A stretch of 58,557 nucleotides of DNA from contig PMOB01000007.1 of the NCBI GenBank assembly GCA_003161615.1, positions 98,567-157,123 of the forward strand. The letters are read 5' to 3'. The notes beneath the pieces were generated by a model. It searched no databases. It was not told where the DNA came from and saw only the letters and a program-made list of their open reading frames with translations. The DNA is from Actinomycetota bacterium. Its GTDB lineage: Bacteria > Actinomycetota > Thermoleophilia > Gaiellales > Gaiellaceae. A program made the position numbers and the translations under genes. This document shows, in pieces, positions 1-58,557 of this stretch; positions within the stretch are counted from its first letter, which is position 1; each line of letters opens with the position of its first letter.

Positions 1-1
1 C

Positions 2-424
2 GAGTGCGGCAACCTCACCGAGGAGGAGCTCTGCGCGATCTGCCTCGACGCGCGGCGTGACCGCACGATGATCTGCGTCGTCGAGCAGCCGGTAGACCTC
101 GTCTCGCTCGAGCGGACGGCGGAGTACCGCGGCCTCTACCACGTGCTCGGGGGCGCGCTCTCCCCGCTCGACGGAGTCGAGCCTGAGAATCTGCGGATCG
201 ACGAGCTGATCCACCGCGTCCAGAGCAATGGCGTGGTGGAGGTCGTCCTCGCGACGAACCCGAACGCGACCGGCGAGGCGACGGCGTCCTATCTCGCGGG
301 ACGGCTGCGCGACAGCGTGCGCGTCACGCGCCTCGCGAGCGGCCTTCCCGTCGGCGGCGACCTCGAGTACGCCGACGAAGTGACGCTCGGGCGCGCGCTC
401 TCGGGCCGCCGGGAGATGACCTAG
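2..424 (+). CDS. recR: Recombination mediator RecR, C-terminal part (5' end outside window)
   Basis: This is the 3' part of recR; the reading frame enters the window at base 2 and stops at 422-424. RecR clamps onto DNA with RecO (and RecF) and helps load RecA at gaps. The visible part holds the second half of the C4 zinc finger (ECGN...CAIC), then the Toprim domain ([16 protein letters not shown], the [15 protein letters not shown] block and [17 protein letters not shown]). It ends with the typical C-terminal motif [21 protein letters not shown]. About 140 residues are visible of a protein that is usually near 200. It lies 13 bp upstream of lysC, so it may share that transcript. Confidence 0.95.
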
Positions 425-437
425 GCACACTTCCGCC

Positions 438-1673
438 GTGGCGGTACACGAGACGGTTCCGGAAGTGAAGGCGGACTCCGATTCGCCGCGGCGCGACCTC
501 GTTGTCATGAAGTTCGGCGGCACCTCGGTCGCCGACCCGGACAAGATCAAGGACGTCGCGCGGCGCCTTGTGCGCGCGCGCGAGGAGGGCCACGGCGTCG
601 TCGGCGTCCTCTCCGCAATGGGCGACACAACCGACGAGCTGATCCGGCTCGCCCACGCGATCTCGCCCAAGCCGCACCCGCGCGAGTACGACATGCTCAT
701 CTCCGTCGGCGAGCGGATCTCGAACGCGCTCTGCGCGATGGCCGTCCAGGATCTCGGCCACGAGGCGATCTCCCTCACCGGCTCCCAGGCGGGCATCGTC
801 ACCGACACCGTCCACGGCAAGGCGAAGATCGCGGAGGTTCGCGCGACGCGCATCAACGAGGCGCTCGACGCCGGGAAGATCGTCCTCGTCGCCGGCTTCC
901 AGGGAGTCTCGGCCGACTCGCACGACGTGACGACGCTCGGCCGCGGCGGCTCCAATCTGACCGCCGTCGCGCTCGCCGCCGCGCTCGGCGCGACCGCCTG
1001 CGAGATGTACACCGACGTCGAGGGGGTGTTCACCGCCGACCCGCGCCTCGTCCCGAACGCACGCAAGCTCGACGCCGTGACGTACGAGGAGATGCTCGAG
1101 CTGTCGGCGAGCGGCGCGAAGGTGCTCCAGCTACGCTCGGTCGAGTTCGCGCGCAACCACGACGTGCGGCTCCACGTGCGGTCGACGTTCTCGGACGCAG
1201 GGGGAACGTGGATCGTCGACGAAGAGGATCCTGTGCTCGAGAAAGCGATCATCAGCGGCGTCGCGCACACCGATTGCGAGCCTCTCTACCGCGTCAGCTC
1301 GATCGACGCGGCGCGGCTCTTCGACCGGCTCGCCGCGGCGAACGTCAACGTCGACACGATCCTCCAGGTGACCGGCGGCGAGATCGTCTTCAGCGCGCCG
1401 CTCGAGGATCGCGCCGCGTGCGAGGAGCTGCTCGGCGGGCTCGACGTCGAGTGGTCGATGCGCGACGATCTCGGCAAGGTGGCCCTCATCGGCGCGGGCA
1501 TGAAGAGCCATCCCGGCATCGCCGCGAAGACATTTGCGACGCTCGAGCAGGCGGGAGTCCAGGCGGAGGTGATCTCCACCTCGCCGATCAAGATCGCGTG
1601 CCACGTCGCGAGCGGTGACGTGCCGAAGGCGGTCGCGGCGCTCCACGACGCGTTCGAGCTCGGGACGGCATGA
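438..1673 (+). CDS. lysC: Aspartate kinase
   Basis: Phosphorylates aspartate, the first step towards lysine, threonine, methionine and diaminopimelate. The N-terminal amino-acid-kinase domain shows [21 protein letters not shown] and [16 protein letters not shown]; two ACT domains follow (about residues 270-411, including [18 protein letters not shown] and [13 protein letters not shown]), which bind the feedback inhibitors. The 411-residue length is normal for a class with tandem ACT domains. The listed start is GTG; an in-frame ATG at 507 would begin directly at MKFGGTSV and is equally plausible, since neither has a clear Shine-Dalgarno. The stop overlaps asd by 4 bp (ATGA), so the two are translationally coupled. 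Confidence 0.96.
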
Positions 1674-2623
1674 CGCAGGACGCCAGGATCGGCGTCGTCG
1701 GAGCGACCGGCGCCGTCGGCACGGTGACGCTGCGCCTGCTGCGCGAGCGCGGCTACGGGAACGTGCGCGCGTTCGCTTCCGCTCGCTCGGCCGGGCGGGA
1801 GCTCGACGGCGTCGGGGTCGTCGAGGAGGCGACGCCGGACGCACTCGCCGCGGGAGGCCTCGATCTCGTCCTCTTCTCCTGCGGCACGGCCGCTTCCCGT
1901 GAGCTCGTTCCGTCCGCGGTCGACGGCGGCGCGCTCGTCGTCGACAAGTCCAGCGCCTACCGGCTCGTCGACGGCTACCCGCTCGTCGTGCCCGAGGTGA
2001 ACGGCGAGCGCGCGTTGGCCGCCCTCGCCTCGACGCGCGTCGTCGCGAATCCGAACTGCTCGACGATCCCGCTCACATGTGTGCTCAAGCCGCTGCACGA
2101 CGCCGCCGGGCTGCGCAGTGTGCGCCTCTCCACGTACCAGGCCGTCTCGGGCGCGGGCGCGCAGCGGATGGAGCAGCTGCGGAACGAGTCGCCGGAGGAG
2201 CACGACCTCGAGTTCGACTGGGACTGGGACGGCGACGAGACCGACGAGGAGGCGAAGATTCGCGCAGAGACGCAGAAGATCCTCGAGCTGCCGGATCTGC
2301 CGGTCAGCGCGACGACCGTGCGCGTGCCGGTGCTCGTCGGGCATTCGCAGTCGGTCTGGGTCGAGACGCAGGAGCCGCTCTCGCCGGAGCAGGTGGAGTC
2401 GCTGCTCGGCGCCGCGCCCGGCGTGCGCCTCGTCGAGCTGCCGAGCCCGCGAGCGGCGGCCGCAACCGAGGACGTGCTCGTCGGCCGCATCCGCCTCGAC
2501 CGTGCGAGCGACAGCGGCGGCCTCGTCCTTTTCCTCGCCTGCGACAACCTCGTCAAGGGCGCCGCGCTGAACGCGATCCAGATCGCCGAGCTCCTGCTCG
2601 AGCCCGCGCGCGCCGCGGCCTAG
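1670..2623 (+). CDS. asd: Aspartate-semialdehyde dehydrogenase
   Basis: Reduces aspartyl phosphate to aspartate semialdehyde with NADPH, the step after LysC. The N-terminal Rossmann motif [17 protein letters not shown], the active-site cysteine in [10 protein letters not shown] and the C-terminal segment [20 protein letters not shown] are all present. At 317 residues it is slightly shorter than the usual 330-360. The start ATG overlaps the lysC stop (ATGA). The gene ends 8 bp before a convergent small membrane gene, with no obvious terminator between them. Confidence 0.95.
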
Positions 2624-2631
2624 TCGCGCCT

Positions 2632-2901
2632 CTAGTAATCCCAGTGCTTGATCGCCCACACACCGGTGGCGACGGTGACCGGCAAGCCCACGACGAACAG
2701 GGCCAGTCCGATCAGCTTCCCGCCCACCATGAGGCTGCCTCCGGCAAACGTGGCGGCGAGACCCAACGTGAGCAATAGCTGGGAGAGCCTGTGCTTCTTC
2801 TGCCGCTGCGAAAGGGTGGTGAAGCCCCGTACTTCGGCGGCCGCCTCTCGCTTGCGCTGCCGCCGCCTCGTCCACCGCGTGCGAACCGTTGCCAGGGACA
2901 T
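2632..2901 (-). CDS. Small two-helix membrane protein, unknown function
   Basis: An 89-residue protein. Residues 1-38 are strongly basic (RTRWTRRRQRKR), followed by two hydrophobic segments (LSQLLLTLGLAATFAGGSLM and LIGLALFVVGLPVTVATGVW), which suggests two transmembrane helices with the basic N-terminus in the cytoplasm. I do not recognise the family. It lies 15 bp downstream of another small minus-strand gene and may be cotranscribed with it. The pair opens the accessory region between asd and the succinate dehydrogenase operon. Confidence 0.6.
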   Translation of the reverse strand: MSLATVRTRWTRRRQRKREAAAEVRGFTTLSQRQKKHRLSQLLLTLGLAATFAGGSLMVGGKLIGLALFVVGLPVTVATGVWAIKHWDY

Positions 2902-2916
2902 AGCGTGAGTTGCCGG

Positions 2917-3153
2917 CTAGTACGGGGGAGGCGACTTCTCGTCCGCCGTGAAGTCGATCGGGGTGCCCGTGGGCGAGATGCCCGTGCCCTCAGGCAAGTC
3001 GCCGGTGAGGAGTGTCGAGAACCTCTTGTGGCGGTGCTTGTCGATCTCTTCGAGCTCCTCGGCCGTGGCATGGCCGCGGCCTTCGGCTAGCGCCTCGAGC
3101 TTGCGCCGGCCCCGACTTGCCCGCCAACCCCTGACCATGCTCAACATGGACAT
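2917..3153 (-). CDS. Small soluble hypothetical protein
   Basis: A 78-residue hydrophilic protein with a basic N-terminus, a short charged helix (TAEELEEIDKHRHKRFSTLL) and a Pro/Gly-rich tail ending SPPPY. It has no signal peptide or membrane segment and I recognise no domain. Its acidic/basic balance and lack of low-complexity arginine runs make it more protein-like than the overlapping frames. It probably forms a two-gene unit with the downstream membrane protein. Confidence 0.5.
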   Translation of the reverse strand: MSMLSMVRGWRASRGRRKLEALAEGRGHATAEELEEIDKHRHKRFSTLLTGDLPEGTGISPTGTPIDFTADEKSPPPY

Positions 3154-3195
3154 GCCGCAAAGTCTGCCTGATGCGGCTAGTCGCGCCGAATCCGA

Positions 3196-3855
3196 TCACC
3201 GTTCGTCGCGGTGGATCTTCCTCAGCCCGTCGAGGATCAGCGCAAGGCCGTATTCGAAGGCGCTCAACTCGCGATGGGCGCCTTCACTTCGATGCTGTTC
3301 GGCGTGCTCGGTGAGGTTGGGGTAGGCCCCGCTCGTGAAGGCGCTTTGGAAGCGCTCCGTCATTTCTGCCACGTCGATTGCCGAGTAGGTGTGGCTTGCC
3401 TCCCAGAGCGAGAACCCGAGGATGTGCGCGTCGAGGACGTGGTAGGCCGTATAGGTGGTCTCGGCGGAGAAGCCCGCGTCGCGTAGCCGGCCGAGCAGCG
3501 CCTCGATGTATTGCAGACGGGCGGGACGGATACGCCCCGGCGCCATGAGGAGTGGCGACGCCCAAGGATGCCGCGCTAGCGCGTCGTGCATCGAGACAGC
3601 GCTTTGTCGGATTGCCGTCTCCCAGTCTTCGTCGGCCGCCGGTGGATCGCTTTCGGCGAGCACGAGGTCGAGGATCCCGTCGAGCAGGTCGTCCTTGTTG
3701 GCGACGTGGTTGTAGAGCGACATCGCCTCGAAGCCGAGCTGCTGCCCGAGTTTCCGCATCGTCAGCGACTCGATGCCGCTCTGGTCCGCGAGAGCAAGGG
3801 CGGATTGGAGGATCCGCTCGCGGCTGAGGGGGAGGCGACTCTGACGATGGGCCAC
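3196..3855 (-). CDS. TetR family transcriptional repressor
   Basis: A 219-residue regulator. The N-terminal helix-turn-helix reads LSRERILQSALALADQSGIE...LTMRKLGQQLGFEAMSLYNHVANKDDLLDGI, typical of TetR proteins. The C-terminal half (from about residue 75) resembles the TetR_C ligand-binding domain of tetracycline-repressor-like members. It is divergent from a zinc-independent MDR oxidoreductase, and the 67-bp gap holds two copies of a dyad (see 3862-3900). The likely role is repression of itself and that oxidoreductase until a small molecule binds. The ligand cannot be read from the sequence. Confidence 0.9.
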   Translation of the reverse strand: MAHRQSRLPLSRERILQSALALADQSGIESLTMRKLGQQLGFEAMSLYNHVANKDDLLDGILDLVLAESDPPAADEDWETAIRQSAVSMHDALARHPWASPLLMAPGRIRPARLQYIEALLGRLRDAGFSAETTYTAYHVLDAHILGFSLWEASHTYSAIDVAEMTERFQSAFTSGAYPNLTEHAEQHRSEGAHRELSAFEYGLALILDGLRKIHRDER

Positions 3856-3861
3856 TTGACA

Positions 3862-3900
3862 AAGCTTACGCTGTACACCATCATCTTACAACGTAAACTT
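3862..3900. promoter_or_regulatory. Candidate TetR operator: inverted 14-bp arms in the divergent promoter
   Basis: The left arm AAGCTTACGCTGTA (3862-3875) and right arm TACAACGTAAACTT (3887-3900) are inverted copies matching at 12 of 14 positions, with 11 bp between them. Each arm also contains a smaller near-dyad of the form TTAC-N3-GTAA, so two dimers could bind. The site sits directly after a TTGACA hexamer (3856-3861) with CATCAT 17 bp on (3879-3884), so binding would cover a plus-strand promoter. This is what a TetR-type self-repressing switch looks like. Confidence 0.7.
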
Positions 3901-3922
3901 ACTTAGTATGGAGAGGAACCCT

Positions 3923-4891
3923 TTGAAGCAAGTCATCCGCAACAGGTACGGCACACCCGACGTGTTGGAGATCGTGGAGATCGACCAGCCGGAGATCAGC
4001 GACGACGGCGTCGGAGTCCGCGTCCAGGCGGTGGCCCTGAACCGGCTCGACTGGTACCACGTGACGGGGACCCCACTGCTGGGCCGCCCCGAGATGGGGC
4101 TGCGCAAGCCGAAGTCGCCGCTTTTCCACGCCGACTTCGCGGGGACGGTGGAAGCGATCGGCAAGGACGTCGACGGATTCAAGGCCGGAGACGAGGTCTT
4201 CGGTCGAGGAGCCCCGCTCGCCCAGTACGTCTGTGTCGAAGCCGACGCAGTCGCGCGCAAGCCGCCGGGTGTCACGTTCGAGGAAGCCGCTGCGACCACC
4301 CTCGCCGGCCGCACAGCACTCCAGGCGCTGCGCGACCGCGGCCGCGTTCAGCCAGGGCAGAAGGTTCTGATCAACGGAGCCTCCGGAGGTGTCGGCACCT
4401 TCGCCGTCCAGATCGCCAAGGCCCTTGGCGCCGAGGTGACCGCCGTCTGCAGTACAGGCAACGTCGACCAGGCACGCGCCCTCGGCGCAGACCATGTCGT
4501 CGACTACATGCACGAAGACTTCACCCGAAACGGCCAGCGCTACGACGTTCTGTTCGACATTGCGGGCGGCAAGCCGTGGTCGGCGTGCAGACGCGTGCTC
4601 GCGCCGAACGCGACCGTCCTTCTCGTCGGTGGTCCCAAGAAGAACCGCCTCCTGGGACCACTCGGACACATCGTCAGGATGAAACTGCGCGCCGCCCTCA
4701 GCAGCCGGCAGGCGGTCTTCTTCATCGCGAAGCCCGTCACCGCCGACCTCGAAGCGCTCGCCGAGCTCCTCGAGGCCGGGACAGTGAGGCCCGTGATCGA
4801 TCGACGCTACGCCCTGCGCGAAGTCGCGGACGCATTCCGCTACCTCGGCGAAGGTCACCCTCACGGCAAGGTTGTCATCGACATGGACTGA
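3923..4891 (+). CDS. NAD(P)-dependent quinone oxidoreductase-like MDR enzyme
   Basis: A zinc-free medium-chain dehydrogenase/reductase of the quinone oxidoreductase type. It shows RYGTPDVLEI at the N-terminus, the GroES-like fold, and the nucleotide-binding motif INGASGGVGTFAVQIAKALGA near residue 150. There is no cysteine cluster for structural zinc. I place the start at TTG 3923: it follows GGAGAGGAA (3910-3918) and gives the usual family N-terminus MKQVIRNRYG. An ATG at 3908 is in frame but has no ribosome site and lies inside the Shine-Dalgarno. Divergent from a TetR gene that probably controls it. The substrate is unknown. Confidence 0.88.
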   Translation: MKQVIRNRYGTPDVLEIVEIDQPEISDDGVGVRVQAVALNRLDWYHVTGTPLLGRPEMGLRKPKSPLFHADFAGTVEAIGKDVDGFKAGDEVFGRGAPLAQYVCVEADAVARKPPGVTFEEAAATTLAGRTALQALRDRGRVQPGQKVLINGASGGVGTFAVQIAKALGAEVTAVCSTGNVDQARALGADHVVDYMHEDFTRNGQRYDVLFDIAGGKPWSACRRVLAPNATVLLVGGPKKNRLLGPLGHIVRMKLRAALSSRQAVFFIAKPVTADLEALAELLEAGTVRPVIDRRYALREVADAFRYLGEGHPHGKVVIDMD

Positions 4892-4912
4892 CGGCACGGC
4901 CGTTGGCCTGCC

Positions 4913-4936
4913 CCAGTGCTCGGGAATGTCCCCCGA
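4913..4936 (+). repeat. Direct repeat copy A
   Basis: First of four same-orientation copies of CCAG[T/C]G[C/T]TCGGGAATGTC (variable end). It lies 21 bp after the oxidoreductase stop. The segment TCGGG-AATGTCC-CCCGA can form a 5-bp stem with a 7-nt loop. Matching copies are at 5669, 5998 and 6546. Confidence 0.8.
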
Positions 4937-4983
4937 CGAGTCAATAGGCGGAGTGCAGTCGGAGCGGAGTCCGAACGTCGATG

Positions 4984-5004
4984 GGGACCCATCATCTGGG
5001 TCCC
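4984..5004. other. Intergenic hairpin
   Basis: GGGACCCA and TGGGTCCC form a perfect 8-bp stem with loop TCATC, between repeat copy A and the 3' end of the exported-protein gene. There is no T-run on either strand, so it is at best a weak terminator for the flanking convergent genes. Confidence 0.4.
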
Positions 5005-5049
5005 TATCGAGGTCTTCGATGTGGATCGGCGCTCTAGGGGCGCTGATTG

Positions 5050-5553
5050 CTAGGCGCCGGTCACGGTGCAGATGAACGTGTCGGTGTAGCTGCCCGCGCC
5101 GGTTCCGCGGGTCGTGCCATCGGTGATCGGGTGGTTTGACGCACTGAACCAGGTGACCTGAACGGACTCACCTGGCGCGAGGGTGGTCACTTGGTAGAAG
5201 AAGATGTCGGCCCATTGTCCCGGGCTCCATGCGCTTGTCAGGCCCGCGAAGTACGGCGTCATGTCGATCGCCGGTCCACCGTCGACGCTGACCGTGTTCG
5301 TGGAGCCGTGCAGCCAGTCGTTGACCAGTCCGATGGAACTGGCGCCCCAACCGCCGTACACGGTGAAGGGAGTACCTGCCGGGACCGTGACGGAACCGCC
5401 GTTTGAGTAGCACCCCACAATGGCCACCTCGGAGCCTCCCGCGGCTGGGTGCGAGTACCCCTGGTCGTGAGGATTGCCTGCTGCCTGCGCCACGCCTGCG
5501 GAAGCGCACAGGACAAGCACCGCACAGAGCGCGAGAACGATGTCCTTCTTCAT
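5050..5553 (-). CDS. Exported protein, unknown function
   Basis: A 167-residue secreted protein. The start at ATG 5553 is chosen because AGAAGGG precedes it by 6 bases and it opens a clean signal peptide (MKKDIVLALCAVLVL, then a probable AQA|AG cleavage near residue 25). A longer in-frame ATG at 5580 would put nine extra residues in front. The mature part is rich in Gly, Thr and Trp, with a cysteine pair (GCYSNGG and TFICTV) that could form a disulfide, and alternating strands suggesting a small beta-sandwich. I do not recognise the family. Its module is flanked by direct repeats A and B. Confidence 0.7.
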   Translation of the reverse strand: MKKDIVLALCAVLVLCASAGVAQAAGNPHDQGYSHPAAGGSEVAIVGCYSNGGSVTVPAGTPFTVYGGWGASSIGLVNDWLHGSTNTVSVDGGPAIDMTPYFAGLTSAWSPGQWADIFFYQVTTLAPGESVQVTWFSASNHPITDGTTRGTGAGSYTDTFICTVTGA

Positions 5554-5668
5554 CGACAACCCTTCTGTTTCGGGCGCCATGTGAGGCGCCCTCCCCGAGG
5601 CTTATCGCACAGCGATCAATAGATGTCAATGCACCCCGCAGAGCAGGAGAGAGCGCAACGGGTATGCG

Positions 5669-5694
5669 CCAGCGTTCGGGAATGTCACCCGAGC
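5669..5694 (+). repeat. Direct repeat copy B
   Basis: Second copy (CCAGCGTTCGGGAATGTC, then ACCCGAGC). The stem TCGGG/CCCGA is kept, with loop AATGTCA. It lies between the divergent starts of the exported-protein gene and the 50-aa membrane-protein gene. Confidence 0.8.
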
Positions 5695-5787
5695 TAAGTG
5701 GCGCCTGCTGACCAGCGATCAGGGTCGGCCCGGATGGCGGCGCCTCTGATCGGCAGTACTTTCGTCTGTCAACAGGAAGGAGCGGTC

Positions 5788-5940
5788 ATGGGCATCCTCT
5801 TTACCGTCCTCTCGATCGCTTTGGTCGTTGCTGTGCCCGGCCTAGTCGCGTTCGTGCTCTTCGTAGAGCCGTTCGTCGACCACGCCGAGCACTTCCGCGA
5901 CTCGCACGGCCGAGGGCTCGGCCCTCCGCGGCTTGATTGA
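5788..5940 (+). CDS. 50-residue single-pass membrane protein
   Basis: The start ATG 5788 follows a very strong Shine-Dalgarno, AGGAAGGAG (5774-5782); an in-frame ATG at 5698 is less likely. The first 30 residues form one hydrophobic helix (MGILFTVLSIALVVAVPGLV), followed by a short polar tail (VDHAEHFRDSHGRG). The tail has three histidines and several acidic residues. Family unknown. It is the only gene between repeat copies B and C. Confidence 0.6.
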   Translation: MGILFTVLSIALVVAVPGLVAFVLFVEPFVDHAEHFRDSHGRGLGPPRLD

Positions 5941-5997
5941 GCAGCGGAACAACGTCGAGGCTGTCGCCCACCGGCTCCGCCGGGAAGCTCGGCTGGG

Positions 5998-6021
5998 CCA
6001 GTGTTCGGGAATGTCACTTGA
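5998..6021 (+). repeat. Direct repeat copy C
   Basis: Third copy (CCAGTGTTCGGGAATGTC, then ACTTGA). The right arm has changed to CTTGA, yet pairing with TCGGG survives in RNA through two G-U pairs. It shares the preceding CTGGG with copy D. It lies between two convergent genes, so it cannot be a promoter operator for either. Confidence 0.8.
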
Positions 6022-6031
6022 CGTCGAAGTT

Positions 6032-6526
6032 CTAGGGCGCGGTACAGATGCTCTTCCACCCACCCCAGGCGCCCCAGCGTGTGAGCGGTCCCCCCGGTCG
6101 CACCGCCTCCCTCGCTTGGAGGCGGGTGTACGCGCGCGGTCCATGTGGAGTGCATCGGCCGAGCCGTGACGCGCGGAGTTCGATTACTCCCGGCTTTGCG
6201 TAGTAGTTGCCGCCTGGGTGGGGTATCGGGGCCACGCCGCGGGCATAGGCAGTGGCTGCGCCCCAGTCGCGCCAGGTGAGATGCCGAGCCTGACCGCTGG
6301 GATCTCCGCCGTTGAAGATCAGGCGCGGGTGTGCCGTGCCCCAACCGATCCCGTACTGAACGACGTGCTTCTTTCCGAGCACCACGGGTGTGTTCGCTGC
6401 TGCGACCGTTCCGAGCACGACCAGCGTCGCTGTCGCCACAACGACAACGGCTCCCAGCACGAGGATCGGCTGCCTCACAACCACATTGCTAGCACCGCCG
6501 TCGCTCGCCGACAACGGCAGTTGCAT
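6032..6526 (-). CDS. Membrane-anchored or exported protein, unknown function
   Basis: A 164-residue protein with a short polar N-terminus, one long hydrophobic helix (VVVRQPILVLGAVVVVATAT, about residues 15-45) and an extracytoplasmic part rich in Gly, Trp and Arg. There are two cysteines (GRCTPH and SICTAP). No known domain is visible. The start ATG 6526 has no strong ribosome site, and a GTG a few codons downstream (before RQPILVLG) is possible. Repeat copies C and D lie on either side of the gene. Confidence 0.6.
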   Translation of the reverse strand: MQLPLSASDGGASNVVVRQPILVLGAVVVVATATLVVLGTVAAANTPVVLGKKHVVQYGIGWGTAHPRLIFNGGDPSGQARHLTWRDWGAATAYARGVAPIPHPGGNYYAKPGVIELRASRLGRCTPHGPRAYTRLQAREAVRPGGPLTRWGAWGGWKSICTAP

Positions 6527-6545
6527 GCAACTTCGGTCGCCTGGG

Positions 6546-6569
6546 CCAGTGCTCGGGAATGTCCCTCGA
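6546..6569 (+). repeat. Direct repeat copy D
   Basis: Fourth copy (CCAGTGCTCGGGAATGTC, then CCTCGA), identical to copy A over its first 20 bases. The stem TCGGG/CTCGA is kept through one G-U pair. It lies between the divergent starts of the exported-protein gene and the GNAT gene. Confidence 0.8.
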
Positions 6570-6605
6570 ACCGGTGCTATCCGGAGCTAGCCTGACTGGC
6601 CGGAG

Positions 6606-7115
6606 ATGTCGGTCACGCTTCCAATCGAAACCGAGCGGCTGCTGATTCGTTCCTTTGACGCGGAGGCTGACAGTGCCCCGATGCTCGGCGTGTATGGCGA
6701 TCCCGAAGTGATGCGGTTCATTCTGGGTGGCGCCCTCGCGGATGTCGAAGCGGTCAAGGCGTTGCTCGATGGGTACGCGGATGCGCACCGGAGCTTTGGC
6801 TTTAGCTCGTGGGGGGTGGTCGAGCGGGCTTCGGACTCTTTGATCGGCGACGTCGGCTTCGCCATCTTTGAGCCAACGGGAGATATCGAGCTGGGCTACA
6901 CGCTCGCGCGGTCGCATTGGGGTCACGGTTACGCCACTGAAGCTGCGAGCGCCTGCCTTGCTGCCGGGCTAGCCCAGCTCTCCGCGGAACGGATCATCGC
7001 CGTGGTGGACGAGGCCAACGAATCGTCTTTGTGCGTAGCGGATCGAATTGGGATGCGAAGGGTCAGTGTGATTAGTGCGCATGGCAGGCCGCACGTCCTG
7101 TGTGCTGCGAAGTGA
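6606..7115 (+). CDS. GNAT N-acetyltransferase, RimJ/RimL type
   Basis: A 169-residue acetyltransferase of the RimJ/RimL subfamily, which moves an acetyl group from acetyl-CoA to an amine. The opening TERLLIRSFDAEAD, the GDVGFAIFEPTGDIELGYTL strand pair and the acetyl-CoA-binding turn HWGHGYATEAASACL are characteristic. The target is unknown; small-molecule resistance and protein N-terminal acetylation are both possible. It follows direct-repeat copy D and closes the low-bias accessory region. Confidence 0.88.
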   Translation: MSVTLPIETERLLIRSFDAEADSAPMLGVYGDPEVMRFILGGALADVEAVKALLDGYADAHRSFGFSSWGVVERASDSLIGDVGFAIFEPTGDIELGYTLARSHWGHGYATEAASACLAAGLAQLSAERIIAVVDEANESSLCVADRIGMRRVSVISAHGRPHVLCAAK

Positions 7116-7166
7116 GGCGGCAATTTGCTGGGCTGCGCGAGTAGTCCCTCTCGCCTGACCGTGCGA

Positions 7167-7784
7167 CTACGGGCGCTGCGGCGCCGGCGCCGGCATGAAC
7201 GCCTCGCGCACGACCTGCAGCACCTTCTCGCGCGCTCCCTCTTCCACCGGCTGCAGCCCGCCGAGCTCGAGTCGCGCCAGCTCGACGCGGCCCTGCGCGC
7301 GCACCGGGAGGAAGCCGAAGTCGGCGAGGAAGTCGGCCGGGAAGATCGTCCGGTGGACGTGGAAGCGCTCGAACGTCGGCGCTCCCTCGGGATAGCGGTA
7401 CGCGAACGCCTCGAGCGCGCGCATGCCGCGCTCGCGCACATCGCCGATCGCCGTCAGGAAGAGGGACTGCATCACCCACGGGCGCGCCGGGTCGGTGAGG
7501 TAGACGCAGGTGACGAGCGCCGCGTCGGGGGTCGCCGGGCCGGCGGGTAGCTCGCGCGCACGCGGGAAGAGATCGGCCGGCCCGTACTGCATCGAGCCGA
7601 GCAGGCGGCCGTCCTCGTCGTGGTAGACGCTCCCCCACGCGCCCCATTCGTCCTCCGTCTCGCGGATCCACTTCCGCTTGTCGACGCTGCGTCCGCTGCG
7701 CGTCTGCCACCAGATGCACTCGTGACAAACGCTCGGCGTCGTCTCGAGCGTGGCCCCAGTGAGTCCGGCGATGCGGGTGCTCAT
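7167..7784 (-). CDS. GNAT-fold acetyltransferase-like protein with N-terminal CxxC
   Basis: A 205-residue protein with a GNAT-like core (LLGSMQYGPAD, VTCVYLTDPARPWVMQSLFL, GMRALEAFAY). An N-terminal CHECIWWQ segment could bind zinc. The C-terminal third (HRTIFPADFLADFGFLPVRA, LARLELGGLQPV) resembles actinobacterial GNAT-like proteins of unknown substrate. It is the last gene of the minus-strand run from sdhA, overlapping the preceding Asp23-like gene by 4 bp. Confidence 0.72.
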   Translation of the reverse strand: MSTRIAGLTGATLETTPSVCHECIWWQTRSGRSVDKRKWIRETEDEWGAWGSVYHDEDGRLLGSMQYGPADLFPRARELPAGPATPDAALVTCVYLTDPARPWVMQSLFLTAIGDVRERGMRALEAFAYRYPEGAPTFERFHVHRTIFPADFLADFGFLPVRAQGRVELARLELGGLQPVEEGAREKVLQVVREAFMPAPAPQRP

Positions 7785-8077
7785 TCCTCCACCGCGTCGA
7801 CGACGACGTCCACGCTGGCCGGCTCGACGTCGGCCATGCTGCCGAGGTACTCCCGAACCCGCTTCTGGACTCGCGCCCCGACGGAAGGAAGCGACGCGCC
7901 CCAGTCGGCGACGACGTGGAGCTCGATCCGGATCGATCCATCGGCGCCGGCGACCCGGACGCCGCGCCGGCCCGGGATCGGGCGGTCGACGACGCGCCGC
8001 ACTCCGTCCACCTCACGCGCCGCGTCGGCGGCGTAACGGGCGAGGATGTCGGTCGCGATCGAGGCCTGATCCGCCAC
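7781..8077 (-). CDS. Asp23/Gls24-family envelope-stress-like protein
   Basis: A 98-residue protein with the compact Asp23/Gls24 pattern: an N-terminal helix (ASIATDILARYAADAAREVDG), a central beta segment (GVRVAGADGSIRIELHVVAD) and the helix GARVQKRVREYL, followed by VEPASVDVVVDAV. In Firmicutes these proteins lie at the membrane and affect envelope homeostasis. Here it is coupled to a GNAT-like gene (ATGA overlap) and lies 13 bp after a metallophosphoesterase. Confidence 0.8.
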   Translation of the reverse strand: MADQASIATDILARYAADAAREVDGVRRVVDRPIPGRRGVRVAGADGSIRIELHVVADWGASLPSVGARVQKRVREYLGSMADVEPASVDVVVDAVEE

Positions 8078-8090
8078 TACCCGATCAAGC

Positions 8091-8894
8091 CTAGCCCTGG
8101 CGCAAAACGAGCTCCGTCGCCTCCGGGCGCGCGGCGAACCGGAACGGGACGAAGGTCGTCCCGAGCCCCGCGGAGACGTGCATCGTCGCGGCGGCCGTGC
8201 GATAGGCGCCCGCCGTGTACGGGGTGGTCGGGTGCGCGAGCGGAATCTTTCCGCCCGGATACGGCAGGCAGATCTGGCCGTCGTGGAGGTGACCCGCGAG
8301 GACGAGGTCGAAGCGACCCGGCTCGAGCATGTCGAGGACGCGCGGGTAGTGGCAGAGGAGGATCTTCAAATCCGCCTTCCGCGCGAGCGTGTTCGGGTCG
8401 AGGCGGGGCCGGCCGCGCAGGATCAAACGCGGGTCGGCGCCGGCGATCCAGACGCTCTTGCCGCGCAACTCGAGCCGCCGCCCCTCGTCGCGCAGCAGCG
8501 TCGCCGGTGCGAGCTCGTGCAGGTCGGAGGCCCGGGCCTGCGGGTCGCGGCTGATCGCGACGTCGTGGTTGCCGAGGATCGCGTACGTCGGCGCGGGAAG
8601 AACCCGCACGAGCCGCCGCAACATCGGCTCGCCGCGCGGATGCGTGAGCAGGTCGCCGGTGAGCACTGTGAGATCCGGGCGCCGCTCGTGCGCCCACTCC
8701 GCTGCCTGCCACGCCGCGCCGATCCCCGGCGAGGGAACGCCGAAATGGAAGTCGGAGAGATGCGCGATCCGGAGGCCGTCGAGCTCCTCCGGCAGCCCAG
8801 GCACCTCCAGCTCGAGCTCACGCAGTCGTACCCAACTCGCCTCGAACGCGCCCCAACCGAGGCCGGCGCCGACGAGGCCGGCGAGCGTCTTCAG
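8091..8894 (-). CDS. Calcineurin-like metallophosphoesterase, apparent CTG start
   Basis: A 267-residue YkuE-like phosphoesterase. Metal-binding motifs are in order: AHLSDFHFG, VLTGDLLTH, ILGNHDVA, LLCHYPRVLD and LAGHLHDGQ. A short hydrophobic N-terminus (KTLAGLVGAGLGWGAF) may anchor it in the membrane. No ATG, GTG or TTG exists between the upstream stop and the first conserved strand. The only plausible start is CTG (8894-8892), which overlaps the sdhE stop as CTGA in the same way other genes here use ATGA, GTGA and TTGA. The substrate is unknown. Confidence 0.88.
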   Translation of the reverse strand: MKTLAGLVGAGLGWGAFEASWVRLRELELEVPGLPEELDGLRIAHLSDFHFGVPSPGIGAAWQAAEWAHERRPDLTVLTGDLLTHPRGEPMLRRLVRVLPAPTYAILGNHDVAISRDPQARASDLHELAPATLLRDEGRRLELRGKSVWIAGADPRLILRGRPRLDPNTLARKADLKILLCHYPRVLDMLEPGRFDLVLAGHLHDGQICLPYPGGKIPLAHPTTPYTAGAYRTAAATMHVSAGLGTTFVPFRFAARPEATELVLRQG

Positions 8895-9796
8895 ACTTCC
8901 AGCCGCTCGAGTGCCGGCCGCGGATCGACGATGTGGCGCTTGAACTTCAGCTCCGACTCCTCGAGCCCGGCGGCGACGCCGACGAGCTGGGCGAGGTGGA
9001 GGATCGGCAACTTGAAACTCCGGCCGGTCGAGGCTTCGAGCTTCTGTTGCCACGCGTCGAGCGAGAGGTGGCAGAGCGGGCACGGCGTGACCATCACGTC
9101 GGCGCCGGCCTCGAGCGCCTGCTCGATGGGCTGGATCAGCTCGCCCATCGCAGTCTCCTCGCGCGCGGCGATGATCGGGAAGCCGCAGCACTTGATCTTC
9201 GCCGGGTAGTCGATCGCCTCGCCGCCACACGCCTCGATGATCCGCTCGAGCGACCACGGCCGGTCGGGATCCTCGAAGCCCATGATCTTCGAGGGCCTCA
9301 AGATCTGGCAGCCGTAGAACGGCGCGACCTTGAGCCCCTTCAGACCCTTGTGCGCGGCCTTCTTGAGCAGCTCGAAGCCGTCGCCCTCCGCGATCTCCCA
9401 GAGGAGGTGCCGGACTTCGACGCCGCCCGAGTACGGCGGCACGCCGACCGTAGTGAGGTTCTCGTTGACGCGGGCGAGGAGGGCGGAGTCGCCCTGCAGC
9501 ATGTGGTTCGCCTGCCGGAGGTTGAGCGTGCAGACGTTGCAGACCGTGAGCAGCGTGTCGCAGCCGGTCGCCTCGGCGTAGGCGAGGATCCTCGCGTTGA
9601 GGTGGACGTAGTAGTCCGGCTCCGCCTCGTGGATGTCGCCGGCGCCGCAGCACGTCACCGACTCGAGCTCGACCAGCTCGAGCCCGACGCGCGGCGCGAG
9701 CGCCTGGGTGGAGGTGTCGAGCTCCTTCGCCGAGAGCGAGGCGAGGCAGCCCTTGTAGTACGCAACCCGCCGCAGCGGAATCTCCGTCGTGCTCAC
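8891..9796 (-). CDS. sdhE: Succinate dehydrogenase subunit E (HdrB-like CCG-domain protein)
   Basis: A 301-residue protein with two cysteine-rich CCG domains: YKGC...VTCCGAGD...TVCNVC and IKCCGFPII...TPCPLCH. This is the HdrB/SdhE architecture that carries an Fe-S cluster and replaces the haem-b membrane anchors in class E succinate dehydrogenases. It passes electrons between SdhB and the quinone pool. I choose GTG 9796: GGAGGAG lies just before it and it overlaps the sdhB stop as GTGA; a further ATG at 9823 is in frame. Third gene of sdhABE. Confidence 0.88.
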   Translation of the reverse strand: MSTTEIPLRRVAYYKGCLASLSAKELDTSTQALAPRVGLELVELESVTCCGAGDIHEAEPDYYVHLNARILAYAEATGCDTLLTVCNVCTLNLRQANHMLQGDSALLARVNENLTTVGVPPYSGGVEVRHLLWEIAEGDGFELLKKAAHKGLKGLKVAPFYGCQILRPSKIMGFEDPDRPWSLERIIEACGGEAIDYPAKIKCCGFPIIAAREETAMGELIQPIEQALEAGADVMVTPCPLCHLSLDAWQQKLEASTGRSFKLPILHLAQLVGVAAGLEESELKFKRHIVDPRPALERLEV

Positions 9797-10887
9797 GCTT
9801 TCTCCTCCACTTCCGGTAGCCATGGTCTCGGCGCGGCGTTCGGCCGCGCGTAAATCTCCTCGAGATCGCCGCCGATCGCGTGCCCGTGCCCGAGCCGCTC
9901 CAGCGCCTTCTCGCCCTGGACGTGTCCCATGGCGCCGCCGCGATCCTGCTCACGGACGAGCTTGTGCAGGTTGCGCGCCTCCCCCACGTCCTTCGCCGTA
10001 TGCGGGAACGGGATCGGGCGAACCTTGCCGTGCTTCGCGAGCGAGATGCCGAACTTGAGCTGCTTGATGGCGGCGACGTAGCCCTGCGTCTTCGGGATCA
10101 GCTCCTCCTCGCGCAGCCACCCCGTCGTCTCCGCCGAGCGGACGAACCACTTCGCGTGCTTCGCGCCCATGTCGCGGTCGATCCCGTGCGCGATCGCCTC
10201 GGCGCCGAGCTTCGCGATCGCGTCGCGCGGGTCGACGCCCTTCGGGCAGCGCTCGTTGCAGAAATAGCAGCGGGTGCAGTCCCAGATCCCGTGCTCTTGG
10301 CTGTACTGCTCGAGCCGTTCGACCTTGGCGCCGTCGCGCGGGTCGCCGACGAAGCGCATCCCTTTCGCGAGCGCCTGCGGGCCGAGGAACTCGGGGTCGG
10401 ACTCCATCGCGTTGCACTCCGAGACGCAACAGCCGCAGTTGATGCAGAGCGCCTCTTTGTGGACGACGTTCATCCGCTCCTGCGTGATCCGGTACTCGCG
10501 CCCGTCATCCGGCTGGTCGTATCCCGGCTGCAGCCACGGCTTCATCGCCATGAACTTGGCCCAGAACGGATCCATGTCGACGACGAGGTCCTTGACGATC
10601 GGAAGATTCCCCATCGCGGAGATCGTCGGGACGCGGCCCTCGTTCGCGATGTCGTACATCCGCGTCTTGCAGGCGAGGACGGCGGCGCCGTCCATCCGCA
10701 TCCCGCAGGAGCCGCAGATCATCATCCGGCAGCTCTTGCGGTAGGCGAGCGAGCCGTCGTGCTTGTCCTTGACGATGTCGAGACAGTCGAGGAGCGTCGC
10801 CTCCTCGGGCGCGTCGATCTCGTACTCGCGCAGCGCGCGCTCGCCGGAGACGGAGTCGTAGCGCCAGATCTTGAAGGCGACCTTCAT
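9793..10887 (-). CDS. sdhB: Succinate dehydrogenase iron-sulfur subunit
   Basis: A 364-residue Fe-S subunit, longer than mitochondrial-type SdhB (about 240). The plant-type [2Fe-2S] site reads SCRMMICGSCGMRMDG with a distal LACKT. Two four-cysteine clusters follow, CINCGCCVSEC and CTRCYFCNERCPKG. The extra C-terminal ~110 residues (from about GWLREEELIP) have no cysteines and may contact SdhE. The start ATG 10887 lies one base after the sdhA stop (TGAGATG). Both clusters have the CxxCxxCxxxC form, consistent with the HdrB-coupled class. Confidence 0.92.
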   Translation of the reverse strand: MKVAFKIWRYDSVSGERALREYEIDAPEEATLLDCLDIVKDKHDGSLAYRKSCRMMICGSCGMRMDGAAVLACKTRMYDIANEGRVPTISAMGNLPIVKDLVVDMDPFWAKFMAMKPWLQPGYDQPDDGREYRITQERMNVVHKEALCINCGCCVSECNAMESDPEFLGPQALAKGMRFVGDPRDGAKVERLEQYSQEHGIWDCTRCYFCNERCPKGVDPRDAIAKLGAEAIAHGIDRDMGAKHAKWFVRSAETTGWLREEELIPKTQGYVAAIKQLKFGISLAKHGKVRPIPFPHTAKDVGEARNLHKLVREQDRGGAMGHVQGEKALERLGHGHAIGGDLEEIYARPNAAPRPWLPEVEEKA

Positions 10888-10888
10888 C

Positions 10889-12571
10889 TCAGTATTTCCG
10901 CTCCTCGGGTTGCCATTTCGTGAACCGCACGTCGGACTTGGTGAGCTCGACGCCGCCATCCTTCCACCGCGTGATCGAGTGGTGGAGGAAGTTCTCGTCG
11001 TCGCGCGTCGGATAGTCGTGCGGCCGCGCGTGTGCGCCGCGGCTCTCCTTCCGCGCCAGCCCGGCGGTGAGCATGCAGAGCGCCGTGTCGAGCATGTTCC
11101 CGAGCTCGATCGCCTGCGTCAGGTCGCTGTTGAAGACCTCGCCCTTGTCCTCGACATAGACGTTCGGATAGCGCTCGCGGAGGTCCTCGATGATCTCGAT
11201 CTGCTTCGCCATCTGCTCCTCGCGGCGGAAGACGGCGAAGTTCTCGAGCATCGACGTCCCGAGCTCTTCGCGCAGCTTCCACGGGCGCTCGCCGGCGGTG
11301 CGGTCGAGCAGCTCCTTCAGCTTCGCCTCGGCGTCCCGCTCGGCGGACTCCGGTACGTCGACGGTCGTGTTCGCGAGCGCCCACTCGGCGGCGGCGCGGC
11401 CGGCGCGGCGGCCGAAGGTAATCGTCTCCATGAGCGAGTTGCCGCCGAGGCGGTTGGCGCCGTGGATGGAGACGCAGGCGCACTCGCCGGCTGCGTAGAG
11501 GCCGGTCATCTCCGTGGCGCCGTCGTTGTCGGTCTCGACGCCGCCCATGTGGTAGTGGGCGCCCGGCCGGACCGGAACGGGGTCGTAGATCGGGTCGATG
11601 CCGGCGTAGACCATCGAGAGCTCGCGGGAGCCGGGCAACCGGTCGAGGATCCGCTCGGCGCCGAGGTGGCGCATGTCGAGCATCACGCTCCCCTCGATGC
11701 CGCGGCCCTGGTCGATCTCCGTCTGCTCCGAGCGGGAGACGACGTCGCGCGACGCGAGCTCGAGCGCGTTCGGCGCGTAGCGCTTCATGAAGCGCTCGCC
11801 ATCCTTGTTGATCAGATACGCACCCTCGCCGCGGCAGCCCTCCGTCAGGAGGATCCCGGTCGGGTAGAGCGTCGTCGGGTGGAACTGCATGAACTCCATG
11901 TCCTTGAGCGGCAGGCCGAGATGGAGCGCCATCGCCGTCCCGTCGCCGGTGCAGGCGTACGCGTTCGTCGTGACGCGGTACTGCCGGCCCGCGCCGCCGG
12001 TCGCGAGGACGACGGTCTTGCCGCCGACCGTCTTCAGCCCGCCGTGCAGGAGATCCCAGCAGACGACGGCCTGGCAGCGGCCGTCGTTCTCGACGAGCTG
12101 CCATGCGAAGAACTCGTCGTAGACCGGGATGTCGCGCTTGCACACCTGCTCCCACAGCACCTGGATGAGGACGTGGCCGGTGATGTCCGCCGCGAAGACC
12201 GTTCGCGGTGAGCCGGCGGCGCCGAACGGGCGCTGCGCGAGCTTCCCGTCGTCCCGGCGCGAGAAGACCGCGCCCCAGTGCTCGAGCTGGTAGATGTCGC
12301 CCGGCGCCTCCTGCGCGAACAGCTCGATCGCGTCCTGGTCACCGATGTAGTCGGAGCCCTTGACGGTGTCGTAGGCGTGGATCTCGGGGCTGTCGTCGGC
12401 CGCGTTGCCGAGCGCCGCGTTGATGCCTCCCTCGGCCGCGCCGGAGTGGGAACGGGTCGGGTGGATCTTCGAGATCATCGCCACGTCGGTGCCCGCGTCG
12501 AAGGCCTCGATCGCGGCCCGCATCCCTGCGCAGCCCGCTCCGACGACGAGCACATCGTGCTTTGCGATCAC
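10889..12571 (-). CDS. sdhA: Succinate dehydrogenase flavoprotein subunit
   Basis: Oxidises succinate to fumarate using covalently bound FAD. The N-terminal dinucleotide motif is VLVVGAGCAGMRAA; the covalent-FAD histidine region is THPTRSHSGAAEGGINAA-like (KIHPTRSHSGAAEGG). The active-site region MEFMQFHPTTLYP and capping-domain motif HYHMGGVETDN are present, with GANRLGGNSLMETITFGRRA near the FAD. I choose GTG 12571 (560 residues), because residues further upstream are not part of the fold and would run into the divergent recombinase gene 19 bp away. First gene of the sdhABE operon. Confidence 0.93.
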   Translation of the reverse strand: MIAKHDVLVVGAGCAGMRAAIEAFDAGTDVAMISKIHPTRSHSGAAEGGINAALGNAADDSPEIHAYDTVKGSDYIGDQDAIELFAQEAPGDIYQLEHWGAVFSRRDDGKLAQRPFGAAGSPRTVFAADITGHVLIQVLWEQVCKRDIPVYDEFFAWQLVENDGRCQAVVCWDLLHGGLKTVGGKTVVLATGGAGRQYRVTTNAYACTGDGTAMALHLGLPLKDMEFMQFHPTTLYPTGILLTEGCRGEGAYLINKDGERFMKRYAPNALELASRDVVSRSEQTEIDQGRGIEGSVMLDMRHLGAERILDRLPGSRELSMVYAGIDPIYDPVPVRPGAHYHMGGVETDNDGATEMTGLYAAGECACVSIHGANRLGGNSLMETITFGRRAGRAAAEWALANTTVDVPESAERDAEAKLKELLDRTAGERPWKLREELGTSMLENFAVFRREEQMAKQIEIIEDLRERYPNVYVEDKGEVFNSDLTQAIELGNMLDTALCMLTAGLARKESRGAHARPHDYPTRDDENFLHHSITRWKDGGVELTKSDVRFTKWQPEERKY

Positions 12572-12647
12572 GACGGATGACGCTAGCGCAATGGACTGGG
12601 CTGTCGCCGAGGTAGGCGCCGCCTTCTCCGCGTCGAACATCGGTTGG

Positions 12648-13487
12648 ATGGACGCACGCGCCGCAGCCGACCGCTTCCTCGCCTCGCCGGCGCTCAGCGA
12701 CGGCACCCGCCGCGCCTACCGCGGCGACGTGAACGAGTTCTGCGACTGGCTCGAGAGCCGGCGCGTCGACCTCGCGCAGGTCGACATCCGCGTCCTCGCC
12801 GACTACGTCTCCTCGCTCGGCGGGAGACGGACGCGGAAGCTTGCGCCGAACACGATCTCCCGCAAGCTCGCGGCCGTGCGCGCCTTTCTCCGCCACGCTC
12901 TTGGGCCTGAGCGTGTGCCGGACGGGCGCCTCGCGCCACGTCGCCCGCGCCGCCTGCCCGACGCTCCCTCCCCGGCCGAGGTCGAGCAGACGCTCGCCGC
13001 ACTCGAGGGCGAGGGAGCGCTCGCGTTGCGCAACCGCGCCCTCGTCGAGCTCGTCTACTCCGCCGGCCTGCGCAGCGCCGAAGCTGTCGGCCTCGACCTC
13101 GGAGACGTCGATTTCGAGCAGGAGCTCGTCCACGTCCGGCACGGCAAGGGCGGCAAGGACCGCGTGATCCCGCTCGGCGAGGAGGCGCAGCTCTGGGTCA
13201 GCCGCTACCTCCGCGAAGCCAGGCCCGAGCTCGCGAAGGGAGCGAACGACGCGCTCTTCCTCTCCACCCGCGGCCGCCGGCTCGACACGAGCACCCTGCG
13301 GCGTGTCATCCCACATCCCCACCGGCTGCGCCACGCCTTCGCCACGCACCTGCTCGAAGGAGGCGCCGACCTGCGCACGATCCAGGAGCTCCTCGGCCAC
13401 AGCTCCCTCTCGACGACGCAGGTCTACAGCCACGTCGACCCGCGCCACCTGCGCCGCGCGTACGACCGCGCGCACCCGCGTTCCTAG
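12648..13487 (+). CDS. xerC: Tyrosine recombinase, XerC-like, compact catalytic domain
   Basis: A 279-residue site-specific recombinase of the chromosome-dimer-resolution type. The N-terminal SAM-like domain starts at AADRFLASPALSDGTRRAYR. Catalytic residues are all present: Arg in SAGLRSAEAV, Lys in HGKGGKDR, His/Arg in HRLRHAFATH, His in LGHSSLSTT and Tyr in VYSHVD. About 12 residues usual between the beta-hairpin (RGRRLDTSTLRRVI) and the HxxR helix are missing. An upstream in-frame ATG at 12591 is possible. Divergent from sdhA; 16 bp before the Rrf2 gene. Confidence 0.87.
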   Translation: MDARAAADRFLASPALSDGTRRAYRGDVNEFCDWLESRRVDLAQVDIRVLADYVSSLGGRRTRKLAPNTISRKLAAVRAFLRHALGPERVPDGRLAPRRPRRLPDAPSPAEVEQTLAALEGEGALALRNRALVELVYSAGLRSAEAVGLDLGDVDFEQELVHVRHGKGGKDRVIPLGEEAQLWVSRYLREARPELAKGANDALFLSTRGRRLDTSTLRRVIPHPHRLRHAFATHLLEGGADLRTIQELLGHSSLSTTQVYSHVDPRHLRRAYDRAHPRS

Positions 13488-13503
13488 AGACGACAATGCC
13501 GAC

Positions 13504-13905
13504 ATGCGGGTCTCGGCCAAGGTCGACTATGCCCTGCGGGCGATGCTGGAGCTCGCTGCCCACCCCGACGGCCTGATCACCGCCGACCAGCTCGCCACGG
13601 CGCAGAAGATCCCGCCGAAGTTCCTCGAGAGCATCCTCGCCCAGCTCCGCAGCGGTGGGCTTGTCGCGAGCCAGCGCGGCGCCGTCGGCGGCTACCGGCT
13701 CGCGCGGCCGGCGGAGGAGATCTCGATCGCCGATGTCATCCGCGAGCTCGAAGGCCCGATCGCGACCGTGCGCGGCGTGCGGCCCGACGAGCTGGAGTAC
13801 GCAGGCTCGGCGGAGCGGCTGCGTGAGATCTGGCTCGAGCTGCGCTCGCAGATGCGCGGCGTCCTCGAGCAGACGACGCTCGCGGATCTCGTTACGAAAA
13901 GCTGA
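13504..13905 (+). CDS. Rrf2 family regulator without Fe-S cysteines (CymR-like)
   Basis: A 133-residue winged-helix regulator starting MRVSAKVDYALRAMLELA. The recognition region is KIPPKFLESILAQLRSGGLV and the wing SQRGAVGGYRLARPAEEI. The C-terminal half has no cysteines, so unlike IscR or NsrR it cannot hold an Fe-S cluster; this matches the CymR group that controls sulfur uptake. It directly precedes the sulfate ABC operon, and a 23-bp dyad lies between them (13958-13980), so control of sulfate import is a strong inference. Confidence 0.9.
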   Translation: MRVSAKVDYALRAMLELAAHPDGLITADQLATAQKIPPKFLESILAQLRSGGLVASQRGAVGGYRLARPAEEISIADVIRELEGPIATVRGVRPDELEYAGSAERLREIWLELRSQMRGVLEQTTLADLVTKS

Positions 13906-13957
13906 CACCTTCCGACTCGCGCCCTAGTTGTGCTTATGGCAATAATCAGCGTTGCCA

Positions 13958-13980
13958 ATACCTACTAAATCGGTAGATAT
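13958..13980. promoter_or_regulatory. Candidate Rrf2/CymR-type operator before the sulfate operon
   Basis: A 23-bp dyad of form ATAyCTAC-N7-GTAGrTAT; 16 of 23 positions match the reverse complement. It lies in an AT-rich patch 25 bp before the sbp start codon, immediately after TTGCCA (13952-13957), a possible -35 element. Position and symmetry suit binding by the adjacent Rrf2 regulator to block sulfate transport genes when cysteine is plentiful. Confidence 0.65.
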
Positions 13981-14005
13981 CCACGGAAAGGCAGGCCGCC
14001 CAGGC

Positions 14006-15019
14006 ATGCGTCGACTCCTACTCTTCACCTTCATCCTCCCCGCCGTCCTCGTCTGTGCAAGCGCCGCACAGGCCAAGCAGGCGGGCGCGAACGTCAACCT
14101 CGTCGCCTTCTCAACGACCAAGCCGGTGATGCAGCAGCTGATCACGAAGTGGACGGCGAGCTCCGCGGGGAAGGGCGTCTCGTTCACGCAGTCCTACGGG
14201 CCGTCGGGCTCGCAGGCGCGCGCGATCGCCGCCGGCCAGCCGGCCGACATCGCCCTCCTCTCGAACGCTCTCGACGTCAACACACTCGTCGACGCGGGAC
14301 TCGTGCAGAGGGACTGGACGAAGAAGCTGCCGCAAGGCGGGATCGTCGCGAACTCCGTCGTGGCGTTCGTCGTGCGGCCCGGCAACCCGAAGCACATCCG
14401 GAACTGGAGCGATCTGATCAAGCCTGGCGTCCAGGTCGTGACGCCGAACCCGTTCAGCTCCGGCGGCGCGAAGTGGAACATCCTCGCCGCCTACGGCGCG
14501 ATGCGGAAAACGGGCCAGAGCGACAAGAAGGCGACGGGCTACGTCACCAACCTCTTCCGGCACGTCGTCTCGCAGGACTCCTCGGCCGCGAACGCGATGA
14601 ACACGTTCCTGGCGGGCAAGGGAGACGTCCTGATCACCTACGAGAGCGAGGCGTACACGGCGCTCGCCGCCGGCAGGCACCTCGGCCTCGTCATCCCGAA
14701 GCAGACGATGCTCATCCAGCTGCCGATGGTGCCGCTGGAGAAGGCGCCAAGCCAGGCGAAGCAGTTCATCTCCTATTGCCACACGCCGACTGCGCAGGCG
14801 ATCTTCGCGACCTACGGCTACCGGCCCGTCGTGAAAGCCGTGCTCAACAAGCCGTCGCTCGCCAAGTGGAAGACGCGCTTCGCGGGCGGCTCACGGCTGG
14901 TCTTCCAGATCTCCGACCCGATCTTCGGCGGCTGGCGGAAGGTGAACACGGTCTGGTTCGACCCGAACTCGGGCCGGATGGTGAAGATCGAGCAAGACGT
15001 CGGCGGCCCGACCCATTAG
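14006..15019 (+). CDS. sbp: Sulfate/thiosulfate-binding protein of ABC importer
   Basis: Periplasmic-type substrate-binding protein for sulfate import. The start at ATG 14006 opens a clear signal peptide (MRRLLLFTFILPAVLVCASA, then AQA); the longer frame from 13952 would bury it. Family motifs are GPSGSQARAIAAGQPADI, NPFSSGGAKWNILAAYGA, SQDSSAANAMNTFLAGKGDV and TYESEA. No lipobox cysteine is seen after the signal, so it may be free or anchored another way. First of sbp-cysT-cysW-cysA. Confidence 0.93.
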   Translation: MRRLLLFTFILPAVLVCASAAQAKQAGANVNLVAFSTTKPVMQQLITKWTASSAGKGVSFTQSYGPSGSQARAIAAGQPADIALLSNALDVNTLVDAGLVQRDWTKKLPQGGIVANSVVAFVVRPGNPKHIRNWSDLIKPGVQVVTPNPFSSGGAKWNILAAYGAMRKTGQSDKKATGYVTNLFRHVVSQDSSAANAMNTFLAGKGDVLITYESEAYTALAAGRHLGLVIPKQTMLIQLPMVPLEKAPSQAKQFISYCHTPTAQAIFATYGYRPVVKAVLNKPSLAKWKTRFAGGSRLVFQISDPIFGGWRKVNTVWFDPNSGRMVKIEQDVGGPTH

Positions 15020-15854
15020 CGCGGTCGCCGCAACCGGCGCCCCCGACTCGCACCGGATCGGCGCCGGCGGACGGGCCAGTACGGGCCTGTCCGTCGGCGC
15101 CATCTCGACGTTCCTGACGATCGTCGTCGTCCTCCCCATCGCCGCCCTCGTCTGGGAGTCGAAGAAGGACGGTACGCACGCGTTCTGGCAGGTCGTCTCG
15201 AGCCCGGAAGCGGTATCGGCGCTGAAGCTGACGCTCGGCACCGCCTTCGTCGTCGTCGGAATCAACGCGGTGCTCGGCACCGTGACGGCATGGGTGCTCG
15301 TGCGGGACGACTTCCCCGGCAAGGCGCTCGTGAACGCCGTGATCGACCTGCCGTTCGCGCTACCGACGATCGTCGCCGGCATCACGCTCCTCGCGCTCTA
15401 CGGCCCCCGCTCGCCGGTCGGGGTGGACGTGGCGTTCACACGGACGGCGATCGTGCTGGCGCTCTGTTTCGTCACGCTTCCGTTCGTCATCCGCACCGTG
15501 CAGCCGGTTCTCCACGAGCTCGATGTCGAGATGGAGGAGGCGGCGCGCTCTCTCGGAGCCGGCCAGTTCGCGGTCTTCCGGCGGATCGTTCTGCCCAACC
15601 TCCTGCCGGGAATCCTCTCCGGAGTCGTCCTCGCGCTCGTCCGGGCGCTCGGAGAGATCGGCTCTGTCGTCCTCATCTCGGGGAACAACCCCTTCCACAC
15701 CGAGGTCGCCTCGGTCTACGTCCTGCTCCACATCGAGAGCGGCGACCCGGCGGGAGCCGCCGCGGTGGCGGTCGTGCTCCTCGGAGCAGCCTTCGTGCTG
15801 CTGCTAGCGGTCGGCGCGCTCCGGTTCTACGTCACGAGGCATGAGCGTGCCTAG
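15015..15854 (+). CDS. cysT: Sulfate ABC transporter permease CysT, start codon unclear (ATT or CTG)
   Basis: Membrane subunit of the sulfate importer. The conserved core reads VTAWVLVRDDFPGK, DLPFALPTIVAGITL and EEAARSLGAGQFAVFRRIVL (the EAA loop that contacts CysA). The first usable canonical start is GTG 15270, but that would delete the first helix (LTIVVVLPIAALVW) and the conserved ALKLTLGTAFVVVGINAV segment. The frame is open and codon-biased back to about 15018. The candidate starts are ATT 15015, overlapping the sbp stop (ATTAG), or CTG 15087. With ATT the protein has 279 residues, the normal length. Confidence 0.85.
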   Translation: MSAVAATGAPDSHRIGAGGRASTGLSVGAISTFLTIVVVLPIAALVWESKKDGTHAFWQVVSSPEAVSALKLTLGTAFVVVGINAVLGTVTAWVLVRDDFPGKALVNAVIDLPFALPTIVAGITLLALYGPRSPVGVDVAFTRTAIVLALCFVTLPFVIRTVQPVLHELDVEMEEAARSLGAGQFAVFRRIVLPNLLPGILSGVVLALVRALGEIGSVVLISGNNPFHTEVASVYVLLHIESGDPAGAAAVAVVLLGAAFVLLLAVGALRFYVTRHERA

Positions 15855-16641
15855 ACGCCTTCCTCTTCGCGCGGTCGCCCTCGGCTACCTGCTCGTGGTG
15901 CTGCTCGGCCCGCTCGCGATGATCTTCTACCGCAGCTTCCAGAGCGGGCTCCGTCCCGTCTGGCAGGCGCTGTCGGATCCCCTGACGATCCACGCCTTCG
16001 AGGTGACCCTCGAAGCCACGGCGATCGCGGTGCCGCTCAACACCGTCTTCGGGATCCTCTGCGCGCTCGCGATCGTGCGCCGCCGCTTCCGGGGCAAGGG
16101 CTTCCTGAATGCGTTCATCGACCTGCCCCTCGCGGTCTCGCCCGTCGTGATCGGCCTTGCGCTCTACATCCTCTACGGACGCACCGGCTGGTTCGGCGGC
16201 TGGCTGCTCGGCCATGGGATCCAGGTGCTGTTCGCGCTGCCCTCGATCGTGCTCGCCACGGTCTTCGTCTCCGTCCCCTTCGTCGCCCGCGAGGTGATCC
16301 CGACGCTGCGCGAGCTCGGCACCGAGCAGGAGCAGGCGGCGGCGACGCTCGGCGCGACGCGCTGGCAGCGGTTCTGGCGGATCACGCTGCCCTCGATCCG
16401 CTGGGCCGTGATCTACGGCGTCGTTCTCACGACCGCCCGCTGTCTCGGCGAGTACGGCGCTGTGGCGATCGTGTCGGGGCGGATCGAGGGCGTGACCCAG
16501 ACCGCCACCCTGCGCGTCGAGGAGTACTGGCTGAACTTCAACACGGCCGGCGCATACGCCGTATCGCTCGTGCTCGCCACGATGGCCGTGATCGTCCTCG
16601 TCGCCATGACCCTGATCCGACCCCGGGAGGAAGCACACTAA
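15841..16641 (+). CDS. cysW: Sulfate ABC transporter permease CysW
   Basis: Second permease subunit, 266 residues with about six hydrophobic helices. Typical CysW stretches are [20 protein letters not shown], the EAA loop [20 protein letters not shown], and [19 protein letters not shown]. Its start overlaps the cysT end by 14 bp. The stop overlaps the cysA start (TAATG), so the operon is translationally coupled. Confidence 0.94.
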
Positions 16642-17612
16642 TGTCGATCGAGATCCGGAACGTCACGAAGCGGTTCGGCGAGTTCCTCGCGTTGGACGAC
16701 GTGTCGCTAGAGGTCCCCGACGGCTCCCTCACCGCCGTGCTCGGCCCGAGCGGCTCCGGCAAGTCGACGCTCCTACGGGTCGTTGCCGGTCTCGAGCGGC
16801 CCGACTCCGGCGAGGTGCTGCTCGCGGGAAAGGACGCGACCGGGCTCTCGCCGCAGCGCCGCGACGTCGGCTTCGTCTTCCAGCACTACGCGGCCTTCAA
16901 GCACATGACCGTCCGGGACAACGTCGGCTTCGCACTGGCGATCCGGAAGCGTCCGAAGCGGGAGATCGCCGAGCGCGTCGACGAACTGCTCGAGCTCGTG
17001 CAGCTGAAGGGCTTTGCCGACCGCTATCCCTCCAAGCTCTCCGGCGGGCAGCGGCAGCGGATGGCCCTCGCGCGCGCGCTCGCCGCGAAGCCGGAGGTCC
17101 TCCTCCTCGACGAGCCCTTCGGCGCCCTCGACGCCCGGGTCCGCGCGGAGCTGCGCGACTGGCTACGGCGGCTGCACGACGAGGTGCACGTGACGACGGT
17201 GTTCGTCACGCACGACCAGGAGGAGGCGATGGAGGTCGCCGACCATGTGGCTGTCCTCAACGCGGGCCGGCTGGAGCAGGTCGGTGCGCCGGCCGAGCTC
17301 TACGACAAGCCGGCCTCCGAGTTCGTGCTCCGCTTCCTCGGCGACGCGTTCCGGCTCGGCGACGGCTTAGTCCGCCCGCACGACATCGTCCTCGCCCGCT
17401 TCCCGAACGACGGCGCCGTCGAGGTGGAGGTTGAGCGGATCGTCATCGTCGGGGCAAACGCGCGCATCGACCTCGTCGACGGCACCGGCGAGCGGATGAC
17501 GGCGCGGCTGCGGCGGGAGGACGTCGAGAACCTGGAGCTCGCACGTGGCGAGATCGTCTGGGCGACGGCGGAGCAGGCTCATCCCATTCCGGAGCGAAAT
17601 GCAATTGCATGA
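16641..17612 (+). CDS. cysA: Sulfate ABC transporter ATPase CysA
   Basis: ATP-binding subunit of the sulfate importer, 323 residues. Walker [11 protein letters not shown]-loop [13 protein letters not shown], signature [15 protein letters not shown], Walker [14 protein letters not shown] and the switch histidine in FVTHDQEEA are all present. The C-terminal ~90 residues carry the TOBE-like regulatory domain ([17 protein letters not shown]). It starts within the cysW stop and its own stop overlaps xerD by 4 bp (ATGA). Confidence 0.95.
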
Positions 17613-18514
17613 CGAAGCGGCCGGACCCTGCCGTCGAGGGCTTCCTTGCCCTCGCCTCGGCGCGCCTCGCGCCGCGCACCGTTGAGGCATACCGCCACGA
17701 CCTCTCTCACTTCGCGAAGTGGCTCGGCCGCTCACCGGCGCGCGCGAGCGCCGAGGATCTCGCGTCCTACGTCGCGCAGCTCCGCGCGGACGGGCTCGCC
17801 GCGACGACGATCGCGCGCCGCCTCGCCGCGATCCGCTCCTTCTTCCGCCACCAGGTGCTGCTGGGCGCGCGAACGGACAACCCCGCCGCGCAGGTCGAGC
17901 TGCCGAAACGCCACCGGACGCTGCCACGGACGCTCTCCCCCGGCGAGGTGGAACGACTCCTCGATGCCGCGGCGGGAACGACGCCGCGCGCGATGCGCGA
18001 TCGCGCCATCGCCGAGCTCCTCTACGGCGGCGGCCTCCGCGTCAGCGAGGCCGTCTCGCTCGACCGCCAGGCCATCGACCTCGAGAACCGTTTCGTCCGC
18101 TGCATCGGCAAGGGGAACAAGGAGCGCGTCGTCCCGATCGGGCGGGAAGCCGCAGAGGCGCTGCGCCGCTACCTCGCCCACGGCCGGCCGTTCCTCGATC
18201 GCCGCAACCGTCCCGACCTCTTCCTCAACGCGCAGGGCGGAGCGCTCACCCGCGCCGGCGTCTTCCTCATCCTCCGGAAGCTCGCGGCGAAAGCGGGCCT
18301 CGAGCCCGAGCGCATCCACCCGCACTTGCTCCGCCATTCCTTCGCCACGCACCTGCTCGAGGGTGGCGCCGACCTGCGCGCGGTGCAGGAGATGCTCGGC
18401 CACGCGGATCTCGCCACGACAGAGCTCTACACGCACGTATCCGATCGCAGGCGCCGCGAGTTGTATTTCCAGGCGCACCCACATGCGCGCCGGAAAGCAA
18501 CGACGAGGAAGTAG
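17609..18514 (+). CDS. xerD: Tyrosine recombinase XerD
   Basis: A 301-residue chromosome-dimer-resolution recombinase. The N-terminal core-binding domain contains [18 protein letters not shown]. The catalytic set is complete: Arg in [12 protein letters not shown], Lys in [11 protein letters not shown], HxxR in [15 protein letters not shown], His in LGHADLATT, Tyr in LYTHVS. Its length and full hinge region ([20 protein letters not shown]) make it a canonical XerD, unlike the compact XerC-like gene 5 kb upstream. The start overlaps the cysA stop (ATGA), an unusual pairing. Confidence 0.93.
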
Positions 18515-18516
18515 CC

Positions 18517-18690
18517 ATGCACCTCGATCCGCACATCGCATTCGGCATCGTCTCGACGCTCGGCGCGGGCTGGCTGATGATGGTCGCGGGCGTCCAGAAG
18601 AACGCACTCGAGGCGCGCCGGCGCCGTCGGATCTGCCCTTCCTGCGGACGCGAGAGCCACGCGCGCGTCTGCTCGGGCTGCGCGAGCTAG
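18517..18690 (+). CDS. Small membrane zinc-ribbon protein
   Basis: A 57-residue protein with GAGGAAG just before ATG 18517. Residues 5-27 are hydrophobic (PHIAFGIVSTLGAGWLMMVA), then a basic stretch (EARRRRR) and a C-terminal zinc ribbon with two CxxC knuckles (CPSCGRESHARVCSGC). The basic residues suggest the ribbon lies in the cytoplasm. No function can be assigned. It follows xerD by 2 bp, and its stop forms a CTAG overlap with the convergent HEAT-like gene. Confidence 0.7.
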   Translation: MHLDPHIAFGIVSTLGAGWLMMVAGVQKNALEARRRRRICPSCGRESHARVCSGCAS

Positions 18691-19190
18691 CGCTTCTCGG
18701 CAGCTTTGCGCTTCAACTGCTGCGCCACGCTCGACGCGGCGCGGCCGAGCTCGGCATCGGTGTCGTCTCCTGCCGCCAGCCCTTCGAGGAGCACGATCGT
18801 GTCGCGCTGAGCCGAGCCGTTCTTCAGAGCCAGGATCGCGAGCCGGCGCACGGCTGCGTTCTCATCGGGATCCGACAGCATCTTGTGGAGGAGTGGCCGT
18901 ACCGAGTTGACGGTGCTCGGGTGCTCGCGGGAGAGGAGCTCGACGGATAGGAGCGCAGAACCGCGCGCCGCCGGGCTGCCGTCGTCGAGACCGCGCCGCA
19001 GCAGCTCCTCCTTCGCGCGCCAGCGGAACATGCCCACAGCGCGAAAGGCGAAGGCGCGCTCCTGGAAGTCCTGGCTACGCGCGGCGGCCTCGAGCTCGTC
19101 GTCCCACTCGGTGCGCAGCGCCGCAAGCTCCTGTGCGCCTCCGCTCGTCGCGAGCTCGTCCGCGTGTGCCGCTGCCTCAGCGAGGTTCAC
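18687..19190 (-). CDS. HEAT-repeat-like alpha-helical protein
   Basis: A 167-residue all-helical protein built of paired helices ([56 protein letters not shown]), the spacing seen in HEAT or armadillo-like repeats. It has no signal or membrane segment and a Lys/Arg-rich C-terminus. Probably a protein-interaction scaffold; the partner is unknown. It is divergent from icd and convergent, with 4-bp overlap, on the zinc-ribbon gene. Confidence 0.65.
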
Positions 19191-19229
19191 GTCCCGAGCG
19201 TAACGGCCCCTTCGCTACGCTCGCCCGCG

Positions 19230-20327
19230 ATGGCGCACAGGGTCGTTCTCATCCCCGGCGACGGAACCGGCCCCGAACTCACGGAGGCTACGCGCCGCGT
19301 TCTCGAGGCGACCGGCGTCGAGTTCGAGTGGGAGGTCCGCGAGGCCGGCGCCGACATGATGGAGAAGCACGGTGGCAACCCGCTGCCGCCCGAGGTCCTG
19401 GACGCGATCCGCGACACCGGCGTCGCGCTGAAGGGCCCGATCACGACGCCCGTCGGCGGCGGATTCCGCTCCGTCAACGTCGCGCTCCGCAAGGAGCTCG
19501 ACCTCTTCGGGCAAATTCGGCCGTGCAAGAGCTACCCCGGCGTCCGCAGCCGCTTCGAGGACATCGACCTGATCATCGTCCGGGAGAACACCGAGGACCT
19601 CTACGTCGGTATCGAGTACGAGGAGGGAACGCCCGAGGTCAAGGAGCTGATCGAGTGGATCGAGGCGCGCGGCGGGAACTTCCGCCATCGCGACGCCGGC
19701 ATCTCGATCAAGCCGATCTCCATCACCGGCACCCGCCGCATCTTCGAGTTCGCCTTCGACTACGCGCGCCGCAACGGCCGCCGCAAGGTCACAGCCGTCC
19801 ACAAGGCCAACATCATGAAATTCACCGACGGCCTCTGGCTGCGCGTCGCGCGCGAGGTCGCCGCGGAGAACACCGACGTCGAGTTCGACGACCGGATCGT
19901 GGACAACATGTGCATGCAGCTCGTGCAGCGGCCTGAGGAGTACGACGTGCTCGTCCTGCCGAACCTCTACGGCGACGTCCTTTCCGACCTCGCTGCGGGG
20001 ATGATCGGCGGGCTCGGCGTCGCGCCGGGCGCGAACTACGGCGACGACGCGGCCGTCTTCGAGCCGACGCACGGCTCCGCGCCGAAGTACGCGGGCCAGA
20101 ACAAGGTCAACCCGATCGCGCAGATGCTGTCGGGCGTCCTCATGCTCCGCCACCTCGACGAGCGCGGCGCGGCCGACCGCCTCGAGCGGGCGATCGCCTC
20201 CGTCATCGCCGAGGGGAAGAGCGTCACCTACGACATGAAGCCGAGCCGCGACGACCCGACCGCCGTCGGGACGAGCCAGGTCGCGGACGCGGTGATCGAG
20301 AAACTGGAGGCTGAGGTACCGGCATGA
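19230..20327 (+). CDS. icd: Isocitrate dehydrogenase
   Basis: Converts isocitrate to 2-oxoglutarate and CO2. The 365-residue protein starts at ATG 19230 ([18 protein letters not shown]); the frame upstream is non-coding. Substrate motifs are [18 protein letters not shown] (phosphate-binding Ser-Val-Asn) and the metal site [15 protein letters not shown]. The cofactor loop [16 protein letters not shown] has the Lys-Tyr-...-Val pattern of NADP-dependent enzymes, not the Asp-Ile of NAD types, so NADP+ is the likely cofactor. 4-bp overlap with mdh. An isopropylmalate-dehydrogenase role is less likely, given Ser-Val-Asn and the neighbour. Confidence 0.88.
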
Positions 20328-21253
20328 GCGGAAGAAGAAAGATCACGATCGTCGGCGCAGGCGCGACCGGGGCCACCGCGGCGCATCTCCTCGCGGCCCG
20401 CGACTACGCGGACATCGTTCTCACGGACATCAAGGAGGGCCTGCCGCAGGGCAAGGCGCTCGACCTGAACCAGATGGGCCCGGTGCTCGGCTTCGAGCCG
20501 AACATCACCGGCTCGAACAGCTACGAGGAGACGGCCGGCTCGGACGTCGTCGTGATCACCGCCGGCCTGCCGCGCTCGCCGGGAATGTCGCGAGACGACC
20601 TCGTCCAGACGAACGAGAAGATCGTCGGCTCGGTGACGAAGCAGATCGTCGCCCAGAGCCCCGACTGCATCATCGTGATCCTCTCGAACCCGCTCGATGC
20701 GATGTGCCACGTCTCGAAGAGCGTCTCCGGCTTCCCGAAGGAGCGCGTCTTCGGCCAGGCGGGGATCCTCGACACCGCGCGCTTCCGCACCTTCATCGCC
20801 TGGGAGACCGGCGCCTCGGTGCGCGACGTGCAGGCGCTCGTGCTCGGCGGCCACGGCGACCAGATGGTTCCCGTCGTCTCCGCCGCGACCGTCGGCGGCG
20901 TGCCGCTCCGCAAGCTCGTCTCCGAGGAACGGATCCAGTCGATGGTGGAGCGGACGGCGAAGGGCGGCGGCGAGATCGTCCAGCTGCTCGGCACCTCCGC
21001 CTGGTACGCGCCCGGTGCGGCGATCGCGGAGATGGTGGACGCGATCCTCCTCGACCAGAAGCGCGTCCTGCCCTGCACGGCGCTGCTCGAGGGCGAGTAC
21101 GGGATCGACGGCCTCTACATGGGCGTGCCCGTCAAGCTCGGCACCGGCGGGATCGAGGAGATCGTCGAGCTCGACCTCTCCGACGACGAGCGGGAAGCGC
21201 TGGACCGAAGCGCGGACGCCGTGCGCGACGTCGTCGGCGTACTCTCGAACTGA
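20324..21253 (+). CDS. mdh: Malate dehydrogenase (LDH-like type)
   Basis: Oxidises malate to oxaloacetate with NAD+. The 309-residue protein has the nucleotide loop [15 protein letters not shown]; Asp at the end of strand two (VLTDIKEG) indicates NAD. Substrate arginines lie in [13 protein letters not shown] and [11 protein letters not shown]; the catalytic His is in [11 protein letters not shown]. These match the lactate-dehydrogenase-like malate dehydrogenases. It overlaps icd by 4 bp, giving an icd-mdh TCA pair. Confidence 0.94.
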
Positions 21254-21260
21254 GCTCGGC

Positions 21261-22004
21261 GTGGATCTCGGGCTGAGCGGCCGCACGGCGCTCGTGTGCG
21301 GCGCCTCGTCCGGCCTCGGGCTCGCGAGCGCCGAGGCGCTCGCGGAGGAAGGCGCCAACGTCGTCCTCTTCGCGCGGCGGGCCGACGAGCTCGAGCAGCA
21401 CGCCGCTCGGCTCGGCGGCATCGCGGTCGCAGGAGACGTCATGGACGACGCGGATCTCGAGCGCGCGGTCAACAGCACCGTCGAGCGTTTCGGCGGCCTC
21501 GACGTCCTCGTCTGGAACGGCGGCGGCCCACCGCCGGGAACCGCGCTCGACGCGGATCCCGAATCGCTCGACGCCGCCTACCGCCTGCTCGTGCGACCGG
21601 CGGTCACGCTCGTCCGGATCGCTCTCCCCCACCTCGAGCGCAGCGAGGCTGGAAGGATCGTCGCCGTCAGCTCCCTCGCCGCACTCGAGCCGACGACCCA
21701 CCTCGCGCTCTCGAACACCTTCCGCCCGGCCCTGATCGGCTGGCTGAAGACGCTCAGCCGCGAAGTCGGCCCGCAGGGGGTCACGGTCAACTGCGTCGCG
21801 CCGGGCCGGATCGCGACCCCGCGCCTCGACCACCTCTACCCCGACGGCCCGACCGACGAGCAGTTGGAGGAGATCCCCCTCCGTCGCTGGGGAACGCCGC
21901 GCGAGTTCGGGGATGTCGTCTGCTTCCTGGCCTCGGACCGGGCGCGTTACGTGACGGGGCAGACGATCGTCGTCGACGGCGGCCTGCAGCAGGCGCTGTT
22001 TTGA
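21261..22004 (+). CDS. SDR-family protein with altered catalytic motif
   Basis: A 247-residue short-chain dehydrogenase/reductase-like protein starting at GTG 21261. The cofactor motif is VCGASSGLGLASAEAL, and VDGGLQQALF closes the protein. The usual NNAG is replaced by NGGGPPPG, and where YxxxK should follow the Ser of VAVSSLAA there is LSNTFRPALIGWLKTL with no tyrosine. It belongs to the divergent SDR group with an LSNxxR pattern, so ordinary SDR chemistry is doubtful. Its stop overlaps the next gene as TTGA. Confidence 0.8.
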   Translation: MDLGLSGRTALVCGASSGLGLASAEALAEEGANVVLFARRADELEQHAARLGGIAVAGDVMDDADLERAVNSTVERFGGLDVLVWNGGGPPPGTALDADPESLDAAYRLLVRPAVTLVRIALPHLERSEAGRIVAVSSLAALEPTTHLALSNTFRPALIGWLKTLSREVGPQGVTVNCVAPGRIATPRLDHLYPDGPTDEQLEEIPLRRWGTPREFGDVVCFLASDRARYVTGQTIVVDGGLQQALF

Positions 22005-23026
22005 GCCTTCCCTTCAAGATCACGCCGCTCCGGGTCGTCGTGGGGATCGTTCTCGGTCTCCTCCTGACGACCCTCATCCTCTATCGCGTCCAGTCGGGCG
22101 AGTACATCCTCGTGCCGGACCGGGCGCACCCGCTCACGACGCTTGTGCGCGTCCAGGGAGGGCGGCCGGTGAAGGACGGCGGGACGATCTACTACGTCGA
22201 CGTCTTCGAGCGGCCGGCCCGCGAGCTCGAGGTCCTCTTCCCCTCGCTCAACCCGCATGCGACCTTCCTGAAGGCGTCGGACGTCGTGCCGCCCGGATCG
22301 AACGACAACGCGGTCATTAAGGCTGACGAGCGCGAGATGGCGCTGTCGCAGAAGATCGCCGCCGCCGTGGCACTACGGAAGCTCGGCTACCACGTCGTCA
22401 CCCATCCCAACGGAGTGCTCGTCAACGTCCTCGACCTCGGCACTTCCGCGTCGAAGAAGCTGCAGCCGGCGGACGTGATCGAGGCGGTGGACGGGGTGCC
22501 GACCCTCACGCTCGCCGCGCTTCGCTCGCGCATGACCCGGGTGAAGCCCTACGACTCCGTCACCCTGAAGGTCCTCCGCGGCGCCAAGACGCTGTCGTTC
22601 CGGGTCAGGACGTTCGCGGTCCGCCAGGCGCCGCAGCGCGCGCTGATCGGCTTCGAGCCCGCGCAGTCGGCCGAGATCAAGCTGCCGATCCGGGTCTCCA
22701 TCGACCTCGGCCAGGTCGGCGGCCCCTCCGCCGGGCTCGCCTTCGCCCTGGAGGTGATGGAGAAGCTCGGCAAGAACGTCACGCACGGCCATCAGGTCGC
22801 AGCAACCGGCGAGATGGAGCTCGACGGAACGGTAGGTCCGATCGGCGGTGTGGAGCAGAAGACGTTCGGTGTACGCGACGCCGGTGCCGACGTCTTTCTC
22901 GTCCCGGTGGGCGACGGCAACGTGAGGGACGCGCGCAAGTACGCCGGCCCGAATCTGAAGATCATTCCGGTCCACACGTTCGCGCAGGCGTTGCACGCTC
23001 TGGCAACACTACCTCCGGCGAAGTAG
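22001..23026 (+). CDS. Membrane-anchored PDZ/Lon-like protease (YlbL type)
   Basis: A 341-residue protein starting with TTG 22001, which overlaps the SDR stop (TTGA). One N-terminal helix (VVVGIVLGLLLTTLILY) anchors it. A PDZ-like domain follows (about 150-215, LQPADVIEAVDGVPT), then a Lon-type S16 protease domain with the catalytic Ser in VGGPSAGLAFAL and the catalytic Lys in GGVEQKTFGVRDAG. It resembles Bacillus YlbL and actinobacterial homologues. The target protein is unknown. A weak terminator lies 24 bp after the stop. Confidence 0.9.
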   Translation: MSLPFKITPLRVVVGIVLGLLLTTLILYRVQSGEYILVPDRAHPLTTLVRVQGGRPVKDGGTIYYVDVFERPARELEVLFPSLNPHATFLKASDVVPPGSNDNAVIKADEREMALSQKIAAAVALRKLGYHVVTHPNGVLVNVLDLGTSASKKLQPADVIEAVDGVPTLTLAALRSRMTRVKPYDSVTLKVLRGAKTLSFRVRTFAVRQAPQRALIGFEPAQSAEIKLPIRVSIDLGQVGGPSAGLAFALEVMEKLGKNVTHGHQVAATGEMELDGTVGPIGGVEQKTFGVRDAGADVFLVPVGDGNVRDARKYAGPNLKIIPVHTFAQALHALATLPPAK

Positions 23027-23050
23027 GAATCGGCGATTTCGGCCCGCGCG

Positions 23051-23075
23051 AAACTGGCGGAAATTCGTCAGTTTT
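23051..23075 (+). terminator. Probable terminator after the PDZ/Lon-like protease gene
   Basis: AAACTGGCGG pairs with the segment ending CAGTTT over 10 positions (two G-U) around the loop AAAT, and the 3' arm runs into TTTT. It lies 24 bp after the stop at 23026. The T-run is short, so efficiency may be modest. Confidence 0.45.
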
Positions 23076-23162
23076 CGTCCGCGGCAACGCTTGTCCCTGA
23101 CACCACCGGCTGTATCGTCGCTCTTCGGAAGCCACGCCCGTGCTTCCCGAGCAAAACAGACG

Positions 23163-23339
23163 ATGAGCAAACGTTCACGCCCAACTTGCGCTGACTGCTA
23201 CTTCCGTCGCGCCGGCCTCTGCGCACTTCCCGGCGAGGCGATCTGCCCGACCTTCCGGGCGAGCACGGCCGGCACCCTCGCGCCGCCGCCGCAGCCGCGG
23301 CTAGTCCCGCGCTCGGCCGCGGTACACGCTGCGGCCTGA
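23163..23339 (+). CDS. Small cysteine-rich protein (possible metal binder)
   Basis: A 58-residue protein starting at ATG 23163 (an earlier in-frame ATG at 23091 is less likely). Four cysteines are arranged as CADCYFRRAGLC...AICPTF, which could bind zinc or an Fe-S centre. The C-terminal part is Pro/Ala-rich and probably disordered. I know no function for it. The regular cysteine spacing argues that it is a real gene. Confidence 0.6.
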   Translation: MSKRSRPTCADCYFRRAGLCALPGEAICPTFRASTAGTLAPPPQPRLVPRSAAVHAAA

Positions 23340-23441
23340 CGAGGGCCCAGCGAACAGTGGCTGTGCCGCAGGGTCGCACTGAGCGCCGCGACTCCTCGCT
23401 TCGCTCGTCGGCCGGCTACGCCGGCTGCTGCGTCCTCAGTC

Positions 23442-23468
23442 GCGCCGATAGAGCACCGCTATCGGCGC
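23442..23468. other. Perfect 10-bp intergenic hairpin
   Basis: GCGCCGATAG and CTATCGGCGC pair perfectly around AGCACCG in the 207-bp gap before the LapA-like gene. The same gap holds GCCGGC-TAC-GCCGGC and other short dyads. No T-run follows on either strand, so this is a structured spacer or repeat, not a standard terminator. Confidence 0.55.
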
Positions 23469-23546
23469 TCCCTGCGTCCTTGCCTCGCGACGCCCACCGC
23501 ACCCCTGCAGCGAGCACCGTCCGCTGAACCCTCGTAGGATCGTCCG

Positions 23547-23825
23547 GTGCGCCTCCCGCACCGCCCGCACGTCGACGAGAGCCGGCAGTTCTACGCCCGG
23601 CTGATCGTCCTTGCCGTCCTCGTCGGGTATGCGGTCGCGTTCATCCTCGAGAACGGCAGCTCGGTCTCGGTGCACTTCGTCTTCGCGACAGAGCACGTCT
23701 CGCTGATCTGGGTGATCCTGCTCGCACTCGCCGTCGGGTTGCTCGGCGGGATCCTGCTCGCCCAGCTAGAGCGCCGCAGGCGCCGCCGCTCGCACGAGCC
23801 CGCCGAGCCGGCCGATCCCGTCTGA
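23547..23825 (+). CDS. LapA-domain small membrane protein
   Basis: A 92-residue protein starting at GTG, with two transmembrane helices (LIVLAVLVGYAVAFILENG and VSLIWVILLALAVGLLGGIL) and a basic tail (ERRRRRRSHE). The intervening NGSSVSVHFVFATEHVSL matches the LapA/YciS (DUF1049) pattern, in which the strand residues after the first helix are conserved. The role in Gram-positives is unknown. The last 60 bp overlap the convergent aminotransferase gene. Confidence 0.75.
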   Translation: MRLPHRPHVDESRQFYARLIVLAVLVGYAVAFILENGSSVSVHFVFATEHVSLIWVILLALAVGLLGGILLAQLERRRRRRSHEPAEPADPV

Positions 23826-24848
23826 GATCTCCGCGGGCGAGACGAAGCTGAACGCGAGCCGCGCGGACTCCTCGCCGCCGCGCCCACCGGGAAAGAAGTC
23901 GCCTCCCTTGACGAACGTGACGCCGGCGTCCTCGGCCTGGGCCAGCAGCTCGGCGCTCGATGTCCCGGCCGGCAGGTCGAGCCAGACGAAGTAGCCACCG
24001 TCGGGCCGCGTCCACGTCGCGTCCTCGGGCATCTCCTTCGCGAGCGCGTCGAGCATCGCGTCGCGGCGCTCCCGCAGCAGGCCGTTGACGCGCTCGAGGT
24101 TCGGGCCGAAGTCGCCGCGGCGGAGGAACTCGAGCACGGTCGCCTGCGAGAGGTACGGCGGCGAGATGTACGTGGACGTCGCCAGCGCCTCGAGCTGCTT
24201 TGCGAGCTCGGCCGGCAGGACGAACCAACCGACGCGCACGCCGGGCGCAACCGTCTTCGAAAAGGATGAGCAGTACGCGACGGATTCTCCGTCGGACAAC
24301 TCGAAGAGGCTCGGGAGCGACTCGCCCTCGTAGCGGACGAGGCCGTACGGGTCGTCCTCCAGCACGAGCAGCCCACGGTCGGCGGCGAGCTCGGCGAGGC
24401 GGCGACGGCGATCCTCCGAGAGCGTCCGGCCGCTCGGGTTCTGGAAGGTCGGAATCGTGTAGAGGAACGCGAACTCGCCGTCCGGCAGCTCGTCGGGGAT
24501 CAGCCCTTCGTCGTCCATCGGCACAGTGACGACCTCCGCGCCGAGGCGCGCGAGGATCTTGAGCGGACGGTCGTACGTCGGCGCCTCGACGAGGACGCGT
24601 GTGCCCGGCTTGACGAGTTGCTCGGCGAGGAAGACGAAGCCCTGCAGCGAGCCGCTCGTGACGAGGACGCGCGACGGATCGACGCCGTGCTTCGCCGCGA
24701 GCTCCTCGCGCAGCGGTCCGTAGCCGCCGCCGGGGCCGTAACTGAGGATCGTCCGCCCATCGCGCTCGAGCGCGGCGCGCGCGCAGTCCGCGAGCTCCTC
24801 GACGGCGAGACACTCCGGCGCCGGGACGCCGCGGGCGAACGAGATCAT
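23766..24848 (-). CDS. PLP-dependent aminotransferase, class I/II (aminoadipate/aromatic type)
   Basis: A 360-residue fold-type I aminotransferase resembling 2-aminoadipate (LysN-like) and MocR-related enzymes. It shows LSYGPGGGYGPLREELA at the N-terminus, VTSGSLQGFVFLAEQLVKPG, the substrate/PLP segment FLYTIPTFQNPSGRTLSEDRR, the PLP-Asp region LEDDPYGLVRYEG, and the Schiff-base Lys in SSFSKTVAPGVRVGW. The C-terminal RLAFSFVSP holds the carboxylate-binding Arg. No DNA-binding domain is attached, so it is an enzyme, not a MocR regulator. The true substrate is unknown. Confidence 0.88.
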   Translation of the reverse strand: MISFARGVPAPECLAVEELADCARAALERDGRTILSYGPGGGYGPLREELAAKHGVDPSRVLVTSGSLQGFVFLAEQLVKPGTRVLVEAPTYDRPLKILARLGAEVVTVPMDDEGLIPDELPDGEFAFLYTIPTFQNPSGRTLSEDRRRRLAELAADRGLLVLEDDPYGLVRYEGESLPSLFELSDGESVAYCSSFSKTVAPGVRVGWFVLPAELAKQLEALATSTYISPPYLSQATVLEFLRRGDFGPNLERVNGLLRERRDAMLDALAKEMPEDATWTRPDGGYFVWLDLPAGTSSAELLAQAEDAGVTFVKGGDFFPGGRGGEESARLAFSFVSPAEISDGIGRLGGLVRAAAPAAL

Positions 24849-24866
24849 GAGTCGAGGTTAGCCGGG

Positions 24867-25736
24867 CTACTTCAGGCGCGCGGCGACCATCTGCGCGACC
24901 TCGGTCGGCGTCGTGCCGACCTCGATGCCGCGGGCCTCGAGCGCTTCCTTCTTGCCGGCGGCCGTACCCGAGGAGCCGGAGATGATCGCGCCGGCGTGGC
25001 CCATCGTCTTGCCGGGCGGCGCCGAGAAACCGGCGATGTAGGCGAGCACCGGCTTGGTCACGTGCTCGGCGACGTACGCGGCGGCCTTTTCCTCCTCGTC
25101 GCCGCCGATCTCGCCGACGAGGACGATCAGCTCCGTCTGCGGGTCTGCCTCGAACTTCGCGATCACGTCGATGAACGAGGAGCCGACGACCGGGTCACCG
25201 CCGATCCCGACGATCGTCGAGTTGCCCAGCTCGAGCTGCGTCAACTCGTGACCGATCTGATACGTGAGCGTGCCCGAGCGGGAGACGAGGCCGACGCTCC
25301 CCTCGCTGAAGATCTCGGCCGGAATGATCCCCGCGTTCGCCTTGCCGGGCGAGAGCACGCCGGGGCAGTTCGGGCCGATCATCGTCACGTCCTTGCCTCG
25401 GAAGTACGTGTAGGCGCGAAGCATGTCGTGGGCCGCGATGTGCTCGGTGATGCAGATCACGGTGTGGATCCCCGCGTCGACCGCCTCGTAGATCGCGTCG
25501 ACCGCGAAGCGGGCCGGCACGAAGATGAGCGACGTGTTGGCGCCAGCCTTGGAGACGGCGTCCGCGACGGTGTCGAAGACGGGGACGCCCTCGACGTCCT
25601 GGCCGCCCTTGCCGGGCGTGACGCCGGCGACGAGGTTCGTGCCGTAGGCGCGGTTCCGGAGGCCGTGGAAGCGTCCCTCCGAACCGGTCAGGCCCGCCAC
25701 GACGAGGCGCGTGTCGTTGTCGACGATGATCGCCAC
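24867..25736 (-). CDS. sucD: Succinyl-CoA synthetase alpha subunit
   Basis: Forms succinyl-CoA or succinate plus ATP/GTP together with SucC. The 289-residue protein has the CoA-binding loop VAGLTGSEGRFHGLRN and GGQDVEGVPVFDTVADA. The phosphorylated active-site histidine lies in KTMGHAGAIISGSSGTA. It begins one base inside the stop of a methyltransferase gene, which separates it from sucC. Confidence 0.95.
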   Translation of the reverse strand: MAIIVDNDTRLVVAGLTGSEGRFHGLRNRAYGTNLVAGVTPGKGGQDVEGVPVFDTVADAVSKAGANTSLIFVPARFAVDAIYEAVDAGIHTVICITEHIAAHDMLRAYTYFRGKDVTMIGPNCPGVLSPGKANAGIIPAEIFSEGSVGLVSRSGTLTYQIGHELTQLELGNSTIVGIGGDPVVGSSFIDVIAKFEADPQTELIVLVGEIGGDEEEKAAAYVAEHVTKPVLAYIAGFSAPPGKTMGHAGAIISGSSGTAAGKKEALEARGIEVGTTPTEVAQMVAARLK

Positions 25737-26380
25737 TAGCTCTTCACTCCCTTGAGAACGACCGTCGGAAGGTCGAGGCGGCCGTCGTGGATGCGGCCGG
25801 TGAGAAGCTCACGGACGCGCGGGCGATCGTCGGCCGGCGTCTCCGTCCGCGCGAGCCAGTCCTCGAAGTCGGTGTCGCGCACCATGAACGCCTCGTCGGC
25901 GACCTGAAGCCCGGCGAGCTCGAAGAAGCTGTGCCATTCGGCGACGCCGTAGTTGCGGACGTGGCTGGGATCGCGCAGCCGGTCGGCTTCCTCGGCCGAC
26001 TCGCTCGTGAAGACGTTGTCGCAGATCACGACGCGCTCGCGGGCCACGCGGGCCATCTCCTTCAACGCCTCGAGAGCGTCAGGAAAGTGGTGCGCGGCGA
26101 TCCGGCAGGCGACGACGTCGAAGCTCGCCTCGGCGAACGGGAGGTCGTCGGCAGGCGCGACGACGTCGGGCTGCATTCCCGGCGCCGCATCGGTCGTCAC
26201 GACCGTGGCTCCCGCCTCGCGCAAGCGCCGCGCCACGTGGCCGCCGCCGGTCGCGATGTCGAGGACGGTGACGCCCGCCGCGGGCTCGCACCACTCCACC
26301 ACGAGGTCGAGGTCGTCGCCCGTCGCGTGCGTCTGGCTGGTGCGGTACGCCTCGGCGCGCTCGTTCCAAAGATCGGTCAT
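25736..26380 (-). CDS. SAM-dependent methyltransferase (UbiE-like) inside sucCD
   Basis: A 214-residue class I methyltransferase. Motif I is VLDIATGGGHVARRLREAGA, an acidic residue ends strand two (VTTDAAPGM), and the post-I segment is DLPFAEASFDVVACRIAAHHF. It resembles UbiE and small-molecule methyltransferases. It overlaps both neighbours (4 bp with sucC as ATGA, 1 bp with sucD), so all three are translated as one unit. The substrate is unknown; that it shares the succinyl-CoA synthetase operon is the only clue. Confidence 0.88.
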   Translation of the reverse strand: MTDLWNERAEAYRTSQTHATGDDLDLVVEWCEPAAGVTVLDIATGGGHVARRLREAGATVVTTDAAPGMQPDVVAPADDLPFAEASFDVVACRIAAHHFPDALEALKEMARVARERVVICDNVFTSESAEEADRLRDPSHVRNYGVAEWHSFFELAGLQVADEAFMVRDTDFEDWLARTETPADDRPRVRELLTGRIHDGRLDLPTVVLKGVKS

Positions 26381-27522
26381 TTGGCCAACTCCACAGCGCG
26401 CCGCGCTCCGTCGAGCATCGTCTCTTCGGGATGGATGTTGGCCTGGCCGGCGTCGGCGAGGATCTTCCGCCCCTCCTCCGCGTTCGTCCCGTCGAGCCGG
26501 ACGACGATCGGATAGTCGGACATGTCGAGCTGCTCGAGCGCGGCCAGGATCCCGCGCGCGACCTCGTCTCCCCTAGTGATGCCGCCGAAAATGTTGAAGA
26601 AGATCGACTTGACCTGCGGGTCGCGCGTGATCACCTCGAGCGCGTCGACCACGCCCTCCGCGCTGCCGCCGCCGCCGAGATCGCAGAAGTTCGCCGGCCG
26701 GCCGCCGACGTGTGCGACGACGTCCACCGTGGACATCCCGAGCCCGGCGCCGTTCGCGAGCACTCCGACGTCCCCGTCGAGCTTCACGTATGTGACGCCC
26801 TTCTCGCGCGCGAACGTCTCGATCGGATCCGCCGCGCTCGTATCGCGCCATTCCGCGATGTCGGGATGGCGCGCGAGCGCGCTGTCGTCGACCGTGAATT
26901 TCGCGTCGAGCGCCTTGACCTCGCCCTCCGGCGTGACGACGAGCGGGTTGATCTCGCAGAGCATCGCGTCGAACTCGACGAACGCGCGGTAGAGCTGCTC
27001 GACGATCGCCGCGATCTGCTTCTGCTCGGACGGATCCTCGACGGCGCCGCCGTAGACGAGCCGGCGCGCCACCCATGGCTGGAATCCCTCGAGCGGGTCG
27101 ATGTGGAGCCGGACGAGCGCGTCGGGGCTCTCCTCGGCGACCTGCTCGATCTCGACGCCTCCTTGGGTCGTGAACATGAAGAGCGGCTTCTTCGCGCCGC
27201 GGTCGAACGTGACCGAGAGGTAGTACTCGCGCTCGATGTCCGACGCCTTCTCGATCCAGATCTTCTGGACGACGTGGCCGTTGATGTCGAGCCCGAGGAT
27301 GTCCTTCGCCTTCGCCTCGGCGTCCGCCGGGTCGGTGGCGAGCTTGACGCCGCCGGCCTTGCCGCGACCGCCGGTGAGCACCTGCGCCTTGACGACGACC
27401 GGGCCGCCAAGGTCCTCGGCCGCCTTGCGCGCCTCCTCGGGCGTCGTCGCGAGGAAGCCGTCCGAGACGGGGATGCCGACCCGCCGGAAGAGCTCCTTGC
27501 CCTGGTACTCGTAGAGATCCAC
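26377..27522 (-). CDS. sucC: Succinyl-CoA synthetase beta subunit
   Basis: ATP-grasp subunit of succinyl-CoA synthetase, 381 residues. The start MDLYEYQGKELFRRVGIPV is typical. The ATP-grasp region VVVKAQVLTGGRGKAGGVKL and the C-terminal ligase domain with GAGLGMSTVDVV and FFNIFGGITRGDEVA are present. The stop overlaps the methyltransferase start. It is the first gene of sucC-methyltransferase-sucD. Confidence 0.96.
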   Translation of the reverse strand: MDLYEYQGKELFRRVGIPVSDGFLATTPEEARKAAEDLGGPVVVKAQVLTGGRGKAGGVKLATDPADAEAKAKDILGLDINGHVVQKIWIEKASDIEREYYLSVTFDRGAKKPLFMFTTQGGVEIEQVAEESPDALVRLHIDPLEGFQPWVARRLVYGGAVEDPSEQKQIAAIVEQLYRAFVEFDAMLCEINPLVVTPEGEVKALDAKFTVDDSALARHPDIAEWRDTSAADPIETFAREKGVTYVKLDGDVGVLANGAGLGMSTVDVVAHVGGRPANFCDLGGGGSAEGVVDALEVITRDPQVKSIFFNIFGGITRGDEVARGILAALEQLDMSDYPIVVRLDGTNAEEGRKILADAGQANIHPEETMLDGARRAVELAK

Positions 27523-27572
27523 CGGCGCCGGACACTAGCGACGCGGCGCCGCCGGACGGCGCAGTACCGCCG

Positions 27573-28421
27573 CTATGAGAGCTCGCGATCGACCCAGTCG
27601 AGCGCGACGGCGAGCTGACGCGCCTGGAACTCGCGCACGGTCGGCGCGGTGTCGGGAGGCGGCAGACCCGCCGTCGCCGCGAAGACGCCCGCGAGAAGGG
27701 CGGCGAGCTCCGGGGCGCCGGGGACGAGCTCCCACGGCTGCGGTCCGCCTTCGAGCGTCAGGCTGCACGCCCAGCCGACCGGATCGAGCTCCGGCGCGCC
27801 GAACGAGAGCCAGTTCCAGTCGACGATCACGGCGCGGCCGTCGAGCGTGCAGAGGTTGTCGCTGCGGACGTCCATGTGGATGAGCGCATCACCGTCGACC
27901 GGCGCGGCGTCGGCCGCCGCGAGCAACTCCGGCAGACGCGCGTCGAGCCACTCCCGCGAGCGCATCCCGAGGGACAGGAACGGCTCCGGATCCTCCTCGA
28001 CGTTTCGCCAGCGGCCGAACAGGCCCGGCAACGTCTCGCGGACAGAGCACGTGTTGGGCGGCGGGCCGGCCCTGTGCAGCTGTTCGAGCGCCGCGCGAAC
28101 GAGCGCGATCCGCTCCGCCGTCCAGCTCGCTCCCCAGTCCGCGTGGCTCAGGTCTTCGAGCACGAGCAGCGGCCGGACGCCGTCGTCGTCGAAGCCGATC
28201 AGCTCGGGGATGAACTCGCCTCGGAGCGAGGAGTAGACCTCGTGCTCGCGGCGTATCCAGCGAGCCATGTGTTCCGCCTCGGCCGCCTTGATGAAGACGC
28301 GGCGGCCGTCGTCGAGCGCGACCGTGTACCGCTCCGCGGTCGAGTAGCCACCGGCGCGCGCCGTCCACTCGACCGGCTGCGCGCCGACGATCGACGCCAG
28401 GCGCTGTTCGAGTCCCTCCAC
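27573..28421 (-). CDS. Aminoglycoside-phosphotransferase-family kinase
   Basis: A 282-residue APH/choline-kinase-fold phosphotransferase. A nucleotide-binding Lys is likely in RVFIKAAEAEHMARWIRRE, the hinge is LLVLEDLSHADWG, the catalytic loop ALIHMDVRSDNLC (Asp and Asn) and the metal-binding Asp is in AVIVDWNWLSFG. The family covers antibiotic, homoserine, choline and fructosamine kinases; nothing here tells which. It is divergent from the ABC exporter, 41 bp away. Confidence 0.82.
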   Translation of the reverse strand: MEGLEQRLASIVGAQPVEWTARAGGYSTAERYTVALDDGRRVFIKAAEAEHMARWIRREHEVYSSLRGEFIPELIGFDDDGVRPLLVLEDLSHADWGASWTAERIALVRAALEQLHRAGPPPNTCSVRETLPGLFGRWRNVEEDPEPFLSLGMRSREWLDARLPELLAAADAAPVDGDALIHMDVRSDNLCTLDGRAVIVDWNWLSFGAPELDPVGWACSLTLEGGPQPWELVPGAPELAALLAGVFAATAGLPPPDTAPTVREFQARQLAVALDWVDRELS

Positions 28422-28462
28422 GACGAGATGTCTATCGGATTGCCCTGTCTAGACTCGAAGAG

Positions 28463-29419
28463 ATGGACGCGATCGTCGCCGAGGACCTCCACAAGCGCTA
28501 CAAGGACGTGCAGGCGCTCGACGGCGTTTCCTTCTCGGTGCGCGAGGGCGAGGCCTTCGCGCTGCTCGGGCCGAACGGCGCCGGCAAGTCGACCACTGTC
28601 CGCGTCCTCACGACACTGACCCAGCCCGACTCCGGGCGCGCGTTCGTTGCGGGTGAGGACGTCGCCGCACACCCCGATCTCGTCCGCAACAAGATCGGCT
28701 ACGTCGCGCAGGACTCCGGCGTCGACTGGGACGCGACCGGCCGCGAGAACCTCCTGCTGCAGGGCCGGATCCACAGGATGGCCGGGAAGCCGTTGCACGC
28801 CAGAGTCGACGAGTTGCTCGAGCTCGTCGGGCTGAGCGACGCGGCCGACCGGGTCGCGCGCGGCTACTCGGGCGGCATGAAGCGCAGGCTCGATGTAGCG
28901 ATCGGTCTCGTGCACCAACCAAGCGTGCTCTTCCTCGACGAGCCAACGACGGGACTCGATCCCGAGGCGCGAGCCACGATGTGGGTCGAGGTCGAGCGGC
29001 TGGCCAAGGAGCTGAACCTCACGATCCTCCTGACGACGCACTACCTGGAGGAGGCCGACCGCCTCGCCGAGCGGGTCGCGATCGTCAGCCGCGGCCGCAT
29101 CGTGGTCGAGGGAACGCCGGAGGAGCTGAAACGGAATCTCCAAGGCGAGTCGGTGAGCGTCGAGCTGAACGAAGCGAACGGCCGCCTGACCGACGCCGAG
29201 CGGATTGTCGAGGGCATCTCGGGCAGCGTCCACGTAGAGGGGAATGTCGTCCGCGCCCGCGTTCCGAACGGCGCGCAGGCGATTCCGGTCATCCTCGGCG
29301 CGCTCGACGACGCGGGTATCGCGGTAGCGGCCGTCACGACGTCGCGCCCGTCGCTCGACGACGTCTACCTCCACTACACGGGCCGCGACTTCGCGAGCGA
29401 GGACGAGGCAGGCCGCTGA
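28463..29419 (+). CDS. ABC exporter ATPase (DrrA/CcmA type)
   Basis: A 318-residue ATP-binding subunit. Walker A is GPNGAGKST, the Q-loop KIGYVAQDSGVDWDATGREN, the signature YSGGMKRRLDVAIGL, Walker B SVLFLDEPTTGLDP and the switch His is in LLTTHYLEEADRLA. A C-terminal extension of about 80 residues (DUF4162-like, ending DDVYLHYTGRDF) is typical of daunorubicin-resistance-type exporters. It overlaps the permease gene by one base (TGATG). The exported compound is unknown. Confidence 0.93.
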   Translation: MDAIVAEDLHKRYKDVQALDGVSFSVREGEAFALLGPNGAGKSTTVRVLTTLTQPDSGRAFVAGEDVAAHPDLVRNKIGYVAQDSGVDWDATGRENLLLQGRIHRMAGKPLHARVDELLELVGLSDAADRVARGYSGGMKRRLDVAIGLVHQPSVLFLDEPTTGLDPEARATMWVEVERLAKELNLTILLTTHYLEEADRLAERVAIVSRGRIVVEGTPEELKRNLQGESVSVELNEANGRLTDAERIVEGISGSVHVEGNVVRARVPNGAQAIPVILGALDDAGIAVAAVTTSRPSLDDVYLHYTGRDFASEDEAGR

Positions 29420-30189
29420 TGCAGACGCTCCGCCAGACCGGCTGGATGGTGATCCGGCAGCTGCGCAACCTCTCGCGCCAGCCGATCTGGGTCGTGATGA
29501 TGGTCGTGCAGCCGATGATCTGGCTCGTCCTCTATGGCCAGCTGTTCTCGAAGGTGCCGGCACTGAGCGGCGGCAGCGGGCCGTATGTCGAGTTCCTCGC
29601 GCCGGGGATCATCTGCATGAACGCGTTCTTCGGCGGCATGTGGTCCGGGATGGGGATGATCACCGACCTCGACCGGAAGGTGATCGACCGCTTCCTCGCC
29701 GCTCCGGCCTCCCGGCTCGCGATCGTCCTCTCGCAGGTCGTGCGTGCCGGGATCACCGCGATGATCCAGACCCTCATTCTCCTGATCGTCGGGCTCGCGC
29801 TCGGGGTGCGCGTGCATGGCGGCGCGCTGGGCTGGCTCGTCGTCTTCGTCGCCGCGTTCCTGCTCGCGTCGGCGTTTGCCGGCTTCTCGAACGGCTTAGC
29901 GCTGATCTTCCGCAGGCCGGAGTCGATGATCGCGACCGCGAACATGGTCGGCCTGCCGCTGATGTTCCTCTCGACGATCCTCGTGACGTTCGCGGCCATC
30001 CCGGGATGGATCCAGGCGATCACGCGCATCAACCCCGTCAACTGGGGAGTCGTCGCGGCCCGTACGGCTGTCATCGCCGGGAACGACTGGGCGTCCGTTG
30101 CCGGGCACCTCGGGCTGTTGCTCGCCGCGATGGCCGCGACATCGCTCTTCGCGACGTGGTGCTTCCGCTCGTACCAGCGGTCTATTTAG
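29419..30189 (+). CDS. ABC-2 type exporter permease (DrrB type)
   Basis: A 256-residue membrane subunit with six predicted helices. It starts MQTLRQTGWMVIRQLRNLSR and has the ABC-2 features PIWVVMMVVQPMIWLVLYGQ, FLAPGIICMNAFFGGMWSG and MITDLDRKVIDRFLAAPASR. The conserved closing motif is INPVNWGVVAARTAVIAGND. It works with the upstream ATPase as a half-transporter pair. Confidence 0.92.
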   Translation: MQTLRQTGWMVIRQLRNLSRQPIWVVMMVVQPMIWLVLYGQLFSKVPALSGGSGPYVEFLAPGIICMNAFFGGMWSGMGMITDLDRKVIDRFLAAPASRLAIVLSQVVRAGITAMIQTLILLIVGLALGVRVHGGALGWLVVFVAAFLLASAFAGFSNGLALIFRRPESMIATANMVGLPLMFLSTILVTFAAIPGWIQAITRINPVNWGVVAARTAVIAGNDWASVAGHLGLLLAAMAATSLFATWCFRSYQRSI

Positions 30190-30230
30190 CTCGCGAGAGC
30201 TGCGCACTCGCTCGCTCTTGAACGAACCGC

Positions 30231-30260
30231 GCCGACCGGAGAGCGCGGTCTCCGGTCGGC
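30231..30260. repeat. Palindromic repeat, copy 1 (12-bp perfect stem)
   Basis: GCCGACCGGAGA pairs perfectly with TCTCCGGTCGGC around loop GCGCGG. Copy 2 at 30527-30556 is its reverse complement except for a compensated base pair. Confidence 0.8.
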
Positions 30261-30526
30261 TCCGTGCTCTTCTTGCTGTTGATGCTCCTGACGAGCTGCC
30301 TACCCGTGCGCTCGCGCGCGGCGGAGGCCGGCACGAGCGCAGTCCGGCCTCCGGCCCTTGGCCGCTCTTTGCTCCAGCGGCAAGAACCCCCAACGCGGAC
30401 CAGGCGGCGGCGTAACGGCCCGTTACGACGCCGCGCAGTAGCGAGCGGGCACGCCGCAGGCCTGCACGCTCGCTACGAAAGAGCGCCCAGAACCCCGCGT
30501 CAGCCCCAATGAGCTCTCAGCACGGA

Positions 30527-30556
30527 GCCGGCCGGAGACCGCGCTCTCCGGCCGGC
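30527..30556. repeat. Palindromic repeat, copy 2 (inverted relative to copy 1)
   Basis: GCCGGCCGGAGA pairs perfectly with TCTCCGGCCGGC around loop CCGCGC, the reverse complement of the loop of copy 1. The fifth stem pair is G-C here and A-T in copy 1, so pairing is kept despite the change. Similarity extends into the flanks (AGCACGGA on the stem's outer side). Confidence 0.8.
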
Positions 30557-30585
30557 GGAGTTCCTTCAGCCCAGCTCGCAGAGCG

Positions 30586-32352
30586 TCAGCTCTGCGAGCT
30601 GATCAAACAGATGACCTGGCCCGTGGAGACCGGCTGGCCGGGCTCGACGGAGAGCTGGGAGACGACCCCGGCGCGGTGGGCGTGCACCTCGTTCTCCATC
30701 TTCATCGCCTCGACGATGCAGAGCACCTGGCCGGGTTCGACCTCGTCGCCATCGGAGACGCGAACGGACAGCGCCGTGCCCTGCATCGGTGAGACGACCG
30801 CGTCGTGGCCCGCTCCGCCGGCGCCTGCTGCGCGGACGCGCTCGCGGCGCCGCTGCGCGAGCGCGCGCCACTCTGGCTCAGGCTCTGATAGCCGCACCTC
30901 GAACCGCCGCCCGTCCACCTCGACCGTTCGGACGCGCTCGACCTTCCCGTTCGTCGCCGCCGAGGCTCCGGTCGGCTGAGCGACCACGCCGTCGAGCTCG
31001 GCCGCACGCGCCGCAAGCTCCTCCGACTCCACGATCCCGTGGCAGGTCTCTCCGGAGACGAAGCACGGGTGCGAGAGCAGCGCCTTGTGGAAGCCGATCA
31101 GCGTGGTCGGCCCCTCGATCCAGAACTCGTCGAGCGCGCGCAGCATCCGCCGCCGCGCGTGCTCGCGATCGACGCCGTGGACGATGAGCTTCGCGATCAT
31201 CGGGTCGTAGGAGGCGGAGACCTCGTACCCCGCGGCGACGCCGGAGTCGACGCGAACGCCCGGGCCGGCAGGCTCGCGGTAGCCGGTCACCGGAGCCGGC
31301 GCCGGGAGAAAGCCGCGGCTCGCGTCCTCCGCGTTGATCCGGCACTCGATCGCGTGCCCGCTCATCCGCACGTCCTCCTGCCGCAGCGTCAGCGGCTCGC
31401 CGAGCGCGACGCGGATCTGCTCGCAGACCAGATCGAGGCCCGTGACCATCTCGGTGACGGTGTGCTCGACCTGGATGCGCGTGTTCATCTCCATGAAGAA
31501 GTACTCGCCATCTCGCGTCAGAAGACCCTCGATCGTCCCGGCGGAGCGATAGCCGCACGCACGCGCGGCCTCGACGCCGATCGAGCCGATCCGCTCCCGC
31601 AGCTCCGGACTGACAGCAGGCGACGGCGTCTCCTCCACGAGCTTCTGGTGGCGGCGCTGGATCGTGCAGTCGCGCTCGCCGAGGTGGATGACGTTCCCGT
31701 GCGCGTCCGCGAGCACCTGCACCTCGACGTGCCGCGGGTCGACGATCAGCTTCTCGACGTAGACGTCCGGATTCGCGAAGTAGGACTGGCCCTGCCGCTG
31801 CGCGGTCTCGAAGGCGCGCTCGGCGTCGCCGGGCTCCTCGACGACCTCCATCCCCTTGCCGCCGCCGCCCGCGGCAGCCTTGATCAGGAGCGGATAGCCG
31901 ATCTCCTCGCCGAGCCCGAGGAGCTCCTCGACCGAACCGATCGGATCGGTCGTGCCGGGAATGATCGGCACGCCGGCGTTCCGCATCGCCGTCCGCGCCG
32001 CGGTCTTGTTCCCCATCAGCTCGATCGCGGCCGGCGGCGGGCCGATCCAGACGAACCCGGCCTCCTCGACGGCGCGCGCAAAACCGGCGTTCTCGGCGAG
32101 GAAGCCGTAGCCGGGATGGATCGCCTGCGCGCCGGCGCGCTGCGCCGCGTCGAGGATCCGCTCGACGTGGAGGTAGCTCTCGGCCGCCGGCGTCGGCCCG
32201 AGCAGGAATGCCTCGTCCGAATAGGCGACGTGGAGCGCTTCGTGGTCGCCCTCGGAGTAGACGGCGACGGCGCCGATCCCGAGCTCGCGGAGGGTGCGGA
32301 AGACGCGAATCGCGATCTCTCCGCGATTGGCGACGAGAACTTTGTCGAACAC
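30586..32352 (-). CDS. accA: Acyl-CoA carboxylase alpha subunit (biotin carboxylase + biotin carrier)
   Basis: A 588-residue fused subunit. It carboxylates biotin using ATP and bicarbonate for acetyl-CoA or propionyl-CoA carboxylation. The biotin carboxylase domain (1-450) shows KVLVANRGEIAIRVFRTLRE, the ATP-grasp loop KAAAGGGGKGMEVV and EMNTRIQVEHTVTEMVTGLD. The C-terminal carrier domain carries the biotinylated Lys in VEAMKMENEVHA. This AccA3-type fusion is standard in actinobacteria. The beta subunit is 5 kb away (37024-38577) with an epsilon-like gene between. Confidence 0.94.
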   Translation of the reverse strand: MFDKVLVANRGEIAIRVFRTLRELGIGAVAVYSEGDHEALHVAYSDEAFLLGPTPAAESYLHVERILDAAQRAGAQAIHPGYGFLAENAGFARAVEEAGFVWIGPPPAAIELMGNKTAARTAMRNAGVPIIPGTTDPIGSVEELLGLGEEIGYPLLIKAAAGGGGKGMEVVEEPGDAERAFETAQRQGQSYFANPDVYVEKLIVDPRHVEVQVLADAHGNVIHLGERDCTIQRRHQKLVEETPSPAVSPELRERIGSIGVEAARACGYRSAGTIEGLLTRDGEYFFMEMNTRIQVEHTVTEMVTGLDLVCEQIRVALGEPLTLRQEDVRMSGHAIECRINAEDASRGFLPAPAPVTGYREPAGPGVRVDSGVAAGYEVSASYDPMIAKLIVHGVDREHARRRMLRALDEFWIEGPTTLIGFHKALLSHPCFVSGETCHGIVESEELAARAAELDGVVAQPTGASAATNGKVERVRTVEVDGRRFEVRLSEPEPEWRALAQRRRERVRAAGAGGAGHDAVVSPMQGTALSVRVSDGDEVEPGQVLCIVEAMKMENEVHAHRAGVVSQLSVEPGQPVSTGQVICLISSQS

Positions 32353-32372
32353 GGGCCGTATTCTCTCTCCCA

Positions 32373-32942
32373 GTGACCCCCGCCGATCAGCTGACCGTTG
32401 CGCGCGCGGCGTCCGTCCCGCTCGTCGTTCTTCTCTTTGCGTGGAGCTTCCACGGCCACGACTACTGGGCGACAGCGGTCTTCTGCGTGGCGATGACGAC
32501 GGACTGGTTCGACGGGCGGCTCGCCCGGCGGCACGGCCGCTCCTCGCCGCTCGGCTCGCTCCTCGATCCGATCGCGGACAAAGTGCTCGTGCTCGGCGCC
32601 CTCGTGATGCTCGTCGGGCGTGGAGCCGTTCCCGCCTGGATGGTCGCGTTGATCGTGGTGCGGGAGGTGCTGATCACAGGGCTCCGTCAGGCAGCGGTGG
32701 AGCGCGGCGTGGTGATTGCCGCCCGCGACCTCGGGAAGCTCAAGACGTGGGCGCAGGCAATCGCGGCGGCAGTCGGCGGCTTCGCGGCTGCGGGGGCGTT
32801 CACCAACCGGGTCGCCTGGTGGACGCTACTCGTGGCGGTCGTCCTCACCTGGGTCTCCGGGCTCGACTACGCCCGCAGCGCGCCGCGGCTCCTGGGCGGC
32901 GCCGGCTCCCGCCGGGCAGAGCCCGGCTCCGCCGACGCCTGA
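32373..32942 (+). CDS. pgsA: CDP-diacylglycerol-glycerol-3-phosphate 3-phosphatidyltransferase
   Basis: A membrane enzyme for phosphatidylglycerophosphate (or a related phospholipid), 189 residues from GTG 32373; the frame upstream is antisense to the carboxylase gene. The CDP-alcohol phosphatidyltransferase motif is complete: DWFDGRLARRHGRSSPLGS, then LLDPIADKV. The opening TPADQLTVARAASVPLVVLL and several further helices are typical of PgsA. It is divergent from the carboxylase alpha gene with only 20 bp between. A terminator lies at 33044-33066. Confidence 0.9.
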   Translation: MTPADQLTVARAASVPLVVLLFAWSFHGHDYWATAVFCVAMTTDWFDGRLARRHGRSSPLGSLLDPIADKVLVLGALVMLVGRGAVPAWMVALIVVREVLITGLRQAAVERGVVIAARDLGKLKTWAQAIAAAVGGFAAAGAFTNRVAWWTLLVAVVLTWVSGLDYARSAPRLLGGAGSRRAEPGSADA

Positions 32943-33043
32943 CGCCGCTCGCGGCGGGATGCTGCGCTCGCGCCGCTTGGCCGTACTACGGGTACGGCCC
33001 TGCGCGGCACTCGCTTGCCTCCCTTGCGAGCGGCATCCCAGGA

Positions 33044-33066
33044 AGCCGCGGGAACCGCGGCTCTTT
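33044..33066 (+). terminator. Rho-independent terminator after pgsA
   Basis: AGCCGCGG and CCGCGGCT form a perfect 8-bp stem around GAA, followed by CTTT. Upstream, 32943-33043 contains further dyads such as GGCCGTAC/GTACGGCC. The site lies between pgsA and a convergent zinc-ribbon gene. Confidence 0.55.
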
Positions 33067-33096
33067 GCCGGGCGTCCTCAGCCGGAGTAAGTGACC

Positions 33097-33279
33097 TCAG
33101 GCGGCCTTCGCGCCATGCGCGTCGCACCACTCGTCGAAGCGAGCCCAGGCGCGCAAGTACTCGCGGATCGCGTAGATGCCTTCCTCCACCTCGGCCCGGA
33201 CGGCCCAGTGGCAATGGCCGCAATAGCCCTGCTCGTCGACGGCAGGCGCCGCCTTGCAGCGGATGCACTCCTCCCACAT
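33097..33279 (-). CDS. Small zinc-ribbon-like protein
   Basis: A 60-residue protein with two knuckles, CIRC and CGHC (MWEECIRCKAAPAVDEQGYC and GHCHWAVRAE), forming a likely zinc-binding site. A predicted helix follows (EEGIYAIREYLRAWARFDEW) and a third free Cys near the end. No function known. It lies 30 bp downstream of the epsilon-like gene, within the carboxylase neighbourhood, and may be cotranscribed with it. Confidence 0.65.
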   Translation of the reverse strand: MWEECIRCKAAPAVDEQGYCGHCHWAVRAEVEEGIYAIREYLRAWARFDEWCDAHGAKAA

Positions 33280-33309
33280 GTGGAGGGAACGGAGCGCGCC
33301 GGGTTCGGG

Positions 33310-33462
33310 TTACGGCTGCTCGGCGTCGCCGGCTTCGCGCTGCGGCAGGAGCGCTTTCGCCCACGGCGACGGGCCTGACTGCTCTTCCACCTCGGCCTCG
33401 AGGGCCGCAGCGATCGCCGCGCGCTCGGCTTCGTCCGGTTGGGGGGAAATCTCGAGATTCAC
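33310..33462 (-). CDS. Acyl-CoA carboxylase epsilon-like small subunit
   Basis: A 50-residue protein from GTG 33462: an N-terminal strand (NLEISPQPDEAERAAIAAAL), an acidic helix and the motif SGPSPWAKALLPQ. Actinobacterial acyl-CoA carboxylase epsilon subunits have this layout: a short strand, a helix of the PxxxExAAIxAAL kind and a terminal SxWA motif. Its place between the alpha and beta carboxylase genes supports this. Such subunits stabilise the alpha-beta complex. The assignment is from pattern only. Confidence 0.6.
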   Translation of the reverse strand: MNLEISPQPDEAERAAIAAALEAEVEEQSGPSPWAKALLPQREAGDAEQP

Positions 33463-33498
33463 CGAATTAGAGGCTAATGTCCCCGGCCGAGGGGGTCG

Positions 33499-34704
33499 AT
33501 GGGAAAGGTAGTGGGTCTGCGTTTCGTCACGTTCGCGACGGCCGTTGCCGTTGCGGCTTTTATCGTTGCCGTAGCACCGGGATCTTCGGGTCGCGTCCCC
33601 GACTGGGCAGCGCCGCAGATCGCAACCGTCGTCTCGCACGGGCTCATGGGCGCCTCGAGCACCCACACGTTCCGGCCGAACGCCGTCCTGACGCGGCAGA
33701 CGCTCTCTGACCTCGCCTTCGAGCTCCAACAGCAGCTCGCGTCGCCGCCACCCCCGCCTCCTCCTCCCACGACGACCGGGGAGACGACGACGTCTGACGA
33801 CCCGGGGACGACGACGGTCGACACGACGACCGACACCACCACCACGACGACGACAACCACCACGACTCCGACGACGACCGCGACTCCACCGCCGGTCCAG
33901 AACGGCAGCAGCCCGGTGACCATGGCCGGACTCGACACGAAGCTCGTCAACTCGCTCGGCCTGCTCCACGCGGCGAAGGAGTTCAACCAGGGAGCGCGCG
34001 CCGCCGGCGCGGGAATCCCGACTCGCTTCGGCACCGAGGCCGTCGCGCGGCTGCTCGGCCTCCGGATCAACCACCCGACCTCCCAGGACTTCCTCGAGCT
34101 GCGCCCGCAGGACACGGCGACACGCGCCGAGACCGCCTACTCGGCCGCGCAGATCCTCGGCTTCGGCTGGCTCGACGACAGCTGGCAGATCGCCTGGGCA
34201 AAGTCGGCGGCCGATTCCTTCACGCTCCCGCAGCTGAACGTCTGGCAGCGGCGCATCCTCACGGTCGCCTTCTCGAAGATCGGCATGCCTTACATCTGGG
34301 GCGGGACGAGCGACGGGCCGGAGGCTCCGTTCGGCGTGCTGTCGCGCGGCGGCTACGACTGCTCGGGATTCGTCTGGCGCGTCTACAAGCTGCAGAGCTA
34401 CCCGGGAGAGGGACGCCTCGCCTCGACGATCGAGGGCCGGACGACGTACACGATGAGCGTCGAGGTACCGCCGTCGGAGCGGATCCCGTTCGCGAAGCTC
34501 CAGCCGGCCGACGTCATCTTCTTCGGCGCGCGCGGCCCGCGCTCGACCGGCGCGGAGATCGACCACACCGCGATCTACATCGGAAACGGCTGGTTCATCC
34601 AGTCCTCCGACGAGGGAGTCGCGCTGGCGCAGCTGTCCGGTTGGTACAAGCGGGAGTTCGCCTGGGGCCGCAGACCGCTCAAGGAAGCCGGTTTGGAGCC
34701 ATAA
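33499..34704 (+). CDS. Secreted NlpC/P60 peptidoglycan hydrolase with SLH-like domain
   Basis: A 401-residue exported protein. An N-terminal hydrophobic signal or anchor (RFVTFATAVAVAAFIVAVAP) is followed by an SLH-like domain (VPDWAAPQIATVVSHGLMG, then FRPNAVLTRQTLSDLAFEL), a Pro/Thr-rich linker of about 50 residues (polyproline, then runs of Thr), a second SLH-like segment ending TATRAETAYSAAQILG, and a C-terminal NlpC/P60 domain. Catalytic Cys is in GGYDCSGFVWRVY and catalytic His in EIDHTAIYIGNGWFI. It probably cleaves stem peptides in the wall. It has its own short upstream gap. Confidence 0.88.
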   Translation: MGKVVGLRFVTFATAVAVAAFIVAVAPGSSGRVPDWAAPQIATVVSHGLMGASSTHTFRPNAVLTRQTLSDLAFELQQQLASPPPPPPPPTTTGETTTSDDPGTTTVDTTTDTTTTTTTTTTTPTTTATPPPVQNGSSPVTMAGLDTKLVNSLGLLHAAKEFNQGARAAGAGIPTRFGTEAVARLLGLRINHPTSQDFLELRPQDTATRAETAYSAAQILGFGWLDDSWQIAWAKSAADSFTLPQLNVWQRRILTVAFSKIGMPYIWGGTSDGPEAPFGVLSRGGYDCSGFVWRVYKLQSYPGEGRLASTIEGRTTYTMSVEVPPSERIPFAKLQPADVIFFGARGPRSTGAEIDHTAIYIGNGWFIQSSDEGVALAQLSGWYKREFAWGRRPLKEAGLEP

Positions 34705-34816
34705 GCCCCGTTGACTCGCAAGTCACAGTTACCCCCTTCGGGTGATTCCTCCACTCGCCTGCGACAACAACAATTGGCCCTACCTGGCGTTCCAAAGCAA
34801 GCCCACTGGAGGAAAC

Positions 34817-34915
34817 ATGCTGGAGTTGAAGTCCCGCCTCATCGTTCTCGTGGTCGTCGCTGCGGCGATTGCAGTGACCCTCGGGAATTACGGCTGGATC
34901 AAGTTCGGTCACTAA
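34817..34915 (+). CDS. 32-residue single-helix membrane peptide
   Basis: ATG 34817 is preceded by GGAGGAAA (34808-34814), one of the best ribosome sites in the window. The peptide is MLELKSRL followed by a hydrophobic helix (IVLVVVAAAIAVTLG) and a short tail NYGWIKFGH. It fits a small membrane protein. It lies in a 250-bp gap between the wall hydrolase and the GGDEF/HD-GYP gene. The 112-bp leader has an ACCC/GGGT hairpin at about 34730; I cannot tie it to a known riboswitch. Confidence 0.55.
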   Translation: MLELKSRLIVLVVVAAAIAVTLGNYGWIKFGH

Positions 34916-34956
34916 TCGACCCGGCACGACCTTCGTAGGGGAGGGGGTGTCGGTCG

Positions 34957-36846
34957 ATGAGTGGTCGGCTCGCAGTTCCCGGCATCCGTATCCGGCCCGA
35001 CGGCGATAACGCCGTCAAGGGAGAAGCGGTGAAGGCGTCCGCTTTGATCCCTCGCAAGGTTCTTATGGTGGTGGCCCCCGTAATTGCGGCGGGGGTCTTC
35101 ACCGTCGCTTGGGGGGCGTACCGCTACGCCGCCGAGACGCACAGCGCCGGAGACATCGCGGCGATCGTCGGGCTCTTCGCGGCGATTGCGCTCGCCGAGC
35201 GCTTCCCGGTGCCCGTCATGGGGATGGGAGCCGGGGGCGTCACGCTCGGCTTCGTCTTCTCCCTCGCCTCGATCCTGCTGCTCGGCTGGCCGGCCGCGGT
35301 GATGATCGTCTCGGTCGCGCCGTCGCTGACACATCTGATCGGCCGGCGTCCGCTTGTGCGCGTGGCCTACAACGGCTCGATGTTCGCGCTCTCGGCGCTC
35401 GCCGCGGGCGTCGTCATCGACCACCTGCGCGGTGACTCGGTCGGGATCCTCGTTGCGCAGATCGTGGTCGGCGCCCTCGTCTACTACTGGATCGTCAACC
35501 TCATCCTGATCAGCAGCGTCCTGTCGGCGGACTCCGGGCGCCCGTTCTTCAAGCTCGTCTGGGAGAACGCGGTGCAGACGACGCCGCCATTCGCGCTCAT
35601 GGGGTCGGCCGCGCTGATCCTCGTCGTCCTCTGGCAGCGCGCCCCGGCACTCTCCGTGGCGCTCGTCGGCCCGCTGCTCGCGATCGCGCTCTACCAGCGC
35701 TCGACGTTCAAGGCGATGCAGGCCATGCGGCTCGCCCTCACCGACCCGCTCACCGGGCTCGGGAACCACCGGAGCTTCCACGAGCGCCTGCAACGGGAGC
35801 TCGACAACGCGGAGGAGAAGGGGACGTCGGTCGGGCTCTGCCTCGTCGACCTCGACAACCTCAAGACGATCAACGACAACCACGGCCACCCCGTGGGCGA
35901 CACCGTCCTCGGGTACATCGCATCGCGCCTGCGCCAGGGCGGCGAGGCCTTCCGGCTCGGCGGCGACGAGTTCGCGGTCATCCTCCCCGATCACGACGAG
36001 CGGGCAGCCACGGCGGTGGCGCGCTCGATCGTGGAGCGGATCGCGGCGCAGCAGATCGACGGCGTCGGCCCCGTGACGGTGAGCGCCGGCGTTGCAACCT
36101 TCCCCACACAGGGGGCCGGCCGGGACGAGCTGATCCGCCTCACCGACAGCGCGCTCTACTGGGCGAAGGAGGACGGCAAGAACCGCGTGCGGGCCTATGC
36201 CGCGGAGTCGATCCTCCGCGCGAACCTCGAGCAGCTCGCCGACAGCCCCGACCGCGCTGCGCGCTACCGCGCCGCGGAGAGCCTCGCGCAGGCCGTCGAC
36301 GCGCGCGACGTCTTCACGGGCCGGCACTCACAGCGCGTCGGCGACTACGCCGCCCAGATCGCGCGGCGCCTCGGCGCAGACGAGCCAACGGTCGAGCTGA
36401 CACGCCTCGCCGGCAGCCTCCACGACCTCGGCAAGCTCGCGATCCCCGAGGAACTGCTCCACAAGCCGACCGCGCTCAGCGACGGCGAGCGGCTCGTGCT
36501 CGAGCGGCATCCACAGATCGGCCATCGGATGCTCGAGAGCCTGGGAGTCGAGCCCGTCTCCGAGTGGGTTCTCCACCACCATGAGCGCTGGGACGGAGCC
36601 GGCTACCCGAACGGCCTCGCCGGCGAGGAGATCCCGCTCGGCGCGCGGATCATCTTCGTCGCCGACGCGTTCGACGCCATGACTTCGGAGCAGGATCCGA
36701 CGCGCGCGCACCGGGAGCCGCGGACGGCGGACGAGGCGCTCGCCGAGCTCGAGCGCTGCGCCGGGACGCAGTTCGATCCCGCTGTCGTGGAGGCGTTCGC
36801 CCAGGAGCTGCGCGCGGCGCCTGCGCCCGACGCCGTCCCTGCGTAG
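34957..36846 (+). CDS. Membrane GGDEF + HD-GYP protein (c-di-GMP turnover)
   Basis: A 629-residue signalling protein. The N-terminal 250 residues hold seven or more helices of a MASE-like sensor. A GGDEF domain follows (about 260-415) with intact LTDPLTGLGNHRSF and active-site LGGDEFAV, then an HD-GYP phosphodiesterase domain (about 445-610) with SLHDLGKLAIP and HHERWDGAGYPNGLAGEEIP. Both active sites look complete, so the protein could both make and degrade c-di-GMP. An alternative start lower down (near MVVAPVIAAGV) is possible. The stop is 15 bp before a small membrane gene. Confidence 0.92.
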   Translation: MSGRLAVPGIRIRPDGDNAVKGEAVKASALIPRKVLMVVAPVIAAGVFTVAWGAYRYAAETHSAGDIAAIVGLFAAIALAERFPVPVMGMGAGGVTLGFVFSLASILLLGWPAAVMIVSVAPSLTHLIGRRPLVRVAYNGSMFALSALAAGVVIDHLRGDSVGILVAQIVVGALVYYWIVNLILISSVLSADSGRPFFKLVWENAVQTTPPFALMGSAALILVVLWQRAPALSVALVGPLLAIALYQRSTFKAMQAMRLALTDPLTGLGNHRSFHERLQRELDNAEEKGTSVGLCLVDLDNLKTINDNHGHPVGDTVLGYIASRLRQGGEAFRLGGDEFAVILPDHDERAATAVARSIVERIAAQQIDGVGPVTVSAGVATFPTQGAGRDELIRLTDSALYWAKEDGKNRVRAYAAESILRANLEQLADSPDRAARYRAAESLAQAVDARDVFTGRHSQRVGDYAAQIARRLGADEPTVELTRLAGSLHDLGKLAIPEELLHKPTALSDGERLVLERHPQIGHRMLESLGVEPVSEWVLHHHERWDGAGYPNGLAGEEIPLGARIIFVADAFDAMTSEQDPTRAHREPRTADEALAELERCAGTQFDPAVVEAFAQELRAAPAPDAVPA

Positions 36847-36861
36847 CGCCATACTCGCTCC

Positions 36862-37017
36862 ATGACCATCCTCTGGTTCGTCATCTGGCTGATCGCCGAC
36901 CACACCGGCAAGCCCGAGCCGCTCACGTTCGATCCCGTCAACGTCTGGACGGCGACGCTGCTCGCCGCGATCGCGCTCGACCTCGGCAACAGGCACCGCC
37001 CGCACAAGCGGCACTAG
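36862..37017 (+). CDS. 51-residue membrane protein
   Basis: ATG 36862 opens a 51-codon frame with two hydrophobic stretches (MTILWFVIWLIADHTG and WTATLLAAIALDLG) and a basic His/Arg/Lys tail (NRHRPHKRH). It follows the c-di-GMP gene by 15 bp and ends 6 bp before the convergent carboxylase beta gene. GC3 bias is strong. No family is recognised. Its placement suggests it is expressed with the GGDEF/HD-GYP protein. Confidence 0.55.
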   Translation: MTILWFVIWLIADHTGKPEPLTFDPVNVWTATLLAAIALDLGNRHRPHKRH

Positions 37018-37023
37018 AGCTCT

Positions 37024-38577
<1,554 letters not shown>

Positions 38578-38597
38578 GGAGCCTAACGTTCGCACTC

Positions 38598-39830
38598 GTG
38601 AGGCATCGGCTCCCCCCTCCGTTGCGCCTGCGGAGCTTCGCGCTGCTGTGGACGTCGTCGCTCGCGAACGGGCTCGCGCAGCAGATGCTCGTCGTCGCGA
38701 TCGGTTGGCAGGTCTACCAGATCCACAAGAACCCGCTCGACATCGGCCTCGTCGGGCTCGCGGAGTTCCTGCCGCTTCCACTACTCGCGCTTCCCGCGGG
38801 CCAGCTTGCCGACCGGGCACCGCGACGGCTCGTCGTCGCGGCCGGACTCCTCCTGCAGGTCGGGATCTCCGCCGGTCTCGTGGTAATCACGCTGAGCGGT
38901 GCGCACGCGCTCTGGCCCTTCCTCGCGATCGGCGCAACAGCAGGCGGCGCGTCGGCACTCACGAATCCGGCGGGGCGCTCGCTCACGCCGGAGATCGTTC
39001 CCGCGGAACTCCTCCCCGGCGCGGTGGCACTGCGCAGCGTCGCCTCGCAGATCGGGGTTGTCGTCGGGCCGGCGATCGGCGGCCTCGTCTTCAAGTTCGA
39101 GCCGGTTGCCGTCTACCTAACCGCGGCCGCCCTCTTCACGCTCGCCGTGGTGACGATCCTCGGCGTCTCGTCGCAGGCCGCACGGGCGCCGGCGACCGCG
39201 CTCACCTGGAAGAGCCTGGTCGCCGGAGTCGACTTCATCGTTCGGACGAGGATGCTGCTCGGCGCGATCACACTTGACCTGGTCGCCGTCCTGCTCGGCG
39301 ACTCGATCGCTCTGGCTCCGGTCTTCGCGGCGACGATTCTCGACATTGGCCCGTTCGGCCTCGGCGTGTTGCGCGCGGCGCCTTCGGTCGGCGCGCTCCT
39401 CGCCGGCGTGTTGCTGTCCCGGCGCCCACTTCGCTTCCGAGCCGGTCCCACGCTTCTCGGAGTGGTCGCCGCGTTCGGAGCGATGATGATCGTGTTCGGG
39501 CTGTCGCGGTCGTTGCCGCTCTCGCTCGCCGCGCTTGCGGTGAGCGGCTTCGCGGACATGATCAGCATGAACATCCGCGCCACGACGGTGCTGCTCGTGA
39601 CCCCGCACGAGCTGCAGGGCCGCGTCAGCGCAGTCGAGTGGGTGTTCATCAGCGCTTCGAACGAGCTCGGCGCGTTCGAGGCGGGTGCCGTCGCATCGCT
39701 GATCGGGACGGTCGCGACCGTCGTGGGGGGCGGCGTCGCGATGATGGGCTTCGCGGCGTCGTGGCCGAAGCTCTTCCCGCCGCTCGCGCGCATGGGGCGC
39801 CTCGATGAGCTCGAGCCTGAAGCCGCGTAG
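38598..39830 (+). CDS. MFS transporter (EntS-like)
   Basis: A 410-residue major facilitator with 12 predicted helices, starting at GTG 38598. The N-terminus [20 protein letters not shown] and the loop motif [17 protein letters not shown] (MFS motif A) are typical. The later [18 protein letters not shown] and [20 protein letters not shown] place it near the EntS/MFS_3 exporters. The substrate is unknown. It is divergent from the carboxylase beta gene (20 bp apart) and ends 9 bp before a trans-sulfuration enzyme gene. Confidence 0.9.
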
Positions 39831-39839
39831 GATCGCGGC

Positions 39840-40814
39840 ATGTCCGACCCTCTCGACCGCTCGACACATTGGCCGTACGAGAACGGAGAAGTGGGAGCGT
39901 TCTCGTACCAGCGGTTCGGCAGCCCGACCGTCGCCGCCGCGGAGGCCGCGCTCAGCGAGCTCGACGGCGGCACCGCGCTCCTCTTCCCTTCCGGCGCGGG
40001 CGCGACGACCGCGCTCGTCCTCTCCTTTCTCCAGCCGGGCGACACGATCGCGCTCGCAGAAGGCGGCTACTACGGGACGGGCCGCACGTTCGAGGCGCTC
40101 GCGCGCTGGGGGCTCCGCGTCGTCGAGTTCGACCAGACAGGCGCGCCTCCCGAGGACGCCGACCTCGTCTGGCTCGAGGCGCCGTCCAACCCCTTTCTGA
40201 CGATGCCCGACCTCGAGGCGGCTGCCGCCCATCCGGCGCGTGTCGTGGTCGACGCGACCGCCGCCACGCCGGTGCACCTGCGGCCGCTCGAGCACGGCGC
40301 CGACTTCGTCTTCCACAGCGCGACGAAGTACCTCGCGGGCCACAACGACGCGCTGCTCGGCGTCGTCGTCTGCAGGGAACCGGCGGCGGCGGCGGACCTG
40401 CTCGCGTTCCGCAGCCGCACCGGCATCGTCGCGGCGCCCGATCCCGCCTGGCTTCTCCTACGTGGCCTGAAGACGCTTGAGCTGCGCGTGCGGCGGCAGA
40501 CGCAGACGGCAGAGTTCCTTGCCGAGCGGCTGCGGGATCACTGGATCGTCCAGACCGTCCGCTACCCGGGGATCGGCGGGCTTCTCTCCTTCGACGTCAC
40601 CGACGCCGATGCAGCGCGGATCGTGGAGACGTCGACCCACGTGATCGTCAACGCGACCTCGCTCGGCGGCGTGACGAGCTCCATCGAGAGTCGGAGCCGC
40701 TGGGAGGGCGACCGCGTTCCGCCGGGCCTCGTTCGCCTCAGCGTCGGCCTCGAGGATCCCGAGGTTCTCTGGGCCGACCTCGAGCAAGCCCTCACTGCGA
40801 CTGCCTCGGGATAG
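39840..40814 (+). CDS. Cys/Met-metabolism PLP enzyme (cystathionine gamma-lyase/synthase-like), short N-terminus
   Basis: A 324-residue enzyme of the trans-sulfuration group. It shows YQRFGSPTVAAAEAALSELDG, SGAGATTALVLSFLQPGDTI, the EAPSNPFLTMPDL cofactor region, the PLP lysine in HSATKYLAGHNDALLG and the C-terminal LVRLSVGLEDPEVLWADLEQ. It is 50-60 residues shorter than usual because the N-terminal arm is reduced to about 15 residues (MSDPLDRSTHWPYENGEVGA). Which sulfur reaction it performs is not clear. Confidence 0.85.
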   Translation: MSDPLDRSTHWPYENGEVGAFSYQRFGSPTVAAAEAALSELDGGTALLFPSGAGATTALVLSFLQPGDTIALAEGGYYGTGRTFEALARWGLRVVEFDQTGAPPEDADLVWLEAPSNPFLTMPDLEAAAAHPARVVVDATAATPVHLRPLEHGADFVFHSATKYLAGHNDALLGVVVCREPAAAADLLAFRSRTGIVAAPDPAWLLLRGLKTLELRVRRQTQTAEFLAERLRDHWIVQTVRYPGIGGLLSFDVTDADAARIVETSTHVIVNATSLGGVTSSIESRSRWEGDRVPPGLVRLSVGLEDPEVLWADLEQALTATASG

Positions 40815-40815
40815 A

Positions 40816-40837
40816 CCCCTGCCCCAGTGGGCAGGGG
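40816..40837 (+). promoter_or_regulatory. 9-bp GC hairpin overlapping the ribosome site of the receiver gene
   Basis: CCCCTGCCC and GGGCAGGGG pair perfectly around CAGT. The 3' arm joins GGGGAAGAGG, the probable Shine-Dalgarno for ATG 40844. No T-run follows. It starts right after the stop at 40814. It may limit ribosome access to the receiver gene or act as an RNA stop between the two genes. Confidence 0.55.
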
Positions 40838-40843
40838 AAGAGG

Positions 40844-41257
40844 ATGGGGTCGCCGTTCCAGGTTCTCGTCGCAGAAGACGACGATTCGTTTCTCGCTGCA
40901 ATCGCGCTGCTGCTCGAGCGGGACGGTCGCTTCGCCGTGACCGGTCGCGCGCGGAACGGCGAGGAGGCTGTCGAGCTCGCCGAACGGCTCACGCCGGACG
41001 CCGTCGTAATGGACATCGAGATGCCTGTGCTCGACGGCGTCGAGGCGACGAAGCGCCTGCGGGCGAGCCGGCCAGAGCTGCCGATCGTCGCCGTGAGCGG
41101 CCACGACTACGAAGAGCGCGCCCTGGAGATCCGGCGCGCGGGAGCGAACGACTACGTCCGCAAGGCCCGCCTCGCCGAGGAGTTGCCGCGCGTGCTTGCG
41201 GCGCTGCTCTCGCGCAGCAGAGTGTCGAAATCGAGGACGTCTAGCGGCGGCCGCTGA
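40844..41257 (+). CDS. Stand-alone response-regulator receiver protein (CheY-like)
   Basis: A 137-residue protein consisting of one receiver domain. The acidic pocket is VLVAEDDDSF; the phosphorylated Asp is in DAVVMDIEMPVLDGVEA; the Thr/Ser switch lies in IVAVSGHDYEE and the Lys in DYVRKARLAEEL. There is no output domain; the short tail is Ser/Arg-rich (SRSRVSKSRTSSGG). No histidine kinase is adjacent. The last 17 bp overlap the convergent CoA-binding gene. Confidence 0.88.
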   Translation: MGSPFQVLVAEDDDSFLAAIALLLERDGRFAVTGRARNGEEAVELAERLTPDAVVMDIEMPVLDGVEATKRLRASRPELPIVAVSGHDYEERALEIRRAGANDYVRKARLAEELPRVLAALLSRSRVSKSRTSSGGR

Positions 41258-41702
41258 TCGCGCCCGTGTTGAAGCCCAGCCAGTGCATCTGACCGAGGTA
41301 GCGCGCGTGCTCGACCTTCATGCACCGGTCCATGACGACGTCGAGGTCGCCGTCCCGCGCGATTCGCGTCCCCTCGTCGCTGATCACACCGAACTGGAGC
41401 CAGAGCGCGCCTGCCTCGGCCGCGACCGCCTCGCGCGCGATCTCGGGGACGGCCGCCGGGTCACGGAAGACGTTGACGACGTCGATCGGAACAGGAACGT
41501 CAGCGAGGCTCGGGTATGACCGCTCACCGAGGATTCGCTCCTCACGCGGGTTGACCGGAATCACCTCGTAGCCGTGCCGCTTGAGGTAGTAACCGACGAA
41601 GTGGCTCGGCCGCAGCTCGTTGCCCGAGAGACCGACGACCGCGATCGTGCGCGCGTTAACGATCAGTCGCCGGATCGTCTCCGGGTCCTGGAAGTCACTC
41701 AC
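41241..41702 (-). CDS. CoA-binding domain protein (YccU family)
   Basis: A 153-residue protein with a Rossmann-like CoA-binding fold. It reads DPETIRRLIVNARTIAVVGLSGNELRPS at the N-terminus (in pieces), then GYEVIPVNPREERILGE and ALWLQFGVISDEG, and ends with DRCMKVEHARYLG. The start is GTG 41702, overlapping the metY stop (GTGA), so it is translated after metY. Biochemical role in this family is poorly known. Confidence 0.88.
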   Translation of the reverse strand: MSDFQDPETIRRLIVNARTIAVVGLSGNELRPSHFVGYYLKRHGYEVIPVNPREERILGERSYPSLADVPVPIDVVNVFRDPAAVPEIAREAVAAEAGALWLQFGVISDEGTRIARDGDLDVVMDRCMKVEHARYLGQMHWLGFNTGAISGRR

Positions 41703-43003
41703 GCAATGACCGTTACCGAGCTCGCGGCGCGCAGCGCCTGTTCGAGGTCCCACAGGAGGTCGTCGACGTTCTCGAGCCCGACCGAGAGTCGGACCGTCCC
41801 CGGTGCGACGCCGGAGGCATGAAGCTCATCGTCCGACAGTTGGTGGTGCGTCGTCGAGGCGGGATGGATGACGAGGCTCTTCGTGTCGCCGACGTTCGCG
41901 ATGTGGCTCCAGAGGGAGAGCGCCTCGATGAAGCGCCGGCCGCCTTCGCGACCGCTGTCGAGGTCGAACGAGAAGACCGAGCCGGCGCCTAGGGGCAGGT
42001 ATTTGTCCACCAGCGGCTTGTAGGGACTGTCGGGCAGGGCGGGATGGCGGACGGCCTCGACCCCCGGCTGTTCCCGCAGCCACTCGGCTACCGCGAGCGC
42101 GCTCGCGACATGTTTGTCCATCCGCACCGTCAAGGTCTCGAGCCCGAGCAAGAGCAAGAAGGCGTTGAACGGAGCAAGCGAGCTACCGAGATCGCGCAGC
42201 GTCTCGGCGCGCAGCTTCATCAGCAATCCGTAGACGCCGAACGTCTCGTGGAAGCGCAACCCGTGGTAGGCGGCCGACGGGTCGGCGACGGCCGGGAAAC
42301 GGCCGTTCGACCAGTCGAAGCGGCCGGAGTCGACGACCACGCCGGCGATCGTCGTGCCGTTCCCGGCAATGAACTTCGTCGCGGAGTGGACGACGATGTC
42401 GGCGCCCCAGTCGATCGGCCGGCAGAGGTATGGCGTTGCGAACGTGTTGTCGACGATCAACGGCGAACCGACCTCATGCGCGACCGCGGCCGCCGCCTCG
42501 AGGTCGAGCACGTTGCCGCCCGGGTTGGCAATCGTCTCCGCGAAGAGCGCTTTCGTCTCCTCGGTGACCGCGCTCCGCCAGCCGTCGGGATCGTCGATGT
42601 CGACCCAGTCGACCTCGATCTGCAGTTTGCGCGCCAGGTGGTTGAGCTGGGCGGTCGAGCCGCCGTAGAGCGCCTTCGCGACCGCGATCCGGTCACCCGG
42701 CTCGAGCAGCAGGAAGAAGACCGCCGCCTGGGCAGCGAGACCGCTGGCGAACGCGACGCCGCCGACGCCGTTCTCGAGGTTTGCGACCCGCTCCTCGAAC
42801 GCCGCGACCGTCGGATTCATGATCCGGCTGTAGATGTTGCCGTACTCCTGGAGATTGAAGTACGCCGACGCGGACTCGGTGTCCTCGAAGACGAAGCCGG
42901 CCGTCTGGTAGATCGGCGTCGTGCTCGCGCCCGTGTAGGGATCCGGGCGCTGGCCGGCGTGCACGGCGCGCGTCTCGAAGCCGAATTCGCGTTCCTCCGT
43001 CAT
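41699..43003 (-). CDS. metY: O-acetylhomoserine sulfhydrylase
   Basis: Makes homocysteine from O-acetylhomoserine and sulfide (methionine synthesis). The 434-residue length and motifs match MetY: RAVHAGQRPDPYTGASTTPI, YGNIYSRIMNPTVAAFEERVA, FASGLAAQAAVFFLLLEPGD, the PLP lysine in VVHSATKFIAGNGTTIAG, and VIHPASTTHHQLSDDEL. It lies just after the tRNA-Thr gene on the same strand. It forms a pair with the CoA-binding gene. Confidence 0.94.
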   Translation of the reverse strand: MTEEREFGFETRAVHAGQRPDPYTGASTTPIYQTAGFVFEDTESASAYFNLQEYGNIYSRIMNPTVAAFEERVANLENGVGGVAFASGLAAQAAVFFLLLEPGDRIAVAKALYGGSTAQLNHLARKLQIEVDWVDIDDPDGWRSAVTEETKALFAETIANPGGNVLDLEAAAAVAHEVGSPLIVDNTFATPYLCRPIDWGADIVVHSATKFIAGNGTTIAGVVVDSGRFDWSNGRFPAVADPSAAYHGLRFHETFGVYGLLMKLRAETLRDLGSSLAPFNAFLLLLGLETLTVRMDKHVASALAVAEWLREQPGVEAVRHPALPDSPYKPLVDKYLPLGAGSVFSFDLDSGREGGRRFIEALSLWSHIANVGDTKSLVIHPASTTHHQLSDDELHASGVAPGTVRLSVGLENVDDLLWDLEQALRAASSVTVIA

Positions 43004-43064
43004 TGCAGCATCGTAGTGAGCGCCTTCAAGCTGCGTCCCGAAGCCGGGGAGACAAAGAAGGAGA

Positions 43065-43137
43065 AGCCGGAGGTCGGACTCGAACCGACGGCCTACGCCT
43101 TACAAGGGCGTTGCTCTACCAGCTGAGCTACTCCGGC
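43065..43137 (-). tRNA. tRNA-Thr (anticodon TGT)
   Basis: The minus strand folds into a standard 73-nt cloverleaf. The acceptor pairs GCCGGAG/CTCCGGC, the D-arm is GCTC-AGCTGGTA-GAGC, the anticodon stem is ACGCC/GGCGT with loop CTTGTAA (anticodon TGT at positions 34-36), and the T-arm is GTCGG-TTCGAGT-CCGAC. The discriminator is T and CCA is not encoded. It starts 14 nt after the sigH stop, so it is probably cotranscribed with sigH. Confidence 0.95.
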
Positions 43138-43151
43138 CCGACGGCCGCAGC

Positions 43152-43814
43152 TTAGAGGAGAACTTGGCGCGTCTTCTGGTGCGCGAGGATCTTGCGCTTG
43201 ACCCGCTGCAACGCGTTGTCGATCGTCTTCGTGTCGCAGCCGAGCACCTCGGCCATGTCCTCGTAAGACGAGCCCTCGAGGTACAGCTTGAGCGCCTCCG
43301 CCTCGAGCGGCGACAGGCCTGTGCCGAGATTGACGACGAGGCTCTGCAGCTCCTCGCTCGAGATCACGACGAGCGGCGGCTCGTGCACCGCCGGGCCTGG
43401 CAGTGCGTCGCCAAGCGAGCACTCGCCGTCGCCCTCTTGCCCCGCCGGCGTGTGGCTGAACGAGACGTACGTGTTGAGCGGCGCGTGCTTGAAACGGGTC
43501 GCAGTCTTGATCGCGGTGATGATCTGCCGCGTCACGCACAGCTCCGCGAAGCTACGGAACGACGTCTCCTTGTCCGTGCGGAAGTCACGCACCGCCTTGT
43601 AGAGGCCGATCAGCCCCTCCTGCAGGAGATCGTCGTTGTCGCCGCCGGCGAGAAAATACGAGCTCGCCTTGAGGCGAACGAAGCCTGTGTAACGGCGAAT
43701 CAGGGCGTCCATCGCAACCTGGTCGCCGTTGCGTGCCTTCAGCACCAGCTGGAGATCCTCTAGCTCTCGTTGAGCCTTCTGCGGCGAATAGGCTCTCGCG
43801 GCGCGCGCAGTCAT
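43152..43814 (-). CDS. sigH: RNA polymerase sigma factor, SigH/Spo0H type
   Basis: A 220-residue group 3-like sigma factor. Region 2 includes DALIRRYTGFVRLKASSYFL, GDNDDLLQEGLIGLYKAVRDF and SFRSFAELCVTRQIITAIKT. Region 4 has LSPLEAEALKLYLEGSSYED and the helix-turn-helix VLGCDTKTIDNALQRVKRKI. The linker (AGQEGDGECSLGDALPG) is typical of SigH. In Bacillus, sigH closes the same clpC...rlmB-yacP cluster. The gene probably has its own promoter (43864-43892), and its leader has a CAGGGTG/CACCCTG hairpin (43832-43852). Confidence 0.92.
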   Translation of the reverse strand: MTARAARAYSPQKAQRELEDLQLVLKARNGDQVAMDALIRRYTGFVRLKASSYFLAGGDNDDLLQEGLIGLYKAVRDFRTDKETSFRSFAELCVTRQIITAIKTATRFKHAPLNTYVSFSHTPAGQEGDGECSLGDALPGPAVHEPPLVVISSEELQSLVVNLGTGLSPLEAEALKLYLEGSSYEDMAEVLGCDTKTIDNALQRVKRKILAHQKTRQVLL

Positions 43815-43863
43815 GGCGTCTCCCAGGTCACCAGGGTGGAAGTCTCACCCTGTGGTCGAGGCG

Positions 43864-43892
43864 AAGATAGCAGGCGGTCCAAGCTTTTACAA
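43864..43892 (-). promoter_or_regulatory. Candidate sigma-70-type promoter for sigH
   Basis: On the minus strand TTGTAA (43892-43887) and TATCTT (43869-43864) are 17 bp apart, each matching 4 of 6 consensus bases. They lie about 50 bp upstream of the sigH start in the 119-bp gap after the NYN gene. Confidence 0.45.
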
Positions 43893-43933
43893 GTCCAGTT
43901 GCGATGGACCCAGCTTGCCGTGGACCTCGGACG

Positions 43934-44365
43934 TTACTTACCGCGGCGCAGTTGTTCCAGCTTGCTCAGTGTCTCGGGATCGAGCTTGTCGCGCAGATCG
44001 CCCCGTACGGCTGGAGGATGAGCGGGGCGCGAGAGCTCTCCGAGGAAGGTCTGGGAGGCGAGTTTCCGCACCTCGATCCCCGTGGTTCCGCGCACAGCGG
44101 AGTCGGAGGAGACGATCGCAACCTGCTCGCTGCCGCGGTTCTCCGCGGCCAGCCGCTCGAGTAGCGCGTCCGCGTCCTTCGCCCAGCGCACCTCCAGCGC
44201 GCCGTGTCGTTCGTCGGTGCCGTGCCCATCGAAGACGAGGATGCCGCGGGCTCCTTGCGCCGCGACCCAGCTCGCGAGCAGGTCGCGCAGCTCCTCCGGC
44301 GAGCCGAAGCCGCCCGCGTGGAAGAGGTTGAAGCCGTCGAAGAGGTAAAGGGTCGGCTCAGACAC
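43934..44365 (-). CDS. NYN-domain ribonuclease (YacP/Rae1 family)
   Basis: A 143-residue PIN-like nuclease with the NYN pattern: acidic residues in YLFDGFNLFHAGG, ILVFDGHGTDERHG, AIVSSDSAVRG. In Bacillus the homologue YacP/Rae1 cuts mRNA within the ribosome A site. The start is GTG 44365, overlapping the rlmB stop by 8 bp. Its position between rlmB and sigH is the same as in Bacillus. Confidence 0.9.
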   Translation of the reverse strand: MSEPTLYLFDGFNLFHAGGFGSPEELRDLLASWVAAQGARGILVFDGHGTDERHGALEVRWAKDADALLERLAAENRGSEQVAIVSSDSAVRGTTGIEVRKLASQTFLGELSRPAHPPAVRGDLRDKLDPETLSKLEQLRRGK

Positions 44366-45071
44366 CGCGCTGGCGCCTCGCTTCGTAGAGGAGGACTGCC
44401 GCGGCGACGCTGACGTTGAGCGACTCGACGCGGCCAAGCTGCGGGATCGAGACCTCGAGATCGCACGTCCGGCGGACGAGCGGACGCAAGCCCTTTCCCT
44501 CGGCGCCGAAGACGAAGGCGATACCACCGGAGAGATCGGCCTGCCACATCGGCGTTCCGGTCTCGCCCGTTGCGCCCGCGATCCAGAGGTCGGCGCGCTT
44601 GATCTCCTCGAGGTAGCGCGCGAGGTTCGTGACCACGGCGACGGGGACGTGCTCGACGGCGCCGGCCGAGCTGCGGCAGACAGCGGCGGTGACGTGCGCG
44701 GAGCCGTGCGCCGGAACGACGACGCCGGTCGCCCCTGCTCCCTCCGCGCTGCGCAGCACCGCGCCGAGGTTGCGTGGGTCGCTGACCTGGTCGAGGCAGG
44801 CGAGGAGCGGCGCCTCTCCCGCTGCGAGCTCGAACGCATCGGCGTAGCGGAACGGCTCGCACCACGCGACGACGCCCTGGTGGTCTCGCGTTCCGGCCGC
44901 CTCGGACAGGTCGCGCTCGAGCTTCGTCTGGACGCGCGGGCGCTCGACCTCTCGGAGCCACTCCTCCGACTGCGCGGCGCGCTCGCTCGCCCAGAGCTCG
45001 AGTACCTCGCGCGGGCCGCGCAACGCCTCGCGCACCGGCCGCCGGCCGTAGACGAGCTCGCGGGCGCTCAC
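44358..45071 (-). CDS. rlmB: 23S rRNA 2'-O-methyltransferase RlmB (SpoU family)
   Basis: Methylates the ribose of a 23S rRNA guanosine. The 237-residue protein begins with the substrate-binding domain (LVYGRRPVREALRGPREVLE). The C-terminal trefoil-knot SPOUT domain has LDQVSDPRNLGAVLRSAEGA, FVFGAEGKGLRPLVRRTCD and VESLNVSVAAAVLLYEARRQ. GTG start overlaps the cysS stop (GTGA). Confidence 0.93.
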   Translation of the reverse strand: MSARELVYGRRPVREALRGPREVLELWASERAAQSEEWLREVERPRVQTKLERDLSEAAGTRDHQGVVAWCEPFRYADAFELAAGEAPLLACLDQVSDPRNLGAVLRSAEGAGATGVVVPAHGSAHVTAAVCRSSAGAVEHVPVAVVTNLARYLEEIKRADLWIAGATGETGTPMWQADLSGGIAFVFGAEGKGLRPLVRRTCDLEVSIPQLGRVESLNVSVAAAVLLYEARRQRGV

Positions 45072-46342
45072 GAGCGGCGGACGAGCCGGTAGCCGGGAGC
45101 CTCGGCGACGTCGCGCACCTCCCAGCCGGCGGCTTCGATCTCACCGCGCAGCCGGTCGGCCTCCGCGAAGTCCTTGCTCCCGCGCGCCGCCATACGCGCC
45201 TCTGCGAGCGCGGCGAGCTCGGCCGGTGCCTCCTCTACCTCGGCGATCGACCCGAGGCCGAAGATGCCGAACGCGCGCCGTAGCAACTCGTGATCGCGCC
45301 AGCCGTGCATCACCGCCAGCGCCTCCGGAGTGTTGAAGTCGTCGTCGAGCGCCGCCTCGAGCTCAGACCAGTCCCCCACCGGCTCGCTCGGCGAGCGGAA
45401 GACATTGCGGAAGCCTTCCAGCTGCGCGCGCGCCTGCTCGAGCGTCTCCTCGGAGTAGTCGAGCGGCTTCCGCCAGTGGCCGGTCAGGAAGAAGAAGAGG
45501 AGCGTCTCGCGGCCCCAGCGGTCGAGCGCGTCGGCGAGCGAGACGTCGTTGCCGATCGACTTGTGCATCTCGGTGCCGCGCATGCTGAGCATCCCGTTGT
45601 GCATCCAGATGCGCGCAAAGCCGTGGCCGAGCGCACGCGACTGCGCGATCTCGTTCTCGTGGTGCGGAAACTTGAGATCGAGGCCGCCACCGTGGATCTC
45701 GAAGCTCGTGCCGAGGTATTTCTCCGACATCGCCGAGCACTCGATGTGCCAGCCCGGCCGACCCTTCCCCCACGGCGATTCCCACCACGTGTCCTCGCCC
45801 GGCTTGTTCGCCTTCCAGAGCGCGAAGTCGCGCGGATCCTCCTTGAGCGGGTTCGGCTCCTGCTCCTCCATCGCGTCGAGCCGCTGCCGCGACAGCCGCC
45901 CGTACTCGGGGAAGCTGGCCACGCGGTAGTAGACGTCGCCCTCGACCTCATACGCGAAGCCGCCGGCGAGCAACTGCTCGATCAGGGCGATCTGCTCGGG
46001 AACGGTCTCGGCGGCGGTCGGCTCGACGTCGGGGCGGCCGAGCCCCAGCCGGTCCGTGTCCTCGATGTACCAGCGCGTCGCGTCGGACGCGAGCTCAGCG
46101 CTGTGGCCGGGAGCTGCGTCGTAGATCTTGTCGTTGATGTCGGTGATGTTCACGACGACCTTCGTCTCGTAGCCGCGGTGCTCGAGCCAGCGCTTCAGCC
46201 AGAGCGGCAGGACGGTGACGGCCAGCGCGTTGCCGACGTGGATGCGCCGGTAGACGGTCGGGCCGCACCAGTAGATCCCGACCGGCCCGGGTGGCGGCGG
46301 CAGCTCGACGAGCTTGCCGGAATACGTGTCGTGGACGCGCAT
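45068..46342 (-). CDS. cysS: Cysteinyl-tRNA synthetase
   Basis: Charges tRNA-Cys. The 424-residue protein has the HIGH-type motif YRRIHVGNALAVTV, zinc ligands in IYWCGPTVYR, HIECSAMSEKYLG and FPHHENEIAQSRALGHG. The KMSKS loop is degenerate: MRGTEMHKSIGNDVSLADAL keeps only the last KS. The length is slightly shorter than the usual 460. It starts 5 bp after the gltX stop. The position after gltX follows the Bacillus order (cysE is absent here). Confidence 0.95.
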   Translation of the reverse strand: MRVHDTYSGKLVELPPPPGPVGIYWCGPTVYRRIHVGNALAVTVLPLWLKRWLEHRGYETKVVVNITDINDKIYDAAPGHSAELASDATRWYIEDTDRLGLGRPDVEPTAAETVPEQIALIEQLLAGGFAYEVEGDVYYRVASFPEYGRLSRQRLDAMEEQEPNPLKEDPRDFALWKANKPGEDTWWESPWGKGRPGWHIECSAMSEKYLGTSFEIHGGGLDLKFPHHENEIAQSRALGHGFARIWMHNGMLSMRGTEMHKSIGNDVSLADALDRWGRETLLFFFLTGHWRKPLDYSEETLEQARAQLEGFRNVFRSPSEPVGDWSELEAALDDDFNTPEALAVMHGWRDHELLRRAFGIFGLGSIAEVEEAPAELAALAEARMAARGSKDFAEADRLRGEIEAAGWEVRDVAEAPGYRLVRRS

Positions 46343-46347
46343 CCCGC

Positions 46348-47319
46348 CTAGCGTACGGTCCGGCGGAGGAGCTCGTCCGGTGGCAGCGCTGCGATCACGG
46401 CCGCGAGCTCCGGCCCGCGCTCTCGCCCTGTCAGCGCCAGCCGCAGCGCCTTGAGGTCTCCACCCACGGCTTTCAACTCGCGGACGACAGCGCGCGGCTC
46501 GACTCCCGCTTCGACGAGCTCGCGGAACCGCGCGAGGGTTTCGGGCGCGTCGACGTCCGCCGGCGCCGGTTCGAGGATGAGCGTCGCGTAGTCCCTCGCC
46601 TCCACGAGGTCACGCGCCCCGCGCAGCACGGGCGCAACCGAGAGGGGAACGCCGACGCGCGCGGTGAGCTCCTCGTCCGAGAGCCCGGCGAGCGTCTCGG
46701 TCGACAGCCGGCGCAGCCGAGCCAGATCGAGGTGGACGTCGTGCTTCGGCAGTCCCAGCTCCTCGAGGTAGGCGCGCACCGCCTCGGCGGGAAGGCCGTC
46801 CTCGCGGAGCGAAGCGACGGTCGAGCCCTCCGCGCGCTTCGAGAGCTTCCGGCCGTCGTCGCCGAGGATCAAGCCGTGGTGGACGAACTCCGGCGGCTTC
46901 GCGCCGAGCGCCTCGAACAGCCGTCGCTGCACCGGCTCATTCGGCCGGTGGTCGTTGCCGCGGACGATGTGCGTGATCCCGAAGTCGATGTCGTCGACGA
47001 CGGAGGCGAGCTGGTAGGTGGGCGAGCCGTCCTCCCGCACGAGCGTGACGCCGTCGAAGCGGTCGCCGAGCGGAGCGGCGGCCTCGCGGTGCCGCGCGAC
47101 GCGGTCGCTCTGACGCACCGGCCCGTCCTCCCAGCCGATCCCCAGCCACTCGAGGTCGGAGACGATCGCCTCGAGACCGCCCGCGACGTTGCGCTGCGGG
47201 TCGGTGTCGTCGATGCGCAGGAGCATCCAGCCGCCGAGCCGCCGGTTCGCGACCGCACTGAGCGCGTTGCCGACGTGGAGCGAGCCCGTCGGGCTCGGAG
47301 CGAACCGCACCCTCACCAT
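46348..47319 (-). CDS. gltX: Compact glutamyl-tRNA synthetase-like protein
   Basis: A 323-residue protein, against about 470-490 for standard GluRS. The start RVRFAPSPTGSLHVGNALSA contains the HIGH motif. RIDDTDPQRNV, REDGSPTYQLASVVDDIDFG, THIVRGNDHRPNEPVQRRL and the KMSKS-type LGDDGRKLSKRAEGS are all present. The connecting-peptide part that normally carries the zinc site is missing (about 75 residues, between HREAAAPLGDR and FDGVTLVRED). The anticodon-binding C-terminal region is short but ends in the normal LKALRLALTGRERGPEL. Start ATG 47319 is clear. Confidence 0.82.
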   Translation of the reverse strand: MVRVRFAPSPTGSLHVGNALSAVANRRLGGWMLLRIDDTDPQRNVAGGLEAIVSDLEWLGIGWEDGPVRQSDRVARHREAAAPLGDRFDGVTLVREDGSPTYQLASVVDDIDFGITHIVRGNDHRPNEPVQRRLFEALGAKPPEFVHHGLILGDDGRKLSKRAEGSTVASLREDGLPAEAVRAYLEELGLPKHDVHLDLARLRRLSTETLAGLSDEELTARVGVPLSVAPVLRGARDLVEARDYATLILEPAPADVDAPETLARFRELVEAGVEPRAVVRELKAVGGDLKALRLALTGRERGPELAAVIAALPPDELLRRTVR

Positions 47320-47362
47320 GGGGCGAGTGTATGAACTCGGCGCCGTCGTGTCCGAAAAGGCG

Positions 47363-47485
47363 CTAGGCGAACGTCGCCCGCAGCAGGGCGGCGCCAACCG
47401 GACCGAAGTGGCCACGTTCCTCCTCGTCACGCGGAACCGCGACGGGGTCTCCGACCACCTCGATCTCGATCTCCTTCGCAGCCAC
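47363..47485 (-). CDS. Possible 40-residue small protein
   Basis: From GTG 47485 an open frame of 40 residues reads VAAKEIEIEVVGDPVAVPRD, then EEERGHFGPVGAALLRATFA. Its codon use is strongly GC3-biased and its composition is protein-like, unlike the overlapping gltX-frame extension. It fills the gap between the PQQ-type protein (stop 47502) and gltX. I see no known family. It could also be an N-terminal extension remnant. Confidence 0.35.
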   Translation of the reverse strand: MAAKEIEIEVVGDPVAVPRDEEERGHFGPVGAALLRATFA

Positions 47486-47501
47486 AGGCTGCTTCTTGCC
47501 G

Positions 47502-48770
47502 TTACTTCGAGCTCTGCAACCTGCGGCGCGGGCTGAAGGCATAGACCTTCCCCCACCCGACGACGTAGAGCTTCGAGCCGTCCGTCACGACCGGCGTGAA
47601 CGCGCCGTCACCCCACGTCCACACCTCTTTGCCCGTGCGCGCATCGAGCCCGTAGGTGCGCCGTTTGAGCGTGGCGAAGTAGACGATCCCGTTCACGACC
47701 GTCGCCGAGCCCGAGATCGGGCCGTTGGCGTCGAACTTCCAGAGGAGCGCGCCGGTGGCGGCATCGAGCGCGTAGAGGAAGTGGTCGTACGAGCCGACGA
47801 AGACGCGGCCGTCCCAGACGGCCGGCGAGCCGTAGACGTAGCCGCCCGTGCCATACGACCAGCGCAGCTTCCCCGTCCGCTCGCCGAAGGAGTAGATCTT
47901 GCCGTCGGTCGAGCCGAGATAGACGCGCGAGTAGGCGACCGCCGGGGTGGAGTAGAAGGTGCCGTGGTTGCCGAGGAGGTCGCGGGCGGATGACGAACGC
48001 CAGAGGGGCTTCCCCGTCGCTGCCTGCAGCGCGTAGAGGTTGCCGTCGTACGCGCCGAAGAAGACCTTGCCGCGGTCGTAGGCGAGCGCGCCCTTGACCG
48101 ACCCGCCGACGTGGTAGCTCCAGAGGGTCTTCCCGGTCAGCGGCTGGATGCAGTAGACGGTCCCCTCCGCGTCGCCGATGTAGAGGTGGTCTTCGGCGAC
48201 CAGCGGCGAGGTCTCCGTCGCACCGAACCGCCTGCTCCAGTGAACCGTGTGCGGACGGCCGGCTGCGATCGCGAGCAGCTCGCCGTCGCCGGCGCTCGCG
48301 GCTCCTCTCCCGCACGGCTGCTTGTTGAGGAAGGTCTCGAAGACGGTGCCACGGTGGAGCCGGGTCACCGCCGGCGAAGCGGCCTCGCAGCGGTGAACGT
48401 GGACGGTCCACAAGCGGCGGCCGTTCCGCGTCGAGACCGCGATGAAGTTGCCGGAGAGCGTTGCGTAGTAGAGGTAGTGGAACGCGAGCGCGGGCGGGAA
48501 CTCGACGAGCGACGTTCCCTCCGCTGTCCAGACGAGGCGGTATGGCGGCCGAAGCTTCCCCACTCCCTGGTGGAGGTGCTCCGGCACGCCGCCGAACATC
48601 GGCGAGACGAGCCCGGCCCCTGCCGTCGGGATGGGCACCGTGTCCGTGGCCACGAACTCCGTCGAGGAACCGCGGACGTTCCCGCCGTAGCGGGCGTGAG
48701 TCACGTAGTACGCGGCGGCCGCGCCGGCGAGGAGGACCAGGAGGCCGGCGAGAACGAGGAGACGGCGCAT
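47502..48770 (-). CDS. Exported PQQ/BamB-like beta-propeller protein
   Basis: A 422-residue protein with an N-terminal signal or anchor (MRRLLVLAGLLVLLAGAAAA). Repeated blades have the pattern GDAEGTVYCIQPLTGKTLWS, GAYDGNLYALQAATGKPLWR, GSTDGKIYSFGERTGKLRWS and GSYDHFLYALDAATGALLWK, about seven in all. These are PQQ-like/BamB repeats without a clear PQQ-enzyme active site. Probably an extracytoplasmic scaffold or sensor. It follows a divergent membrane gene. Confidence 0.85.
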   Translation of the reverse strand: MRRLLVLAGLLVLLAGAAAAYYVTHARYGGNVRGSSTEFVATDTVPIPTAGAGLVSPMFGGVPEHLHQGVGKLRPPYRLVWTAEGTSLVEFPPALAFHYLYYATLSGNFIAVSTRNGRRLWTVHVHRCEAASPAVTRLHRGTVFETFLNKQPCGRGAASAGDGELLAIAAGRPHTVHWSRRFGATETSPLVAEDHLYIGDAEGTVYCIQPLTGKTLWSYHVGGSVKGALAYDRGKVFFGAYDGNLYALQAATGKPLWRSSSARDLLGNHGTFYSTPAVAYSRVYLGSTDGKIYSFGERTGKLRWSYGTGGYVYGSPAVWDGRVFVGSYDHFLYALDAATGALLWKFDANGPISGSATVVNGIVYFATLKRRTYGLDARTGKEVWTWGDGAFTPVVTDGSKLYVVGWGKVYAFSPRRRLQSSK

Positions 48771-48848
48771 CCGTCCGATGATGCCTGTCGACCGGGATCA
48801 ATCGGTTACCTACTTGCTTTGCGCGGGCCCGACCGCTGAAATCCAGTT

Positions 48849-49292
48849 GTGGCGGCGGTCCGGACGGTTTGGCGCGGGCTTTCGATCCCGCAGTGGATGC
48901 TTTTCGCGTCTCTGCTCGCCTACGCGGGGACATTTATCCTCCTCGAGAACTTCGGACGGCCGGGTCTCGGCATCAGCGGCGGCTTCTACGTCGCCGTGAT
49001 CCTCATGGCCGCCGCGACGAGCCCCATGTCGGGAGGGCTCGCCGGGCTCGGCGCGATCGTTCTCTTCGAGCTCGCGATGCACCACGACCACGGCCTCGCG
49101 TGGGCGGACTTCGACAACGCGCCGGCCCTGACCCATCTTGCGGGCTACCTGGTGGTCGGCCTCCTGACGGGCTGGCTCGCCCTCCGCGGCCGCCGCATGC
49201 TGGCGCAAAGCCTGCATGTGCTCGAGGATCTGATCGAGCTCACCCACGACCGCGCCGACGATGTCGTGCCGGCCCGCGACCTCGCGGACTGA
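48849..49292 (+). CDS. Four-helix membrane protein with cytoplasmic tail
   Basis: A 147-residue protein starting at GTG 48849. Hydrophobic segments IPQWMLFASLLAYAGTFILL, FYVAVILMAAATSPM, GLAGLGAIVLFELAM and ALTHLAGYLVVGLLTGWLAL suggest four helices, followed by a charged tail (HVLEDLIELTHDRADDVV). I do not recognise the family. Its stop is overlapped by a CTG (CTGA), the apparent start of mutY. Confidence 0.6.
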   Translation: MAAVRTVWRGLSIPQWMLFASLLAYAGTFILLENFGRPGLGISGGFYVAVILMAAATSPMSGGLAGLGAIVLFELAMHHDHGLAWADFDNAPALTHLAGYLVVGLLTGWLALRGRRMLAQSLHVLEDLIELTHDRADDVVPARDLAD

Positions 49293-50014
49293 GCCTCCTG
49301 GAGGCGCCGCTCCTCGCCTGGTTCCGTGAGCACGGGCGCGACCTGCCGTGGCGCCGCACGCGGGATCCGTACGCGATCCTCGTCAGCGAGGTGATGGCGC
49401 AGCAGACGCAGATGGAGCGCGTCCTCGCGCGCTGGCAGCGTTGGCTCGACCGCTGGCCGACGGTGGAGGCGCTCGCGGCCGCGACTCCGGCGGACGTGAT
49501 TCGGGCGTGGCAGGGGCTCGGCTACAACCGCCGCGCGCTCGCGCTCCACAACGCCGCGCAGCAGGTCGCTGCGCACGGCTGGCCGGATGACCTAACGGAC
49601 CTGCCCGGCGTCGGCCGCTATACCGCTGACGCGGTCGCGTGCTTCGCCTTCGGACGAGATGTCCTTCCGGTCGACGTCAACGTCCGCCGCGTCTCGGAGC
49701 GCACCGGCCACGCGTTCTCTCCCGCCGCGGCCCAGGCGTTGATGGATCTCGGCAAGAGCGTCTGCCTGGCGCGGGTGCCGCGCTGCGGAATCTGCCCGCT
49801 CGCCGGGGACTGCCCGTCCCGCGGGATGCGCTTCGAGCCGCTGCGCCGGCAAGGGCCGTTCGAGGGCTCGTTCCGGCAGCGGCGCGCCGAAGCGCTGCGC
49901 GCCGTCCTCGCCGGCAGGGAGCCGGACGACTCGGAGGCGATCGCCGCCCTCGCGCGCGACGGCCTGGTCGAGGTGCGCGACGGCGCTGTCTCGCTACCAT
50001 CCCCGGCGCTGTGA
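49289..50014 (+). CDS. mutY: A/G-specific adenine glycosylase MutY, apparent CTG start
   Basis: Removes adenine mispaired with 8-oxoG. Features: WFREHGRDLPWRRTRDPYAI, the catalytic Glu in SEVMAQQTQMERV, the HhH-GPD DLPGVGRYTADAVACFAFG, the catalytic Asp in PVDVNVRRV and the [4Fe-4S] cysteines CLARVPRCGICPLAGDC. The first canonical start (GTG 49391) would delete the catalytic-Glu segment, so initiation must lie earlier: CTG 49289 overlaps the upstream stop as CTGA. At 241 residues it lacks the C-terminal NUDIX-like domain. Stop overlaps next gene (GTGA). Confidence 0.9.
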   Translation: MSLLEAPLLAWFREHGRDLPWRRTRDPYAILVSEVMAQQTQMERVLARWQRWLDRWPTVEALAAATPADVIRAWQGLGYNRRALALHNAAQQVAAHGWPDDLTDLPGVGRYTADAVACFAFGRDVLPVDVNVRRVSERTGHAFSPAAAQALMDLGKSVCLARVPRCGICPLAGDCPSRGMRFEPLRRQGPFEGSFRQRRAEALRAVLAGREPDDSEAIAALARDGLVEVRDGAVSLPSPAL

Positions 50015-50421
50015 TCGCCTCCATCGTCACGCTGCTGATCCCGCTCTGGATCCTCCTCGGGCTGCTTGTCCTCCTGCTGCTGCTCGGAGTTCTCGGCCGT
50101 GTCCAGAACGGCCGCTTCCTGCGCCCGCTCTTCAAGCTCATGACGAAGGTGCCCCTCCTCCGTCGCTGGCTCGAGAAAGGGTCGCGGGCGGCGATCGAGC
50201 GGACGAATCCGGAACTGGCAAGCGCGTTGCGCAAGCTCGAGCCGCATCAGAAGCGCCTCCACGACCCGCAGCAGGCGCAGAAGGCGATGTCGCTGCTCAC
50301 CCGGCAGGAGCGGGCGGCGCTGCTCGAGATGCAGGAGCAGCAGGGTGGCGTGTCCGAGGAGGCTACGAACCGCCAGATGCGCCGGCAACTCGAGAAGCAG
50401 CGCAAGCGCGGCGGCCGCTAG
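50011..50421 (+). CDS. Small membrane protein with long charged C-terminal region
   Basis: A 136-residue protein from GTG 50011 (GTGA overlap with mutY). The N-terminal helix is very hydrophobic (IVTLLIPLWILLGLLVLLLL), followed by a basic segment and a long amphipathic region with QKRLHDPQQAQKAMSLLTRQ and EMQEQQGGVSEEATNRQM, ending in a basic tail. Possible coiled coil. Function unknown. The stop overlaps the convergent GNAT gene by CTAG. Confidence 0.6.
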   Translation: MIASIVTLLIPLWILLGLLVLLLLLGVLGRVQNGRFLRPLFKLMTKVPLLRRWLEKGSRAAIERTNPELASALRKLEPHQKRLHDPQQAQKAMSLLTRQERAALLEMQEQQGGVSEEATNRQMRRQLEKQRKRGGR

Positions 50422-51131
50422 ACCGCGTGGCGAACCCAGACGTTGGGCTCGACGTAGAGCCCGCGTCCGTTCTTGAAGTGCACCGGAACGAGCGCTCCGG
50501 GCACGACGTACTCGCCGTCCTCGGGGAAGTTCATCCCCGTCCATTCCTCCCACTCGGCGCGCCGGCCGGCGATGGTCATCGAGCGCGGCGCGCTCGCGAG
50601 TAGCTCTCCGCCCAGCCGCTCGTGCGTGCGCAGCCACGGGTCGTACGGCAGCCCGTCGGGGCGGCGCCACCGCGCGTAGAGCTGGATCGGGATGAGCGGA
50701 TAGCGCTCCTTCCACGTGGGGCGCACCGGCGCGACAAGCGACTCGAGCCCGTGACCCGCTGCGACTGCGCCTAGTCGCCGGAGGATCGCCTCCGCAACGC
50801 CGCGGCCGCGGTATTCGGGAACGAGCCCTGCGACAACCGTGCAGAGCGCGTTCGGCGGCGTCCCTTCCACCCCGTCGGTCAGTGCCCAGTCGATGCCTCG
50901 CGGCGACGGCGTGCCGTTCCAGTGCACCGGGACACTGCAGGCGTAACCGATCGCGCGCCGCGAGGTCGCCTCGCGATCGAGAACCCAGAGCTGGAAGTCG
51001 GGATAGAGGTCATACAGCTGGGGCCAGAACGCCTGGACGACGTTGTCATGCCCCATGAACTCGGGCCAGAGGTTCGGCAGCGTGCCGCGCAGCCTCGGCC
51101 GCTCGAAATGCGTGACGAGCTCGAGTCTCAT
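50418..51131 (-). CDS. GNAT-family acetyltransferase-like protein
   Basis: A 237-residue protein with an acetyl-CoA-binding turn LVPEYRGRGVAEAILRRLGA and a preceding strand ALCTVVAGLV. The long C-terminal part (SLVAPVRPTWKERYPLIPIQ, EWEEWTGMNFPEDGEYVVPG) matches no standard domain I know. ATG 51131 overlaps the ispF stop (ATGA), so it follows ispF in the operon. The substrate is unknown. Confidence 0.75.
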   Translation of the reverse strand: MRLELVTHFERPRLRGTLPNLWPEFMGHDNVVQAFWPQLYDLYPDFQLWVLDREATSRRAIGYACSVPVHWNGTPSPRGIDWALTDGVEGTPPNALCTVVAGLVPEYRGRGVAEAILRRLGAVAAGHGLESLVAPVRPTWKERYPLIPIQLYARWRRPDGLPYDPWLRTHERLGGELLASAPRSMTIAGRRAEWEEWTGMNFPEDGEYVVPGALVPVHFKNGRGLYVEPNVWVRHAV

Positions 51132-51607
51132 CGGCGCAGAAGCGCGACGGACTGCGCGGCGAGGCCCTCGCGGCGGCCGGTGAAGCCGAGGCCGTCCGTC
51201 GTCGTCGCCCGGACGGCGACGAGCGCCGGCTCCACGCCGAGCGCGCCGGCGAGGCGCCTACGCATCTCGTCGCGGTGCGGCGCGAGCCGCGGCTCTTCGC
51301 CGATCAGGACGACGTCGGCGTTCGCGAGCTCCCAGCCGTCCTCCCGCACGCGCGCCCAGGCGCGCGCGAGCAACTCGAGCGAGTCCGCGCCGGCGAGAGC
51401 AGGATCGCCGGACGGGAAGAAGGCACCGATGTCCTCGAGCCCGGCGGCGCCGAGCACCGCGTCGGTGAGTGCGTGCGCAAGGACGTCGCCGTCGGAGTGG
51501 CCGGCGAGCCCGCGCGGGTGGTTGATCCGGACGCCGCCGAGCACGAGCGGCACACCGTCCTCGAAGGCGTGGGCGTCGAAGCCGCTGCCGACGCGGAACT
51601 CAGACAT
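51128..51607 (-). CDS. ispF: 2-C-methyl-D-erythritol 2,4-cyclodiphosphate synthase
   Basis: Fifth step of the MEP isoprenoid pathway. The 159-residue protein starts at ATG 51607 and shows RVGSGFDAHAF (metal Asp/His), GGVRINHPRGLAGHSDGDVL with the second metal His, GAFFPSGDP, and the C-terminal TTTDGLGFTGRREGLAAQ. The start overlaps the HAD gene stop by 8 bp. Confidence 0.95.
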   Translation of the reverse strand: MSEFRVGSGFDAHAFEDGVPLVLGGVRINHPRGLAGHSDGDVLAHALTDAVLGAAGLEDIGAFFPSGDPALAGADSLELLARAWARVREDGWELANADVVLIGEEPRLAPHRDEMRRRLAGALGVEPALVAVRATTTDGLGFTGRREGLAAQSVALLRR

Positions 51608-52094
51608 CGTCGAGCGCCTCCGGCAATTCGGCGAGCGACTCGATCTCCACGACCCCCGGTGGCGTCTCGTCGGCGGCATGCGCGCCGCGACGGATCCGAA
51701 CGGCAGTCATCCCGGCGGCGAGCGCCGGCAGGACGTCGTTGTCCACCCGGTCTCCGACATACGCGATCTCGTTCGCAGGCACGCCGGCTTCTTCGACGAC
51801 GTGCTCGAAGAAGCCTGCATCGGGCTTCCAGACGTCCCACCGCTCCGACGAGCCGACGAAGTCGACGTACGGGCGGAGGAAGTCCTCGTGCCAGGCGCGC
51901 ATGTTTCCCGCGGCGCCTAGCCGGCGCCCGAGCGCGCGAAGGGCGGCAAGACACGGAAGCGCGTCGGCGTGCAGATCCTGGTCGGTAAACGGGATGCCGT
52001 CCGTCAGCCCTTCGGCCTCCCAGCGCAGGTACGTCGTCATCTCGTCGACGAGCGTCTCGCCAACATCGAAGACGACGACGCTTACGCGAGCCAT
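51600..52094 (-). CDS. HAD-family hydrolase
   Basis: A 164-residue haloacid-dehalogenase-type phosphatase. Motif I VVVFDVGETLVDE, a cap helix region, motif III (Lys in WDVWKPDAGFFEHV) and motif IV (VGDRVDNDVLPALAAGM) are present. It is inserted between ispD and ispF, overlapping both (13 bp and 8 bp). A role as a phosphatase acting on an isoprenoid-pathway or nucleotide intermediate is possible but unsupported. Confidence 0.85.
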   Translation of the reverse strand: MARVSVVVFDVGETLVDEMTTYLRWEAEGLTDGIPFTDQDLHADALPCLAALRALGRRLGAAGNMRAWHEDFLRPYVDFVGSSERWDVWKPDAGFFEHVVEEAGVPANEIAYVGDRVDNDVLPALAAGMTAVRIRRGAHAADETPPGVVEIESLAELPEALDDV

Positions 52095-52750
52095 CCAGCC
52101 ACCGTCGCGAGATCTGCTTCCGAGGTCACCTTGAGGAGACGCGGATCGCCCTCGACCACCTTGACCCGTCCTCCCGCCGCCTCGACGAGCCCGGCGCAGT
52201 CGGTCGCGTCGCTGTCTCGCGCGTGCGCCCGGCGGAGCATGTCCGCGGCAAAGGCCTGCGGTGTCTGCACCGCCCAGAGGCCGTCGCGCGTGACCGTCTC
52301 CTCCACGCCGCCGCCCGAGCCGACGCGCTTCAGCGTGTCCCCGACCGGCAGCCCCGGCACGACGCCGTCCCAGCCCTCCGAGAGCGGCGCGAGCACTCGC
52401 TCGACGACCGCGTCGGAGACGAGCGGCCGCGCGGCGTCGTGGACGAGGACGACGACGGCGTCCTCGTCGACTTCCGCGAGACCGGCGCGGACGGAGTCGC
52501 TGCGTGTCTCGCCGCCGGCAACGCAGGACCGCACCTTGCCGCAGCCTTCCTCCTCGGCGAGGAGGATCGCCGGTTCCTCCCAACCCGGCGGCGCGACGAG
52601 CACGATCGCATCGACCCAGGGACAGGCTTCGAGGCGGCGCAGCGGCTCCGCGAGGAGCGGCTCTTCGCCGAGGTTGGCGAACGCTTTCGGCCGGTCCAGG
52701 CCTAGACGTTCCCCCCGCCCGGCAGCGACGAGGATCGCCCAAACCGACAT
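52082..52750 (-). CDS. ispD: 2-C-methyl-D-erythritol 4-phosphate cytidylyltransferase
   Basis: Third step of the MEP pathway: attaches CMP to MEP. The 222-residue protein has the nucleotide loop ILVAAGRGERLGLDRPKAFA, VVVLVHDAARPLVSDAVVER and the segment TVTRDGLWAVQTPQAFAADM, ending with KVTSEADLATVAGW. It lies 15 bp after the carD stop. Confidence 0.94.
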   Translation of the reverse strand: MSVWAILVAAGRGERLGLDRPKAFANLGEEPLLAEPLRRLEACPWVDAIVLVAPPGWEEPAILLAEEEGCGKVRSCVAGGETRSDSVRAGLAEVDEDAVVVLVHDAARPLVSDAVVERVLAPLSEGWDGVVPGLPVGDTLKRVGSGGGVEETVTRDGLWAVQTPQAFAADMLRRAHARDSDATDCAGLVEAAGGRVKVVEGDPRLLKVTSEADLATVAGWLA

Positions 52751-52765
52751 GGAGGCGGCCCGCCC

Positions 52766-53308
52766 TTAGGCGGTGGCGGCCGCGGCGGGCTTCTTCTTCG
52801 CCGCCGTCTTCTTCCGCGGCGGCGGCCCGTCGGAAGCGAGAACGTCCTCGAGCCACTCGGCGCAGGTGTCCTCGTCCATGCCCTTGGCGTACATCAGCTC
52901 GGAGGCGAGGATCTTCTTCGCCTTCACGAACATCTGCTTCTCGCCGGTGGACAGGCCCTTCTCGCGGTCGCGGAGAGCGAGGTTCCGGACGACCTCGGCG
53001 AGCTCGAGGATGTCGCCCGTCTTCATCTTGTCGCGGTTGTGCTTGAAGCGGCGGTTCCAGTTCTTGGGCATCTCGGTCGAGACACCGGTGAGCGCCTTGA
53101 GGACGCCGCCGATGTCCTTCTCGCCGATGACGCGCCTCAGGCCGACCTTGTCGCAGTTCTCGGACGGAACCTGCACGGTCATGTCGTTGTGCAGGATCTG
53201 GATCGTCAGGTACTCGCGCTGCTCGCCGAGAACCTCGCGCTTCTCCTTCTTGACGACCGTTCCCGCCCCATGGTGGGGGTAGACCACCTTGTCGCCGACC
53301 TGATACAA
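52766..53308 (-). CDS. carD: CarD-family RNA polymerase-binding regulator
   Basis: CarD binds RNA polymerase beta and stabilises the open complex, notably at rRNA promoters. The start is TTG 53308 (MYQVGDKVVYPHHGAG) with GGGGAGG six bases earlier. The TRCF-like N-terminal domain is followed by KNWNRRFKHNRDKMKTGDIL, RDREKGLSTGEKQMFVKAKK and a distal helix. The C-terminal 20 residues are Lys/Ala-rich (PPPRKKTAAKKKPAAAATA). It occupies the place held by yacL in Bacillus. Confidence 0.94.
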   Translation of the reverse strand: MYQVGDKVVYPHHGAGTVVKKEKREVLGEQREYLTIQILHNDMTVQVPSENCDKVGLRRVIGEKDIGGVLKALTGVSTEMPKNWNRRFKHNRDKMKTGDILELAEVVRNLALRDREKGLSTGEKQMFVKAKKILASELMYAKGMDEDTCAEWLEDVLASDGPPPRKKTAAKKKPAAAATA

Positions 53309-53438
53309 GCCCGACCTCCCCTTGCTGAAATGCGCTCTTCCGTCAATAAAGCCGGCACGCTCCCAGCGCCGGCCACGGGGTAAGACTGTAGCAGAAACGG
53401 CCTAGCCAAGCCAAATTTCCGTTGTCAGAGCGGTATTT

Positions 53439-54617
53439 CTAGAGCTGCAGGTAACGATCGACGAGATTGTGCTCCTGCAGGCGTCGCAATCCCTCCCGGA
53501 TCTCGCGCGCGCGCACGGAGCCGACTCCGTCCACCGACTCGAGCTCCCGCTGCGAGGCGCGGACGACGGAATCCAGGCTGCCGAGATCGCCGACGACGCG
53601 GCGGATGACCGGCTCTGACAGGCGCGGAATGTGGGAGAGGACGCGGTAGCCGCGCGGCGTGACCGAGAGATCGAGCGGGTTCTTGCCGCGGTCGTGGCCG
53701 AGCACCTCGGCGAGGCGGCCGAACTCGAGCAACTCCTGGTACGAGAGGTCGGAGAGCGTCGCGAGTGCCTCCGTCGCTTCGTCCCCGGCGCCCGCGAGCT
53801 GGTAGTCCCGGACGATCGCGTCACGCTCGATCGGCACGTCGCCCACGAGCTCCTCGAGCTGGAGGCGGATCAGCCGTCCTTCGCCGCCGAGCTCGACGCA
53901 GTCGCGGGTGATCCGCTCGGCCATCCGGGTCGTCATCTCCGCGCGCTGGAGGACGACGAGAACATCGTCGAGCACAACGGCGTTCTGGAACTCGAGCGCG
54001 GTGAGCCGCGTCAGCACCTGCTCGAGCCGCTGCCGGTACGTGTCGAGCGTCCCCAGCGCCTGGTTCGTCTTCGTGAGGACGTCCGCCACCGGATCGAGCT
54101 GGTACCGCGCCTCGCCGACGAAGACGGTCACCGTTTCCCGCTGCTGCGAGACGGAGACGACGAGTGCGCCCGTCTGCTTCGCAACCCGCTCGGCGGTGCG
54201 ATGGCGTGTGCCGGTCTCATCCGAGGGGATTGTCGGGTCGGGCATGAGCTGGACGTTCGCCCACGCGAGTCGCTCGATCGGCGGATCGAGGATGATCGCC
54301 CCGTCCATCTTGGCCAGCTCGTAGAGGAGCTGTGGGCGGAAGGGCGCGTCGAGGCGGATGCCGCCGGAGTAGAGGAAGGCGAGCTCGTCGGGCTCGCCCA
54401 CGACGATCAGCGCGCCTTCGTGCGAGCGGATGATGTCGTCGACTGCCTGGCGGAGCTCGGTGCCGGGCGCGATCGTCGCGATCGCGGCTAGGAGCTCGGG
54501 GTCGCGCCGCGGATCCTCTTCCGCGGGGATCCGCGTGAAGCCGAGGTCACCGAGCGGCCGCTCGGCTCTCGCTTCCTTCGTCTCCCTGGTCGGCTGCCTC
54601 TCCATATGTGCTCGCAT
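53439..54617 (-). CDS. disA: Diadenylate cyclase DisA (c-di-AMP synthase, DNA-scanning)
   Basis: Makes c-di-AMP and senses branched DNA. The 392-residue protein has the DAC domain with AKMDGAIILDPPIERL and GTRHRTAERVAKQTGALVV (DGA and RHR motifs), a helical spine, and a C-terminal HhH domain ending ESVDGVGSVRAREIREGL. The start can be ATG 54617 or ATG 54605. It overlaps the radA 3' end by 71 bp in another frame. A 130-bp gap to carD carries the probable carD promoter. Confidence 0.95.
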   Translation of the reverse strand: MRAHMERQPTRETKEARAERPLGDLGFTRIPAEEDPRRDPELLAAIATIAPGTELRQAVDDIIRSHEGALIVVGEPDELAFLYSGGIRLDAPFRPQLLYELAKMDGAIILDPPIERLAWANVQLMPDPTIPSDETGTRHRTAERVAKQTGALVVSVSQQRETVTVFVGEARYQLDPVADVLTKTNQALGTLDTYRQRLEQVLTRLTALEFQNAVVLDDVLVVLQRAEMTTRMAERITRDCVELGGEGRLIRLQLEELVGDVPIERDAIVRDYQLAGAGDEATEALATLSDLSYQELLEFGRLAEVLGHDRGKNPLDLSVTPRGYRVLSHIPRLSEPVIRRVVGDLGSLDSVVRASQRELESVDGVGSVRAREIREGLRRLQEHNLVDRYLQL

Positions 54618-55953
54618 CGGCCTCCAGACCGGCTCGGATCGCCGCCCGCAATGTCTCGGCGGCCTCGACCCGAATCTTGCCAGTAGCCACAGTTCCGGTC
54701 GGAGCGATGACCGCGGAGAGGCCGAACTTCGCGCATTCCTCGAGCCGCCGCTCCGCCTGCGCGGCCGTACGCAGCCGCCCGGTCAGGCCGATCTCGCCGA
54801 AGGCGCCGCGACCTTCCCGCACGGGCACGCGCCGCGCTGCCGACGCGATCGCGAGGGCGATCGCGAGGTCGGCGCCCGGCTCGTCGATCCGGACTCCGCC
54901 CGCGACGTTGACGAACACGTCCGCCTGCCCGAGCGGCACTCCGGCGTGGCGGGAGAGAACAGCAACGATCATCGCGAGCCGCTTCGGATCGACGCCGGTC
55001 GCGACGCGGCGCGGCATCGCGAGCTCGCTCTGCGCGACGAGCGACTGGATCTCGAGCAGGATCGGGCGCGTCCCCTCGAGCGCGCACGCGACGGCGGCCC
55101 CCGCCTCGCCGGCCACGGTGTGACCGAAGACCTCCGACGGATCGGGAACGCCAGCGAGGCCGGCTCCCGTCATCTCGAAAACACCGAGCTCGTTCGTCGA
55201 GCCGAAGCGGTTTTTCACCGCCCGCAGGATGCGGTGCGCGTGGTAGCGGTCGCCCTCGAACTGGAGGACGCAGTCGACGAGGTGCTCAAGCACGCGCGGA
55301 CCTGCGACGGTGCCGTCCTTCGTCACATGGCCGACGAGGATCGTGGCGATGCCGTACTCCTTCGCCACGCGCAGGAGGCGACTGGCAGCCTCGCGCACCT
55401 GGCCGACGGAGCCGGGAGCGGAGCCGAGCTCGCTTGCGTGGAGGGTCTGGACGGAGTCGATGACGCAGACGTCGGGCCGCTCGGCGCGGAGCGTCTCGCA
55501 CACCGTCTCGAGCTCCGTCTCGGCGAGAATCTCGACGCGTTCGGCGCCGCCGAGACGCTCGGCGCGGAGCTTCACCTGCGCGACCGACTCCTCCCCGGTG
55601 ACGAGCAGCGCGCGCCGCTCGACGGAGATCGCCGCGAGCGCGCTCAGCAGCAGGGTCGACTTGCCGACACCGGGCTCGCCGCCGAGCAGGACGAGGGACG
55701 CGGGAACGAGCCCGCCGCCGAGCACGCGATCGAGCTCGGGCACGCCGGTCCGGATCCGGGCGGCTTCCTCCACGTGGACGTCGACCAGGCGCAGCAGCGG
55801 TTTCGGGGGTACGGAGGCGCCTGAGACCTGGCCGACGACCTCCTCGACGAGCGTCCCGAACGCGGAGCAGCCCGGACATTTCCCGAACCAGCGCCCCGCG
55901 GAGTAGCCGCATTCCGTGCAGCAGTACTGGACTGTCGCCTTCGCCTTGGCCAT
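54547..55953 (-). CDS. radA: DNA repair protein RadA (Sms)
   Basis: A recombination helicase for branch migration. The 468-residue protein starts at ATG 55953. The N-terminal C4 zinc finger is CCTECGYSAGRWFGKCPGC. Walker A is GGEPGVGKSTLLL, and the KNRFG motif is VKNRFGSTNELGVFEM. The C-terminal Lon-protease-like domain has VRIDEPGADLAIALAIASAA. The frame further upstream is not coding. The gene runs into disA by 71 bp. Confidence 0.95.
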   Translation of the reverse strand: MAKAKATVQYCCTECGYSAGRWFGKCPGCSAFGTLVEEVVGQVSGASVPPKPLLRLVDVHVEEAARIRTGVPELDRVLGGGLVPASLVLLGGEPGVGKSTLLLSALAAISVERRALLVTGEESVAQVKLRAERLGGAERVEILAETELETVCETLRAERPDVCVIDSVQTLHASELGSAPGSVGQVREAASRLLRVAKEYGIATILVGHVTKDGTVAGPRVLEHLVDCVLQFEGDRYHAHRILRAVKNRFGSTNELGVFEMTGAGLAGVPDPSEVFGHTVAGEAGAAVACALEGTRPILLEIQSLVAQSELAMPRRVATGVDPKRLAMIVAVLSRHAGVPLGQADVFVNVAGGVRIDEPGADLAIALAIASAARRVPVREGRGAFGEIGLTGRLRTAAQAERRLEECAKFGLSAVIAPTGTVATGKIRVEAAETLRAAIRAGLEADASTYGEAADQGDEGSESRAAAR

Positions 55954-56130
55954 GCAATTCAGCCTACGGCCGAGGCCGGACGCGCACCGTGCCGAAAGTC
56001 TTGCCACTTCGTGCCGGTGTGGAAAAACCGCAGCGAGGTTCGTGGTCAGCCCCGCTGATGTCGAACCCCTCTCCCGCGACCATGCCTTCCAATGTCCTAC
56101 AAAACGCCAAAGTCGAAGGAGGGAACCCTC

Positions 56131-56805
56131 ATGAAGAGGTTCCTCGAGATCGGCGGAGTCGCTGCAGGCGTTGTTCTCATCGCTTTCGGCGTCGCCGCAA
56201 TCGTGCTCGGTGTCAACGGCAAGAGCACGATTAGCAACGAGTTGAAGTTGCAGCAGATCACCGGCACGCCCGACATGACGCCGAAGGCCATCACGGCCGA
56301 GGCGAAGGGCGCCGGGCTCAGCCTTGCCGCGACACCGATCCCCACGTGCAGCGTCGCGAACCTGCCGATCAACAGCGGCGATCGCGCCCGCTGCTTCGCG
56401 CAGTACATGCGGATCCACACGCTCGATGCGACGCACGGCATCCCCTACAGCCAGATGGGCATGTACGTCGCCAAGCCAGGAGCTCCGAAATCGCAGCTCA
56501 TGAAGGACGGCGCGACGGACAACACGCAGTACGCGGCCATCGATCCGACGACCAAGCAGCCCGTCTCGAACGGCGCCCGGAACATCTGGGTGACTGAGAC
56601 GTCGCTGACCACTGCGCTCAACGCGTCCTACATGGCCGAGCAGATGGCGAATTTCGGCCTCGTCGTAGGTATCGCGCTGCTGCTCTCCGGCATCGGCTTC
56701 ACGATCCTCGCCATCGGCGGCGCCCTGGAGAACGATTTCTGGTTCTTCAAGCGCCCCGCCGTCAAGCAGGCGAGCTCCGTCAAGTCGACCCCGCTGAGCG
56801 TCTAG
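56131..56805 (+). CDS. Two-helix membrane protein with large extracytoplasmic loop
   Basis: A 224-residue protein. The start at ATG 56131 has AAGGAGGGAA nine bases before it, so the upstream ATG (56092) is unlikely. Helix 1 is VAAGVVLIAFGVAAIVLGV, then a loop of about 120 residues with a cysteine pair (IPTCSVANL and RARCFAQYM), and helix 2 is FGLVVGIALLLSGIGFTILA. The tail is short and polar. I know the layout from actinobacteria but not a function. A terminator follows directly. Confidence 0.7.
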   Translation: MKRFLEIGGVAAGVVLIAFGVAAIVLGVNGKSTISNELKLQQITGTPDMTPKAITAEAKGAGLSLAATPIPTCSVANLPINSGDRARCFAQYMRIHTLDATHGIPYSQMGMYVAKPGAPKSQLMKDGATDNTQYAAIDPTTKQPVSNGARNIWVTETSLTTALNASYMAEQMANFGLVVGIALLLSGIGFTILAIGGALENDFWFFKRPAVKQASSVKSTPLSV

Positions 56806-56826
56806 CGCACCAGTCGCACCAGGGAG

Positions 56827-56860
56827 AAAGAGGGCGGCCTCCGGGCCGCCCTCTTTGTTT
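56827..56860. terminator. Strong bidirectional-type Rho-independent terminator
   Basis: AAAGAGGGCGGCC and GGCCGCCCTCTTT form a perfect 13-bp stem with loop TCCG, followed by GTTT on the plus strand and an A-rich start that reads as T-rich on the minus strand. It separates the convergent membrane-protein and lipoprotein genes and can stop both. Confidence 0.85.
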
Positions 56861-57843
56861 CAGCGGATCGGCACGACGTGCCAGCTCGCGCCTGCGTCCG
56901 ACGTCCGCCAGAGCTTGTTCGAGGTGAGCGCGTATCCAACGCGGTGCGTGGCGGAGCCGAGCCAGAGAAGCTCGTCGAGCTTGGTCGGCTGAACGGGCGT
57001 CCAGTTCCGTCCCCGGTTCGTGGTGCGGAGGAGCGGGCTCTGGGCGCCACCGTCGAGGATGGCGGCCCGGGGCGAGAACGGGGCGATCCGCGCCCCGTTC
57101 GTCAACGGCGGCAGGCTGAGGCCACCCGGGTCGTGGAAAGAGCGCACCGCAGGGAAGGTGCGCCCGTCGTCGGTGGAAAGTGACAGTCCCGCCATCATCC
57201 CGCTCGGGCAGACCGCCCAGACGGCGTTCCCGCCGGCGGGGACGACCGTGCCAGGGAGGTCGTAGAAGCACGGCCCGGTGTGGGAGGTGAACGACCGGCC
57301 GCGGTCGTTCGAGATCGCGAGCGTCGTCGAGTCCTGCCCGCGCCTCGGCGCGCCGAGCAGCCAGACGTGGGAGCCGCGCGCCGCGATCGAGTCGCGCTGC
57401 CAGTCCGTCCGGTACGGGAGCCTCATCCAGACGTCGCGTGCGACCGGCGACCGCTCCAGCCCCTGCTTGGTCAGCGCGTAGACGTACCGGTCGCCGAGCG
57501 CTAGCCAGAGGACGCCGCCGAGCGCCGCCTGCCACGACGAGCCGCCGTCCCGCGTCACGTACAAGCGGCTGCCGCGCTCGTACGCGTAGCCGGTCTGCGG
57601 GGTCGCGAACTCGATCACCGGGACGTTCCCCTGCGTCGGCAGCGCCGGAAATGCGACTCGTTCGAAATGCGCGCCGGCGTCCGTCGAGCGGACGAGCGTG
57701 TTCCCCTGCCCAAGGACCCAGATGTCGCTCGCCCCTGCGGCCGCGGCGGTCTCGGGCCGGAAGCCACGCGGGACCCCGTGCGCGCCACTTCCGCAACCCG
57801 ACAGGGCCGCGACGAGCGCTAGCGCCAGGAGAAGACGACGCAT
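56860..57843 (-). CDS. Lipoprotein with BNR/sortilin-like beta-propeller repeats
   Basis: A 327-residue lipoprotein. The signal peptide MRRLLLALALVAALSGC has the lipobox LSGC. The body has repeats with the Asp-box pattern: LVRSTDAGAHFERV, LYVTRDGGSSWQAALG, LAISNDRGRSFTSHTG, LSLSTDDGRTFPAVRS, LLRTTNRGRNWTPV and LWRTSDAGASWHVV. This is like the Ycf48/BNR propeller fold. The function is unknown. It sits between clpC and the shared terminator. Confidence 0.85.
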   Translation of the reverse strand: MRRLLLALALVAALSGCGSGAHGVPRGFRPETAAAAGASDIWVLGQGNTLVRSTDAGAHFERVAFPALPTQGNVPVIEFATPQTGYAYERGSRLYVTRDGGSSWQAALGGVLWLALGDRYVYALTKQGLERSPVARDVWMRLPYRTDWQRDSIAARGSHVWLLGAPRRGQDSTTLAISNDRGRSFTSHTGPCFYDLPGTVVPAGGNAVWAVCPSGMMAGLSLSTDDGRTFPAVRSFHDPGGLSLPPLTNGARIAPFSPRAAILDGGAQSPLLRTTNRGRNWTPVQPTKLDELLWLGSATHRVGYALTSNKLWRTSDAGASWHVVPIR

Positions 57844-57870
57844 CGGCCGGAGGGTACTCCGGCCGGCGCG

Positions 57871-58557
57871 TTATTCCTCTTCGCCCGCCGGCTCTTCGTC
57901 GTCGTCGGCAGACGCCGCCGTCTCTTCGGGCGGCACCGTCACCTTCTCGGGCGTCACGTCGCCCGGGATGAAGGTGATGTCGACGTCCTCGCCCGGCTCC
58001 CCGTCCTCGTTGCGCGTGCGTCCGACGAGGATCGTCGAGCCCGGCTCGAGCTCGCGCCCGAGCACGAAGTCGGCAAGCGGATCCTCGATCTCGCGCTGGA
58101 TCGCACGGCGCAGCGGCCGGGCGCCCATCGCCGGGTCGTAGCCCTTGTCGACGAGCAGCTCCTTCGCGTCGTCGGTGAGCTCGATCGAGACGTCGTGCGT
58201 CGCCATCTGCTCGCGGAGGCGCCGGAGCTGAAGGTCGACGATCGACATGATCTCGGGCTTCGAGAGCTTGTGGAAGACGATGATCTCGTCGATCCGGTTG
58301 AGCAGCTCGGGCCGGAAGACCTTCTTCAGCTCGCCCATCACGCGGCTCTTCATCTCGTCGTACGAGAGACCGGACTCGTCGCCGATCGTGAAGCCGAAGC
58401 CGGTGTTCTTCGAGATCTGGGCCGCGCCTAGGTTCGAGGTCATGATCACGATCGTGTTCCGGAAGTCGACGCGGCGCCCCTGCGCGTCGGTCAGCTTCCC
58501 CTCCTCGAGGATCTGCAGGAGGATGTTGAACACGTCCGGATGCGCCTTCTCGATCTC
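57871..58557 (-). CDS. clpC: ATP-dependent Clp protease ATPase ClpC, C-terminal part
   Basis: The 3' part of clpC; the frame is open to the end of the window (about 228 codons visible). It shows EKAHPDVFNILLQILEEGKL, AQGRRVDFRNTIVIMTSNLG (sensor 1), VFRPELLNRIDEIIVFHKLS and the D2 small domain with YDPAMGARPLRRAIQREIED. The C-terminal tail after residue VGRTRN is acidic (DEDGEPGEDVDITF and ASADDDEEPAGEEE). ClpC unfolds proteins for ClpP. Confidence 0.95.
   Translation of the reverse strand, partial: EIEKAHPDVFNILLQILEEGKLTDAQGRRVDFRNTIVIMTSNLGAAQISKNTGFGFTIGDESGLSYDEMKSRVMGELKKVFRPELLNRIDEIIVFHKLSKPEIMSIVDLQLRRLREQMATHDVSIELTDDAKELLVDKGYDPAMGARPLRRAIQREIEDPLADFVLGRELEPGSTILVGRTRNEDGEPGEDVDITFIPGDVTPEKVTVPPEETAASADDDEEPAGEEE

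Follow-up and report, generated by a model that had tools for sequence, protein, structure and literature searches.

Our data indicate that the metallophosphoesterase (MPE) gene located behind an sdhE-like gene in a Gaiellaceae bacterium of the Actinomycetota very probably starts at a CTG codon (CTG 8894) that overlaps the TGA stop of the upstream gene. With a probability of roughly 0.8, we consider that MPE is translated from this codon by termination-reinitiation with the ordinary initiator fMet-tRNA. The window, i.e., the whole stretch of DNA analyzed here, comprises 58,557 nucleotides (GCA_003161615.1, contig PMOB01000007.1, positions 98,567 to 157,123). Comparison of the loci supports where the start lies, that relatives share it, and that no MPE coding lies upstream of it. 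Coordinates of the features are collected in Table 1.

Table 1. Features at the sdhE/MPE junction and further genes with putative CTG starts (window positions unless a locus is named).
Feature	Position	Strand	Description	Basis
CTGA junction	8891..8894	-	CTG of MPE (8894-8892) overlapping sdhE TGA (8893-8891)	sequence and frames; same junction in 26 related loci
MPE	8091..8894	-	267 residues if started at CTG; hydrophobic N-terminal segment followed by SDFH domain	Pfam PF00149, orthologues
sdhE-like CCG-domain gene	8891..9823	-	upstream gene	Pfam PF02754; NCBIfam matches below cut-off
In-frame GTG	8802..8804	-	rival internal MPE start	sequence
In-frame GTGs 9053 and 9083	9051..9083	-	inside sdhE, rival upstream MPE starts	sequence; absent from some relatives
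MutY-like gene	49289-50014	+	CTG 49289 overlapping upstream stop as CTGA, or CTG 49298	
PspAB gene (same genome, contig C33)	L226:4629-5213		only CTG, at CTGA overlap	Pfam PF22742

As the initial annotation described, the overlap takes the form CTGA: sdhE ends in GTC TGA on the minus strand, and the MPE frame reads CTG at the same place. The gene pair fits a four-base stop/start overlap, in which an NTG shares bases with TGA and downstream coding begins there. The sdhE gene itself starts at ATG 9823 or, alternatively, at a GTGA start at 9796. Shifting the reading of any TGA stop back by one base yields an NTG. In the part of the genome that was sampled, the base before TGA was C in 50 cases, G in 32, A in 23, and T in 12. 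Since C is the most frequent base preceding TGA, CTGA is uninformative by itself, and we dropped it as stand-alone evidence of a start. What goes beyond chance, in the sequences compared, is that the position of the CTGA agrees with the position at which homologues start.

We searched for MPE in 103 family genomes, 84 of which had a match at 1e-40 or better, and in 41 genomes taken as relatives. We read the junction in 90 loci (including L027, L028, L126, L140, L029, and L160), of which 26 have a same-frame overlap with the sdhE TGA, 49 have another spacing or stop (48 upon removal of one duplicate), and 15 lack an upstream sdhE. Left out of the start reading were L034 to L110 (38% identity or less) and the partial family matches of G095, G049, G047, G117, and G073, which lack the N-terminus. 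We dropped L030, which is not an orthologue, and three duplicates: L031 (of L003), L032 (of L007), and L033 (of L111).

We found that the codon at the overlap is CTG in 21 of the 26 loci, ATG in 4, and GTG in 1. CTGA recurs in separate assemblies from four genus codes (g1, g6, g34, and g39), all ATGA loci belong to genus code g22, and the single GTGA locus (L162) comes from a bin, G003, that carries another copy too. At the very position of the window's CTG, relatives thus start with canonical codons. This comparison of homologues, which the initial annotation had proposed as a check, supports its reading that MPE starts at CTG. The NTG lies 17-25 codons ahead of a conserved E-A motif in the overlap loci, and the canonical starts of the loci with other spacing lie mostly 20-25 codons ahead of it. 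MPE has CTG where orthologues start canonically and has no better start nearby; the GTG that exists downstream is considered below.

Between the junction and E-A, 15 of 21 CTGA loci contain no ATG, GTG, or TTG; among the 48 loci spaced otherwise, the same holds for L315 alone (Fisher p 1.4e-9, kinship ignored). On the phylogeny, there are 5 well-supported independent pairs (mean 3.8 in favor and 0.0 against, median p 0.125). In four CTGA loci (L003, L129, L144, and L146), the entire frame from the preceding in-frame stop to E-A is devoid of canonical start codons. Canonical codons comprise 4.1% of the MPE body and, by our own arithmetic, approximately 40% of stretches of approximately 21 codons are expected to be free of them by chance; the weight of the argument therefore rests on the contrast with other orthologues and on the ATGA and GTGA relatives. 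C before the sdhE TGA is equally frequent with overlap (21/26) and without overlap (21/26 TGA stops), so there is no sign that the codon is selected for its use as a start. Separately, the sdhE frame of one locus (L005, bin G001) continues into MPE, with approximately 36 sdhE residues and 16 MPE residues gone. This loss sits where both proteins read LEA/FEA and represents either a gene-fusing deletion or an assembly error.

An alternative that we consider unlikely is initiation at GTG 8804, which would yield a shorter enzyme with the whole catalytic domain and no N-terminal hydrophobic segment. The initial annotation had stated that no ATG, GTG, or TTG occurs in frame before SDFH, which is incorrect. 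GTG 8804, the V of LELEVPGLPEEL, is canonical and in frame, lies 30 codons past the CTG and ahead of SDFH, and is directly preceded by GGAG, though without spacing. However, it is located past a conserved GWG-x-FEA-x-W segment that most orthologues of the family keep and that this start would remove. Furthermore, the close relative L007, whose junction is likewise CTGA, lacks canonical codons from the junction to SDFH, and in L002 and L004 the GTG is at a different place. The conclusion that MPE starts at CTG survives the wrong premise.

Less likely still is a start inside sdhE, at GTG 9053 or GTG 9083, which would lengthen the N-terminus by 53 or 63 residues. The MPE frame stays open for a long way upstream, and many relatives have both GTGs, but the four CTGA loci named above have neither of them. 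Across the 63 codons upstream of the junction, CTGA loci of g1 diverge by 0.26/0.07/0.02 at MPE codon positions 1/2/3 (g22 was left out of this comparison since its sdhE ends do not align). Divergence at MPE position 1 thus resembles that of sdhE wobble bases, and an extension would not be conserved. Downstream of E-A the same loci give the MPE pattern (0.17/0.09/0.36), and from the junction to E-A the values are noisy for g1 (0.28/0.35/0.46) and clear for g6 (0.15/0.13/0.41). Since divergence switches from the sdhE frame to the MPE frame across the junction, a longer MPE N-terminus is disfavored, and the MPE coding apparently does not extend into sdhE. A longer N-terminus with an upstream canonical start in homologues would, according to the initial annotation, count against its own reading; both the codon-position divergence and the four loci without any upstream canonical start in the open frame speak against it.

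We regard it as very improbable that MPE is made as an sdhE fusion through frameshifting at the stop, with no new start: the two frames do overlap there, but the slip sites (GTC TGA and ATC TGA) suggest that the P-site tRNA could not re-pair one base back, ATGA and GTGA orthologues need no frameshift, and the genes lie apart in 48 loci, 47 of which have canonical MPE starts. Least probable is that faulty sequencing or assembly put the C of CTG in place of A, G, or T, as might be imagined for a draft genome of 35 contigs, given that CTGA recurs in 21 loci from separately assembled genomes of four genus codes.

MPE belongs to the calcineurin-like metallophosphoesterases (51.6 bits against a Pfam gathering cut-off of 21.5). 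Its residues 9-262 align to positions 19-268 of the 271 positions of the YaeI profile (NCBIfam NF008460), and its length is normal for YaeI when counted from CTG. However, its score of 82.4 bits falls far short of the curated cut-off (188), which makes MPE a relative of YaeI and not an equivalog. The upstream gene contains the CCG domain of Pfam and scores 200.9 bits against the SdhE equivalog NF042965, below the curated cut-off of 500.

We propose that MPE is translated from CTG 8894 as follows. A ribosome terminating sdhE at TGA would already cover the overlapping CUG, and ordinary initiator fMet-tRNA would initiate on CUG although the first position of the codon forms a C-U mismatch. The resulting protein would have 267 residues, a probable membrane anchor, and the N-terminus fMet-Lys-Thr, and its yield would be low and tied to sdhE. 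We infer reinitiation over independent initiation, methionine as the first residue, and low, sdhE-tied expression, and termination-reinitiation seems the most economical account. ARAGORN called three tRNAs as Met (CAT), one of which (L292) has initiator features, including the GGG/CCC anticodon stem that is among the features we take to mark an initiator tRNA. An altered initiator tRNA was sought among the tRNAs and not found; the initiator tRNA looks ordinary. The 45 tRNA matches include no initiator-like CAG tRNA, the sole CAG tRNA being a leucine tRNA. Because the initiator tRNA looks ordinary and the only CAG tRNA found is for leucine, CUG would be read by ordinary fMet-tRNA. The genome also contains a gene for IF3. 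Predicted Shine-Dalgarno pairing is weak at CTGA loci (-0.3 to -5.3 kcal/mol), whereas the four ATGA loci show strong pairing (-7.4 to -8.7 kcal/mol). These g22 loci (L117, L125, L138, and L139) combine the ATGA junction with a strong Shine-Dalgarno sequence inside the sdhE tail.

Published figures place CUG at 0.024% of bacterial start codons, with an efficiency of 0.86% of that of AUG in Escherichia coli (PMC11497404). CTG was not enriched in the mycobacterial selection described in PMC4633059, and one CUG is reported to have bound ribosomes in vitro while being unused in vivo (PMC8443254), which calls for caution in reading CTG as a start. AUGA overlaps are counted by a review among coupled stop-start sites (PMC5972666). 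Our literature search, which covered few subscription journals, turned up no comparable CTGA start in bacteria. On the comparative evidence, MPE is a well-supported, conserved case of a rare and already known type of start; what is unusual is that one junction carries it in four genus codes, with ATG and GTG counterparts in relatives.

We found that CTG starts are recurrent but not general. Approximately 250 kb of the window's genome and 200 kb from each of two relatives (G076 and G083) were sampled with a crude gene caller that uses codon-position G+C only, so that its counts are rough. There were 3 credible genes whose only start is at a CTGA in 247 crude calls of the window's genome, versus 0 in 170 (G076) and 0 in 161 (G083). 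In the stretches of five further relatives, the only such gene was MPE (G009 and G015), and in G011 MPE is cut by the boundary of the stretch. A general family habit of CTG starts is thus unsupported. A fragment at L224:13735, presumably malic-enzyme-like, was rejected as a CTG start and removed from the count since it lies beside an N run.

Two other genes of the same genome likewise have only CTG at a CTGA (Table 1). The MutY-like gene has no canonical codon until GTG 49391, which is past LPWR, and among the matches listed all 29 other family loci have ATG, GTG, or TTG at the place of its start. Among the 29 other PspAB loci listed, 27 carry a canonical start in the corresponding place, L260 gave no clear reading, and L238, from another genus, has only a CTG, which is outside a CTGA and has AGGAG a few bases upstream. 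Further genes were observed without a nearby canonical start. A CysT-like permease (15015-15854, plus strand) has none before GTG 15270 and could start at CTG 15087 or at ATT 15015, which overlaps the upstream stop as ATTAG; this junction is also found in two g1 relatives (L194 and L205). At L231:14101 and L223:18629 of the same genome (both minus strand; genes we take to be PriA-like and acetyltransferase-like, respectively), no canonical codon is near the coding start and a CTG is in place, with no CTGA.

The sdhE/MPE pair shares its four-base overlap and frame relation with ATGA, GTGA, and TTGA translational coupling, of which we counted 47 overlaps near coding starts in the sampled 250 kb, and ATGA and GTGA occur in relatives at the sdhE/MPE junction itself. 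It differs in having CTG and weak Shine-Dalgarno pairing, unlike its ATGA relatives. Non-canonical starts that are repressed by IF3 are described for infC (ATT in E. coli, ATC in Streptomyces) and Streptomyces sigR (GTC) (PMC5472188). MPE would likewise start outside ATG, GTG, and TTG, and sigR is also actinobacterial and part of a translationally coupled pair; however, MPE has CTG rather than ATT, ATC, or GTC and is the downstream gene of its pair.

A broader reading, which we offer tentatively and hold to be rather doubtful, is that CTG serves this lineage as a genuine fourth NTG start codon where a gene overlaps the stop of the preceding one. Such a start would have been kept in one gene by at least four genera, with an output that is low, tied to the upstream gene, and possibly sensitive to IF3, and would have arisen too in MutY and PspAB of the window's genome. 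If this is true, CTG would be the start codon of approximately 1% of this genome's genes (3 of 247 crude calls), far more than the 0.024% quoted for bacterial CUG. Gene finders restricted to ATG, GTG, and TTG, as common programs are, would trim approximately 30 residues, including the membrane segment, off MPE or extend MPE into sdhE. Furthermore, the natural series of ATG, GTG, and CTG at one junction would make the cost of a CTG start in a coupled setting measurable.
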